Virus record (IMG/VR): IMGVR_UViG_3300050821_007829
Location: 1 to 39,229 of that record
Strand: one strand, 5' to 3'
Source: a virus
Length of the DNA: 39,229 nt
Made by a program: the position numbers and the translations under genes. Below the pieces are notes generated by a model. It was not told the origin of the DNA, did not search any database, and saw only the letters and a list, made by a program, of their open reading frames with translations. Positions 1 through 39,229 of the stretch are shown here, one piece after another (the stretch's first letter is position 1; every line of letters starts with the position of its first letter).

Positions 1-19
1 CGCGAGCGTAAAAATTTGC
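1..19. repeat. Terminal direct repeat, left copy
   Basis: These 19 bases are identical to the last 19 bases of the window (39211-39229). The simplest reading is an assembly overlap on a circular molecule. A reading frame (HNH endonuclease) stays open through the joined ends, which supports this. It is too short to be a packaging terminal redundancy. Confidence 0.9.
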
Positions 20-439
20 CACAGGACGCGCTTCGCCAACCAGCGCCCTACAGTTCGATCCCCCCCTACCCGTCGGATGGGTGCCAGGCCTGCGCGCCCT
101 ATCGTCGAGTTGAGCACGTCGAGCCGCTTCTTCTTCGCGCCGCTTCGGTCCGTTGTGGCACGGGTTGCACAGCGACTGCCAGTTGCTCTCATCCCAGAAC
201 AGCACCGGATCGCCACGATGCGGGATGATGTGATCGACGCACTGACACGGCGTGATCTTGCCGCGCCTCAAACACATTGCACACAGCGGATGACGCTGAC
301 GGAAGTCCCTCGCGCGCGCGAGCCATTCGTCCGTGTAACCTTGCTGCTGCCGCGTGCCGCGTCGTCGATAGTCAGCGCGCGATCGATCCTGCACGGTCGG
401 CTGGCCGGCAACACGATGAGTCGGCGGCATCAGCGGCAT
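1..439 (-). CDS. HNH endonuclease (cut by the window edge; continues at 39210-39167)
   Basis: Read leftward from ATG at 439, 146 codons stay open to the window edge. After merging the 19-base end repeat the frame continues through 39210 and stops at TGA 39169-39167, about 160 residues in total. The HNH zinc-finger nuclease core is clear: CAMC at residues 53-56, DHIIPHRGD at 69-77 and CNPCHN at 91-96. Genes of this type directly before a terminase are known in HK97-like phages, where HNH protein works with the terminase in cos cleavage. The TGA overlaps the A of the small terminase ATG, so the two are probably coupled. The last 14 residues are Gly-rich and encoded by two C8 runs (G8 on the coding strand), so that end is the least certain part. 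Confidence 0.88.
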   Translation of the reverse strand, partial: MPLMPPTHRVAGQPTVQDRSRADYRRRGTRQQQGYTDEWLARARDFRQRHPLCAMCLRRGKITPCQCVDHIIPHRGDPVLFWDESNWQSLCNPCHNGPKRREEEAARRAQLDDRARRPGTHPTGRGGSNCRALVGEARPVANFYAR

Positions 440-443
440 ACGA

Positions 444-644
444 TCACGGCGGTTGCTTTGGTTTGATGTCGCCGATCAGCTGATCAGCGCACTGCAATCC
501 CGCTTGTGCTATCTCCACCAACGTCTGCGTGCCGCGCGCGTTCAAGATCGCGGCTGTGGTGAACAGCGCGGCCAAGCCCAACCGAATCACAACGTCAGGA
601 TTATTGACATCGATCAGCGGCGCTGCTTTGGCGGGTTGCGGCAT
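444..644 (-). CDS. Small hypothetical protein (66 aa)
   Basis: This 66-residue frame starts at ATG 644, 6 nt after the stop of the 75-aa gene, and ends 4 nt before the HNH start. Residues about 18-40 are hydrophobic (LGLAALFTTAAILNA) and could be a membrane helix or an amphipathic structural segment. I do not recognise a family. Its place in the tightly packed leftward unit and its full-length open frame are the main support; no strong ribosome site is visible. Confidence 0.6.
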   Translation of the reverse strand: MPQPAKAAPLIDVNNPDVVIRLGLAALFTTAAILNARGTQTLVEIAQAGLQCADQLIGDIKPKQPP

Positions 645-650
645 CGGAAG

Positions 651-878
651 TTACGCTGCAGCTGGCGTGTTGGCGGTGACGGCCGCGGCGAGCTTGGTGG
701 ACGCTGAACCCAACGAATCGGACAACGCCTGCAGTGCGGCTCCATCATCATTTCCGCTCATCGCAATCGCGGTGTCGAGTTGCGCTTTCAATCCAGAGAT
801 CAGGGTGATAGCCGAGGCTTCGACAGTGGCGTCAGCAGCGACGGCGGCTGTCAATGCATCGAGTTGCGGTGTGCTCAT
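651..878 (-). CDS. Small Ala/Thr-rich phage protein (75 aa)
   Basis: ATG 878 overlaps the TGA of rusA in an ATGA junction, indicating translational coupling. The 75-residue product is rich in Ala, Ser, Thr and Leu, with no Cys or Trp, and is predicted to be helical. Short acidic or Ala-rich proteins of this look are common beside phage structural genes. No function can be assigned. Confidence 0.7.
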   Translation of the reverse strand: MSTPQLDALTAAVAADATVEASAITLISGLKAQLDTAIAMSGNDDGAALQALSDSLGSASTKLAAAVTANTPAAA

Positions 879-1333
879 TTTGCAGTCCTTGAAGGTTGGA
901 GGTCGACCGCATCATAAGCGCGACTGCAGAAGTAATCACGAAAATCGCCCAAAGCGCTGAAGTTCGGCAACGACATTTCCTCGATTCTCACCATCACCGA
1001 ACCGTGCGGCGCATCCAGTTTGCCGCGAACGATCAGCAGCAAATCGATGTATTTATCGTTCTCAATGACGCCGGCGGCCGCGATCGCATCGATGCAGCAT
1101 TTGGCGCGATTGTCGATGTCGTAGTCACGCATGTTCGGCGGTTTGAGCGTGAGCGCCACGGCGAGCCGATCCTTCGTCCAGAATCGCTTGATGCGTTTTT
1201 CGAGCACGCGATCGCCGACTGCCTTTTTGAAGCGAACATAGTCTTCGCTCAAGATCTTGCCGCCGGCGGCCGTCGGTCGCCAGGCATGATTTACGCTCGG
1301 CGGCCACGGCAGCTGAAAATCGATGCTAGACAT
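875..1333 (-). CDS. rusA: RusA-family Holliday junction resolvase
   Basis: 152 residues from ATG 1333. RusA enzymes are small dimeric endonucleases that resolve Holliday junctions and branched DNA, helping phage recombination or clearing branches before packaging. The N-terminus FQLPWPPSVNHAWR and the acidic core YDIDNRAKCCIDAI, followed by VIENDKYI, match the family's conserved NxxW region and catalytic Asp residues. The length is a little over the usual 120-140 because of a C-terminal tail. The open frame extends upstream to 1411, but the ATG at 1333 overlaps the upstream gene's stop by only 8 bp and begins just before the conserved domain, so it is preferred. Confidence 0.92.
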   Translation of the reverse strand: MSSIDFQLPWPPSVNHAWRPTAAGGKILSEDYVRFKKAVGDRVLEKRIKRFWTKDRLAVALTLKPPNMRDYDIDNRAKCCIDAIAAAGVIENDKYIDLLLIVRGKLDAPHGSVMVRIEEMSLPNFSALGDFRDYFCSRAYDAVDLQPSRTAK

Positions 1334-1481
1334 TTGGCGGCGGCTTGAAATCGAGGTTCGGCCGACGTCGACCGCAGACCTGGCACTCGTAGTAGTGCAG
1401 TCCTGGACCATGCGTATACGCCACGTCAGCGTGGCTGCGGAAAATGCAGTAGCGAAGAAAGCAATACCAGCGATGCCACAC
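1326..1481 (-). CDS. Small CxxC protein (51 aa)
   Basis: GTG at 1481 lies 2 nt after the stop of the preceding gene; TTG at 1487 in the same frame is an alternative that would overlap that stop. The product is aromatic-rich and has YYECQVCGRRRPNLDF near its C-terminus, resembling half of a zinc ribbon. It ends 8 nt inside rusA. Function unknown. Confidence 0.55.
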   Translation of the reverse strand: MWHRWYCFLRYCIFRSHADVAYTHGPGLHYYECQVCGRRRPNLDFKPPPNV

Positions 1482-1483
1482 GG

Positions 1484-1633
1484 TCAAGCCGGCTTCGGCC
1501 GCGGCTCGCCGATCGGTGGATATTTGTCGTGGATCGCGAGCGGATGACAGGGTTTGTTCGGCCACTGCGTATCGTTCACGATCGGCGGATCCGGAGGCGG
1601 CGGATCCGGCGGTGAGTCAACGGGCGTGTTCAT
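1484..1633 (-). CDS. Proline-rich hypothetical protein (49 aa)
   Basis: ATG 1633 overlaps the TGA of the upstream gene as ATGA. Residues 5-16 are a run of Pro/Asp/Ser (SPPDPPPPDPP), followed by a segment with two Trp/Tyr-containing turns. I do not recognise it. Coupling to both neighbours supports it as a real gene. Confidence 0.6.
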   Translation of the reverse strand: MNTPVDSPPDPPPPDPPIVNDTQWPNKPCHPLAIHDKYPPIGEPRPKPA

Positions 1634-1815
1634 CGACCTGTCACCTGGGAATATTGATCGCGCTCGCACGCAGCTGTAGCCGATTCCTGATCCGGAAAAT
1701 GACCGTTCAGCTTTTCGACGTGATCGTGCTCGGTGGCCTTGCGCTCGGCGAGCCAGTAGAAATCGTTATGCGAATGCACGCGCCGCACTCGATGAGTTGC
1801 GGTCTCGTAGGTCAT
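1630..1815 (-). CDS. Hypothetical protein (61 aa)
   Basis: The ATG at 1815 overlaps the TGA of the winged-helix gene as ATGA, which decides this start over upstream in-frame ATGs (for example 1839). The product is charged and soluble, with a His/Arg-rich first half (THRVRRVHSHNDFYWL). No family is recognised. It is coupled at both ends in the leftward unit. Confidence 0.65.
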   Translation of the reverse strand: MTYETATHRVRRVHSHNDFYWLAERKATEHDHVEKLNGHFPDQESATAACERDQYSQVTGR

Positions 1816-2081
1816 CGCATTGACGAAGTGCCATTGCATTTGCGCGTTTCCAATTCCTCGAGCTCCGGAAAATCGTGTGGCTGTGTCGGGATCGGATGGT
1901 ACCCGCCGCAATCATCCTTGGCGACAAAGCCCAAGCGTTCGAGCTCGATCAACCGTCGAAAAAAAACAGCGCGCGGAATCATGGAGAGCACCGATAACCG
2001 TCGCACGTTCGAGCCGGGAAATTGTTTGACCGCCTCGCGCACCTGCCAGGCCTGCACCGCCTGGTGCTTTTCTTGTATCAC
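1812..2081 (-). CDS. Winged-helix-like small protein, first gene of the leftward unit
   Basis: 89 residues from GTG 2081, preceded at 5-6 nt by AAGGGG. An in-frame TTG at 2111 is less likely. Residues about 18-55 read like a winged helix-turn-helix used by phage regulators: a helix (VREAVKQF), a recognition-like segment (SMIPRAVFFRRLIELERLGF) and a wing (VAKDDCGGYHP). It is the first gene of the long leftward late unit and sits at the divergent promoter region, so a role in late-gene control is plausible but only inferred. Confidence 0.65.
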   Translation of the reverse strand: MIQEKHQAVQAWQVREAVKQFPGSNVRRLSVLSMIPRAVFFRRLIELERLGFVAKDDCGGYHPIPTQPHDFPELEELETRKCNGTSSMR

Positions 2082-2157
2082 GTCATCCCCTTCAAAATGG
2101 CGTCTCGTCAAATCGGCATTCTAGGGCCGTTCCCGCGTCCCTCAAGTCCATCGCCCT

Positions 2158-2175
2158 GTTTAAAGCACCTTTATT
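2158..2175 (-). promoter_or_regulatory. Predicted leftward promoter element (AGGTGCT type)
   Basis: On the minus strand this reads AATAAAGGTGCTTTAAAC, an extended -10-like TGC followed by TTTAAA. The AGGTGCT core flanked by A/T also occurs at 2214-2226 and 10566-10583 on the plus strand, always in a non-coding gap upstream of a gene. It lies about 80 bp upstream of the first leftward gene. No convincing -35 is visible. Confidence 0.4.
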
Positions 2176-2208
2176 CATCTAAATAGCTGATTTGAGCACA
2201 CTTTTTCT

Positions 2209-2226
2209 TAATATAGGTGCTAATAT
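2209..2226 (+). promoter_or_regulatory. Predicted rightward early promoter (extended -10)
   Basis: AGGTGC is followed by TAATAT at 2221-2226, so TG at 2218-2219 makes an extended -10. The surrounding 2150-2260 stretch is the most AT-rich in this part of a GC-rich genome. It lies 50 bp before the first rightward gene. The -35 region is poor, as expected for extended -10 promoters. Confidence 0.45.
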
Positions 2227-2275
2227 TCAATCTCGGAACAAAGCTTTACCTCTCAAATCACCGGAGTTTTACACC

Positions 2276-2497
2276 ATGAAGAAATCCAGCAAATCGAAGT
2301 CGGCCGCGAAGTCAGTGACCGTCTCGAAGTCCGCGAAGGCGCCGACGGCAGCCCAGGTCAAGACCCGCTCGATGGCCGCCTACAAGGCGCACATCACCCG
2401 CCAGACGCAGCTGATCGCGGGCACCAAGTCGGCCAGCGTCAAGTCGGAAGCGCGCGAGGCCATCCGCACCATCACCGCGAACATGAAAGCGGCCTGA
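2276..2497 (+). CDS. Lys/Ser/Ala-rich basic protein (73 aa), first rightward gene
   Basis: ATG 2276 is preceded by GGAG at 2263-2266 with 9-nt spacing. The N-terminal half is a run of Lys, Ser and Ala (MKKSSKSKSAAKSVTVSKSA), resembling histone H1-type tails; the C-terminal half is predicted to be helical and basic. It is the first gene after the early promoter. A nucleic-acid-binding role is likely from charge alone; no family is recognised. It is followed by a strong hairpin. Confidence 0.75.
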   Translation: MKKSSKSKSAAKSVTVSKSAKAPTAAQVKTRSMAAYKAHITRQTQLIAGTKSASVKSEAREAIRTITANMKAA

Positions 2498-2506
2498 TGC
2501 CCCTGC

Positions 2507-2537
2507 CTGGAGCGCCGCGACCTAAGCGGCGCTCTGG
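2507..2537 (+). other. Intergenic GC hairpin 1
   Basis: A perfect 9-bp stem, GAGCGCCGC (2510-2518) with GCGGCGCTC (2526-2534), is extended by wobble pairs to CCTGG/CTGG on the flanks. There is no U-tract after it, so it is not a typical intrinsic terminator. A very similar hairpin follows the gene ending at 3111. Confidence 0.7.
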
Positions 2538-2566
2538 AGAGTGGCAACGGAAAAAGGAGTTTCGAT

Positions 2567-2695
2567 ATGTACCTGGTAACGATCACCTGGCTTGACGGCC
2601 AGATCACCCGCGCGACGATCTCGCGCAAGGGCTTGCGCAGCTTCAAGCTGCAGGCCTGTCGCGGCTGCGGCCTGAAAATCGAGCGGCTGTCATGA
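2567..2695 (+). CDS. Small CxxC protein (42 aa)
   Basis: ATG 2567 follows a strong AAGGAG site (2554-2559, 7-nt spacing). The product opens with a beta-hairpin-like stretch (MYLVTITWLDGQITRATISR) and carries CRGCGLKI near its end. Its TGA overlaps the next ATG (ATGA). Function unknown. Confidence 0.65.
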   Translation: MYLVTITWLDGQITRATISRKGLRSFKLQACRGCGLKIERLS

Positions 2696-2871
2696 ACGAC
2701 ACCTACACGCGATTGCGTCGGCTGTCGGACATCCTGCAGCAGATCGACATCGAAGCGGTCCAAGGCCAGCTTGATCTGCAGCCCTCGCCCTGGGTCTACG
2801 TGCCGCGCGAGGTCGCGCCGACGGCAGCCAATCAAGACCTGCCAGCGTTCGTGAAGATTCAAGCGGAGTAG
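2692..2871 (+). CDS. Hypothetical protein (59 aa)
   Basis: Starts at ATG 2692 in an ATGA overlap with the 42-aa gene and ends at TAG 2871. The N-terminal third is helical and charged (YTRLRRLSDILQQIDIEAV), then follows a Pro-containing segment. No family recognised. Coupling and codon use like that of its neighbours support it. Confidence 0.6.
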   Translation: MNDTYTRLRRLSDILQQIDIEAVQGQLDLQPSPWVYVPREVAPTAANQDLPAFVKIQAE

Positions 2872-2880
2872 TCAGCCTGC

Positions 2881-2924
2881 CGCGCCCTCTCATCAAGGGT
2901 GCGACGGGATGCGGATTTCGCATC
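2881..2924 (+). other. Intergenic double hairpin before the 2941 gene
   Basis: Stem 1 is CGCGCCCT (2881-2888) with AGGGTGCG (2896-2903). Stem 2 is GATGCG (2908-2913) with CGCATC (2919-2924) and an AT-rich 5-nt loop. The same two-part arrangement recurs at 3130-3171 and 3470-3520. Confidence 0.6.
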
Positions 2925-2940
2925 GATTTGGGAATCGACC

Positions 2941-3111
2941 ATGGACAACGTCACGACAAAAGTCGTGGGCAAAATGCTCACGATCACGATCGACCTCGGC
3001 AAGGAATTCGGCCCGAGCGGATCGGGCAAGACGATCATCGTCGCGAGCACGCGCGGCGCGATCAAGGTTGGCGACGTCAGCGTGGCGCTGAACGTCTACA
3101 AGAAGGCCTGA
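2941..3111 (+). CDS. Small conserved phage protein with a Walker-A-like string (56 aa)
   Basis: ATG 2941 begins the conserved part; upstream in-frame codons would cover the hairpins and are rejected. The product has the string GPSGSGKT at residues 24-31, which fits a P-loop pattern, but at 56 residues there is no room for Walker B or a nucleotide-binding fold. I recall similar short proteins (KEFGPSGSGKxIIxAST) as common orphan phage genes. ATPase activity is unlikely. Confidence 0.75.
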   Translation: MDNVTTKVVGKMLTITIDLGKEFGPSGSGKTIIVASTRGAIKVGDVSVALNVYKKA

Positions 3112-3125
3112 CACGACGCGCGCAG

Positions 3126-3171
3126 CCTGGAGCGCCTGCCACGCGGGCGCTCTGGGATGCGTTTTTGCATC
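3126..3171 (+). other. Intergenic double hairpin before the 3193 gene
   Basis: GAGCGCC (3130-3136) pairs with GGCGCTC (3146-3152), and CCTGG/CTGGG flank it as in hairpin 1. Then GATGC (3156-3160) pairs with GCATC (3167-3171) around a GTTTTT loop. The first stem shares its CCTGGAGCGC...GCGCTCTGG frame with the 2507-2537 hairpin. Confidence 0.65.
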
Positions 3172-3192
3172 GTAGAAAAATGCTGGTGACCT

Positions 3193-3468
3193 ATGACGAG
3201 CAAACTTCGAGGCCGCGCGCGCAAGCACGCGACCCAAAAACCCGTGGCGACTCTCGCGAAGTTGTTCAAGGCCGTCGAGGCCGAACGCGAAAACCTGGGT
3301 CGAGCGATCTCGTTGCTCGCTTGCTTCGAGAGCGCGCTCGAACAGCACGACAACCCGCACAGCGGCCCGTACTTTCCCGACATCGCGCACCTGGCGCGTG
3401 AAATGGTCGACAAGTCCATGGATGCATTGGGAATCGCCATGGACACCATCGATTTGCGCAGCGAGTAA
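3193..3468 (+). CDS. Helical hypothetical protein (91 aa)
   Basis: ATG 3193 lies 21 nt after the small hairpin; only a weak GGTGA precedes it. The N-terminus is basic (KLRGRARKHATQ), followed by two long helices. The stretch AISLLACFESALEQ then GPYFPDIAHLAREMV resembles a common uncharacterised prophage family. No function is known. Confidence 0.7.
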   Translation: MTSKLRGRARKHATQKPVATLAKLFKAVEAERENLGRAISLLACFESALEQHDNPHSGPYFPDIAHLAREMVDKSMDALGIAMDTIDLRSE

Positions 3469-3469
3469 C

Positions 3470-3520
3470 CACCTGGTTGCGCCTTCGATCGAGGACGCAG
3501 CCGGGTGCAAAAATCGCACC
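3470..3520 (+). other. Intergenic hairpin pair, mutually exclusive
   Basis: CACCTGGTTGCG (3470-3481) pairs with CGCAGCCGGGTG (3496-3507), 12 bp with two wobbles. GGTGC (3504-3508) can instead pair with GCACC (3516-3520). The two structures share 3504-3507, so they exclude each other, as in an attenuator. Confidence 0.55.
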
Positions 3521-3541
3521 ATAACAAACGACGAGAGACCT

Positions 3542-4594
3542 ATGAAACGATCAAAAAAACCCGTGGCGAAAGTCACGCCAATCAAACCGCCGCTGAACGG
3601 CAAGGCGATGCAAAAGGCCGACGCGGCGAACCACGCGGCGGCCGTCGCCCAGGTCGCACGCTTCAACGCGACCAAACCGCCCATGCTCGAACTGCCGACA
3701 CCGAAGGCATTGCCCGCGCCGGTCAAAGCGCCGTCCGTGGAATCGCCGAAGGACATCACCTGGTTGACGGTGCGCGTCGACGTGCTGCAGGCGTGCCTGC
3801 TGGTTGCGCCGAAGAAGGATTCGCGCGCAGCGCTCGGCGGCGTGTACCTACACGTAGGGAATACGGGCGAGCTCCGCGCGGTGGCCACCAATGGGCACAC
3901 GCTGCTGCTGCACTCCACGCCGACCAAAGATCTGCCCGCCTGGCTCGACGTGGGGCTCATCCTGCCGCGTGAAGGCCTCGCGATGGCCTTGGGCTGCCTC
4001 GCCAAGCTCGAGGGCGGCAAGGATGCGACCACCTGCCAGATCGGATGGGCGCGCGGCCATGGCTACGCGATCATGCGCGATGCGGAAGAACAGGCGACCT
4101 TTCGACTGCGCCGAATCGACGCGCCGTTTCCTGAGTACCAGAAAATCATCGAAGCTGCGGGCCAGGTCCTCGCCGGCGGCGAGCGACAGCCGCTATCGAG
4201 CACCAGCTACAACGGCGAGTACATCAAGCAGGCGGCCGCCGTCGGCAAGGTGTTCGACGCGAAAGGCTTGACGCCGTTTGCCGGCAACGATCCCAAAGCT
4301 CCCGTGGTCGTCAGCTTCTTCGGCGAGCCTGGCGCGCTGTTTGTCATTGTGCCGCTGGTGAGCTCCGGAGCCGAGCAGCTGCCCGCGCAGACCATGGCGC
4401 TGATCGGCAAGGGCCTGGGCGGCACGCTGGCCGCGCTCAAGGCGACGCAGACCCGGCAGAAAAAGCAGATGGCTGAAACGAAGAGCGAGTCGGAGAAGAA
4501 ATCCCTCGCGGCCGGAATCGCATTGCGGGACGCGCGGATAGCGGACGTGGTCACGGCGATGGGAAAATTGCTGGCGGCGCCGAAAGCGGCTTAA
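3542..4594 (+). CDS. DNA polymerase III beta-clamp-like protein
   Basis: 350 residues from ATG 3542, the first start after the hairpin. Residues 1-72 are a Lys/Pro/Ala-rich linker. Residues about 73-275 read like sliding-clamp sequence: TWLTVRVDVLQACLLVAPKK (start of a clamp repeat), ATNGHTLLL (116-123), FPEYQKII (196-203, compare the DnaN FPDYRRV motif) and ALFVIVPL (265-272, compare the clamp C-terminal end). Residues about 280-350 are a charged helical tail. The clamp-like part is shorter than the usual 366-residue three-domain clamp, so a domain may be missing. No phage DNA polymerase is encoded in the window. It may act with, or interfere with, host replication; this is inference. Confidence 0.75.
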   Translation: MKRSKKPVAKVTPIKPPLNGKAMQKADAANHAAAVAQVARFNATKPPMLELPTPKALPAPVKAPSVESPKDITWLTVRVDVLQACLLVAPKKDSRAALGGVYLHVGNTGELRAVATNGHTLLLHSTPTKDLPAWLDVGLILPREGLAMALGCLAKLEGGKDATTCQIGWARGHGYAIMRDAEEQATFRLRRIDAPFPEYQKIIEAAGQVLAGGERQPLSSTSYNGEYIKQAAAVGKVFDAKGLTPFAGNDPKAPVVVSFFGEPGALFVIVPLVSSGAEQLPAQTMALIGKGLGGTLAALKATQTRQKKQMAETKSESEKKSLAAGIALRDARIADVVTAMGKLLAAPKAA

Positions 4595-4605
4595 TATTGA
4601 TGCCG

Positions 4606-4644
4606 AAAAAAACCGCGCCTGGTGGGGAATCTCACCGGGCGCGG
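4606..4644 (-). terminator. Hairpin with a T-tract in the leftward direction
   Basis: CCGCGCCTGGTG (4613-4624) pairs with CACCGGGCGCGG (4633-4644), 12 bp including one wobble, loop of 8. On the minus strand it is followed by seven T (A7 at 4606-4612), the form of an intrinsic terminator for leftward transcription. Rightward it has no T-tract. The only leftward genes to its right are at 6802-7573, so it may stop read-through from them. Confidence 0.55.
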
Positions 4645-4677
4645 CTCGTAAGACCTAATCGATAGGGAATATACATC

Positions 4678-5559
4678 ATGACATCGAAGGAATCGAACCG
4701 ATCCACCGGGATCGAGTGGACCGAGCATACCTGGAATCCGTTTGTCGGCTGCACCATTCACACGGCCGGGTGCACCAACTGCTATGCGATGCGCGCCGCG
4801 ATGCGCCTGCAGGAATTCGGCATGGAGAGCTACCGCGGCGTGGCGAAGCTCGCGAACGGCAAGCCGATCTGGACCGGCGTGATCAACCGATCGAGCGAGG
4901 CGCAGATGCGCAAGCCGTTCAAGATCAAAAAGCCGTCGATGATTTTCGTCAACTCGATGAGCGACTTCTTCCACGAGGCGGCGAACGACGAGTGGCGCTT
5001 GGACGCCCTGCAGGTGATGGCGAAAACCCGCCACCAGTACCAGGTGCTCACGAAGCGGCCGGAGAACATCGCGCCCTTTATCGAGCGGATCAACGACCGC
5101 GAGAATTTTAGCCATTTCCACCTTGCCGCTTTTCCGCCGAACGTCTGGATCGGCGCCACCGTCGAGCGAGGCGACTGTGTGCACCGTATTGCAACGCTGC
5201 GCAACGTGCCGGCGACGATTCGGTTCCTCTCGATCGAGCCGCTGATCGATGCCGTGGGCCCGATGGACCTGACCGGCATTCACTGGGTCATCCTCGGCGG
5301 CGAGTCAGGACCTGGCGCACGTTCAATGGATGCGGACTGGGCGCGCGAGGTCCGCGATCAATGCACCGCGCAGAAGGTGCCGCTGTTTTTCAAGCAGTGG
5401 GGAATCAACGCCAACAATCCGCTGGCCGCGACGAGGCCGAACGGCGTGACGTTGAGCCAATGGATCGAGCGGAAAGATCCGAACGGCAAGGGCGGCTCGC
5501 TGCTCGATGGGCGCGAGTGGAAGGACTATCCCAAATTCACGCCAGGAGCGACGCCATGA
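4678..5559 (+). CDS. DUF5131 (phage Gp37/Gp68-like) protein
   Basis: 293 residues from ATG 4678. Family hallmarks are visible in order: TGIEWTEHTWNP with C25-x6-C32-x2-C35 and YAM after it, VLTKRPENI, WIGATVE, FLSIEPLID, WVILGGESGPGARSM and PLFFKQWG. The three-cysteine cluster and repeated barrel-like motifs suggest a radical-SAM-like fold, although the biochemical role of the family is not established to my knowledge. It is the first gene of a run coupled by ATGA overlaps (4678, 5556, 5837). Confidence 0.9.
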   Translation: MTSKESNRSTGIEWTEHTWNPFVGCTIHTAGCTNCYAMRAAMRLQEFGMESYRGVAKLANGKPIWTGVINRSSEAQMRKPFKIKKPSMIFVNSMSDFFHEAANDEWRLDALQVMAKTRHQYQVLTKRPENIAPFIERINDRENFSHFHLAAFPPNVWIGATVERGDCVHRIATLRNVPATIRFLSIEPLIDAVGPMDLTGIHWVILGGESGPGARSMDADWAREVRDQCTAQKVPLFFKQWGINANNPLAATRPNGVTLSQWIERKDPNGKGGSLLDGREWKDYPKFTPGATP

Positions 5560-5840
5560 AATCGAGCATCGAAATCGACGCGATCTACGCACACCAGATC
5601 CACGGCGCCGCGCTGTCGCTTGGGCAGCTGATGATCTGGACGGTTTACTTCAACCCGAAAGATTTCCCGGGCTTCTTCGTCGCGCGGCCGACCATCATTC
5701 GGCCGAAAACGTCGGGGCATGTCCCGATGCACTTGATGGCGCGCGACCTGGCCACGTTGCGCACGATGCTGCCCGGCGGGCTGGTGCGTCTCGAGCGCAA
5801 GCCCGAGGACGATCCGGTCATTGTGGAGGTTTGGGTATGA
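5556..5840 (+). CDS. Small phage protein, paralogue of the 6802-7137 gene
   Basis: 94 residues from ATG 5556, overlapping the preceding TGA (ATGA) and preceded by AGGAG. The core WTVYFNPKDFPGFFVARP, then VPMHLMARDLATLRTMLPGG and DDPVIVEVW, aligns closely with the product of the leftward gene at 6802-7137. The two are diverged copies. Function unknown. Confidence 0.8.
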   Translation: MKSSIEIDAIYAHQIHGAALSLGQLMIWTVYFNPKDFPGFFVARPTIIRPKTSGHVPMHLMARDLATLRTMLPGGLVRLERKPEDDPVIVEVWV

Positions 5841-6082
5841 GCGCTCCCGTCTACATGCCGGCCGTCAAACAGATCCGCGACAAGGTTCGCATGGTGAAGC
5901 TCGATCCGCCGAGCTTCGGCGTCCTCTCGACCGGCGAGAAATGCGCGGTGGCGCTGGTGCTCGATGATCCGGAGCTCATCAAATGGTGGGGCACCGCGCT
6001 TGACTGCGTTGACCGGCTCGAAGGCGACTGGATCAAGGCTGCGATCTACGTGCAGCGCAACGGTTGGGAGACTGACCTTTAA
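5837..6082 (+). CDS. Hypothetical protein (81 aa)
   Basis: ATG 5837 overlaps the previous stop (ATGA). The product has a basic N-terminal region (VKQIRDKVRMVKL) and an acidic, Trp-containing C-terminal part (ELIKWWGTALDCVDRLEGDW). No family is recognised. Confidence 0.7.
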   Translation: MSAPVYMPAVKQIRDKVRMVKLDPPSFGVLSTGEKCAVALVLDDPELIKWWGTALDCVDRLEGDWIKAAIYVQRNGWETDL

Positions 6083-6116
6083 TAACGATCAAACGATCAT
6101 TTCCACGGAGGATGTC

Positions 6117-6572
6117 ATGCGAAATTTACTGCTGATTGCAATTCTGTTGAGCGCGCCGGCGGCGGCTCTCGACTTCAAAGGCGTGGTGATGGGCGAGCCG
6201 ATCGATGCGGCCGCGCTCAACGAGAAACTGGGTGCTCCCGATTCGCTCGGCAATCGCGTGGCGAAGCTCGAGGACTTCGCGGTGACGAGCAAGGTCACAC
6301 TGGCCGGTGATCGGGTCGATAAATTGAAGGTGGATTTTCGCCCCCTCCATTTCGACGAGTTCGCCGCGGCCGCGACGAAGAAGTGGGGTCAGCCCAAATC
6401 CCAAAAGGTCCCGATGCAGAATGGCTTCGGCGCCCAGTTCCAAAACAATATTCTCACCTGGGAGCGCGAGGGCTGGACCATCACGATGTACCAATACGTA
6501 GAGGCCGATTCGGGCTCGCTCATCATCGAGCGCACGGTGGCGAAGGCGATCGCGCCGAAGGATCGGCTATGA
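6117..6572 (+). CDS. Secreted or periplasmic hypothetical protein
   Basis: ATG 6117 has a strong GGAGG at 6107-6111 (5-nt spacing). The first 18-19 residues form a clean Sec signal peptide: MRNLLL, a hydrophobic core AILLSAP and AAALD as cleavage region. The mature part (about 130 aa) contains paired beta-strand-like segments (KVTLAGDRVDKLKVDF, NNILTWEREGWTITMYQY). Exported proteins in early regions of temperate phages are often accessory genes active during lysogeny; that is inference. It is the only gene in the rightward region with a clear signal peptide. Confidence 0.8.
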   Translation: MRNLLLIAILLSAPAAALDFKGVVMGEPIDAAALNEKLGAPDSLGNRVAKLEDFAVTSKVTLAGDRVDKLKVDFRPLHFDEFAAAATKKWGQPKSQKVPMQNGFGAQFQNNILTWEREGWTITMYQYVEADSGSLIIERTVAKAIAPKDRL

Positions 6573-6600
6573 CGCCCGCAACGCGCTGCGGGCATCGACC

Positions 6601-6785
6601 ATGATCACCGTCAGTTTCGAGTTGGATCAGGACCAGGCCCTGGCGCTCGCCCAGTTCGTCAAACACGTGTTGGCTGGCGCGAGTGGCGCTCCAACGCGGT
6701 CGACGATCACGAGGCGCAGTTAATTCGCGCCGCATTCCTCGAACTCGACAAGGCACTGCACGCACGCGGCTACGCGCCGGGCTGA
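6601..6785 (+). pseudogene. Small prophage-family gene broken by a frameshift
   Basis: ATG 6601 opens a frame reading MITVSFELDQDQALALAQF and then ending early at TAA 6721-6723. Removing two bases at about 6664-6665 joins FVK to RVGWREWRSNAVDD and then LELDKALHARGYAPG, ending at TGA 6785. The joined product (about 60 aa) matches a common small prophage family that I recall as DUF7706. So a 2-nt insertion, a recoding site or a sequencing error breaks it. No ribosome site is visible; a small hairpin (CCCGCA/TGCGGG) precedes it. Confidence 0.7.
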
Positions 6786-6786
6786 G

Positions 6787-6800
6787 TATATTTAAATATA
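6787..6800. promoter_or_regulatory. 14-bp AT-only palindrome between convergent genes
   Basis: TATATTTAAATATA is a perfect palindrome filling the 16-bp gap between the broken gene ending at 6785 and the leftward gene ending at 6802. An all-AT stretch like this is unusual in this GC-rich sequence. It could be a binding site or an easily melted element. Confidence 0.5.
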
Positions 6801-6801
6801 T

Positions 6802-7137
6802 TCACTGCCAGGTCTCGATGACCACCGGATTATCGTCCGGCAATCGGTCGGACCTGGTCAGCCCCTTCGGCAGCTGCGCCCGCAGCTGCTCGAGGGTCGC
6901 GCCCTCCAGGTGCACGGGCATCGGCGTGACGCCCTGCATCGTCATGCACGGCCGCGCGACGAACTTGTCCGGCGATCCGTAGACGGTCCACACCAAAACC
7001 TCGCCTACATTCTCGGCGCCATCCTGCAGGCGCTGCGCCGCGCGCGCATCGATCAGCCGACTGCCTCGACCGTTGCCGATGATCATCGTCATGGCCAGCA
7101 CCCCGTGGCTTGCGGCGGCGAAGATCAGATCATGCAC
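6802..7137 (-). CDS. Small phage protein, paralogue of the 5556-5840 gene
   Basis: 111 residues from GTG 7137, with GAGGG 5-6 nt upstream; an in-frame ATG at residue 16 is an alternative. The C-terminal 70 residues (WTVYGSPDKFVARP, PMPVHLEGATLEQLRAQLP, DDNPVVIETW) match the rightward gene at 5556. The N-terminus is more hydrophobic. It is the second gene of a leftward pair lying against the direction of its neighbours. Function unknown. Confidence 0.78.
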   Translation of the reverse strand: MHDLIFAAASHGVLAMTMIIGNGRGSRLIDARAAQRLQDGAENVGEVLVWTVYGSPDKFVARPCMTMQGVTPMPVHLEGATLEQLRAQLPKGLTRSDRLPDDNPVVIETWQ

Positions 7138-7151
7138 AAAGTACCCTCATG

Positions 7152-7183
7152 TTTTGCACAGGGTTTCCACAAATTTATCCACA
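7152..7183 (+). promoter_or_regulatory. DnaA-box-like repeats
   Basis: TTATCCACA at 7175-7183 is a perfect match to the E. coli DnaA box (TTATNCACA). TTTTGCACA at 7152-7160 has one mismatch and GTTTCCACA at 7163-7171 has more. The starts are 11-12 bp apart, about one helical turn, inside the 49-bp gap between the replisome-organiser-like gene and its downstream partner. It is a candidate part of a replication origin. Confidence 0.5.
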
Positions 7184-7186
7184 GTC

Positions 7187-7573
7187 CTAGTGGTCGCGCT
7201 TGGCGCGAGCGACGGCGAGTTCATCGACAAACAGCGCCCGCGTCGCCGGCGGCGCAGGCAATCTCGATGGCTTCGGGTGATCTACTTTTTGGATATCCCA
7301 GTCGGTGATGACGATGTAGTGAGCGCGCCTGACGTCATAGCGGCCGATTAAATTCTCGCGCTCGATCTCCCTCAATAACGCCTCGATCTTCAAGCCAAAC
7401 CCGGATTCGCCCGGGAACAGTTCGTAGGCGAACTCCCCGATATTCTCAACGATCCGGCCTTCATCGTCCGCGATCGTGTAGAGCAGCAGATACAGCAGCC
7501 GCGCATCGTGGGTGAGGTTCTTGAACCTTTCCCATCTCGGCAGATCCGGCGGCAGCTGGCGCTTCTGACTCAC
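7187..7573 (-). CDS. Replisome-organiser-like winged-helix protein
   Basis: 128 residues from GTG 7573. The pattern WERFKNLTHDARLLYLLLYT, then DDEGRI, LFPGES, LLREIERENLIGRY and HYIVITDWDIQKVDHPKPSR is typical of small phage proteins annotated as replication initiator or helix-turn-helix proteins, whose usual ending is W-x-x-x-Q-x-x-D-H-P. They are thought to bind an origin and recruit host replication proteins. The rest of the usual C-terminal loader domain is absent, so this is a short version. It lies next to two repeat clusters (7152-7183 and 7768-7879). A repressor role cannot be excluded. Confidence 0.7.
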   Translation of the reverse strand: MSQKRQLPPDLPRWERFKNLTHDARLLYLLLYTIADDEGRIVENIGEFAYELFPGESGFGLKIEALLREIERENLIGRYDVRRAHYIVITDWDIQKVDHPKPSRLPAPPATRALFVDELAVARAKRDH

Positions 7574-7767
7574 GGTTCTCGGCGATCCTTGCCCGCGCGA
7601 TCTTCTTTTTCGACGCGGCCGGAGACTTTACAGCACCCATAATCGACCTGGCAACCCCTCGCGCGCGTTGGATTTCAATCTTAAGTCTTAGATCCAAACT
7701 CCGACGCGCCCGGCCGCGCGCGCGCACGCGCCCGCACCCGCGCGCCCGCCCGTTCTACATAATGATT

Positions 7768-7811
7768 TTCGCGAATCGTTTCGCGAAAAATTTCGCGAAA
7801 GCTTTCGCGAA
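7768..7811. repeat. Four TTCGCGAA palindromes at exact 12-bp spacing
   Basis: Copies start at 7768, 7780, 7792 and 7804. Each is a perfect 8-bp palindrome, separated by 4-nt spacers (TCGT, AAAT, AGCT). Even spacing close to one helical turn puts all sites on one face of the DNA, as in iterons or cooperative operators. Confidence 0.9.
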
Positions 7812-7816
7812 TTGCG

Positions 7817-7830
7817 GCGCTTGCAAGCGC
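7817..7830. promoter_or_regulatory. 14-bp perfect palindrome
   Basis: GCGCTTGCAAGCGC lies 5 bp after the last TTCGCGAA copy. It is a separate, longer palindrome and could be the site of a second dimeric protein or a hairpin. Confidence 0.75.
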
Positions 7831-7856
7831 GGCGCAGCAAGTGTAAAGGTCGTCGC

Positions 7857-7879
7857 TTCCGGGTACTCGTTTCCGGGTA
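7857..7879 (+). repeat. 9-bp direct repeat TTCCGGGTA
   Basis: Copies at 7857-7865 and 7871-7879 are 14 bp apart start to start, downstream of the palindromes in the same control region. Confidence 0.7.
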
Positions 7880-8010
7880 ATGTCCGATACCGCACAAAGC
7901 CCGAATTTTATGTTCAGTTGATTTTTTCCAAATCGCAGAAGCGGCGGCCGGGTCGGTCGATTCCCGTTTGACATACTGAGGATTATGCGAATCGTGCGGA
8001 GCAGCAATTC

Positions 8011-8211
8011 GTGACGACTTTCCGCGAAAAAATCCAACAGGTTTTGGACGACTTGACCACGCTCAATGGCGCGCTCAATCAGCTCGGCCGATACCCCGAA
8101 GCGGCGCGAGTCCAGCACGCGATCTGCGAGGTCTCCGCGGTATCGACAGACGGCCATTTTTCTGTCGCGCAATGGGTCATGCCTGCGCGCTTGAAGCTCA
8201 AGGAAACTTGA
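8011..8211 (+). CDS. Small helical protein, paralogue of the 9475 gene
   Basis: 66 residues from GTG 8011, with GGAG at 7998-8001. The helix FREKIQQVLDDLTTLNGALN then YPEAARVQHAI matches FRARLEQMQDD...ELNKSRNYDAAMRVQQVL in the product of 9475-9723, so the two are diverged copies. It is the first gene of the rightward run after the control region. Function unknown. Confidence 0.75.
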   Translation: MTTFREKIQQVLDDLTTLNGALNQLGRYPEAARVQHAICEVSAVSTDGHFSVAQWVMPARLKLKET

Positions 8212-8214
8212 CCC

Positions 8215-8520
8215 ATGAACGCAGCACCGTGGCGTCGCGGCATGACCAAAAAAACGCCGTCCCCAGGTTCGCGTAGCGTGGACTCAAACTTCGGTCAGAA
8301 CCGAAAACTGCAGCAGTCCAAGTGCGACGCCTTCAACGCCGCCCATCCGGTGGGCAGCGCAGTCGATCTGCTGAAGGACAACGGCGAAACTCTGCGCACA
8401 GTCACGCGCTCGATCGCGCAGGTCCTCGAAGGGCATACGCCGGTGATCTGGGTTCGAGGCGTCGCAGGCTGCTACCTGCTAGACCGCGTCACTCCTGTGA
8501 TGCAAGGTGATCAAACATGA
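8215..8520 (+). CDS. Hypothetical protein (101 aa)
   Basis: ATG 8215 is 3 nt after the previous stop, with AAGGAA about 11 nt upstream. A second in-frame ATG at 8242 has no ribosome site. The N-terminal 40 residues are polar and basic; the C-terminal half (GSAVDLLKDNGETLRTVT...HTPVIWVRGVAGCYLLDRV) looks like a small beta domain. Its TGA overlaps the next ATG. Function unknown. Confidence 0.75.
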   Translation: MNAAPWRRGMTKKTPSPGSRSVDSNFGQNRKLQQSKCDAFNAAHPVGSAVDLLKDNGETLRTVTRSIAQVLEGHTPVIWVRGVAGCYLLDRVTPVMQGDQT

Positions 8521-8798
8521 ACATGGCAATCAGCCTGCTTGGCTCCCGAGTAACCGATCGCGTGAACGGGTTCGAAGGCGTCGTCTGTAGCGTCTCTTTC
8601 GACCTTTCCGGTTGTATCCAGGCCTTCGTCGTACCGCAAGCGAAAGATGGCAAGCGGATCGAGGGTGAATGGTATGACGTCAAGCGCCTCACCGAATCGG
8701 GCGCGAGGGTAATGGACACGCCGAAGTTCGCGCTTGAGCTCGGTGATGAGCCTGGCGGCCAGTCACTTCCGCACCCGCCTCGGAAGCCCGCACCATGA
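8517..8798 (+). CDS. Conserved small phage protein (93 aa)
   Basis: ATG 8517 overlaps the previous TGA. The product reads like a small SH3-type beta barrel (LGSRVTDRVNGFEGVVCSVS, then WYDVKRL and RVMDTPKF) seen as an orphan in many prophages. No function is known to me. Confidence 0.78.
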   Translation: MNMAISLLGSRVTDRVNGFEGVVCSVSFDLSGCIQAFVVPQAKDGKRIEGEWYDVKRLTESGARVMDTPKFALELGDEPGGQSLPHPPRKPAP

Positions 8799-9478
8799 TG
8801 CAGCTTCGCCAGCCCCGCAAAGACCTGCCCGAGATCCCGCCGCGCATGCGCTTGCTGCCGATCGAGTCGCGCGGCTATCCCGTGCCCTGGTTCGTCGAGT
8901 GGGTCGATGGCAAGCCGGATTTTCGCGTCATGGATCGGCGCAAGTGGGGCCTGGCCGTGCGCTTCGGCAACTGCTGGCTGTGCGGCGACCCGGTCGGCGT
9001 GCGCCGCACGTTCGTCATCGGCCCGATGTGCGGCATCACGCGCACCACGTCTGAGCCCGCCAATCATCACGAGTGCGCGAGCTTCGCCGCGATCGCCTGC
9101 CCGTTCATGACGCGGCCGCAGGCGAAATATCGCACCGCGAATCTTCCAGAAAAACACGTCGAAGCTGCGGGCTTCCCGATTGATCGCAATCCGGGTGTGA
9201 CGTGCCTCTGGACCACGCGCGAGTGGAACGTGTTCAAAGCTTACGGCGGCAACGCCGGCCAGCTGATCCGGATCGGCGAGCCGAGCCAGGTCGAGTTTTA
9301 CGCCGAAGGCCGCAAGGCCACTTACGCGGAGATCATGCACTCGGTCGAAACTGGTTTGCCTCTGCTCGAGAAACCGGCGCGCGATCAAGACATCGCTGAG
9401 CATCGCGGGACGGAGTGCATCGATGAGCTGCACAAGCAGCTCGCAAGGTTCCTGCAGTACCTGCCGGCGGCGCCGTGA
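8795..9478 (+). CDS. Conserved hypothetical protein with a Cys/His cluster (227 aa)
   Basis: ATG 8795 overlaps the previous stop (ATGA). The N-terminal half contains RGYPVPWFVEWVDGKPDFRV, then CWLCG at about residue 60, GPMCGITR, and NHHECASFAAIACPF, an arrangement that suggests bound zinc. The C-terminal part contains WTTREWNVFKAYGGNAGQLI. It resembles a widespread uncharacterised phage family; no catalytic motif is recognised. Confidence 0.8.
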   Translation: MMQLRQPRKDLPEIPPRMRLLPIESRGYPVPWFVEWVDGKPDFRVMDRRKWGLAVRFGNCWLCGDPVGVRRTFVIGPMCGITRTTSEPANHHECASFAAIACPFMTRPQAKYRTANLPEKHVEAAGFPIDRNPGVTCLWTTREWNVFKAYGGNAGQLIRIGEPSQVEFYAEGRKATYAEIMHSVETGLPLLEKPARDQDIAEHRGTECIDELHKQLARFLQYLPAAP

Positions 9479-9723
9479 ACGAGCGCACAGTGTGTGGGCT
9501 GAAGCCGCAGACCTTCCGCGCGCGCCTCGAGCAGATGCAAGACGACATGCTCGTGATGGCGAACGAGCTGAACAAGTCGCGGAACTACGACGCTGCCATG
9601 CGGGTGCAGCAGGTCTTGATCGGCATCGAAAACATTTTCGGTGCGGATGATCTGGATCTCGACGACCACATCGACTGGACCTGGCCGCCGGAAGGGTTAC
9701 TGCCAACGGAGGTCGAGGCGTGA
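9475..9723 (+). CDS. Small helical protein, paralogue of the 8011 gene (82 aa)
   Basis: GTG 9475 overlaps the previous TGA (GTGA). It shares the FR-x-x-x-x-Q-x-x-DD ... LN ... Y-x-AA-x-RVQ pattern with the 8011 product and adds an acidic, Trp-rich C-terminus (DDLDLDDHIDWTWPP). Function unknown. Confidence 0.75.
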   Translation: MNERTVCGLKPQTFRARLEQMQDDMLVMANELNKSRNYDAAMRVQQVLIGIENIFGADDLDLDDHIDWTWPPEGLLPTEVEA

Positions 9724-9834
9724 ATGAATTGCCCGCACTGCAACTCGGCAATGAAGCGATCGCGCTGCTGGCTTCACCCGCATTGGTGGCTATGCCGCAG
9801 GTGCGATCGGTATCTCGACCCGAACCGTGGCTAA
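9724..9834 (+). CDS. 36-aa zinc-ribbon peptide
   Basis: ATG 9724 immediately follows the TGA of the previous gene. The product has CPHC at residues 3-6 and CRRC near residue 24, two CxxC knuckles of a minimal zinc ribbon. It overlaps a possible GTG start of the next frame by 8 nt. Function unknown. Confidence 0.65.
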   Translation: MNCPHCNSAMKRSRCWLHPHWWLCRRCDRYLDPNRG

Positions 9835-9844
9835 TCCAGAAATA

Positions 9845-10078
9845 ATGCGAATCTCCAAGGAGGAAGGCCTTCGCATGGCGCTCGCGCTCGACACCGCGAT
9901 CAGCTGCATGGAATTGCCCGACGTACCGCTGCCGTCCACGGTCACGAAATCATTAAAACAAGATTCCCTGATTCACCTGCGCACGCTGCGCTCGGCCGCG
10001 CTGCGCGCGAACCGCGAAGCGGCCACAGCAGAGGATCTCCCGTATAGTCTGATCGGCGGCGGAGAGAAGCCAGCATGA
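9845..10078 (+). CDS. Hypothetical helical protein (77 aa)
   Basis: The start is uncertain: GTG 9827, ATG 9845 and ATG 9875 are all in frame. AAGGAGG at 9857-9863 favours 9875 but at long spacing (11 nt), while the helical pattern is continuous from 9845, which is chosen. The product contains ALALDTAISCMELPDV. Its TGA overlaps the next ATG. Confidence 0.65.
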   Translation: MRISKEEGLRMALALDTAISCMELPDVPLPSTVTKSLKQDSLIHLRTLRSAALRANREAATAEDLPYSLIGGGEKPA

Positions 10079-10335
10079 AAATCCACGTCGAATCGACCAC
10101 CAAAATGGTCCAGCTCGAGGTCCAGATCCAGGGCCGCGGCGTCGCGGTGCCCGCGCGAATTTGGGAAGGTCATACCGAGGACGGAACGCCGGTGCATTGC
10201 TACATCACGCGGATCTGCCCGTCGATCGTTGAGCCTGTTCCGGAAGCCATCGCCAAAAAGTTTGCGGCCGAACTGCAAGAGTGCGTGCCGCCATCCGTCG
10301 GCGTGCAGGCGATCCCGCTGCGGTTGATCCTGTGA
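10075..10335 (+). CDS. Conserved small phage protein (86 aa)
   Basis: ATG 10075 overlaps the previous stop (ATGA). The product begins MKIHVESTTKMV and contains ARIWEGHTEDGTPVHCYITR, a recognisable pattern from many prophages whose role is unknown. Mostly beta by appearance. Confidence 0.8.
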   Translation: MKIHVESTTKMVQLEVQIQGRGVAVPARIWEGHTEDGTPVHCYITRICPSIVEPVPEAIAKKFAAELQECVPPSVGVQAIPLRLIL

Positions 10336-10541
10336 GCGACGAACTCGCGCGCCGGCGGCGCTTCATCCGTGGCGAACTCACGGCGGCCGAACGCGCAGCG
10401 GCGAAGGCCGCGCCGGAATTTACACCGCACTTCTCGCCAGAAGCGCTCGATAGCATGATTGACCTCGTCGTTAAAAAAACTGTCGCGACGATCCGCGCGC
10501 GCGAAGCCGCACTCCTGCGCAAAACTGCGCAGTCTGATTAA
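10332..10541 (+). CDS. Small charged helical protein (69 aa)
   Basis: GTG 10332 overlaps the previous TGA (GTGA). The product is Arg/Ala/Glu-rich and helical (LARRRRFIRGELTAAERAAA), ending the coupled run that began at 8215. No family recognised. Confidence 0.65.
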   Translation: MSDELARRRRFIRGELTAAERAAAKAAPEFTPHFSPEALDSMIDLVVKKTVATIRAREAALLRKTAQSD

Positions 10542-10552
10542 AAGCAGCGCAA

Positions 10553-10583
10553 TTGCGGCGCAGCATTTAAGGTGCTAAAATAA
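10553..10583 (+). promoter_or_regulatory. Predicted promoter of the regulator-integrase operon
   Basis: TTGCGG (10553-10558), 17-bp spacing, then TAAAAT (10576-10581) with an extended TG at 10573-10574. The segment TTTAAGGTGCTAAAATAA repeats the AGGTGCT element found at 2214-2226 and 2158-2175. It lies in the 71-bp gap before the gene at 10613. Confidence 0.5.
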
Positions 10584-10612
10584 GCCTCACGGTTTCACAA
10601 TCGGAGCAGGCA

Positions 10613-10840
10613 GTGACAGGCAGCAAACCAATCAAGCGCGGCCGTGGCCGTCCCTCACTTACCGGCACGCCAGGCGCGCGGTTCATGATCCGGCTGCCGC
10701 AGCACGTCGCGGACTATCTGCGCAAGGTCGGCGGCGGTTCCCTCTCGCGCGGGATCATTCAGCAAACCACGGGTGGACCCCCAGACCTTCGCACGTTTCG
10801 CACCACGCCGCCCAAGGCTAAGCGCGTAGCGAAGGCATGA
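10613..10840 (+). CDS. AT-hook plus ribbon-helix-helix-like DNA-binding protein
   Basis: 75 residues from GTG 10613, with GGAG at 10600-10603 and 9-nt spacing. KRGRGRPSLTG at residues 8-18 contains the AT-hook core RGRP. ARFMIRLPQHVADYLRK and SLSRGIIQ then follow the strand-helix-helix pattern of Arc/MetJ-type repressors. It is directly coupled to a membrane peptide and the serine integrase. A role as regulator of integration or lysogeny, or as directionality factor, is possible but inferred. Confidence 0.7.
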   Translation: MTGSKPIKRGRGRPSLTGTPGARFMIRLPQHVADYLRKVGGGSLSRGIIQQTTGGPPDLRTFRTTPPKAKRVAKA

Positions 10841-10953
10841 GCCTGGAGCAAGTGCTCGCGTGGGTTGTGATTCCGATGCTTACCGGCTCGGCTTGCGCAG
10901 CGATCGGATTCTACTTCGGAAAAAAGATAACAAAACTCAAGGATGGCAAATGA
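10837..10953 (+). CDS. 38-aa single-span membrane peptide
   Basis: ATG 10837 and TGA 10953 overlap the neighbouring genes at both ends (ATGA each time). Residues about 6-28 (VLAWVVIPMLTGSACAAIGF) form one hydrophobic helix, followed by a basic tail (GKKITKLKDGK), predicting N-out/C-in. It sits between a DNA-binding protein and the integrase. Function unknown. Confidence 0.65.
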   Translation: MSLEQVLAWVVIPMLTGSACAAIGFYFGKKITKLKDGK

Positions 10954-12587
10954 AACGAGCAGCGACCTACGCACGATTCTCAACCGACAAACAGACGGAG
11001 GCCTCGATCGATGATCAGCGGCGGTGCTGTGCGGACTACGCGAAGCAGAACGGCCTGCAGGTCCTCCACGAATTCTCAGATCTCGCGATCTCAGGCGCGA
11101 GCTTCGGCAATCGCCCAGGCGTCAACGCCCTGCAGAAGGCAGCCTTTGCGGGCGAGCTCGACGTCATCCTGATCGCGGATCTGACCAGGCTCTCACGCAA
11201 TAGCGCCGACCTTCCAAAATTCCTCGAGCGGATGCGGTTTCGCAAAATCCGCGTGATCGGAGTACTTGACCACTTCGACTCGGACCAGCGGCACTCGCGA
11301 ATGCAGGCTGGCCTGTCGGGCATCATGTCGGACGAGTACCGCCTGGCCATCGGCGAGCGCGTGCACCTGGCGCTCGATACCCTCGCTAAGTCCGGCAAGC
11401 CGACGGGCTCCAAGGCCTACGGCTACACATCGAAGCAAGTCGTGATTCCCGAGCAGGCAAAAATCGTCAAAGAAATCTTCGAGCGCATCGCCGCCGGCGA
11501 GACCATGTTGGCGATCGCCAGCGATCTGAACGGCCGCCAAGTCCGCTCGCCCGGCGCCAGCTGGAAGGGCCGCGTCACCAACCGCGGCGACGGACGCTGG
11601 ATCGTGCCGGCCTTGAACAACATGCTGCAGAACGAAACGTACATGGGCCGCGTGGTCTGGAATCGCTCGCAGTGGGTCAAAGATCCGGAGACCGGCAAGC
11701 GCACGCGCCGCGAACGGCCGGAATCAGAATGGATCATCGACGAGCGGCCCGAGCTCGCCCTCGTCGACCGCAAAACCTGGGACACCGTCTCGGCTTTGAT
11801 GACGCGGCGGAAACTCAGCTACGGCAAGAAGGGTGGCGGCCGCACCAAGTACCCGTTGTCCGGATTGCTGGTCTGCGGCCGCTGCGATGCGCGGTTCATC
11901 ATTTCGGGCGGCGGGAAAAACTCCAGAGGCTATGGCAGCGGCCTGCCCCGGTACTACACCTGCTCGACCTTCCACCAGGGCGGACCGGCCGCCTGCAGCA
12001 ATTCGATCCGGGTGCCGCGCGATCTCTGCGAGACTCGGCTGTTAGAACCCGCGCTCAATGACCTGCTGTCGGACGAAGCGGTGGACAAGGCCGTGATCCG
12101 AATCCGCAAGGCGCTCAAAGAGCGGCCGCCCGAGCCCGTGATTGACCTCTCGGCCATAGACACAAAAATACATAAAGTTCAGGCGTTGGTGGCCAGCGGG
12201 GCGCTGGATGCGGACATGGCCGAGCCGATATACAAAAAACTGGAGGCTGAGCGGTTGGCGATTGTGCGACAGTCGCACAGTGCTGCACGGCCGCCCCTGG
12301 TCTCGGGTCCGTGGGGGCTGGAGGCTGAGTACCGCGAGCACGCCCAAAAGTTGCGGGCGGATCTCACGGGTGAGGATGCGGACGTCGCGCGCGCCGCGCT
12401 CGCCTCAATCTACGGCCAGCGCATCCGGCTGCTGCCGGACAAGCACGGCCTCCACCTTGTGGCGGAGGTCCATTTCCAGGCCAACGCGGTGCTGCACGCG
12501 GTCGGCGGCTCAGTGGGTCGTATTTCACTGAGTAGCGGGGGCCTGCAATCGGCTCATATACCCCTGATCAGAAAGGGGCAAAAATGA
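10950..12587 (+). CDS. int: Large serine integrase
   Basis: 545 residues from ATG 10950, with AAGGA at 10939-10943. Catalyses site-specific recombination between attP and attB. The N-terminal resolvase domain has YARFSTDKQ with catalytic Ser11, DLAISGASFGNRPG and LTRLSRNSAD. A recombinase domain follows (KAYGYTSKQ..., NMLQNETYMGRVVWNRSQW). The zinc ribbon starts near residue 308 (VCGRCDARF, then YYTCSTF and AACSN), and a C-terminal coiled-coil region follows. Length is normal for the family. It identifies the phage as temperate. Confidence 0.95.
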   Translation: MKRAATYARFSTDKQTEASIDDQRRCCADYAKQNGLQVLHEFSDLAISGASFGNRPGVNALQKAAFAGELDVILIADLTRLSRNSADLPKFLERMRFRKIRVIGVLDHFDSDQRHSRMQAGLSGIMSDEYRLAIGERVHLALDTLAKSGKPTGSKAYGYTSKQVVIPEQAKIVKEIFERIAAGETMLAIASDLNGRQVRSPGASWKGRVTNRGDGRWIVPALNNMLQNETYMGRVVWNRSQWVKDPETGKRTRRERPESEWIIDERPELALVDRKTWDTVSALMTRRKLSYGKKGGGRTKYPLSGLLVCGRCDARFIISGGGKNSRGYGSGLPRYYTCSTFHQGGPAACSNSIRVPRDLCETRLLEPALNDLLSDEAVDKAVIRIRKALKERPPEPVIDLSAIDTKIHKVQALVASGALDADMAEPIYKKLEAERLAIVRQSHSAARPPLVSGPWGLEAEYREHAQKLRADLTGEDADVARAALASIYGQRIRLLPDKHGLHLVAEVHFQANAVLHAVGGSVGRISLSSGGLQSAHIPLIRKGQK

Positions 12588-12799
12588 CAGCCAAACGCAC
12601 CAGGCGCCCAAATCCCCCCCCAGGGCGCACGTCTACATCCACCCGCGCCCCCAAACGCTCCCAGGCCCTCCCAGGGGCTCCCAGGCCAAACACGCGGGGG
12701 GCCAAACTTCCCCCCGGTAAGCTCTGCCAGCGCTGCGGCTGTACGTTTATCCAGGCCTCGGCAATCCTCCGCAATCTGCATTCCCTGGGTGCAGTTTGA
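12584..12799 (+). CDS. Basic Pro-rich protein with CxxC (71 aa)
   Basis: ATG 12584 overlaps the integrase stop (ATGA). The first 50 residues are Pro/Arg/Thr-rich and low in complexity, followed by KLCQRCGCTF. The DNA underneath contains C-runs and three 10-bp tandem repeats, so the coding value of the first half is less certain. No family recognised. Confidence 0.5.
   Translation: MTAKRTRRPNPPPGRTSTSTRAPKRSQALPGAPRPNTRGAKLPPGKLCQRCGCTFIQASAILRNLHSLGAV
12658..12687 (+). repeat. Three 10-bp tandem repeats (CTCCCAGGNN)
   Basis: CTCCCAGG begins at 12658, 12668 and 12678, an exact 10-bp period, about 75 bp after the integrase stop. It may be chance in a Pro-rich coding stretch, or part of a binding or attachment region near the integrase. 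Confidence 0.6.
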
Positions 12800-13092
12800 G
12801 CGCCAGACCCAAGCGGCGGACGTCTATACGCCGTACTGACAAACGCAGTACGCGAATGCCGCGCGAGCGGCCGCGTCCGGAACCTGTCGCGCGTTGCATC
12901 GGGTGTGGGTGCGATGACAACAACGCCTGTCTGGCCTTCGGCGAAGAGCCGTGTCACTGGATCGCGGTCAACCGCGCGCGCGGCGTCGGTGTCTGCAGCC
13001 AGTGCGCGATCAGAATGTTCAACGCGATCCTCTTTCCGGAGGAGAGCGACGCGGAGATCCACCGCTCGATCATGGCGGCCGCAAGATCATGA
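12796..13092 (+). CDS. Zinc-binding phage protein (98 aa)
   Basis: TTG 12796 overlaps the previous stop (TTGA); ATG 12856 is an alternative that keeps the conserved part. CIGCGCDDNNACLAFGEEPC followed by W-x-x-V and GVCSQC is a pattern common in phages of Gram-negative bacteria, with six Cys probably holding zinc. Function unknown. Confidence 0.72.
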   Translation: MSARPKRRTSIRRTDKRSTRMPRERPRPEPVARCIGCGCDDNNACLAFGEEPCHWIAVNRARGVGVCSQCAIRMFNAILFPEESDAEIHRSIMAAARS

Positions 13093-13199
13093 CCCGCGTG
13101 CCCTGGCTCTGCAGGATCTTCGGCCACAAGTGGGTGCCGTGCGAAATGATGGGTTCGCTCGGCGCCGTTCGCTGCGCCAGATGTGGGGCGAGACCGTGA
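13089..13199 (+). CDS. DUF1660-like 36-aa protein
   Basis: ATG 13089 overlaps the previous stop. WLCRIFGHKWVP followed by CARCG matches the small DUF1660 prophage family (C-x-x-x-GHxW and a terminal CxxCG). Its TGA overlaps the next GTG. Role unknown. Confidence 0.75.
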   Translation: MTRVPWLCRIFGHKWVPCEMMGSLGAVRCARCGARP

Positions 13200-13738
13200 T
13201 CCGCGATCCCTTCATGCCGAAGTTGATCGCGCGAGGCCTGCGCCCGATCGGCGAGCTCGCCGCCTCGAGGCCGCACGGCGATCGCCTGCGCTACATGGCA
13301 GGGTGTCATTGCTTCAAGTGCCGGCGCGCGAATTCCGACTACGAGCGGATGCGCCAGGCAGCGCGGCTCGCGGGCGATTGGAACGGGATCATCGACGCGG
13401 CGCCGGCGCGCGCGCATCTGCTGAAGCTCTCGCGCGCCGGCGTCGGCCAATGGTCGGTTGTCGCGGCCACGGACATCGCCCGCTCGATGATCCACGAAAT
13501 CCGCAACGGCGACCGGCTGCGGATCGACGCGCCTAAACTCATGAGCGCCGACGTCAAGAAACGGATCACAGTTGTGTGGGCGATCCTCGGTGTTTTTTTT
13601 GTCATCCCGATTCACCTTTACCTGCTGCACTGGTTGCTCGTTCATTCGGACGCTGGCGATCTGCAGATGTTCCTCTTTTGGGTTTACCTGCCGGTCAGTC
13701 TCATCGTGTCGGTGCTGCAAAGGGTGATGGAGAAATGA
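13196..13738 (+). CDS. Phage regulator-like protein fused to two membrane helices
   Basis: 180 residues from GTG 13196 (GTGA overlap). Residues 1-110 match a common phage family by pattern: HGDRLRYMAGCHCFKCRRAN (cysteines at 37, 39 and 42), GDWNGII, AHLLKLSRAGVG and VVAATDIARSMIHEIRNG, the last part looking like a helix-turn-helix. In place of the usual ending there are two hydrophobic helices at about 124-148 and 157-174. An internal ATG at 13541 (MSADVKKR) would give a 65-aa two-helix membrane protein by itself, so this may be two genes fused by loss of a stop. A T8 run lies at 13592-13599. Confidence 0.7.
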   Translation: MIRDPFMPKLIARGLRPIGELAASRPHGDRLRYMAGCHCFKCRRANSDYERMRQAARLAGDWNGIIDAAPARAHLLKLSRAGVGQWSVVAATDIARSMIHEIRNGDRLRIDAPKLMSADVKKRITVVWAILGVFFVIPIHLYLLHWLLVHSDAGDLQMFLFWVYLPVSLIVSVLQRVMEK

Positions 13739-13971
13739 CGCCGGTCGAGTTCGAGGAGCAGACCACGATCTTTGCGAAAGATCAGCCCGAGTATCAGCCG
13801 CTGCCCGCGCACGTCTCGGCCGACGGCGTCGTGACCAGCTGCTGGCAGCTCGAGCCCCTCGAGATCGAATTGCTCGTCGCGAGCGGCGGCAAGCTCTGGC
13901 TCTCACAGATGACCTTCGGCGCGCCATTGCAGCCGCAGCTGCCGAGCGTCGTTCAGCCGAAGCTGGAATGA
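13735..13971 (+). CDS. Conserved small prophage protein (78 aa)
   Basis: ATG 13735 overlaps the previous stop. FEEQTTIFAKDQPEYQPLPA, VTSCWQLEPLE, KLWLSQMTFGAPLQPQLP is a well-known orphan prophage pattern, found near structural or accessory genes. No biochemical role is known to me. Confidence 0.85.
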   Translation: MTPVEFEEQTTIFAKDQPEYQPLPAHVSADGVVTSCWQLEPLEIELLVASGGKLWLSQMTFGAPLQPQLPSVVQPKLE

Positions 13972-14189
13972 GGCCCAAGCCAATCCTGTATCGAGTGCGC
14001 TACCGCCTGAGCGTCGCCGGCGGCACGGCGACGGAGGACGTCGACGGGCTCTACATCTCGATCGAGGAGCACGAGGCCATCATCAGCGAGGCCGCGCGCC
14101 TGGTGCGCTTCGCGGTTGAACGGCGGCCGCTCGCACTCACCGACACCCAGGCGCGCGACGCGCACCGCTGGCTTGCAGGCGTGCTGTGA
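13968..14189 (+). CDS. Hypothetical protein (73 aa)
   Basis: ATG 13968 overlaps the previous stop (ATGA). Two beta strands (LYRVRYRLSVAGG) lead into a long helix (EHEAIISEAARLVRFAVERR). No family recognised. Coupled at both ends. Confidence 0.7.
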   Translation: MRPKPILYRVRYRLSVAGGTATEDVDGLYISIEEHEAIISEAARLVRFAVERRPLALTDTQARDAHRWLAGVL

Positions 14190-14599
14190 AAGATCCGGTC
14201 GACCACATCTTGCGCCCTGCCCTTCCCTGGCGAAGCGAACCCGCGATCACTGAGTGCGGCTATGACGCGAGCAAGGTCAAGACCATCACCCGCGCCGAAT
14301 TCGCACAGCGGGTGAAGGACTACGGCATGCAGCGCGCGGCCATGCTGACCTGCATGACCTGTTCGCAGACCTCGAGCCGATACGCCACGTGGGAGGAAGA
14401 TCCGCGCGAGGCGATCGAGCGCGAAGCCGCCTGGGAATCGAAGTGGCGGCGGGATCGCGGCAACCAACTGCGCGACGAACTGCTGGCGATCGCGGTATTG
14501 ATCGCAGCGCATCCGGAGGAGTTCAAACAGGCCGTCGCCGGTATCGAGTCGCGGCGGGAATGGCTGGAGCGCAAAGCCAAAAGCGAGCGCGCGCAATGA
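14186..14599 (+). CDS. Conserved hypothetical protein with CMTC (137 aa)
   Basis: GTG 14186 overlaps the previous stop (GTGA). Contains ITRAEFAQRVKDYG, then AAMLTCMTCSQT and TWEEDPREAIEREAAWE, a pattern shared by some phage proteins of unknown role. The CxxC pair might bind zinc. The second half is a long charged helix. Confidence 0.72.
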   Translation: MKDPVDHILRPALPWRSEPAITECGYDASKVKTITRAEFAQRVKDYGMQRAAMLTCMTCSQTSSRYATWEEDPREAIEREAAWESKWRRDRGNQLRDELLAIAVLIAAHPEEFKQAVAGIESRREWLERKAKSERAQ

Positions 14600-14847
14600 G
14601 CTGGACGGCCATTGGCGTCGACGAATTCCACGTCGCGCGGATACCGCATCGCTGCACGTGGTGCGGTCAGCCGATTTTGGTGGGCGAGAAATATCTCAAG
14701 CGGCGCGGCGTGTGCGAGGACGGTCCCGGCACGGTGAAGCACCACATCGAATGCGAGGAAGCGGCCGCTGCGGACTGGGCCGAATGGGGAGAGTGCTACG
14801 TGATGTTCGAAAATCGACGACCGCTTCCCCAGTTCGAGGGGTCCTGA
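14596..14847 (+). CDS. Small zinc-binding protein (83 aa)
   Basis: ATG 14596 overlaps the previous stop. RIPHRCTWCGQPILVGEKYL and HHIECEEA form a CxxC...HxxxC site, as in small phage zinc-finger proteins. Function unknown. Confidence 0.75.
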   Translation: MSWTAIGVDEFHVARIPHRCTWCGQPILVGEKYLKRRGVCEDGPGTVKHHIECEEAAAADWAEWGECYVMFENRRPLPQFEGS

Positions 14848-14850
14848 CCA

Positions 14851-15630
14851 ATGAGCACGACCTGGCGCAACCGAATCGTGGCCACCGCGGAAGTGGATCC
14901 GGCCTCGCTCACCGAGCACCCCATGAACTGGCGGGTGCATCCGAAAAATCAGCGCGACACGGTTGAGGACGCGCTCGACAAAATCGGCTGGATCCAAACC
15001 GTGGTCGTCAACCGCACCAGCGGCCGCATGATCGATGGGCATCTGCGCATCGCCTCGGCGATCCGCCGCGGCATCACCTCGGTGCCGGTGAGCTACGTCG
15101 AGTTGTCCGAGGCCGAAGAGAAGGCGGCGCTGGCCTCGCTCGATCCCATGTCGGCGATGGCGGTGATGGACGGCGAGAAGTTGACCGAGCTCTTGAAGGA
15201 TCTGGAGTTCGGCGGCGGCGCGCTCGATGCCATGTTCGACGAGCTGCGCGAGCAGGCGGAAGGCTCCACGCTCGCGGCCGCCAGCAAGAACCCCGAAGGC
15301 CTGCTCACCAAAGGCGCGCCGGTCGTCAAAGCCGTGATCGCGGTCGCCGACATCAACCTGGTGGAGCGTGCACTCGCCGCGAGCGGCGCCCTGTCGCGCG
15401 GTGAAGCGCTGCTCGATATCTGCAGGGTCTACCTATTCGTGAAGAAGGACGGCAATGAAAAAGGACAACACGACGCTGAACCAAAAGGCGGCGTTACGCT
15501 TGAGCCTCTTGAAGCAAATCCAAAAACCGATAGTCCTCGAGACGCACGCGGGAACGGGGCAAGTGTGGAAACGGGTGTACAGCGAAATCGCCCAAGGCGT
15601 GGCGTTCGACGAAAAACCCGCAAAGGCTGA
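14851..15630 (+). CDS. ParB/Srx-fold nuclease-like protein
   Basis: 259 residues from ATG 14851, with GAGGGG upstream. Residues about 15-100 carry the ParB-like core: HPMNWRVHPKNQRDTVEDAL, VVNRTSGRMIDGHLRIASAI (DGHLR is the nuclease/CTPase-like box) and SLDPMSAMA. Phage ParB-like proteins often sit beside DNA methyltransferases, as here. The last 59 residues are low in complexity and lie out of frame over the start of the methyltransferase gene; the natural end is probably near residue 200. Confidence 0.82.
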   Translation: MSTTWRNRIVATAEVDPASLTEHPMNWRVHPKNQRDTVEDALDKIGWIQTVVVNRTSGRMIDGHLRIASAIRRGITSVPVSYVELSEAEEKAALASLDPMSAMAVMDGEKLTELLKDLEFGGGALDAMFDELREQAEGSTLAAASKNPEGLLTKGAPVVKAVIAVADINLVERALAASGALSRGEALLDICRVYLFVKKDGNEKGQHDAEPKGGVTLEPLEANPKTDSPRDARGNGASVETGVQRNRPRRGVRRKTRKG

Positions 15631-16114
15631 ACTGCTCGCGATCCAGCGCCCGACGTGGAGCGTGTTCGAGAGCAACTGCATCACATCGTTGGCGGCCGGC
15701 GCCGGCGAGCACCTGGCGATCAATCTGATTGACGTCGATCCGTACGGTGAGCCCTGGCCGGTGATCGAGGCTTTTTTTACTTCGGAGCGGCCGTGGCCGG
15801 ATCGCATCGGCTTTGCCATCAACGACGGCGTGCGGATGAAACTGAAAATCACCGGCGGGTGGGACGTCGAGAGCTTGGGTCCCGCGGTGCGCCAGTTCGG
15901 CAATTCCGCGATGTACGGCGACTATCTCGCCGTGGCGCGGTGGAACCTAAAGCGCCTGGCCGCGCTGCGCGGCTACGAGCTCGCCCACTGGACCGGGTAT
16001 TACTGCGGACACGGCGACTGCATGACGCACTACGCCGCGGTGTTCGATTGCTTCTCCAAGCCCTCGTCGTCCTCTTCGTCGCCGTCGTCGTCGCCTGGAC
16101 CCGGGCCCGGGTAA
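15455..16114 (+). CDS. SAM-dependent methyltransferase-like protein
   Basis: 219 residues from ATG 15455, with AAGGA at 5-nt spacing. VLETHAGTGQVWKRVY (residues about 27-42) is the SAM-binding motif I and INLIDVDPYGEPWPVIEAFF holds a DPYG motif IV, similar to Trm1-like and some phage DNA methylases. Substrate cannot be told. The start lies 176 bp inside the ParB-like frame. The C-terminus is a Ser/Pro/Gly run (SSSSSSPSSSPGPGPG) overlapping a convergent gene. Confidence 0.75.
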   Translation: MKKDNTTLNQKAALRLSLLKQIQKPIVLETHAGTGQVWKRVYSEIAQGVAFDEKPAKAELLAIQRPTWSVFESNCITSLAAGAGEHLAINLIDVDPYGEPWPVIEAFFTSERPWPDRIGFAINDGVRMKLKITGGWDVESLGPAVRQFGNSAMYGDYLAVARWNLKRLAALRGYELAHWTGYYCGHGDCMTHYAAVFDCFSKPSSSSSSPSSSPGPGPG

Positions 16115-16413
16115 GTACCGGGTTCATACCCGGTTCTTACCCGGTGGTGCGCGATCGTCTTCGGTCCCGGCCGCTGCGCGCGGCGCAGTTCGACGCCGCG
16201 CTGGTAGCAGCGCTCAAACGCCTGGCCGTAGGTCAGCAACGCATCGAACGGCTTGTGCTGGATGCCCCGCTGCATGATGGTCACGCGGATCCGCTCGCGC
16301 CGATCCTCGAGGGAAATCGCGCCGCTCAAGATCAGCCCATCGGTCGAGAGGATCCGGATGAAGGCCATCTCGATATCGTCGCGCGCTTCCTGGTTGAAGC
16401 CGTGCTCGATCAT
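16030..16413 (-). CDS. Last gene of the leftward unit (127 aa, hypothetical)
   Basis: ATG 16413 overlaps the Rz stop (ATGA). Residues 1-95 are helical and charged; the end is a Pro/Gly and Asp/Glu run (YPGPGPGDDDGDEEDDEG). Its 3' end lies antisense to the last 85 bp of the methyltransferase gene. I do not recognise the family. Confidence 0.65.
   Translation of the reverse strand: MIEHGFNQEARDDIEMAFIRILSTDGLILSGAISLEDRRERIRVTIMQRGIQHKPFDALLTYGQAFERCYQRGVELRRAQRPGPKTIAHHRVRTGYEPGTYPGPGPGDDDGDEEDDEGLEKQSNTAA
16099..16145. repeat. Convergent junction: GC palindrome and three 11-bp repeats
   Basis: CCCGGGCCCGGG lies at the left, then TACC(C/G)GGTT units start at 16116, 16127 and 16138, an exact 11-bp period. 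ACCGGGT (16117-16123) and ACCCGGT (16128-16134) also form an inverted repeat. It lies where the two transcription units meet, so it may act as a bidirectional terminator or a binding site. Confidence 0.6.
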
Positions 16414-16916
16414 TTGGCGGCCGCCAGCGCGCGGGTGCGCACGCCGTTATAGATCGCGGCCGCGTCTTCCGTTTTCACCTGGTTGGCGTCGCAGGCGCTG
16501 AGGACTGCGGCGATGTCGGCGCGGATGGTGGCAAGTCGGCCTGCAGCTTCGCTTTCGCGCGCGGGTAGTCCTGGGTCGGGAGCGTCTGGACAGGCAGCGG
16601 ATCCGGGATTGGACACGCGACTCGTACGTAGTGCGGCTGACAGCCGGCCAGCCAGATCATCGTTGCTGCGAGACAGAGATTGGACTTTCGCGTCATAGCC
16701 TTTCACCACTGCGTTGATATCGACGACCTGTGCGGCCTCGGTTGTTTTGTTCTCGGCGATCGCTTCAGCTTTTGGGATCGTGGTCGCCTGCAGGCACGCC
16801 ACGGCGCCCAAGGATTGCTCGTGCCGATTGTGCAGCGCCCACCAGCCGGCGAAGGCGCCGCAGCTGATCAGCGCCACGACCACATAAATCAAATTCTTTT
16901 CCAGTGTGGTCATCAT
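16410..16916 (-). CDS. Inner-membrane spanin subunit (Rz-like)
   Basis: 168 residues from ATG 16916 (or ATG 16913). Residues about 8-30 (LIYVVVALISCGAFAGWWAL) form an N-terminal signal anchor, followed by a long helical periplasmic domain (KVQSLSRSNDDLAGRLSAAL). A Pro-rich lipoprotein frame (Rz1-like) is fully embedded in the +1 frame, which defines the class. With Rz1 it would bridge the inner and outer membranes and disrupt the outer membrane in lysis. Confidence 0.85.
   Translation of the reverse strand: MMTTLEKNLIYVVVALISCGAFAGWWALHNRHEQSLGAVACLQATTIPKAEAIAENKTTEAAQVVDINAVVKGYDAKVQSLSRSNDDLAGRLSAALRTSRVSNPGSAACPDAPDPGLPARESEAAGRLATIRADIAAVLSACDANQVKTEDAAAIYNGVRTRALAAAK
16475..16696 (-). 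CDS. Outer-membrane spanin lipoprotein (Rz1-like), embedded in Rz
   Basis: 73 residues from ATG 16696, entirely inside the Rz gene in the +1 frame. The signal sequence MTRKSNLCLAATMIWLAGC ends in the lipobox LAGC with Cys19. The mature part is short and Pro-rich (CPIPDPLPVQTLPTQDYP). This arrangement matches lambda Rz/Rz1. Confidence 0.85.
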   Translation of the reverse strand: MTRKSNLCLAATMIWLAGCQPHYVRVACPIPDPLPVQTLPTQDYPRAKAKLQADLPPSAPTSPQSSAPATPTR

Positions 16917-17113
16917 TTTCGCGGCACTTCAACGAGCGCGATACGCGCGGCCGCGTCCGCTGCGATCTCTTGCCTGATCCAGCTTTTCATTTTTTCGAGC
17001 TCGAGCAGCGCCGTATCACTGAAGGCTGACAGCTGCCCGCGATATCCCTCGATCGCATCGCACATTTCAGCCAGGGTTTTCGCCTGCACGACCAGCTTGG
17101 GTTTCTCGGCCAT
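16913..17113 (-). CDS. Small helical protein in the lysis cassette (66 aa)
   Basis: ATG 17113; its TGA overlaps the Rz ATG. Helical and soluble (TLAEMCDAIEGYRGQ, LLELEKMKSWIRQEIAADAA). No family recognised. Placement between the membrane protein and the spanins suggests a lysis-related or regulatory role; this is inference. Confidence 0.68.
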   Translation of the reverse strand: MAEKPKLVVQAKTLAEMCDAIEGYRGQLSAFSDTALLELEKMKSWIRQEIAADAAARIALVEVPRK

Positions 17114-17127
17114 GTATAGATTTCCCT

Positions 17128-17535
17128 CTAGTGCGCTTTGAAGGCCGCGATCACGATGCCGAATATAGCCGCGATCGCCCCCACCAGTTTGAAAATGTTG
17201 TCGACGCGCTTCTCGAGCTTGGCGGAAAACTCATCGATTACCCGCTTCACGGAGCGCTTCGAGGCCTTGTGATTGAGCGCAGTCACGATGTCGGACAGCG
17301 ATTTGCGCATGAAGCGCGCCTCAGCCGTCAGCTGCTCGAGCGCATCGAAGCGCAGCTGATTGGATTCCACACTCGCGCGCCGGTCATACGGGAGGCTGCG
17401 CAAATGCGAGACCGTGTCATCGATGCCGCTCGTGAGCGTGGTATCGAACGGCTTTAAGTCCCCGTCCTCGATATCCCAGCGCTCGCGCAGGCGCTGCACT
17501 TCCACACTGGTCGGATGGCGCGCGAGCTTGACCAT
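17128..17535 (-). CDS. Coiled-coil protein with a C-terminal membrane anchor (135 aa)
   Basis: ATG 17535 overlaps the holin-like gene's TAA by one base. Residues about 60-110 are coiled coil (LTAEARFMRKSLSDIV, SVKRVIDEFSAKLEKRVD) and about 113-132 one hydrophobic helix (IFKLVGAIAAIFGIVIAA). This resembles small tail-anchored phage proteins in lysis cassettes. Holin or antiholin function is possible. Confidence 0.7.
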   Translation of the reverse strand: MVKLARHPTSVEVQRLRERWDIEDGDLKPFDTTLTSGIDDTVSHLRSLPYDRRASVESNQLRFDALEQLTAEARFMRKSLSDIVTALNHKASKRSVKRVIDEFSAKLEKRVDNIFKLVGAIAAIFGIVIAAFKAH

Positions 17536-17762
17536 TACGGTTCTTTGGGCTGGAAGAACGTGTTGTAGAGCCCGACCACAAAGGTGACGATGCCGATCCC
17601 TAACATCGTGTGCGCCATGCTGGCGGCCGGAATGAAGAGGCCGAGCTTCTCCTGATTCTCGAAACAGTACGCCGCCGCCATGCCGACGCCGCCGATCGCC
17701 TTCGTGCGATGCGACCAGACCCAGGCGGCGCCGGCCCGCAGCTGCGTAATGCATAACTGCAT
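17535..17762 (-). CDS. Holin-like membrane protein (75 aa)
   Basis: ATG 17762, 5 nt after the endolysin stop. Two hydrophobic segments, about residues 21-34 (KAIGGVGMAAAYCF) and 47-67 (ASMAHTMLGIGIVTFVVGLY), a short basic N-terminus and a charged end fit a small two-span holin. It lies directly after the endolysin. Holins share little sequence, so the call rests on size, topology and place. Confidence 0.65.
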   Translation of the reverse strand: MQLCITQLRAGAAWVWSHRTKAIGGVGMAAAYCFENQEKLGLFIPAASMAHTMLGIGIVTFVVGLYNTFFQPKEP

Positions 17763-17767
17763 AGTGA

Positions 17768-18268
17768 TCACGCGGCGATGGCCACGCCGCCGCCGGCGGT
17801 GAACTTGGCGAGCAGATCGGCGAGCGCGCGCTTCGGCTGCCCGGAATCGCTCGCCGGGAAAGACGCCCACAGACCGCGGCACTTGAAAATCGCATCCTGC
17901 ACGCGGCCCGCGTTCACATCATCGAGCGCGCCCTTCTGCTTGATCAGCAACACGCAGGCATCGTTCTGCGCGGCCGCATTGAAGCTGGTAAGCCCGAGGA
18001 TGTGTTTGCAGCCGAGCCAGGTCGGCAGCGTCATCTGGTAGCGCCCGGCCGCTGAGCTGTGCATACCGACGTACTGCGCGCCCAAGGCATCCAGCGGTTC
18101 GCCCTTCCACTCGATCGCGCCATCCGGCGGCCGCGGCTCGGCCGGGTGGAAGTTCAAATCGATGATCGTGTGCTTAAACGCATAGCACACCCGGTACTGA
18201 TCGGCCGCCCGATCCACGCCTTCGCTGTGCGCGGTCATCGACAGGAACGCGGCGATGTTCGGGTTCAT
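17768..18268 (-). CDS. Endolysin, lambda R-type transglycosylase
   Basis: 166 residues from ATG 18268. AAFLSMTAHSEGVDRA holds the catalytic Glu16 in the SEG context; SSAAGRYQM (71-79) and DAIFKCRGLWASFPA match lambda R (GAGRYQ, DRCSNIWASLPG). It cleaves peptidoglycan glycan strands. There is no N-terminal signal, so release depends on a holin. It lies between a membrane peptide and the holin-like gene. Confidence 0.93.
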   Translation of the reverse strand: MNPNIAAFLSMTAHSEGVDRAADQYRVCYAFKHTIIDLNFHPAEPRPPDGAIEWKGEPLDALGAQYVGMHSSAAGRYQMTLPTWLGCKHILGLTSFNAAAQNDACVLLIKQKGALDDVNAGRVQDAIFKCRGLWASFPASDSGQPKRALADLLAKFTAGGGVAIAA

Positions 18269-18339
18269 CGGAAATCCCAAAAAAATAAGGCGAAGGCGCC
18301 GAGCACGAGCACGCCGCTGATGATTCTAGCGGTGAGCAA
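18265..18339 (-). CDS. Possible 24-aa membrane peptide before the endolysin
   Basis: A TTG at 18339 opens a 24-residue frame, MLTARIISGVLVLGAFALFF and four further residues, ending in a TGA that overlaps the endolysin ATG (ATGA). Nearly the whole peptide is one hydrophobic helix. No clear ribosome site; the frame starts 14 nt inside the upstream gene. The ATGA junction and the cassette context are the support. Confidence 0.4.
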   Translation of the reverse strand: MLTARIISGVLVLGAFALFFWDFR

Positions 18340-18532
18340 TGGCCGCGCCTATCGCGATCCCGAGCACCAAGAAGCCGATCGCGATGGCGATCGCCGGACC
18401 CAAGTTCGCGTGCAACCAGGTCTTGGCCAGGCCCTCATCCGCTATGGCATCCGCCCTGGCACTTGCTAGAGCAGCTGCGGCGGCCGCCTTGAGTTTGGTT
18501 TCGTCGGTGGAAAGCTCGGCGGGAATATTCAT
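18326..18532 (-). CDS. Membrane protein of the lysis cassette (68 aa)
   Basis: ATG 18532 with GAGG at about 6 nt. The N-terminal half is an Ala-rich helix (ETKLKAAAAAALASARADA); residues about 44-65 (LGPAIAIAIGFLVLGIAIGA) are one membrane span. It precedes the endolysin and may be a holin component. Confidence 0.7.
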   Translation of the reverse strand: MNIPAELSTDETKLKAAAAAALASARADAIADEGLAKTWLHANLGPAIAIAIGFLVLGIAIGAAIAHR

Positions 18533-18642
18533 AGGTTGCCTCGGAAGTGGGACGTGCGCCGCACTATGCCCCCCGAAGGGCCGCCATTCGTTGATCGACT
18601 TCGCTTTCCTTGGCGCGTCGGTGCGTCGCAGATCGCGAAGCG

Positions 18643-19365
18643 CTAGTGATTCGGGAACGGCGGCGCCGGCGGCGTGAAGGGGAACGAGGTGTAGCGCGCG
18701 ACGCCTTTGGTGAGGCGCACATTGGTGACCGAGCCGCCATAGAGAGCGCCGCCCGTATAGCCGCCGACGTAGAAGTTCGCCTGTGAAGGCCAATTCGCGC
18801 GCGATGCACTGATGTCGATCGGCCCTTGCGCCAGCACGCCGTTGACGGCGACTCTGAAGTTATTCCCCTGCACGATCAGCGCGACGTGATACCAATTATT
18901 GATCGCCATGGCGAATGAGGTCAGCCCTCCGCCGAAGCAATATGAGGCATAGAGGACGCCGGTATACAGACCAACGTTCAGCTCCGTCGATCCGCCGATC
19001 GCGAAGAACAGCGCCTCGGGCGTTGCGCCGCCGTCGCGGGGGTAGAAGAATCCCTCGATCGTGTGATCGCCCGCTGTGAAGTCGATCGGCGTGCTCACTG
19101 GGACATGGATGTCAAAGTTTGCGGCCGTGCCGCCGAGCGCATTCGCCAGATCAATGCACGGCCCCCCGGTCGGGCCGCCGGCCGCGACGAACGTCCCCGC
19201 ATTGCTAGGACCTGTACAGGCGAGCTCAAAGCTCGAACTGTCCTTGGCGTTGTCCGACCCATCGTTATCGCCTAGCAGAAGCAGGCCAACGTCCGCCCAG
19301 TACGGATCGCTGCCGCCGCCTCCGCCGCCTGCCAATGCCGCCAGCGCGTAAGGATTGATCAGCAT
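18643..19365 (-). CDS. LamG/concanavalin-like minor structural protein
   Basis: 240 residues from ATG 19365, directly after the previous TAA. A Gly-rich N-terminus leads into YWADVGLLLLGDNDGSDNAK, HTIEGFFYPRDGG, NWYHVALIVQGNNFRVAVNG and TNVRLTKGVARYTSFPFTPP, the strand pattern of a LamG-type lectin domain found in phage tail-associated proteins. It may bind a surface sugar. About 110 bp without a gene follow it. Confidence 0.82.
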   Translation of the reverse strand: MLINPYALAALAGGGGGGSDPYWADVGLLLLGDNDGSDNAKDSSSFELACTGPSNAGTFVAAGGPTGGPCIDLANALGGTAANFDIHVPVSTPIDFTAGDHTIEGFFYPRDGGATPEALFFAIGGSTELNVGLYTGVLYASYCFGGGLTSFAMAINNWYHVALIVQGNNFRVAVNGVLAQGPIDISASRANWPSQANFYVGGYTGGALYGGSVTNVRLTKGVARYTSFPFTPPAPPFPNH

Positions 19366-19854
19366 TTACAAGTGCCCGATGAGCGTCACGATCAGCCCCT
19401 TGGCTCCCGTGCCCGCTGCGGTGACGTCGACCGAGAGTTCGTCATCGTCCGCTATGGCCGAGACCGAGATCACCGCAGGCGTCGCGGCAGTCTTGCTGGT
19501 CTTCTCCGTCGCATCGATCGAGAGGGCGGTCGAAAGCACGGTCACCCCATTTTTTTTGATGTCCATCGTGGGGAGTCCTGAGCTCGACGCGGTTTGCAGC
19601 GAGGCGCGCACTTCGGTCAGGGTGAACGCATGGGCCGCGCGCAAATAGCCGACGCCGGCGGCGACGGTCAGCGCCGTGACGAGATCCGAGCAGGCCAGCT
19701 GGAAATAGACGGGCTCGGTCGCATCGCTTGCGCCACCACCACCCAGGCTCTCGAGCAGCGCGTCGAGTTTGTTGGTGTTGTAATTGATCGGCACTTCCGG
19801 CTGCTCTTGGCTTGGGGCCAGCAGTTCAAAACCAAAATTCGGCGTGACACTCAT
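19366..19854 (-). CDS. Minor structural protein (162 aa)
   Basis: ATG 19854. Begins MSVTPNFGFELLAPSQEQPE and continues as a beta-rich domain (LRAAHAFTLTEVRASLQTAS, SVDVTAAGTGAKGLIVTLIG) typical of tail or baseplate-associated proteins placed after the tail-tip gene. An A-rich stretch at about 19551-19558 (KKNG) could invite slippage but is probably coincidental. Exact role unknown. Confidence 0.75.
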   Translation of the reverse strand: MSVTPNFGFELLAPSQEQPEVPINYNTNKLDALLESLGGGGASDATEPVYFQLACSDLVTALTVAAGVGYLRAAHAFTLTEVRASLQTASSSGLPTMDIKKNGVTVLSTALSIDATEKTSKTAATPAVISVSAIADDDELSVDVTAAGTGAKGLIVTLIGHL

Positions 19855-19863
19855 TCGAGCTCC

Positions 19864-22800
19864 TTAAGTGACCACGAGGTCATCGGTGAGCTGCGTGCCT
19901 CGTCCGACGATCGAGGACATCTGGTAAATCGCGACGTGCAGCGTCGTGGGCAGCGGGGATCCGAAATCCGTTTCCTGGTGGGCGTGGCTGTAGAGCACCG
20001 AGGTCGTGCTGGTGCTCAAAGTGCGCAGCACCGTGAACGGCGAGGACGCATCGACGATGTCCACCTGGAAGGCCTCGCTGGTCTCGCCCAACGGTATGTC
20101 GACGCCCGACATCAGCGTGCGCCCGAGTCTCGAGCGCCGGAACCAGCTGATCAGGATATCGCCGTCGCTCAAGCGATGGGCCGTCGCATCGACCGGCGAG
20201 AAGGGCACGAGCGCCTGCGCGTGGCCCGCAAAATTCTGATTGGTGCCGGTGGCGAAGCCTGCACCGATCGAAACCCCTTTGTACGTTCGCAGCGCGCCGA
20301 TCTCCGTCGTCTGCAGCACCACGCGGCCCAGGTCACCCGTAATCAGCACGAAGGAATCGCCGACCTCGCTGGTGCCGATCACATGCTCTGTTCCGCGCCG
20401 GCCGCGCAGCAGGTGCGTCAATTGCCACTGCGTGGCGCTCACCTGCGTGGCCGTGCCGAACTGCACTATTTCCCACCTTCCATCCGCACCCATGGCGGCC
20501 GCGTTCGCGCCGCCCAACACATTCGCATCGGTCGTGCCCATGAACGACGCGGAGGCCGGCACGTTCACCGTGATCACCGATACATCGTCCCAGGTGAAGG
20601 CCTCGCTCGCAGGCACAGCAGCGTTGAGCGTGCCCATGGTCGCCTCATTGACGAGCGCCATCAGCGTTGTGAAGGTCACGCCGCCATCGATCGATTTATA
20701 AAACGTGGCTCCCGTCCAGGAGCCGACGCCGGCGGCGCGTTGCGCGGCGATATAAAAACCTGGATCGCTATCGCCGTCGACGAGGCACGGCAGGTCCAGC
20801 AGCTCGAAGCTGGCCGGCCCGATGAACTGCAGCGTCTGCGGCACGCGCAGCGGTGCGCTGGCCACCGCGAAGCTGATATACGCACCCTCCGCGTCGCGCA
20901 CGCACGAGAGCTTGCGCAGCACCGCCGATGCTGTGGTTTCGTTCGCGATGCGCAGTCGCTGCATGACGCCATCGACCGGTACGCCGATGCAGTCCCCGGC
21001 GTCGAGGGCAAGCCAGGCCTGGTCGACGCTTAAGGTGTGGGCGTTGCGCGCGGCCCATGAATCCGCCCACAGCACTTCGGCGCACTGTGCAGCTTGGGTG
21101 TCGCCAAGACAGAGCGGTAGCGTGATGTCGACGTCGTTGATCGCCTTCGTCTCGCGAAACGGCGAGTCCTGTTCCGCATCCTCATAATCGCGGCTTGTCG
21201 CAATGTAGTGCAGGCGGATCGAGCGCGGCAGGTCCTCGTCCTGCGAGCGCGTGCTGCTGATGGATGGCGGACACTTCGACGGGTCGGTCGACTGGCTCGC
21301 GTCGTACGCGCCAAAGTCATCCGTCGTGAAGGTCGCGACGATGGGCTTGCCGCGCGCCGCGAATTTAAGCAGGCCATCGGTTTCCACCGCATCGAAGAAT
21401 CCCACCGAGCGCAGCGGCGTGATGATCGAGGAACCCGTGCACACGCTCGAGACCGCATACCCATCAATGGTGATGCCCACCATATCCGAGACGTCTATGG
21501 CCATGAGGCCCGCACGCTTGCAGACCGCCGCGATGATGTCGGAGATTTTGGCGTTGCCGCCCGCGCCGACGCACACGGTGCGCGTGAGTGCGTAGTAAAA
21601 GCTCTGATTGACCGGGTAGTCGACGCCATAGGTTTTCCCTGCCGCCATGTATCCGGTGGCCACCGCTGCGGTGTACGCGGCTGTCCAGTAGGTCGCATCG
21701 GCATAGCGTGGATCGACCGGCAGCAGGCAGGGATTCAAGGGATAAATGCACTGGGGGGAAATGCCGTCGAAAATCTGCAGCACCTTGCAGGCACCTGAGA
21801 CTAGCGTCCACGGACCGCACTCGATGAGTGAGCCATCGAGTTGCACGCCGAAGCCTGTGTGAATGCTCGGCACCAACCCCGTGCACGGATCTGGCGGCGA
21901 CGCCGGCGTGCGCGTCACTACTACTTGCGCAGACTCCACACTCTGGTACCAGAATGACGGGGAACCCGCCCCGACGACCTCTGTGAAGCGCGGCGATTGC
22001 AGGGCTGGGTAAGGGTCTGCGGCCGGCACGTCGTTGAAATACATCCGGCTGTCGACGCCGAGATACACCGTCGCGTTCGGCGTGGCAAACGCAGCTCCCC
22101 AGCCTGGGCTGGACTGGCTCGCGTAATAACCATGATCCGCCGGCATGTTGTTGTACTGCATGACAATCGCGAAGGGGTCATTGCCGCCCGCTGGGCCGGT
22201 CGTCACCATCGTTCCGGTCCCAGCCTGCACAAGGCCGCCTGTGGCGCCATAGCCGATGAACTGCACCGTCGTGTCGTAGCCTGCCGTCTTGAGCGCCGCG
22301 ACCACGCCGCCCTCGTCAGAGAAGACCGCTCCGCTCCAGCCGCCTCCCGTGTAGTTGCCATCAATGGTTGTGATCTGGAAGATGTTGTTGTTGTTGGTGT
22401 TCACCGGATCTTGCCAGCCTCCGCCCGCCCAGGGGTAGAGCACTTCGTTCGACGTCTCCGGGGAACTCACGCAGTTGCCGACGCCTGCCGAGTAGCACTC
22501 GAATTGAAAATTCGGATGCCTGAGAGCCTGGCCGATCTGCAGCGCGCGATTCGGATACACCATGTAAGCCAAGCTGCGGAACGCCGGCACGTTGCCGACG
22601 CCTAAGACCGCCTCCATCGTCGGATCCGCTTCCTGCAGTTCATCGCCCAGGTACAGGGTGAAGGTCTCCGCATAGATCGCGCTGCGCGCGAGCCGGTTCG
22701 CGTACTGCTCGTCGGTCTCGGCCAGCGTGTCGAGCGCCGAGGTGGAGCTCGCCGCCTGCTGCGGACGGATGTCATAGACGATGGTGCCGTTTTCCCAGAT

Positions 22801-23196
22801 GCGCGTGATGCCGGCGATCGCCGTGACGTTATCCGGTGCGCTGTCATCGACGCGCTCGGCCAGGCCGATCGCGATCGACTGGGTGTAGTTGAACTGCAGC
22901 TGCTGCGGTCCGCCGCTGCCGCCCTGGCTCACATTCGCTTGGTGCTCAACCATCGGTGCGAGCCACATCACCGTGCCTGCAAGATTCGCTGTGCCGCCGA
23001 GCAGCAGCGACACGGGACTCCCGACCGCTGAGGTCGTGGTGCGGTTGTCCGAGATGCGCGGGCCAGGAGCCAACTGCGTTGGGAACAGCGCGGCGCCGGC
23101 GAGGCTGCCGATCACAAACCCCAGCTGCGGATAGCCAAAGTAGGTGCCGACGACCGTGCCGACGACGATGAGCGCTGCTTGGCCTAAGTTAGACAC
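19864..23196 (-). CDS. Tail-tip / host-specificity protein with Phage-tail_3-like domain
   Basis: 1110 residues from GTG 23196, overlapping the NlpC gene by 8 nt. Largest gene of the tail-tip group. The N-terminus has a hydrophobic Gly-rich segment (about residues 7-37), typical of tail-tip proteins of this type. The middle region, with ISDIIAAVCKRAGLMAID, matches the tail component family of gene transfer agents and lambda-J-like proteins. Later parts contain RIANETTASAVLRKLSC and LTHLLRGRRGTEH, common in the family. It probably forms the central tip and contacts the receptor. Confidence 0.88.
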   Translation of the reverse strand: MSNLGQAALIVVGTVVGTYFGYPQLGFVIGSLAGAALFPTQLAPGPRISDNRTTTSAVGSPVSLLLGGTANLAGTVMWLAPMVEHQANVSQGGSGGPQQLQFNYTQSIAIGLAERVDDSAPDNVTAIAGITRIWENGTIVYDIRPQQAASSTSALDTLAETDEQYANRLARSAIYAETFTLYLGDELQEADPTMEAVLGVGNVPAFRSLAYMVYPNRALQIGQALRHPNFQFECYSAGVGNCVSSPETSNEVLYPWAGGGWQDPVNTNNNNIFQITTIDGNYTGGGWSGAVFSDEGGVVAALKTAGYDTTVQFIGYGATGGLVQAGTGTMVTTGPAGGNDPFAIVMQYNNMPADHGYYASQSSPGWGAAFATPNATVYLGVDSRMYFNDVPAADPYPALQSPRFTEVVGAGSPSFWYQSVESAQVVVTRTPASPPDPCTGLVPSIHTGFGVQLDGSLIECGPWTLVSGACKVLQIFDGISPQCIYPLNPCLLPVDPRYADATYWTAAYTAAVATGYMAAGKTYGVDYPVNQSFYYALTRTVCVGAGGNAKISDIIAAVCKRAGLMAIDVSDMVGITIDGYAVSSVCTGSSIITPLRSVGFFDAVETDGLLKFAARGKPIVATFTTDDFGAYDASQSTDPSKCPPSISSTRSQDEDLPRSIRLHYIATSRDYEDAEQDSPFRETKAINDVDITLPLCLGDTQAAQCAEVLWADSWAARNAHTLSVDQAWLALDAGDCIGVPVDGVMQRLRIANETTASAVLRKLSCVRDAEGAYISFAVASAPLRVPQTLQFIGPASFELLDLPCLVDGDSDPGFYIAAQRAAGVGSWTGATFYKSIDGGVTFTTLMALVNEATMGTLNAAVPASEAFTWDDVSVITVNVPASASFMGTTDANVLGGANAAAMGADGRWEIVQFGTATQVSATQWQLTHLLRGRRGTEHVIGTSEVGDSFVLITGDLGRVVLQTTEIGALRTYKGVSIGAGFATGTNQNFAGHAQALVPFSPVDATAHRLSDGDILISWFRRSRLGRTLMSGVDIPLGETSEAFQVDIVDASSPFTVLRTLSTSTTSVLYSHAHQETDFGSPLPTTLHVAIYQMSSIVGRGTQLTDDLVVT

Positions 23197-23632
23197 TCTC
23201 GGAATTCCCTTGGGCCAAGTACTGAACTTCCGGCAGCGCCCAAATGCTGTGCGTGCGTTTCACCCACGGGCCCCGATAGCCATTCTCGACGACTTTGCCT
23301 TCGGACTGCGTGCAGTGGATCAGATTGACGCCGGTATAGATCGCAACGTGCGTTGGGCTATCCATCAGCGGCCATTGCACCAGGATCAGCGCGGCCGGCT
23401 GCAGCGGGATCTGCCGCGTGTACGCATGGAGGCGACCTAGCAGGTAACCCGGCTGCGGCAGCTGTGGATAGTTGGCCGGCAAGTACTCGAGCGCGGCCGT
23501 GGAGTCGAGCTCGCCCAAGACTCCCGCCGGGAAGCCCAAACAATCCGAGCCGAAGCGCGTGCGCCCCTGGTGGACGTATCGCACGCCGATCCATTGGCGA
23601 GCCTGGGCGATGAGGGCGTCGGGTGTGATCAC
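23189..23632 (-). CDS. NlpC/P60 tail peptidase
   Basis: 147 residues from GTG 23632 (GTGA overlap with the DUF2163 gene), chosen because the domain starts directly (ALIAQARQWIGVRYVHQG). Catalytic Cys31 in RFGSDCLGF and His95 in SPTHVAIY are present, with a polar third position after LIHCTQ. Such tail-tip peptidases cut peptide cross-links in peptidoglycan during DNA entry, like the lambda K region. Confidence 0.9.
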   Translation of the reverse strand: MITPDALIAQARQWIGVRYVHQGRTRFGSDCLGFPAGVLGELDSTAALEYLPANYPQLPQPGYLLGRLHAYTRQIPLQPAALILVQWPLMDSPTHVAIYTGVNLIHCTQSEGKVVENGYRGPWVKRTHSIWALPEVQYLAQGNSESV

Positions 23633-24558
23633 ACGCCCAGGCCTTGCGCCGTCGCGGGTCCCGCGGTGATCGCGAGCAGCCCCGGAATAAAGACGCCGAA
23701 GCCGCGCCAGTGCACCAGGTTGTCGTACACGTCGCGGCAGGTCTGCATCTGCCGATCGCACCCGGGCGAGAGTAGAAAGTTATCACCCGGCGCGACTTCC
23801 TCCGGAAAGTCCTCCCACAGCTGCAGCATCGCGTCGACGTTGTTGTTGGGGTCCAATTTTACGTCTCGGCTGAAACCTGAATTAGCGCCCGAAATAAAGG
23901 TGAGCGTGCCGCCGATATAGCTGAACGCCGCCCGCGGCGAAGCCTGCACCAGGTCAACAGTGAACGCGCCGCGATTCGTCTCGAGGAGCACGCTGCCGCT
24001 GATGGTCACCGCGCCCACATTGAAGCGGCAGCGGTTGTCGCCGAACTTCACCACGTTGCAGGTCGATGAGTACGTCCTGATGATGGTCTGCGAGAGCAGC
24101 TGCGTGAGGCCACGCACTTCGGTGGTGTAGCTGCCGTCGCTGGTGCGCGTGATGCCGCCCAGGTATCCGGACTTCATGACCGCCAGCCCATGCGAGGGAT
24201 GCGCCCAGTTGCAAATGAGCACCGTGACCGGCGCCATGTCGAGCAGGCCTGCCTCGATCTCGGCCACCGTTACGTCGGGGATCGCGGTGTAGGGCGTTTG
24301 CGGAAAGGCGCCCTGCACTTCCAAATTGTCGACCGACAGGTCAGAGCTCGAGGCGATATCGCCGGCCGTCACATTGGCGATCGCTCGGTACAGACCCGCA
24401 TACGGATCGGGCGAGGCCGACGCCGGGATCAGGATGTCGAGGTCATGCTCGGTGCCGCGAATCATCTCGCCGTTCGCCATTCGGATCGTCCACAAGAAAG
24501 CCATCGTCGTGCAATCGGCCTGCAGGTCCGCGAGCAGCAGCGGCGGAATCGTTTTCAA
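23629..24558 (-). CDS. Tail protein, DUF2163 / phage BR0599-like
   Basis: 309 residues from TTG 24558, overlapping the DUF2460 stop (TTGA); no other start lies before the conserved MKTIPPLLLADLQADCTTMA. The C-terminal region has SSTCNVVKFGDNRCRF and a Cys cluster (SPGCDRQMQTC) followed by VHWRGFGVFIPG, diagnostic of this family. It is part of the conserved tail-tip order DUF2460, DUF2163, NlpC, tip protein. Confidence 0.9.
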   Translation of the reverse strand: MKTIPPLLLADLQADCTTMAFLWTIRMANGEMIRGTEHDLDILIPASASPDPYAGLYRAIANVTAGDIASSSDLSVDNLEVQGAFPQTPYTAIPDVTVAEIEAGLLDMAPVTVLICNWAHPSHGLAVMKSGYLGGITRTSDGSYTTEVRGLTQLLSQTIIRTYSSTCNVVKFGDNRCRFNVGAVTISGSVLLETNRGAFTVDLVQASPRAAFSYIGGTLTFISGANSGFSRDVKLDPNNNVDAMLQLWEDFPEEVAPGDNFLLSPGCDRQMQTCRDVYDNLVHWRGFGVFIPGLLAITAGPATAQGLGV

Positions 24559-25202
24559 GCGAGCGGCACCCGAAGCTCGGCCAGCTGCACCGTGACGTTC
24601 ATCGCCTCGAAGTCCGAGATCGCCGGATTGAACTGCGCATCGAAGCGCACCCACACATCGAACTCGCCGCCCCAGGCGGTGGGCGTGCCGACGAAGGTGC
24701 CGCCCTTGGTCAGCAGGCCGGTCGATTCGTCCAGCGTCCAGTCGCTTTGCACCGCGCCCAATTCGTTGGCGATCAGAATGGTCGAGCCGATCGGCCGGGT
24801 GATCTCGCGCTGCTGGATGGTGCGCGCGGTTTTGGTCGTGTACTGCTTGACGAGCCGATAGCTCACCGGTGAATCGCCCGAGGGAATAAGGGGCTGATCG
24901 GTCGCCGCCGGCGTCGCGCCTAGGCGGCACGATTTGTAGTCCACCCAATCCTTGAAGCGAAACGCCGAGGACATGCCGCCCATCGCGTGCCAAAACTCCA
25001 GCACGTCCTCGATGTCATCCTGCGGCTGATCCCCGGACGGCACGCCCGTGTACTTCGAGAGCGGCCGCGACCAGACCCGCTGCCGCCGCTCATAGCCGCC
25101 CTCGCGCGCGGTGATTTTCACCAAGTAGTTAGGCTCCGCGACAAAGCCGAAAGTGGGACAGAGTGGGAAGACTTCCGCGAGATCCGGCGTGATCGTGCTC
25201 AT
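24555..25202 (-). CDS. Distal tail protein, DUF2460
   Basis: 215 residues from ATG 25202, overlapping the tape-measure stop (ATGA). FPLCPTFGFVAEPNYLVKIT, GYERRQRVWSRPLSKY, then AMGGMSSAFRFKDWVDY match the DUF2460 family (distal tail or hub protein of GTA-like tails). Length is normal. Confidence 0.92.
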   Translation of the reverse strand: MSTITPDLAEVFPLCPTFGFVAEPNYLVKITAREGGYERRQRVWSRPLSKYTGVPSGDQPQDDIEDVLEFWHAMGGMSSAFRFKDWVDYKSCRLGATPAATDQPLIPSGDSPVSYRLVKQYTTKTARTIQQREITRPIGSTILIANELGAVQSDWTLDESTGLLTKGGTFVGTPTAWGGEFDVWVRFDAQFNPAISDFEAMNVTVQLAELRVPLA

Positions 25203-27754
25203 GTGTTGTTGCGCCTGTTTGCCTGCTCCAAGGAACGCGCGGCCGCGGCCCCGGTCTGCATTTGCGATTGCCTCGAGATCGTTCCGCCCGGCGCCTGGAC
25301 GATGAAGTGGTTCGTGACAGACACGTTTTTGCCCATGAGGCCTTGCGGGATGATCGAGGTATCCGCCGCTCCGGAGTACGCAAGCTCCGGTCCGTCCTCA
25401 CCAACCAGGCCCACCTTGCCAGCCGGTATCGTGCCGCCGCCTGCGAAGCCAAGACCCGCGAGCGTCGAAGTCGCATCTTCACCGACGCCCGCCACAGGGG
25501 CAGCCGCTGTCCCGCCCGACGTGCCACCGCCGAACAGCTTCGAGAAGAAACTGCTGATACCGCTCGCGCCGCTGCCACCCGCGCCTGAGAACAGTCCCGC
25601 GAAGGCTCCCGGTGCGCCGCCGGCGGCGCCGCCGGTGCCAAATAAATTCTGCGCAAAATTCTTCGCAATCAGATCCGCGAACTGTTTCTCGATGTCCTGC
25701 AGCATCCCGGTCACGGCCTTGCGAAACGACTCCGCGCCCGTGATCAGCTTCTCGAAGTTGTTGGCGAACGCCGACTCCATGCCGGAGCGCACCGAATTTT
25801 CAAACTGCGTGGTCTGCGCCTGCAGGGTGTTGATGGACGCGCCGAATTTCTTCACGCCATCGACGAGCGCCGGATCGTTCGCCGCGGCCGCGATGTTTTG
25901 CTCCGACACATAGATCGCCTGCAGCTGCGTGAGCGCCGTGGTGCGCGCGGTGGTCTCCTGATCCTGGGCGGTCAGGTCGCTGATCTGCCCCTGCGTGCGC
26001 GCGAGGTTGATCTTCGATTCGGTCTCGGCGAGCGTCGAGTTGATCTGGGCCGCCTGCAGGTTCAGTTCGTTGATCTTGGCGACGTTGATGATGTGCTCGC
26101 GCTCAATGTCGAGCTTGGCGAGGCCATCGGCGTTGCCGGTGTCGCCGAGGTCCTGCTTGAGGGACTTGTTCTGCAGATCGAACGCATGGGTCGCGGCGTC
26201 GACCAGGTGTCCCGACAATTTTTGCGCGTCATCGTCCATCTTTTGGATGGCGTTGACGTTCTTCGCCTCGATCTGCACCTTGGTGAGCTCGAGGATCGTC
26301 GCACGCGCGGAATCACCCGCCGTCCCCAACCTTTTTAAGGCCTCGCCGGTCGCGCCCGTGGAGAGCTTGTAGGCCTCGCTCGCGAGCGTGCCCATGTTGA
26401 GCGTGACGATCTGCTCGACGATCTTCGCCGTCACGTCCTCGATGGTCTTGTCGTCTTTTTTGGTTTGCAGTGCGTTCGCGTAGGCGATCGCATCGTTCGC
26501 CGCCTTCTTGCCCGCATCGCCGGCGAGCCCGAGCTCCTTGGCGAGATCCCCCACCTGCAGCTTGTACGCGACCAGAGCCGCGCCGCCCAAACCGAACGCC
26601 GCCGACTGCGCCTGTATGCCGGCTGCGAACTGCTCGAGCTTGGTGTCGGCCGCTTGCGAGGCCAGCGCTTTCGCGAGGTTTGCTCCCTGGTCACCAATCT
26701 TCTTCGCCGTGATCGTGATCGCCTCGAGCGAATCGGCGCCGCCCGCTTCCCACAGAGCCGTGATCGCCTTCGCCGCCGCCGCCTGGTTCGCGACGTTATC
26801 CGCTGCGCCTTCCTTCCATATCTCGCCGGCCTCTGAAAAATGCCCGTGCGCGGCGGCGACCGCGGCGGCCGACACCGCGCCGATCGCGTTGCCCAATCTT
26901 TGGAAGGTGGCGACCACGTCGATGACGACGGTGGCCACGATCTTGAACAGGGTGGCGATTTCCTCCGCGATCACTTTAAGCTTCTCGCCCGCGTTGCCGC
27001 CCGAGCTCCAGCTTTCGATCAATGAGTTGAACGCCGGCAGCAGCTGCGCGATGAGCTGTTGACCCAAACCGTCGACGAGGATCGCCTTCATGACGCTGGC
27101 TTTCTGCGAGAACTTCTCCGCCGCGTCCGCCATGTCCTGCGACATCACGATGCCGGCCGCTTCGGCCTGCGCTTTGAAGTCCGCCAGGCCCGCTGATCCC
27201 TGGTTCAAGACCGGAATCATCGCCTGCCCCTGCTTGCCCAAGAGCGCGATCGCGAAGGCGACCTTGTTCGGGCCGTCCGCCATCCCGGCGAATTTATCCG
27301 CGAGCTCAGCCATCACGGTGCCCGCGTCTTTGACCTGGCCGTTCGCATCCGTGACCGAGATCCCGAGCGCGCGAAAGGCGACGCCCGCTTTGCTGTCGGC
27401 GGCGCCGGCGGCCTCCGCTATGTTGACGTTCAGTTTCTTGAGCGTTGTCCCTAAGCCATCGGCGTCGAGTCCGGAGGCGGCCGCGGCGAGGCGCAAGCTG
27501 GACAGTGCCTCGACCGCGATGCCGGTCGATTCGCTCATGCGGTCGAGCGCTGCCGCGCCCTCAAACGCCGACTTCGTGAACTCCACGATGGCGGCGACGG
27601 TAAAGGCCTCGACCAATTTCTCGCCCATGCCTTTGAGCAGGTCGTCCTGATCCTTGGAGAATTGTGAGAGCTTGGATGTCGCCTGCTCGAGCCCCTTGAT
27701 GTACTCGGAGTTATCCGCTTGCATCCGTACGACGAGGGCGGCTAGGTCGGTCAT
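25199..27754 (-). CDS. Tail tape measure protein
   Basis: 851 residues from ATG 27754, immediately after the chaperone stop (TAAATG). Long helical and coiled-coil regions, hydrophobic segments, and a Gly-rich end with GKVGLVGEDGPELAY, the hallmark of tape-measure C-termini. By the rule of about 0.15 nm per residue the tail would be about 130 nm. The lambda H protein is almost the same length (853). Confidence 0.95.
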   Translation of the reverse strand: MTDLAALVVRMQADNSEYIKGLEQATSKLSQFSKDQDDLLKGMGEKLVEAFTVAAIVEFTKSAFEGAAALDRMSESTGIAVEALSSLRLAAAASGLDADGLGTTLKKLNVNIAEAAGAADSKAGVAFRALGISVTDANGQVKDAGTVMAELADKFAGMADGPNKVAFAIALLGKQGQAMIPVLNQGSAGLADFKAQAEAAGIVMSQDMADAAEKFSQKASVMKAILVDGLGQQLIAQLLPAFNSLIESWSSGGNAGEKLKVIAEEIATLFKIVATVVIDVVATFQRLGNAIGAVSAAAVAAAHGHFSEAGEIWKEGAADNVANQAAAAKAITALWEAGGADSLEAITITAKKIGDQGANLAKALASQAADTKLEQFAAGIQAQSAAFGLGGAALVAYKLQVGDLAKELGLAGDAGKKAANDAIAYANALQTKKDDKTIEDVTAKIVEQIVTLNMGTLASEAYKLSTGATGEALKRLGTAGDSARATILELTKVQIEAKNVNAIQKMDDDAQKLSGHLVDAATHAFDLQNKSLKQDLGDTGNADGLAKLDIEREHIINVAKINELNLQAAQINSTLAETESKINLARTQGQISDLTAQDQETTARTTALTQLQAIYVSEQNIAAAANDPALVDGVKKFGASINTLQAQTTQFENSVRSGMESAFANNFEKLITGAESFRKAVTGMLQDIEKQFADLIAKNFAQNLFGTGGAAGGAPGAFAGLFSGAGGSGASGISSFFSKLFGGGTSGGTAAAPVAGVGEDATSTLAGLGFAGGGTIPAGKVGLVGEDGPELAYSGAADTSIIPQGLMGKNVSVTNHFIVQAPGGTISRQSQMQTGAAAARSLEQANRRNNT

Positions 27755-28090
27755 TTACCTTCTCCTGGCGCGCTCGCGCGCCGGCGGCGCATCGGCCATG
27801 GAATTTAATTGCGCAACGAACTTGGCGCGCGCGGCGGCGTCGAGATCCGCCTTCGGCTTAAGCATGAATTTGTCCATGTTCAAACTCGCGCCCTCTTTCA
27901 AATGCGGCCGCAGCAGCTCGGTGATGATCAGCGCTGCGTGCAGGTTGTCGCGATGCGGACCCCACGGCTCCTCGCTCCAGTACCTCGCCCAGCGCTCGAG
28001 CTCGCGCGCCGGCAGTTCATCGAGCTCGCCCAAGGATCGCCCGAGCAGGGATGCGAGCCGGTGCTCGAACATCTGCTCGGGCGTCAGGCG
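27755..28090 (-). CDS. Tail assembly chaperone, frameshift extension (T-like)
   Basis: The frame after the slip site encodes RLTPEQMFEHRLASLLGRSL, then ARYWSEEPWGPHRDNLHAA, similar to DUF4035/lambda T-type extensions. An ATG at 28072 could start a 105-aa product by itself, but the better model is a -1 frameshift at 28090-28096 fusing it to the upstream 90-aa chaperone, about 200 residues in total. In lambda the G and GT products are both needed to load the tape measure. Confidence 0.85.
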   Translation of the reverse strand, partial: RLTPEQMFEHRLASLLGRSLGELDELPARELERWARYWSEEPWGPHRDNLHAALIITELLRPHLKEGASLNMDKFMLKPKADLDAAARAKFVAQLNSMADAPPARERARRR

Positions 28091-28096
28091 TTTTTT
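28039..28096 (-). promoter_or_regulatory. Programmed -1 frameshift signal (tail chaperones)
   Basis: The heptamer A_AAA_AAC at 28090-28096 lies in the zero frame (GGA AAA AAC), two codons before the stop. After a 7-nt spacer comes a perfect 10-bp stem, GCCCGAGCAG (28073-28082) with CTGCTCGGGC (28039-28048), and a small inner stem GAGC/GCTC. This is the classic slip site plus stimulator arrangement. Confidence 0.88.
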
Positions 28097-28356
28097 CCCT
28101 CGTCACCGTCCTTCGTCGACGACAAGCGAAAGGCCTCCTCGCTGATCGCCTTCAAGATCGCGTGCGGCTCATCCGCGCAGGCCTGCTCGGAGGCGAACTT
28201 CGGATCCACCGTGCAGGCCCAGGCCATGTAGGCCTCGACCGTCTCCGGCGCATCCTTCAGGCGCTTACGGATCTCCCGCATGTGCCGCCCGCTGATCTCG
28301 CGCACCGTGTACGTCGCGCCGCGCACGGTGACCGTATTGGTCAGCAGTTCGCTCAT
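28084..28356 (-). CDS. Tail assembly chaperone (G-like)
   Basis: 90 residues from ATG 28356, overlapping the tail-tube stop (ATGA). TVTVRGATYTVREISGRHMR and EAYMAWACTVDP fit the small phage tail-chaperone proteins placed between tube and tape measure. The end (KDGDEGKNA) runs through the slippery A_AAA_AAC. Confidence 0.87.
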   Translation of the reverse strand: MSELLTNTVTVRGATYTVREISGRHMREIRKRLKDAPETVEAYMAWACTVDPKFASEQACADEPHAILKAISEEAFRLSSTKDGDEGKNA

Positions 28357-28787
28357 GGCTGCGTGCGCAGGATCGGGCCGGTGATCTTTCCGATGAACTT
28401 GATCACGTTTTGCTTCGCGACCTGCGGGTCCAATTCCCAATCGAGCATCGCGAGGGTCAGGTGAAAGGTTCGCATCGGCGACTCGCCGTCGACCTGCACC
28501 TGGAAGTTGCGATTGTTCTTCGCTTCCACGTCCGCGATCAGGCCTTCCTGGATCGGCTCGTTCATGGCGTAGTTCGCGCCGAACGTGAGCTGCTTGCCGT
28601 CCGCGAGGCCGCCGATATATTGCTTGTGGCCGCCGCTGCAGAACGTGGTGACATCGATCAGCGCATTCGCCGCACCGATCCCTGACATCGTGTCGACCTC
28701 GCAGTAGCGCGTGAATTGCTCGGGGGAAGCACCGTTGCCCACCGCAAGAAAAATGTTCCCGACAAAGGGCTTTGCATCTTCGATCAT
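28353..28787 (-). CDS. Major tail (tube) protein
   Basis: 144 residues from ATG 28787, with GGAGG at 8-nt spacing, one of the strongest ribosome sites in the late unit, as expected for an abundant protein. The sequence (FVGNIFLAVGNGASPEQFTR, DSYT-like ALIDVTTFCSGG, FHLTLAMLDWELD) fits small tail-tube proteins. Position between terminator/neck genes and chaperones agrees. Confidence 0.85.
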   Translation of the reverse strand: MIEDAKPFVGNIFLAVGNGASPEQFTRYCEVDTMSGIGAANALIDVTTFCSGGHKQYIGGLADGKQLTFGANYAMNEPIQEGLIADVEAKNNRNFQVQVDGESPMRTFHLTLAMLDWELDPQVAKQNVIKFIGKITGPILRTQP

Positions 28788-28789
28788 GA

Positions 28790-29182
28790 TCAATCCTCCA
28801 AGTACCAAACGTTATAGAGCTGAACGACTCGAATGATCCCAGGATCGGGATCGACCATCGGAAACTCGTTGGCGAGAAACATCTTTTGTACGAGCGTCGG
28901 ACCCATCGCAACGTTCGTCAGGTTTTGGAACAGCAGCCGCAAGGCCTTCGCCACGGCCCAGGCGGTGTCGCCATCGATGCCGAAACTATCGATCTGCATC
29001 GAGGCGTCGGCGAGCGGTGCCACGCCGCAGAACAGTTCCTGGCGCTGCGTGTGGGCGCGCTGCACGTTGATCGACGGCAGCGGCGTGTTTGGCTCCCGGA
29101 TCAGCCCATAGATGCGCTGTGCCACCAGCGCCGATATCGTTGGCGCCGCGATCAAAAAATTCCGTAGGTCTGTCTCTAGCAT
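28790..29182 (-). CDS. Tail terminator/completion protein (DUF3168-like)
   Basis: 130 residues from ATG 29182, sharing one base with the previous TGA. MLETDLRNFLIAAPTISALV, RIYGLIREPNTPLPSI, MQIDSFGIDGDTAWAVAKAL is the DUF3168 pattern. These proteins cap the tail tube at the neck. Confidence 0.83.
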   Translation of the reverse strand: MLETDLRNFLIAAPTISALVAQRIYGLIREPNTPLPSINVQRAHTQRQELFCGVAPLADASMQIDSFGIDGDTAWAVAKALRLLFQNLTNVAMGPTLVQKMFLANEFPMVDPDPGIIRVVQLYNVWYLED

Positions 29183-29613
29183 CAGCGTTTCGCCGCCGCG
29201 CGCGCCACCGCGCGTGCGATCGAATCCTTGAAGGCCGCCTCGCCGGCGGCGCGCGTCTCGAGCAGCGACCGTCGCAGCCACGGCTGCGCGGGCATCTTGT
29301 GGGTGCCCAACTCCACGAACACCGCCTCGTAAAAGGCCAGCGCGCGCGTGCTCATGATCGCGCTCGCGATATTTTTCGCCGCGTTGATGGTCGTGATGAC
29401 GCGTACCGTGCCGCGTGCGTAGCCGGGAGCGACCAGCAAGCCATTCTTCAATCGATGCGGCTCGGATCCGACCGGCGCGGTGATGCGCGCCTGTGCGAGC
29501 GCAGGTTTCATACCGGCGCGCACCGCGTTGCGAAGCGCCCTGCCCTCCTCGAGCGACGAGAGTTCGTTCAGCTGCTTGGTGAGGGCCGCGACGCCTTCGA
29601 GAGTGGATCTCAT
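29182..29613 (-). CDS. HK97 gp10-like neck/tail completion protein
   Basis: 143 residues from ATG 29613 (ATGA overlap with the 36-aa gene). An N-terminal helix (EGVAALTKQLNELSSLEE), RNAVRAGMKPALAQARITAP and the ending MPAQPWLRRSLLE fit the HK97 gp10 family, which acts at the head-tail joint. Confidence 0.8.
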   Translation of the reverse strand: MRSTLEGVAALTKQLNELSSLEEGRALRNAVRAGMKPALAQARITAPVGSEPHRLKNGLLVAPGYARGTVRVITTINAAKNIASAIMSTRALAFYEAVFVELGTHKMPAQPWLRRSLLETRAAGEAAFKDSIARAVARAAAKR

Positions 29614-29720
29614 TGACGCACCCTCGAAAGCTTCTTCGATGATTTCTTGCCGCGCAGTTCGAGCATCTGCGCGATCATCTTTTTGCGCCTTCGCTTGATT
29701 CGTTTTTCCGCCTTTATCAT
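29610..29720 (-). CDS. 36-aa very basic peptide in the neck region
   Basis: ATG 29720 and TGA 29610 overlap both neighbours (ATGA each). About half of the residues are Lys or Arg (KRIKRRRKKMIAQMLELRGK). Likely nucleic-acid-binding or a small assembly factor; no family recognised. Confidence 0.6.
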   Translation of the reverse strand: MIKAEKRIKRRRKKMIAQMLELRGKKSSKKLSRVRQ

Positions 29721-30130
29721 GGTGTCGCACCCACGCGATAGCCCACGGCGTCGCGCAGTGAGCAGGTCAGCTGCAGCTCGACGCGCAGATTGATGTCGCG
29801 CACCGCGCCCAGGACATCGTAGTACTCGAACACCGCCGGGGACTCGCCTGGGTTCGTGCAGTAGACCAGACGAAATTGATTCGGGCCCGCACCCGACATC
29901 CCTTCGCGATAGCGGATCCGGATGCGTGTGATGACGGAGCGCTCGACGGCTTGGGCCACCTGGTTCTCGTATGGCTTCCAATCATCGATCGCGAAGCGAA
30001 CATTTTCCGCCCACAGCTGGTACGTGACGTTCGGCGCGCCGGTCGTATCCGTGCCCGGCACGCGTGTCTCGATGTTGCAGAAGTGCCGAAGCTCACCCGA
30101 TTGCGTCGGGCGGATCTCGCGGCGTTTCAC
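29717..30130 (-). CDS. Head-tail adaptor (head closure) protein
   Basis: 137 residues from ATG 30130 (ATGA overlap). RREIRPTQSGELRHFCNIET, YQLWAENVRFAID, FEYYDVLGAVRDINLR fit the head closure family (SPP1 gp16-like). It joins connector and tail. Confidence 0.85.
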   Translation of the reverse strand: MKRREIRPTQSGELRHFCNIETRVPGTDTTGAPNVTYQLWAENVRFAIDDWKPYENQVAQAVERSVITRIRIRYREGMSGAGPNQFRLVYCTNPGESPAVFEYYDVLGAVRDINLRVELQLTCSLRDAVGYRVGATP

Positions 30131-30339
30131 TTGGCCCCCTCCGCGCCGTCGCCACCCTGCGGGACTGCAGGCAATTGTGGTGGCGAATCGGCGCGGGCCG
30201 GCCTGGCGCTCGCGGTGGTGTATGAAATGGCGATGGACGGTTTGCGGGCGCGCATGCGCGCCTCGACTTGCGCGAGCCTGGCTCTGATCGCTTCAGGTAA
30301 GTGAGCGCGAACCTTGCCGCACAGGCCGCAATTGCTCAT
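30127..30339 (-). CDS. Hypothetical CxxC protein (70 aa)
   Basis: ATG 30339 overlaps the connector stop and the TGA overlaps the next ATG. N-terminal CGLCGKVRAHLPEAI then a helix and a Pro/Ala-rich tail. Small, inserted between connector and adaptor. Function unknown. Confidence 0.65.
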   Translation of the reverse strand: MSNCGLCGKVRAHLPEAIRARLAQVEARMRARKPSIAISYTTASARPARADSPPQLPAVPQGGDGAEGAK

Positions 30340-30824
30340 ACGCCCATCCCGGTGCGGTACGGAAAGAGGGTGTCGGTCGCGGTCTTGTCCAAGAGCTCCC
30401 AGTTATCGACGTTGCGATCGAACAGCAGCTCGACACGCATCAGGATCGCGTTCTTCAAATCTCGGCGCAGCGTCGCGGCATTGTTCTGCAGCAGCGGATT
30501 ATTTTTGTAGTAGCTCTGCCAGGTGCGCTCGTCCCAATACTGCCAGTCGTTGAAACCCTCGACCCCGACGTCCATGTTCTCCTGCGGCGAATTGAAAAAT
30601 GGCGAGTCGACCGGCTCCGGCAGCACGACCGCGGCGCCGTCGCTCGGGCCCGACAGCGGCAGCAGCTGCCCGAGTGAGCGGCCGCAAAAATTCTCCGCCC
30701 AGTCGATCGCCGCGCCGATCAGCTCGGTGATGCGCGCGTCGTGCAGGGTCAGGCCGGCATCGATCGACAACTGATCCTTGGCGTCCTGGAGCGTGATGAA
30801 GGTCACTGGCGGGGGGCTGCTCAT
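30336..30824 (-). CDS. Head-tail connector protein (HK97 gp6-like)
   Basis: 162 residues from ATG 30824, with AAGGAG upstream. FITLQDAKDQLSIDAGLTLH, DARITELIGAAIDWAENFCG and the ending ILMRVELLFDRN are the connector pattern. An Asp/Glu/Trp-rich insert (WQYWDERTWQSYY) is longer than usual. Confidence 0.88.
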   Translation of the reverse strand: MSSPPPVTFITLQDAKDQLSIDAGLTLHDARITELIGAAIDWAENFCGRSLGQLLPLSGPSDGAAVVLPEPVDSPFFNSPQENMDVGVEGFNDWQYWDERTWQSYYKNNPLLQNNAATLRRDLKNAILMRVELLFDRNVDNWELLDKTATDTLFPYRTGMGV

Positions 30825-30901
30825 GGGGGCTCCTTATACGCGCGCTGTGAGATTCCGGAACCGTGGAACATCTATGTATATTTGTGTCTTTGTGAGTGAG
30901 A
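30825..30901. promoter_or_regulatory. Gap between glycosyltransferase and connector, with repeats
   Basis: CCGTGGAACA occurs at 30861-30870 and again at 30931-30940. GTGAGAT (30896-30902) and ATCTCAC (30912-30918) form an inverted repeat around the glycosyltransferase stop, and GTGAGAT recurs at 30847-30853. The gap is AT-richer than its surroundings, with TATACA on the minus strand as a possible -10. It could hold a secondary late promoter. Confidence 0.4.
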
Positions 30902-31657
30902 TCATGGGCTTATCTCACACCGCCCGTTACCCGTGGAACAATCCTGGCGCGGCTTCGGCCGATAGTTATCCACGTCCGCGCCGATCAGCGTCGCGAGGTG
31001 CGCCATGGTCGGGTCCGGGGTGTAGCCGCTCTGGTTTCTCCACCCCATCGTCGTACCCTGCCTGCCCGGCAGTCCCTTGATGCCGACCACCGTGCCGATG
31101 TCCTGCCAGAGCTTTTTCGTCCCCTCGAACGCGCGCCATAAGCCCAAGTCCACCGAGCCCGAATCGATCGACGCGCAGATCCTTTTCAGCAGCGGAAACA
31201 CGCTGCGCGTGAGCCCGGTCTGGCACAGCGAGCTGTGCGGCGAGCTCGCGCCCATCGTGCGGTGACAGCGTTTGCCCACGTGGTAGTAGACGATGCCCTG
31301 GAAGCCGAACATAGCGTGCGACTTGAGCTCGTCTTCGATCACTTCGATGTGCCAGCAGCTGTACCAGTCATCGTCCTCAACGAAGGCCACGCTGTCGTGC
31401 TTCACGCGCTCGAGCGCTGCGAGCAGATTTACGGGCAAGGTGTGGGGCGGATCGCCGCGCTGAGGATGCCTGCGCACGATCTGGACGTCCGCGATACCGC
31501 AGCGCCGTTGCAATTCTTCGCTCACAAACCCGAACGGCATTTTCCCGTCATCCACAATGACCCACTGATCCGGCCTGCGCGTCTGCCGCGCCATATATTT
31601 GACGCAGAGGGCGAAGGGGATGGGGCGATCGCCGGTACAGGTGACGACGCTGATCAT
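30902..31657 (-). CDS. Family-2-like glycosyltransferase
   Basis: 251 residues from ATG 31657 (ATGA overlap). ISVVTCTGDRPIPFALCVKY, QWVIVDDGKMP and VAFVEDDDWYS (DxD-type EDDDWY at residues 94-99) are the nucleotide-sugar binding elements of GT-A enzymes. It lies between capsid and connector genes, not in the usual set of head genes. It may modify virion proteins or the host surface; the target is unknown. Confidence 0.8.
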   Translation of the reverse strand: MISVVTCTGDRPIPFALCVKYMARQTRRPDQWVIVDDGKMPFGFVSEELQRRCGIADVQIVRRHPQRGDPPHTLPVNLLAALERVKHDSVAFVEDDDWYSCWHIEVIEDELKSHAMFGFQGIVYYHVGKRCHRTMGASSPHSSLCQTGLTRSVFPLLKRICASIDSGSVDLGLWRAFEGTKKLWQDIGTVVGIKGLPGRQGTTMGWRNQSGYTPDPTMAHLATLIGADVDNYRPKPRQDCSTGNGRCEISP

Positions 31658-32397
31658 TGCATCGTCCCCGCTTCCCAGGGCCCGTCCCAGGACGAGGTCA
31701 AGCAGCCGAACACTTCGGTGTTGGGCAATTTTGCGTAGCGCTGGCGCAGTTCGCGCAGGATGAAGTGCGTCTCGACGCGCTCGGCAAGAAAAGCTATGCA
31801 GCGCCGCTGCCTTGGGTCGTAGCGCATGAACCGCGAGCGGTATCGCTTCGCGAACTCCTGATAGAGCGGAAAGACCACGCTCACTATCTGGCGCACCAGG
31901 CTGCCGGGGTAGACGCCCATGGCGACGCCGCCCTCGATGAGCGCCGGCTCCGCCTCGAGCGCGCGCCGCTCGCCGTGGGTCATCACGCCCATGGCCACGG
32001 CCAGGTTCAAGCAGTCGTACAAATCAATGCGATGGTGGCAGCTATCCCACTGCTCCTTGATGTTCCGATGCCGGCGGCCGACGGCGAAAAAATCGTGCAG
32101 GCACAGCAGAAAATCGGACCCTTGATGCGGTTCGGTCTCGGCGCGCGGCATCTGCGCGCATTGCGCTTCGGAGATCCGATTGTGCGGCAGATCGGGTTTG
32201 CGCGTGACGATCTTGCGATAGCCGCACACATTCATGAGGCCAACTTCCGGCGCGCGCTCCGCGAGCACTGGGTGCGCGACGACCGAGACTAAGGCCTGGT
32301 AGTCGTGGCCCTTCGGCGTCTCGATGATCTCGTCGTACAGGTGCGCCGAGAGCCGCGGCGGCCGGTGCGCGATGCAGAAGGTGGGGATTAATTGCAT
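31654..32397 (-). CDS. Hypothetical protein of the glycan cassette (247 aa)
   Basis: ATG 32397 is chosen because the conserved-looking start MQLIPTFCIAHRPPRL follows. Contains EVGLMNVCGYRKIVTRK, LCLHDFFAVGRRHRNIKEQW and GGVAMGVYPGSLV. I do not recognise a family; coupling to the glycosyltransferase (ATGA) suggests a shared pathway. The beginning has features of small sugar-enzyme folds, but this is not a firm call. Confidence 0.7.
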   Translation of the reverse strand: MQLIPTFCIAHRPPRLSAHLYDEIIETPKGHDYQALVSVVAHPVLAERAPEVGLMNVCGYRKIVTRKPDLPHNRISEAQCAQMPRAETEPHQGSDFLLCLHDFFAVGRRHRNIKEQWDSCHHRIDLYDCLNLAVAMGVMTHGERRALEAEPALIEGGVAMGVYPGSLVRQIVSVVFPLYQEFAKRYRSRFMRYDPRQRRCIAFLAERVETHFILRELRQRYAKLPNTEVFGCLTSSWDGPWEAGTMQ

Positions 32398-32402
32398 TGC
32401 AA

Positions 32403-32561
32403 TTATTCCGAGCGCGGCAGCACTTCGGCCTGCCCGCCGATGACCCACATGGCGAGCTTCAGCAGCTGCGTGCCCAGCCAGACGCGAAAGATGAACACGC
32501 GGCTGAGGCGGATCTCCAGAACCAGCGACTCGAGGTCGGGCATGACGGTGAGCGCCTTCAC
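32403..32561 (-). CDS. Hypothetical hydrophobic protein (52 aa)
   Basis: GTG 32561 overlaps the DUF3309 stop (GTGA). VFIFRVWLGTQLLKLAMWVI at residues about 22-41 is a hydrophobic or amphipathic helix. No family recognised. Confidence 0.65.
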   Translation of the reverse strand: MKALTVMPDLESLVLEIRLSRVFIFRVWLGTQLLKLAMWVIGGQAEVLPRSE

Positions 32562-32710
32562 AATCGACCGGTGATCAGCAGCACGAGCAGCACGAGCAGC
32601 ACCAAACCGCCGCCGCCGTAGCCGTACGAGTAGCCGCCGAAACCGCCGCCGACACACAGCAGCAGCACGATGATGAGCACGATCGAAAGTGTGCTCAAGC
32701 GAACTTTCAT
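32558..32710 (-). CDS. DUF3309-like small membrane protein (50 aa)
   Basis: ATG 32710 with a strong AGGAGG (5-nt spacing). Two hydrophobic stretches (STLSIVLIIVLLLCV and LVLLVLLVLLITG) flank a Gly/Tyr turn (GGYSYGYGGGG), as in DUF3309. Known DUF3309 proteins occur in soil and plant-associated Proteobacteria. Role unknown. Confidence 0.78.
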   Translation of the reverse strand: MKVRLSTLSIVLIIVLLLCVGGGFGGYSYGYGGGGLVLLVLLVLLITGRL

Positions 32711-33354
32711 AGAACCTCCTCGATCGCGCGGCGGGGAAAGCAGTTGATCGCGGTGCGCCGGCTGCAGTTGATGACCTCGACGCCGGCGGCCTTCAAATCC
32801 ACGGCGAGGGAATTCATCGCAGCGACCCAGGTCGGATACGTGCCGCCGTTGCCCAATCCCTTCGGGTGATCGCCGTGCCAATGCGTGCGCGCGCCGTCGC
32901 GCGAGAAGTCAAACCCTAGGAGCAGGATGCGTGCGGCGCCGAACAGATACGCGAGGCCCATCGCCTGGTAGCCGGAATTTTTGCCCTGGTGAATGCAGGT
33001 TGGATCTTTCGCGAGGCCTGGGCTGTCGGCGCCGTAGATCCAATGCAGATCGAAGCGATCGCGCGCCCGGGCGTTCACGGTCCACTTCTCGCCGTGAAAG
33101 GTGCGCGCGACTTCCGGAAAGTAGGCCATCCACCAGGTCTCGTCACACGCATAGAGCACGTCCGCCCACAGCGCGCGCCGGAAGCTCGTGTTGACGGCTA
33201 TCGTTTTGCATTTGCCTTGGACGTAGACGCAGTCGGCCTCTGTAAGACTCGGGCCACTCGCGATAATGCAGACGGTTTCTCCCCGCCAGCGTCCTCCGGG
33301 TCCTCCGTGTGCGGCCGCTGCAGGTCCTCGTCCGGCTGCAGCACCGGCGGCGCG
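32707..33354 (-). CDS. MptE-like (DUF115-type) glycan protein, probably made by -1 frameshift
   Basis: The frame encodes VCIIASGPSLT, then IAVNTSFRRALWADVLYACD, HQGKNSGYQAMGLAYLFGA, LGFDFSRDGARTHWHGDHP and VINCSRRTAINCFPR, a clear MptE-like phage family often found with glycan genes. Its first ATG/GTG/TTG is GTG 33159, which would delete the conserved IASGPSLT segment. The frame is open back to a TAG near 33469 without any start codon. A slippery A_AAA_AAC in the overlapping upstream gene (33354-33360) leads exactly into this frame. Fused, the protein is 278 residues. The biochemical role in phages is not established. Confidence 0.75.
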   Translation of the reverse strand, partial: RAAGAAAGRGPAAAAHGGPGGRWRGETVCIIASGPSLTEADCVYVQGKCKTIAVNTSFRRALWADVLYACDETWWMAYFPEVARTFHGEKWTVNARARDRFDLHWIYGADSPGLAKDPTCIHQGKNSGYQAMGLAYLFGAARILLLGFDFSRDGARTHWHGDHPKGLGNGGTYPTWVAAMNSLAVDLKAAGVEVINCSRRTAINCFPRRAIEEVL

Positions 33355-33542
33355 TTTTTTACTGACGGCGCTCCCGGGAAGGCCTGCGTGCGATCGGGCT
33401 TGATCTCGTCCGCGATGATTTCGATCAGGCCTTTGGATCGCAGAGCCAGCGCGTAGTTCTTCTCCGAACTAAATCGCGTGCCGGCGCGGATATAGCCGTA
33501 CTGCGTGCTGTTGAAGGTCTTGATTGCTTTGCACTGTGGCAT
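33198..33542 (-). CDS. Small head-region protein carrying a slippery site (114 aa)
   Basis: ATG 33542 with AGGAG upstream. KAIKTFNSTQYGYIRAGTRF and ALRSKGLIEIIADE form a small domain of a type common after capsid genes; the rest (residues about 50-114) is a polar linker. The GTA AAA AAC at residues 61-63 is the proposed -1 slip site joining the MptE-like frame. Without slip the protein ends at 33198 in a basic tail. Confidence 0.78.
   Translation of the reverse strand: MPQCKAIKTFNSTQYGYIRAGTRFSSEKNYALALRSKGLIEIIADEIKPDRTQAFPGAPSVKNAPPVLQPDEDLQRPHTEDPEDAGGEKPSALSRVARVLQRPTASTSKANAKR
33314..33360 (-). promoter_or_regulatory. Candidate -1 frameshift signal (MptE-like fusion)
   Basis: A_AAA_AAC at 33354-33360 is in the zero frame of the 114-aa gene (GTA AAA AAC). 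Downstream, GCTGCAG (33336-33342) pairs with CTGCAGC (33317-33323), with an outer GCC (33346-33348) and GGC (33314-33316), so the spacer is 5-11 nt. The same heptamer operates in the tail-chaperone genes. Confidence 0.65.
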
Positions 33543-33609
33543 CGAAATTCTCCTGCCTGGGCGGCTCGGAAGCACCGATACCCGCCCAGGACTTTTCGCT
33601 TGGAACCTA

Positions 33610-34968
33610 CTACGAGACCTCGGTGCTCTCGCCGGCCGGGACGAAGCCGTGGATCAGCGCCTGGCCGCGCGACACGCCGAGCGCGAGGCGTTCCTCGAAC
33701 AGCACGGTCACCAAGTTGCGCACGAAGTTGTCTTGGTCTTCGTTGCTCACCAGGATCTGCGCTTCCTCGCGATCGAACAGCGTCGCGCACAGCTTGAACG
33801 CGCCCACAAGGAACTCGCCGGCCGCCATCGAGTAGCACTGCGCGACGGGCAGTCCCCACAGCATCCCAGGGCTCGAGCCCGTTGGGCTCGCGATCATGTA
33901 CCGGCCCAAGGTGTCCTTGGTCAGTTCGAGATCGTGCCAATCGGTCGGGCTCATGGCGATGCCGGTGGCTGGATAGAACGCCAGGTTCACCTGCAACATC
34001 GCATGGCGGATCACATCGATGCGCGTGTCGTTCGGACGCTTGAAAGCGTTCGGCGTGTACGCGGTCGCCTGCGGGACCAGCCCCAGCAAATTATCGCCGG
34101 TGCCGTCACCGTAGAGGATCTGCTTTTCCTCGACCAGCTTCAGACCGAACGTCCCTCGCCCGTTGATCAGCGTCATCAGCTGCGAGAAGTCTGCGAGGAT
34201 CTGTTTGGACGCCTTGATCCAGTGCGCGAGGGTGCGCACCGGAATGGTGTCGCGCTCGTAGGTGATGTCCGACTGGGGTTTTAAGGCCCCTTCGGAGACC
34301 GGCGCCGCGTTGTTGGTGAACAGCGTTTCCTTCACCCACTCGATCAGGTTCGACGTGGTCGTGCCGACGTCGAGCAGATCCCGAATGGTCAGCGGCTGGA
34401 AGGGCGGAATGACCGGAGTCGGCAGGAACTCAGGGAACGCGCCGGCGCCGCCGGTGATGGTCGTGATGTTCTTCACCTGGAAAGGTTTCATCGACATGCG
34501 CAATGAACCTGCGCGCTTCGCGAAGTCCTTCCATTCCTCCGACTCGATCACCTGCTGGCCGAGCGATTTGAATTTCGCGCCGCCACCGCCGATGCCTCCG
34601 CGCGCCAGCCATTTCTGCTCGAGATCCAAGAGCCGCGCATCGCTCGCGGCGCGCTCGGCTTTCAGTTTCTCGTGCTCGGCGATCAGTTTGGCGCCATCCT
34701 CGTTGAGTTTGGCCACGGCGGATTTGACGCCCTCCTGCACCTCGCCGTAGGTCTTGACGTTCTTCTCGACCTCGTCCAGAACCTCCTTAACTTTTTTGCC
34801 GTGCGCGTCGAGCGCTTCCTTGATCGCGGTGCGCAGCTGATCGCTCGTCGGGCCGTCGGCGCGCGCCCAGGCGCCAGAATAAAAATAGCTGTCCGTCTCG
34901 AGTACTCGAGAGGTGGCCATATCGATGACGCCGCGCGTGATGACGCGACGCGGTTTGGGTAGAAACAT
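33610..34968 (-). CDS. HK97-fold major capsid protein
   Basis: 452 residues from ATG 34968 (AGGAA upstream); ATG 34920 (MATSRVLE) is an alternative. Residues about 40-120 are coiled coil (delta or scaffold domain, removed by the protease). The mature fold has PVIPPFQPLTIRDLLDVGTT, WIKASKQILADFSQL, GDGTGDNLLGLVP, NFVRNLVTVLFEERLALGV, typical of the family. Confidence 0.95.
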   Translation of the reverse strand: MFLPKPRRVITRGVIDMATSRVLETDSYFYSGAWARADGPTSDQLRTAIKEALDAHGKKVKEVLDEVEKNVKTYGEVQEGVKSAVAKLNEDGAKLIAEHEKLKAERAASDARLLDLEQKWLARGGIGGGGAKFKSLGQQVIESEEWKDFAKRAGSLRMSMKPFQVKNITTITGGAGAFPEFLPTPVIPPFQPLTIRDLLDVGTTTSNLIEWVKETLFTNNAAPVSEGALKPQSDITYERDTIPVRTLAHWIKASKQILADFSQLMTLINGRGTFGLKLVEEKQILYGDGTGDNLLGLVPQATAYTPNAFKRPNDTRIDVIRHAMLQVNLAFYPATGIAMSPTDWHDLELTKDTLGRYMIASPTGSSPGMLWGLPVAQCYSMAAGEFLVGAFKLCATLFDREEAQILVSNEDQDNFVRNLVTVLFEERLALGVSRGQALIHGFVPAGESTEVS

Positions 34969-34980
34969 AAAAATTCCTCG

Positions 34981-35661
34981 CTAGAGTTGTAGTGGATGCT
35001 CTCTGATCATCGCCAGTACGGACTCGACTTCTTTCTCGCCGAGCTTGCTCTTGTCAGCATCACGCTGTTCTAGCAGTCGCACCAAGCCGTGGCCGGCTAT
35101 CGCCTTGGCTTGGGATCGTGAAAAATTCCCTGCCTCGCGCAGGAAATCCTCGAAATCTGAAAGGGATGGCAGATCGCCGACGGCGAGCAGCGACTTCACG
35201 CTGGTGATGGTCGCCTCGGTGTTCGCCGGGAAGGTCGCGAAGCTGTACTCCCACAGGTCGACCTTGATCAGCCTGTTGACGTTGGTCTTGCCGTCGTACT
35301 CCTCCTCGGTCGGGTCGTAGCCGATCGAGAGACCGCGCACCACTTTCGCTTTCGCCAGCGCGAAGGCCTCGCGCGACTGCTGCACGTCTTTGATCAGCAG
35401 TTGCCCGGCGACAAACAGTCCCTTGCCATCCTCGGCGAGATCGGTGGTCGCGCCGATCGGCGAGTAGCTCTGGTGCTGCCACAGGCAGGGCGGCATCGCA
35501 TCTTGCTGCTTCCATTTAACGATCGAGTCTGCGAACGCGCCCGGCATCACGACGTCGCGATACGCGTCCGTGTTGCCGAACACCGAGGCGTAGCCCTCGA
35601 AGGTGCCATCGTCTTTGACGGCTTTGAACTGGAATGGGACCTGGCGGTGTTTCAGTTTCAT
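34981..35661 (-). CDS. HK97-type prohead protease
   Basis: 226 residues from ATG 35661, overlapping the portal stop (ATGA). FEGYASVFGNTDAYRDVVMP, LWQHQ (His63) and VRGLSIGY (Ser112) are the conserved elements of the serine-type prohead proteases. It matures the capsid by removing the delta domain. A charged helical extension ends it. Confidence 0.95.
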   Translation of the reverse strand: MKLKHRQVPFQFKAVKDDGTFEGYASVFGNTDAYRDVVMPGAFADSIVKWKQQDAMPPCLWQHQSYSPIGATTDLAEDGKGLFVAGQLLIKDVQQSREAFALAKAKVVRGLSIGYDPTEEEYDGKTNVNRLIKVDLWEYSFATFPANTEATITSVKSLLAVGDLPSLSDFEDFLREAGNFSRSQAKAIAGHGLVRLLEQRDADKSKLGEKEVESVLAMIREHPLQL

Positions 35662-37019
35662 GGTGGCGTACCTTTAGGCGGCGGCGGAGTGGCGCCAGGT
35701 GGGAAAATGTGGATCGGCGCCGGCGGCGCATCGCCCAGCTTGTCGATCGGGATCAGGTTCGACTGCACGGTCAGCACGTCGCCGCCCGGCATTGGTGCGA
35801 GATCCTCGCGGCCGCGGATCTCGTTGCGCGTCATGACACCGTTCTGCGCGAACGTCGAGTACAACGCCGAGCGTGCCGCGGAGTCGGCCGCCAGCAGATC
35901 ATCGAGATCTATGGTCAGGTACTGGCTCGGCCGATCCTTTGCCGGCACCAGCGCGCGCAACACTTCCTGCTCTATACCGCGCACATAGGAGCGAAGCGAG
36001 AGCGCCGACCAGCCGAGGAGCAGCTGCTCGATGCCAGCACCCCAGGCCGTGACGCCCGCGGCGGCGTGGCCGACCAGGACCGGCGGCACTTGAAACCAGC
36101 GGCAGATGTCCTCGACCGAGAACTGGCGCGACATCAGCAGCTGCACGTCCTGCGGATTCATGGTGATCGGACTGAAGGTCAAGCCGCCCTCGAGCACCAT
36201 GATGCCGCCCGAGTCGGGGCCGCCCGTGACGAACTGCTTGAGCGAGGCCTTGAGCTCGTCGCGATTTTTCGTGTTCAAGTACTTGACCGACTGGACGAAG
36301 CCGCCCGAGCGCAGGCCATTCTTGAAGGTCTCGGAGGTCGAGTCCTCCGCGGCGCGCGCGATGCCCATCGAGTGGCGCGCGTACTCGATGCGCGAGAGGC
36401 CGACCAGGCCATCCATGGTCCGATCCTTCCAATGGAAAATCTGGTCGGCCGAAAAATCGATGCTCTCGATCGGCGAATAATAGCGGTAGCGGATCTCGTA
36501 GCGCTTCGGCTCCGAGTTCGGGATCAGCTGCCGATAGGGGACCATGTACTCCGGGCGGATCGGATCCAAGGCGATCAGCTGATTCTGGGAGTTCAAGGTC
36601 TTGAGCGCATAGCCGTTGCCCCACAGCTGCTCGGAGGCGACGATGAATTTCCAGAACGTCACCGCCGACATGTCCTGGTTGGGCTGGCTGTTCAATACCG
36701 TGTAGAGCGGCACGTCGAACGCCGGCGCGCCGTAGTTTAAGTTCACGCCCGAGCGCTTGTTCAGGATGAAGGGCAGCGATGAGACGGCATTGGCCATCAG
36801 CCACACGCAACCCCACGCGGTCGAGAGCGTCAGCGCCGTGTTCGGCGTAACGATCGTGCCGGCGGCCGACTTCGCGGCATTGATCGGGGGCCTGGCCTGG
36901 CCGCCGGCGGCGACCGGATAGAAGCCGCGCGCGATCGAGCCTGACCCGTAATCGAAAAAGCTGTTGAAGAACTCCGCGGTTTTTTGCCGCAACGTCGGCC
37001 GCTGCGCGACGGCGCTCAT
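35658..37019 (-). CDS. HK97-family portal protein
   Basis: 453 residues from ATG 37019, overlapping the terminase stop (ATGA). NTALTLSTAWGCVWLMANAV, LPFILNKRS, LWGNGYALKTLNSQNQLIAL and the DICRWFQVPPVLVGH motif are standard for HK97 portals. Forms the dodecameric vertex for DNA passage. Confidence 0.95.
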   Translation of the reverse strand: MSAVAQRPTLRQKTAEFFNSFFDYGSGSIARGFYPVAAGGQARPPINAAKSAAGTIVTPNTALTLSTAWGCVWLMANAVSSLPFILNKRSGVNLNYGAPAFDVPLYTVLNSQPNQDMSAVTFWKFIVASEQLWGNGYALKTLNSQNQLIALDPIRPEYMVPYRQLIPNSEPKRYEIRYRYYSPIESIDFSADQIFHWKDRTMDGLVGLSRIEYARHSMGIARAAEDSTSETFKNGLRSGGFVQSVKYLNTKNRDELKASLKQFVTGGPDSGGIMVLEGGLTFSPITMNPQDVQLLMSRQFSVEDICRWFQVPPVLVGHAAAGVTAWGAGIEQLLLGWSALSLRSYVRGIEQEVLRALVPAKDRPSQYLTIDLDDLLAADSAARSALYSTFAQNGVMTRNEIRGREDLAPMPGGDVLTVQSNLIPIDKLGDAPPAPIHIFPPGATPPPPKGTPP

Positions 37020-38767
37020 GCCGTCACCGGCTTCGCAAAGAACCCGGAGGCATCGCCCTCGATGTCTTCCGAAACCGCCAGGCCGAAGGCCATCAAGAGC
37101 GCGGCCATGCCGTCGATCTTGTCGGCGCTGCGCTTTTTATCAGGAGCCAAATTCTTGTTTGCATCGGTTCTCGGTACAAGGTTGGCGGCGTTCCATTGGA
37201 GGATCGGGTTGCCGGCATGGCGCAAGCGGCCCGAAATATACGCTATCTCGCAAGCCTGCATAGCCGGGTTGTAGGAGCGCGGACCCTGGATGAACTTCTC
37301 CATCGGCACGCCGGCCTCGGCCAATTCGAGCGCGAGTTGCGTCGCGTTCCACTGATCGAACGCCACTTTTATAGGGCTGAAGCGCTCGCAATCCTCCAGC
37401 GTTGACTCGCGAATTATTCGGTAGTCGACCGTATCGCCATCGGTTTGCGTCAAGAATCCGGCATTGACCCACGACGCATACGGCACCGATCGTCGCTCGG
37501 TGCGCTGCTGCACAGCGAGAGACGGCACCCAGAATCGTCCCCAGGTGTAGTAGATATCGTCTTTGAGCCACAGCAATCGCCACGCATTCATGTCGCGAGT
37601 ACTCGCAAGATCCAGGGCGCCCCAGCAAGGCGAGCCGACGAGCTCGTCCAGTGGCACGGGACCTGAGCATTTTTTCCAGCGGCGCAGGTCTACCCAGCCT
37701 TCCGCGGCCGCGGCCTGGCGGTTCAGGCGCTTGATCTGAAATTCCGACAGCGCGCCGGGCTGTGCTTTCGCCTCGATCGCGTACTCCTGCATTTTCTTCA
37801 AGGCGATCGACACGCCGAGCATCGGGTTGGCCTTGATCCACTTCGACTCGTCGAAATCGTCGTCGTCCTCATCGAGCGCGTAGTAAATCACCAGCATGTG
37901 ATCCGCTTCGATCACCTCGTCGAGCACATTGAAGGCGAAGCCGCGGATCTCCGGCCACGGCCCGGGCGTTTCGTAGCCTTCGGTCGTGGTGTACATGAAC
38001 AGCGGGTCATTGCGCGCGCCGACCGCGGAACGCAGCACATCGAACAGGTCGCGCGTTTTGTGCGCATGCAGCTCATCGAAGCACAGCGCGGAGGGGTTCA
38101 AACCGTCCTGTGTCGAGGCCTTCGAGTTGATCGGCAGCAGCGCGCCGCCCACTTCGTAACGCACGATCGAGTTGGCGAAGGCCTCGAGCGTGAAAGCCTT
38201 CTGCAGCCCGGGCGATTGCTGCACCATCCGCTGCACAATGTGGAACACGATGCGCGCCTGGCGCCCCGTCATCGCGGCCGACAGCGCCTGCGGCCCGTTC
38301 TCCGGCTCCATGCAGAAGACGTACAGAAGGATTGCGGCCGCAAGCGTAGACTTGGCGTTTTTTCGCGCGACGCAGTAGAGCAGCGTCGTGAAGCGGCGCG
38401 CACCGTCGTGCCGGCGGAAACCAAACAGCTGCACGACCAAAAAAAGCTCGCACGGCTCGAGCGTAATGGTCTCGGTGGCCCATTGACCCTCGACATGCGG
38501 CAGTCGCTCGATGAATCGGCACGCCTTGATGGCCTGATTTGCGCTCCACACGAACGGCGGGCGCTTGCGCTGCGAGGCTTTTAGGTCCCGAATGAAGCGC
38601 CGCGCGGCCTGGCGCATGCGCTTGCCGAACTTCAATCCACGCGTATCGGCGATCGCCTCCTCCGCATAGACGATCGCCTCGAGGATGTAATCCCTAGATT
38701 GGGAGTTCCTTGAGGTCGTCGAACGGCGTTGCGGCTTTGCCTTGGCGCTTTTGAGAGGTGGAGACAC
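37016..38767 (-). CDS. terL: Large terminase subunit (HK97 type)
   Basis: 583 residues from GTG 38767, the only start codon before the conserved region, so the gene overlaps terS by 74 bp. ARKNAKST (134-141) is the family's modified Walker A; ALCFDELHAH (227-236) is Walker B plus coupling His. The C-terminal nuclease region follows (GALDLASTRDMNAW, with Asp residues; VAFDQWNATQLALEL). The ATPase pumps DNA; the nuclease cuts at packaging start and end. Confidence 0.95.
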   Translation of the reverse strand: MSPPLKSAKAKPQRRSTTSRNSQSRDYILEAIVYAEEAIADTRGLKFGKRMRQAARRFIRDLKASQRKRPPFVWSANQAIKACRFIERLPHVEGQWATETITLEPCELFLVVQLFGFRRHDGARRFTTLLYCVARKNAKSTLAAAILLYVFCMEPENGPQALSAAMTGRQARIVFHIVQRMVQQSPGLQKAFTLEAFANSIVRYEVGGALLPINSKASTQDGLNPSALCFDELHAHKTRDLFDVLRSAVGARNDPLFMYTTTEGYETPGPWPEIRGFAFNVLDEVIEADHMLVIYYALDEDDDDFDESKWIKANPMLGVSIALKKMQEYAIEAKAQPGALSEFQIKRLNRQAAAAEGWVDLRRWKKCSGPVPLDELVGSPCWGALDLASTRDMNAWRLLWLKDDIYYTWGRFWVPSLAVQQRTERRSVPYASWVNAGFLTQTDGDTVDYRIIRESTLEDCERFSPIKVAFDQWNATQLALELAEAGVPMEKFIQGPRSYNPAMQACEIAYISGRLRHAGNPILQWNAANLVPRTDANKNLAPDKKRSADKIDGMAALLMAFGLAVSEDIEGDASGFFAKPVTA

Positions 38768-39167
38768 GCGACCTCGATGACGGAGTGAACCCCATTTCGA
38801 CCAGGCACCATTTGATCGTCTCGCGCTCGGCCTTCATGATGCTGTAATAATAATTTTGCATCGCGACTTTCTGGACCGGCGACTTGATCAGCAGACCATA
38901 CTTCGCCAGCTCGCCGTCGCAGAAGTCGTGGCGCACTCGCGAGCGGCAATACATTTCAAGCACGGAGCGATCCGGCTTCTGCAGCTGACCAGGCGCAGCT
39001 TCGTTTACCATTTCGAGCCACCTGACGCGCATCTCCGCGTTGAAACTATCCGGCGGCGGACCAATCCCGACTACCGAGACGGGCTCGGCCTCGTTGAGCG
39101 GCCGATGGCCGGGATTTCCCGTCACCATCTTGAGCCAGGTCGGCTTCGGCTTGCGACCCATCGCCAT
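38694..39167 (-). CDS. terS: Small terminase subunit (P27 family)
   Basis: 157 residues from ATG 39167; ATG 39158 is an alternative and TTG 39170 is less likely. MGRKPKPTWLK, GNPGHRPLNEAEPV and WLEMVNEAAPGQLQKPDRSV fit the P27 family. TerS recognises the phage DNA for packaging. It shares one base with the stop of the HNH endonuclease gene. Confidence 0.9.
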   Translation of the reverse strand: MAMGRKPKPTWLKMVTGNPGHRPLNEAEPVSVVGIGPPPDSFNAEMRVRWLEMVNEAAPGQLQKPDRSVLEMYCRSRVRHDFCDGELAKYGLLIKSPVQKVAMQNYYYSIMKAERETIKWCLVEMGFTPSSRSRVSTSQKRQGKAATPFDDLKELPI

Positions 39168-39210
39168 CAAAGACCCCCCCCAGAACCTCGAACCCCCCCC
39201 TCCGGACTTT
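39167..39210 (-). CDS. C-terminal end of the HNH endonuclease (continued from position 1)
   Basis: The last 14 codons and the TGA of the HNH frame that leaves the left edge. Two C8 runs (39174-39181 and 39193-39200) encode Gly. A length error in either run would change the ending. The same segment is a candidate for part of the cos region. Confidence 0.7.
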
Positions 39211-39229
39211 CGCGAGCGTAAAAATTTGC
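39211..39229. repeat. Terminal direct repeat, right copy
   Basis: Identical to positions 1-19; see the left copy. Confidence 0.9.

Follow-up and report, generated by a model that had tools for sequence, protein, structure and literature searches.

The palindrome array and its surroundings

The window analysed here is a whole virus record of 39,229 bases (IMGVR_UViG_3300050821_007829, positions 1 to 39,229). Its terminase genes lie on the minus strand, and no close phage genomes were found for it by DNA similarity. A non-coding gap in the window, with a minus-strand open reading frame (ORF) on one side and rightward ORFs on the other, holds a tandem array of short palindromes. The genes and features discussed below, in order of position, are:

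1812-2111, minus strand: small helix-turn-helix (HTH) protein; its IclR-type HTH match is weak and stays below cut-off (0.0083)
3398-4594, plus strand: sliding-clamp-like protein (phrog_947 at 8.7e-12; its Pfam match, DNA_pol3_beta_2, is below cut-off), with homologues in four of eight related records
4678-5559, plus strand: DUF5131 protein (3.4e-83), with homologues in all eight related records
7152-7183, plus strand: DnaA-box cluster, with TTTTGCACA at 7152-7160, the near-match GTTTCCACA at 7163-7171 and TTATCCACA at 7175-7183; the strict boxes are conserved
7187-7573, minus strand: stand-alone winged-helix protein of 128 aa, proposed to bind the array (PHROG matches, codon-position pattern, structure model)
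7625-7654, minus strand: promoter-like site of the 7187-7573 gene (TTGCCA-18-TAAAGT); 0.4 expected in shuffles
7670-7697: AT-rich element containing short repeats (on the minus strand, GGATCTAAGACTTAAGATTGAAATCC), the first of two candidates for melting; recognisable in the alignment of nine records, in which it varies
7700-7754: GC-rich block of largely alternating CG, separating the 7670-7697 element from the array; also seen in the alignment of nine records
7768-7811: putative iteron array of four TTCGCGAA palindromes in 12-bp steps, separated by spacers TCGT, AAAT and AGCT; kept in nine of nine records together with the neighbouring gene
7904-7933: AT-rich 30-bp stretch (80% AT), second candidate for melting; one of the two most AT-rich in the window
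10613-10840, plus strand: small basic protein, with homologues in six of the eight related records searched

An earlier note on this DNA had reported four palindromes at exact 12-bp spacing in a gap between divergent genes and had judged that spacing unlikely to arise by chance, and on each of these points it is borne out. The copies start at 7768, 7780, 7792 and 7804, and the array lies 194 bp upstream of the start codon of the 7187-7573 gene. Identical 8-bp palindromes following one another at 12 bp reached a run of one in 194 of 200 Markov-1 simulations of the window and of two in the other six, against four observed; with the period left free between 8 and 30 bp, 60 simulations again reached two at most. 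The four-copy array is real and far beyond chance. It occupies a single place: the window holds only two more exact copies of TTCGCGAA (31847 and 34517), no second such array was found elsewhere in the genome, and no Rfam family was matched. The same note had also assigned to the array a 14-bp palindrome, GCGCTTGCAAGCGC, which does exist at 7817-7830 but was rejected as part of the element, as such palindromes are at chance level in the window (10 exact ones, where simulations average 5.9, sd 2.5) and this one is not kept in aligned relatives; the close relative G006 carries GTGCTTGCCAGCGC at that place, with the palindrome lost.

On the rightward side of the gap, the first ORF (8011-8211) has a homologue in none of the eight related records, and 8215-8520 is the first rightward ORF with homologues there. 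A conserved block at 7967-7990 (CATAATCCTCAGTATGTTAAAC on the minus strand), shared by the window, G002, G004, G005, G006 and L026, stands ahead of the rightward genes and is possibly a rightward promoter. Sequence similar to the 7904-7933 stretch occurs in G004 and G005. Within the GC-rich block, a tandem repeat at 7704-7752 has a 12-bp period of its own and is kept in relatives. The site at 7625-7654 is the only promoter-like one in 7100-8300, in a scan blind to other promoter types, and lies ~113 bp from the array. Strict matches to TTWTNCACA, which we take to be the DnaA box, number only two in the window; both fall within 32 bp just past the stop codon of the 7187-7573 gene, on its far side from the array and ~585 bp away. 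Two such boxes within 30 bp arose in 0 of 200 simulations, and at least one strict box lies past this gene in all nine records, with few elsewhere.

The adjoining winged-helix protein

The earlier note had placed the array near a replisome-organiser-like gene, a description that agrees with the protein families matched. The 128-aa product of 7187-7573 matches four PHROG families of "replication initiation protein" (phrog_2149, 2.6e-14; phrog_1408, 7.6e-13; 16167, 2.9e-10; 12556, 2.4e-6). All matches are limited to the N-terminal 90-120 family positions, with those to phrog_2149 and phrog_1408 spanning profile positions 15-121. By tblastn it aligns at ~25-33% identity with the N-termini of replication initiators from phages (133 records at E <= 0.01), which are often annotated merely as "hypothetical protein". 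Third-position changes are favoured in the gene (f3 = 0.55). The linker and C-terminal region of its relatives are missing, with 128 aa here versus a median of 266 aa in 98 complete relatives, and homologues in the related records stop at the same place. Judged from these alignments, the protein corresponds to the DNA-binding domain at the N-terminus of phage replication initiators. A search for homologues in bacterial genomes gave 34 candidate stretches, of which none was confirmed.

An AlphaFold2 model built from eight sequences (mean pLDDT 76.8) has a predicted winged-helix topology. Foldseek ranked 4pql best (E = 2.4e-3), and VIA-align gave Z 7.0-7.9 for 4pql, 4pt7, 5kbj and 4pta, in a list with other winged helices; the 4pql alignment (Z 7.9, 90 residues, rmsd 3.4) likewise stands alongside unrelated winged helices. 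4PTA and 4PT7 are staphylococcal plasmid RepA proteins, according to the excerpt of PMC7145576. With Z below 8, the likeness of the model to RepA_N structures is a resemblance, short of proof. The Pfam RepA_N profile (PF06970) matched none of the six family members scanned; the only Pfam match among them was HTH_36, below cut-off, in four of the six (best 0.077). Lambda O protein is absent from the VIA-align and Foldseek lists, which counts for neither side.

Tandem palindromes near a winged-helix protein would also suit the partition site (centromere) of a plasmid-like prophage, and the Foldseek matches include the partition protein TubR (4asn, E = 0.059). We consider this extremely unlikely. 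The window encodes a large serine integrase (10950-12587), no ParA- or TubZ-like protein was found among its ORFs scanned, and the families matched by the 7187-7573 protein are replication initiators. ParB-like hits of the 14851-15630 product cover residues 10-133 only, a place shared by a DNA methyltransferase family.

Conservation of the array and recurrence of its core

Homologues of the 128-aa protein occur in eight other viral records at 66-95% identity, and the array lies in the same gap in all nine; because G004 and G005 hardly differ in this region, the nine amount to eight independent cases. The arrays have four to six units each. The earlier note had proposed looking for the spacing in relatives, where it is conserved at exactly 12 bp in eight of the nine records; in the ninth, L022, it is irregular, being kept within two pairs of units and lost between them. 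A TTAACTGTTAAA palindrome adjoins the array in L003 and L022.

Unit statistics were drawn from 31 units in seven records, leaving out G004 as a duplicate and L022 as irregular. Unit positions 2, 3, 6 and 7 (TC..GA) are invariant, the outer positions vary in three units, all at array ends, and all four spacer positions are variable. The centre is GC in 25 units and CG in six, always palindromic. The CCGG core is found in all five units of L026 and in one of the six units of G002, which reads TTCCGGAA among TTCGCGAA neighbours. Because the centre switches on both halves, the core stays a palindrome, and these paired switches point to a symmetric reader of the units.

The mixed G002 array also bears on whether, in single-stranded DNA or RNA, neighbouring units pair to form hairpins with a stem of 8 bp and a loop of 4 nt, serving as a primase or helicase assembly site or as a terminator. 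The strand folds better than shuffles (z = -3.0), and one pair of units was flagged as terminator-like (two found versus 1.4 expected). In G002, however, the deviant unit would break pairing with its neighbours while each unit keeps its own palindrome, which disfavours hairpins between units, and hairpins have no need of units that are self-palindromic. This structural role is thus very improbable.

Three exact TTCGCGAA copies at 12 bp occur in eight viral stretches, six from the nine-record set plus L007 and L001. In L007 the array lies inside a 214-aa initiator gene, right after the code for the domain, and the gene product matches the same four PHROG families. No initiator was found in the 20 kb around the array of L001. 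In bacterial genomes the pattern gave six stretches, with an initiator only in L054 from Pseudoclavibacter helvolus, which is the same element as L007; L051, L052 and others appear to be coding tandem repeats and were set aside. L007 comes from isolate 2824195264, as does a further viral contig, L309, and each has an array in an initiator gene.

A blind scan of the viral collection for three TCGCGA cores with N4 spacers (10 bp), using no protein information, gave at least 120 stretches. These were searched with a hidden Markov model (HMM) of the initiator domain built from 25 domain sequences, one of which (L007) had itself been found through its array. The domain was present within 1 kb in 107 of the 120 matches listed. 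Among these 107, 93 have the array immediately after the domain code (14 with a second array inside it) and 14 have it only inside, with a median gap of 4 bp between domain code and array. There is redundancy among the 107 hits: together with the 12-bp set they comprise 111 domains, which reduce to 19 at 65% identity. A control palindrome of the same composition, GTCGAC, gave seven stretches, none with an initiator. The DNA pattern alone thus retrieved replication initiators from the viral collection for 107 of the 120 matches listed, so such an array can serve as a candidate origin signature. We know of no located origin for most uncultured phages, for which such a signature may be of use.

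With N6 spacers (12 bp), three TCGCGA cores gave 31 stretches, nine of them with an initiator within 1 kb; many of the remainder resemble coding repeats, since a 12-bp period keeps the reading frame. The looser pattern TTCNNGAA in three copies gave 106 stretches, mostly coding tandem repeats, and among the 105 checked with the HMM (L008 was left out) eight had an initiator within 1 kb, seven of them already known. GGAACA repeats after the array, prominent in actinophages, occur in only 13 of the 107 blind hits and were dropped as a general feature. In L027, 12-bp TTCCGGAA repeats lie in a DnaD-like/O-like initiator gene ahead of DnaB; this case was not counted as support because it does not belong to the family covered by the HMM and its repeats amount to a simple tandem expansion.

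Nineteen initiator loci were also picked by protein similarity alone and then read for TCGCGA. At least five copies lie within the gene in six of them (Lucky10, Persistence, Phayonce, Glaske, Bernal13 and Purky), mostly at 10-11-bp steps, within and right after the domain code. The other 13 have at most one copy in the gene, and several of these carry other short tandem repeats at the same place. About seven TCGCGA repeats lie directly upstream of a full-length initiator in L303 (6111-6190), a second array outside the gene. In a tree of the domain, TCGCGA users fall in several separate branches and the window clade forms a well-supported branch of its own, of uncertain position; this branching makes common descent of the motif plausible. 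The window protein and other TCGCGA users show no visible likeness in their putative recognition helices.

A putative replication origin

From the sequence comparisons above, the array is very probably the iteron block of the replication origin of this soil phage, read by its own initiator. We infer that dimers of the 128-aa protein would each sit on one compact TTC(GC/CG)GAA palindrome, with neighbouring dimers 12 bp apart forming a cooperative initiator complex along the array. An adjacent AT-rich element, either 7670-7697 or 7904-7933, would then melt, and host DnaA at the boxes just past the initiator gene would probably help to load the helicase. Loading helped by DnaA is proposed because the 128-aa protein is without the C-terminal region and no phage helicase or helicase loader was recognised among the window ORFs scanned. 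Several points count against an origin: in 1-kb windows there is no clear GC-skew switch at the array, the DnaA boxes are ~585 bp off, the putative recognition helix does not visibly resemble those of other TCGCGA users, and the window ORFs scanned include no recognisable phage helicase or loader. In addition, of the 19 loci chosen by protein, 13 hold no more than a single TCGCGA in the gene, and only nine of the 31 stretches with 12-bp spacing have an initiator within 1 kb.

The earlier note had offered iterons of an origin or a cooperative operator, perhaps the lysogeny switch, as readings of the array. The first, beside a replisome-organiser-like gene, is well supported; the second is not. 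As an operator, the array would be a cooperative site through which a phage regulator controls the divergent transcripts, the candidates being the winged-helix protein, the 1812-2111 HTH protein and the 10613-10840 protein. Divergent genes do flank the array, and the L303 array is just upstream of its initiator gene. Compact 8-bp tandem palindromes also fit ribbon-helix-helix proteins, and the 10613-10840 protein, although without a match in the Pfam and PHROG profile sets scanned, has what we take to be a CopG-like pattern; the two related records without a homologue of it are short or end nearby. As a binder of the array this protein is a candidate, yet nothing points to it. The L026 array has a changed core in every unit, with no change in the putative DNA-contact strand of its 10613-10840 homologue. 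Some 113 bp separate the array from the single promoter-like site found in 7100-8300, no second array was found in the genome, and the same core forms arrays within initiator genes of other phages and marks initiator genes in 107 of the 120 blind matches listed. The distance to the promoter-like site and the link of the core to initiators make an operator role alone less likely, and we regard it as unlikely. The array may have a double role as origin and operator.

The initiators of Gordonia, Mycobacterium and Arthrobacter phages in the phrog_2149 group (Lucky10, Bernal13 and Purky) share with the window protein the same N-terminal domain family and with the array the same tandem TCGCGA core. 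In those phages a full-length initiator gene contains the repeats, spaced at 10-11 bp, whereas those of the window lie outside the gene at 12 bp, beside a protein consisting of the domain only. It is possible, though we would stop short of calling it probable, that a one-gene module of initiator and origin has come apart here into a split replicon, in which a bare winged-helix domain acts on extragenic iterons and loading by host DnaA leaves no need for a C-terminal loader from the phage; compact TCGCGA palindrome arrays may, more widely, be an origin signature in a large and diverse set of phages. A bare DNA-binding domain that starts replication with host DnaA would, if true, show how small a phage initiator can be.

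No prior report of such arrays, or of the in-gene TCGCGA repeats, was found in the literature searched, which covered few subscription journals and leaves their absence unproven. A paper on plasmid RA3 was rejected as a precedent, as TTCGCGAA occurs in the excerpted text only in mutated operator oligonucleotides (PMC9455977). For mycobacteriophages with RepA-like proteins, the excerpt of PMC7157519 presumes the origin to lie within or next to repA and identifies no repeats there; their kinship to the present family is a separate question. In lambda and Stx phages, as excerpted in PMC7466680, gene O carries four to six iterons together with an AT-rich tract in its middle. An origin of this make-up, bound by a phage initiator, is similar to what is proposed for the window, but the lambda iterons lie inside gene O and the window array lies outside its gene, upstream of the start codon. 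The likeness to the lambda origin is one of layout only and rests on no sequence similarity to lambda O.

RepA_N origins offer a further comparison. According to the excerpt of PMC5703833, pSK41 has four Rep boxes inside rep that are bound by an N-terminal winged helix, and the excerpt of PMC7145576 places the RepA_N iterons of the PLE satellite in a non-coding region. In these systems and in pTZ2162, as far as these excerpts go, an N-terminal winged helix acts on tandem boxes, and 4pql, 4pt7, 4pta and 5kbj are among the structural matches of the window protein. RepA_N initiators have a C-terminal domain, whereas the window protein is without it, has no Pfam RepA_N match and stays at Z < 8. 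What is new here relative to the lambda origin and to RepA_N-like origins is that iterons of the in-gene type are placed outside the gene and the initiator is cut down to its DNA-binding domain. In pPR9 Rep, as excerpted in PMC5703833, an HTH_36 domain and its own origin have been swapped into a RepA_N plasmid, so that a phage-like HTH domain and an origin form one exchangeable module; the window protein has a sub-threshold HTH_36 match only (0.077).

Follow-up and report, generated by a model that had tools for sequence, protein, structure and literature searches.

A -1 frameshift in the tail assembly chaperone genes, the lambda G-GT case, is said to have been described by Xu and co-workers in 2004. 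Recoding in the head region is also known, as frameshift-extended capsid proteins occur in T7/T3 (gene 10), Lactobacillus A2 and Listeria PSA, the PSA shift being +1 (PMC5009743). The FlmG protein of Caulobacter joins a substrate-binding N-terminal domain to a C-terminal glycosyltransferase (PMC7591256). The central domain of the flagellin glycosyltransferase Maf is Pfam 01973 and resembles Cst-II (PMC11339370).

The window, that is the whole stretch of 39,229 nucleotides analysed here (viral record IMGVR_UViG_3300050821_007829), encodes a small protein and an enzyme domain in overlapping frames (Table 1). In all likelihood, as judged from sequence, the two frames are joined by a -1 shift into a fusion protein, and we place the slip at A_AAA_AAC with good confidence. 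Comparison with related loci identifies the window as one instance of a widespread and conserved predicted -1 frameshift. The heptamer is in phase in the small gene, where the codons read GTA AAA AAC. Between a TAG at 33471-33469 and its stop at 32707 the enzyme frame has no interruption; it includes ...GGRWRGETVCIIASGPSL..., and its first ATG, GTG or TTG is the GTG at 33159, located downstream of VCIIASGPSL, leaving a conserved core without a canonical start before it. A slip at the heptamer would produce the junction SVKN/RAAGAAAG. The coordinates, the missing start, the TAG, the zero-frame heptamer, the 278-aa fusion and this junction had all been put forward in the initial annotation, and they hold on recheck of the sequence.

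Table 1. Features of the recoded gene pair and its surroundings, in positions of the window.
Feature	Position	Strand	Remarks
Upstream zero-frame gene, 114 aa	33198..33542	-	ATG start; residues 1-63 common to the predicted fusion
Slippery heptamer A_AAA_AAC	33354..33360	-	In phase with the 114-aa gene
7-bp stem GCTGCAG/CTGCAGC	33317..33342	-	Arms 33342-33336 / 33323-33317, 11 nt 3' of the heptamer
-1-frame part, 215 aa	32707..33354	-	Linker RAAGAAAGRGPAAAAHGGPGGRW and Maf/GT42-type domain (phrog_4603; PF01973 weak)
Predicted 278-aa frameshift product	32707..33542	-	63 aa zero frame and 215 aa -1 frame
Major capsid protein, HK97 type (PF05065)	33610..34968	-	Immediately upstream of the 114-aa gene
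Possible GT2-type glycosyltransferase	30902..31657	-	E 0.009, below threshold; same interval as the pair, from the capsid to the head-tail adaptor genes

Genes for the capsid, protease, portal and terminase are found upstream of the pair, and a weak GT2-like gene followed by head-tail adaptor, head closure and neck genes downstream. The ORF directly upstream of the small gene encodes an HK97-type capsid protein in all of the loci tested (10/10). The possible GT2-type gene (30902-31657, minus strand) lies between the enzyme gene and the head-tail adaptor genes, a position that hints at a small glycosylation cassette. Two more ORFs of this interval (31654-32448 and 32403-32657, minus strand) gave no usable family match, and an NCBIfam search of the gene pair gave no match.

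Eight in-phase A/T-type heptamers occur in the 6276 codons of the same-strand genes of the window. Given this frequency and the strong phase bias seen in relatives, the heptamer of the small gene appears to be beyond chance. In the tail chaperone pair (28084-28911 / 27755-28072, minus strand) the G-like gene closes with GGGAAAAAAC (28099-28090). This includes the same heptamer, A_AAA_AAC at 28096-28090, as had been noted before, and the -1 frame then holds a Phage_tail_T ORF (E 8e-9); it is the usual lambda-type tail frameshift. Also as noted before, the AAAAAAC of the portal gene (36985-36979) is out of phase. A further in-phase A_AAA_AAC, missed in the initial annotation, is present in terL, encoding the terminase large subunit (38363-38357, minus strand), presumably by chance; the heptamer by itself therefore proves little. 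A second contig (L001) is 100% identical to the window over 10.6 kb, which disfavours a sequencing error in the A-run, though the two contigs possibly come from the same sample.

A scan of viral contigs, genomes and phage records revealed 262 loci with the enzyme domain, 139 of which are non-redundant at <90% identity. A whole-genome family search added few true members, and its many weak matches were disregarded. In 97 of the 139 loci the enzyme frame has no ATG, GTG or TTG on the way from its upstream stop to the domain. In 96 of these 97 a start-bearing ORF overlaps in the frame from which a -1 slip would lead into the enzyme, the lone exception being a truncated contig, whereas the other frame holds such an ORF in 16/97, which is the chance level. 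The -1-frame overlap was retained at stricter redundancy, in 68/69 loci at <70% identity and 48/48 at <60% identity. In another 13 loci the small domain occupies the -1-related frame, and a start codon is incidentally present as well; the remaining loci have their own start or are fused.

In-phase XXXYYYZ heptamers are present in 55 of the 96 loci, while the two remaining phases have them in 11 and 10. In the closest relatives of the window one and the same alignment position is taken by A_AAA_AAC in some and by G_GGA_AAA in others, a change that alters the amino acids but leaves the site slippery. A comparison of homologous loci had been proposed in the initial annotation as a check on both the heptamer and the missing start. 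The missing start is kept in most loci, but the heptamer is not conserved as such, as AAAAAAC, GGGAAAA, CCCAAAA and CCC-N interchange. Forty-one loci have no in-phase heptamer, and 36 of these have a CCC codon in the new frame. CCC at codons 4–9 before the domain is in phase in 32/41, compared to 19 and 12 in the other phases, a weaker contrast than that of the heptamers, and one seen in GC-rich DNA. In the CCC-only class the second codon re-pairs poorly, and the phase enrichment of CCC is moderate. The other five loci (L129, L134, L138, L165 and L171) have TTTT (T_TTN) at the slip point, in place of CCC or a heptamer.

In two relatives, L236 and L013, a single ORF covers both the small domain and the enzyme (small-domain HMM iE 5.9e-11 and 1.4e-6). 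Across the junction the L236 fusion reads ...TKVLRDRPRDGRWDTVVCIASGPSL, and L033, where a slip is needed, would read ...TKVLRDRP/LAGRWRGGTVVCIASGPSL. The two are collinear, with the same junction and the same spacing to GRW, and their N-terminal parts are 60% identical. In L236 the CCC codon is lost, and the hairpin found in slipping relatives pairs at 5/10 positions. The missing start, the -1 overlap, the phase-biased sites and the natural fusions of the related loci all agree with the earlier proposal of a -1 frameshift outside the tail genes that would link a small head-module protein to a glycan-type enzyme.

The hairpin is found in proximal-slip loci, those with the slip site near the enzyme domain. 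One arm is GGCCGCTGGC, in the codons for Gly-Arg-Trp, and the other is GCCAGCGGCC, in the codons for Ala-Ser-Gly; the distance from the first slip base is nine nucleotides. RNAalifold and covariation analysis of 34 hairpins found them mostly invariant, with only 4 double-change cells, and since the covariation signal was scant (few double compensatory changes) a synonymous-codon null was used instead. The 34 aligned loci form 9.24/10 pairs, compared to 6.74 ± 0.24 when synonymous codons are redrawn. A wider proximal-slip set forms 8.53/10 pairs, compared to 6.47 under the same null, with a z of 11.4 that, like the other hairpin z values, takes loci as independent and so overstates the certainty somewhat. 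Two control groups provide the stronger argument, as the hairpin is absent both in distal-slip loci (6.06 vs 6.28 pairs under the synonymous null, z -0.9) and in own-start or fused loci (5.15 vs 4.70 pairs). Folding of the 42 nt past the slip gave a z of -2.3 for the proximal class, against -0.15 and -0.4 for controls, and a mean z of -0.73 ± 0.25 for the distal-slip class. Furthermore, an SD-like upstream sequence is favoured in the proximal class (z -3.6), while the SD-like signal of the distal class is not significant (z -1.3). The window belongs to the distal-slip class, and the stimulator signal is established in the proximal-slip relatives only. The stem GCTGCAG/CTGCAGC, which had been pointed out in the initial annotation, is indeed present 11 nt past the heptamer. 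As a stimulator it was rejected: shuffled sequences fold just as well as the region (z -0.07), so that the stem is not evidence by itself, and the pairing of the D3 type is missing from the window's class.

The enzyme domain of the window matches phrog_4603 (alpha-2;3-sialyltransferase) with an E of 2.6e-50 over profile positions 1-173/178, and Pfam PF01973 (MptE-like / Maf_flag10) below the gathering cut-off, with 28 bits vs 34.6 (E 2.2e-6). For the structure search the L236 fusion was modelled in place of the window's protein; it is a homologue that shares 43% identity with the enzyme domain of the window. The best match of the enzyme part of this model was the Maf flagellin glycosyltransferase 5mu5 (Z 15.7, 2.8 Å, 174 residues), followed by MptE HPPK (Z 11.9) and by Cst-I (2p2v, Z 10.9) and Cst-II, at Z 10–11. 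In the model the fold is thus nearest to the Maf core and then to the MptE kinase and the GT42 sialyltransferases, and the predicted activity is that of a glycosyltransferase. The initial annotation called the domain MptE-like; the MptE kinase is among the fold matches, but the core of the Maf flagellin glycosyltransferase is closer.

The small protein of the window consists of an N-terminal domain of ~45 aa, similar to DUF7210/phrog_2616 and with the order b-b-b-b-a-b, followed by a linker. The model of the small domain has a pLDDT of about 90 over residues 1–40. Profile matches to phrog_2616 were found in 25/46 relatives and to Pfam DUF7210 in 5/46, and the window's own protein had none at E 0.01. 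The fold matches are weak and mixed. Lambda gpFI-CTD is one of them (Z 4.9; 43 aa at an rmsd of 1.5 Å), on a par with unrelated folds, and it also turned up in the sequence search (E 0.48). As gpFI is a packaging chaperone bound to the gpE capsid lattice (PMC4856287), the weak fold match makes docking of the small domain on the head a lead rather than a result.

The same gene pair is present after the capsid gene of Pseudomonas phage D3 as orf6.5/orf7 (L089, NC_002484.2, 5691-6409), with C_CCA_AAG in phase at 5837-5843. The annotation lets orf7 begin at an Ile codon, a non-standard start that lies past the SGPSL motif, and thereby cuts off the start of the domain. Most likely, judging by the D3 sequence, the pair is mis-annotated and orf7 is expressed by -1 frameshifting at 5837-5843. 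The record of Pseudomonas phage phi1 (L276, KT887557.1) has no gene call anywhere in the enzyme region (17194-17712), a gap that is expected if gene finders fail because there is no start codon. P1 pmgO and PAJU2 have their own starts. The P1 pair pmgN/pmgO was ruled out as an example, the ORF order being +1-related and pmgO having its own ATG, and in Psp6 no convincing slip site was found nearby. A literature search on frameshifts in connection with D3, PmgO, sialyltransferase and DUF7210, which covered few subscription papers and had the original D3 papers outside its reach, found no description. The arrangement is conserved in many distantly related phages, and the frameshift seems to be undescribed.

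The enzyme frame could instead be translated independently, from a non-AUG start inside the overlap. The Ile codon annotated for D3 orf7 speaks for such a start, as do relatives in which the enzyme has its own ATG beside a different upstream gene (L036, L042, L091 and P1 pmgO). Yet 57 of the 96 loci lack even a near-cognate codon, with no ATG, GTG, TTG, CTG, ATT, ATC or ATA from the upstream stop to the domain; in the window the enzyme frame has a single near-cognate codon, an ATC that precedes the domain by 50 codons. In L044, L192, L194, L199 and L239 a TGA abuts the slip codon, lying directly 5' of CCC, with five codons only before or at the conserved Trp. These two observations make non-AUG initiation unlikely as a general explanation. 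Furthermore, internal initiation predicts no frame preference, yet the overlap is in the -1 frame in 96/97, and we consider this explanation very unlikely. The possibility that the frames were split by sequencing error or gene decay is practically negligible. Apart from the split itself, its only support is that A-runs are error-prone, and it is already refuted by the relatives, where the same -1 relation is found in 96 non-redundant loci and in the sequenced D3. The split also falls at slippery sites, selection maintains both frames and the hairpin, and the second contig of the window is identical. The shift could also arise from slippage of RNA polymerase on the A-run (transcriptional realignment) and not from the ribosome, as the window has six A and L005 and L012 have longer runs. 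Six A is, however, short for transcriptional slippage. The site is GGGAAAA in close relatives and CCC-N in most others, in phase and, in the proximal class, followed by the hairpin. These points make this origin highly improbable.

The frameshifting may also be real while the enzyme modifies another target (host LPS or nucleotides) and the small domain has another role, for example in DNA packaging. This is consistent with the weak resemblance of the small domain to gpFI-CTD, gpFI being the gpE-lattice-bound packaging chaperone (PMC4856287), and with the naming of the enzyme family in Pfam after a pterin kinase. Against it, the nearest fold is a protein (flagellin) glycosyltransferase, the genes sit between the capsid and the head-tail genes, and a second GT-like gene is nearby. 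We give this alternative a considerable chance, somewhat below even.

In the frameshift fusion that we favour, most ribosomes would read the small gene through and produce a DUF7210-like protein with an extended tail. Some would slip one base back at A_AAA_AAC (33360-33354) and produce the 278-aa protein, in which the small domain is followed by a flexible Ala/Gly linker and the Maf/sialyltransferase-like domain. The small protein and the fusion would be made in a fixed ratio, and frameshifting would keep the enzyme sub-stoichiometric to the free small protein. The small domain might then dock the enzyme on the head or prohead, where the enzyme might transfer a sugar, probably of the CMP-activated nonulosonic type, to a virion protein; we regard the chances of these two steps as evenly balanced. 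Synteny, fold and domain layout point to sub-stoichiometric tethering of a glycosyltransferase to the head as the best functional reading, at about an even chance. If true, programmed frameshifting in the head modules of phages would gain a conserved class, found in ~48 groups of <60% identity and in the classical phage D3. The missing start would explain why annotators truncate or miss the enzyme gene, and CCC-N with a hairpin would be a further candidate type of -1 recoding site. It would also provide a testable hypothesis for how phages glycosylate their virions.

What the locus shares with lambda G-GT is an XXXYYYZ site for a -1 slip, placed towards the end of a small gene in a structural module, and the heptamer also occurs in the window's tail pair. 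Unlike in lambda, a head-adjacent protein rather than a tail chaperone is joined to an enzyme domain, and many relatives have CCC-N with a hairpin. With the frameshift-extended capsid proteins it shares recoding in the head region, through which a minor share of the molecules gains a C-terminal domain. There the addition is an Ig-like domain or a short extension, whereas here it is a glycosyltransferase-type enzyme, and the carrier is a small gene after the capsid gene. D3 orf6.5/orf7 is the same pair as in the window; in D3 it is annotated as two separate genes with orf7 truncated, and the slip is proximal. The enzyme-domain fold, as modelled for L236, is that of Maf (5mu5), MptE and the GT42 enzymes Cst-I and Cst-II, but the phage enzyme is much smaller, is reached by frameshifting, has weak sequence similarity to them and has a predicted activity. 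FlmG shares the layout of an N-terminal substrate-binding domain, a putative one in the phage fusion, and a C-terminal glycosyltransferase-type domain; it differs in its TPR domain, its GT-B-type enzyme, its single frame and its flagellin substrate. As in the -1 frameshift of retroviral Gag-Pol, the enzyme would exist only as a minority fusion, tethered by recoding to a structural partner, although virus and proteins are unrelated and incorporation of the fusion into the virion is hypothetical here. We tentatively propose, at slightly less than an even chance, a Gag-Pol-like device in tailed phages, in which frameshifting by -1 (in many lineages on just one codon, at CCC-N, next to a conserved hairpin) would attach a low-copy Maf-type glycosyltransferase to a small head-binding protein, so that the head would be glycosylated by, or would carry, its own enzyme.
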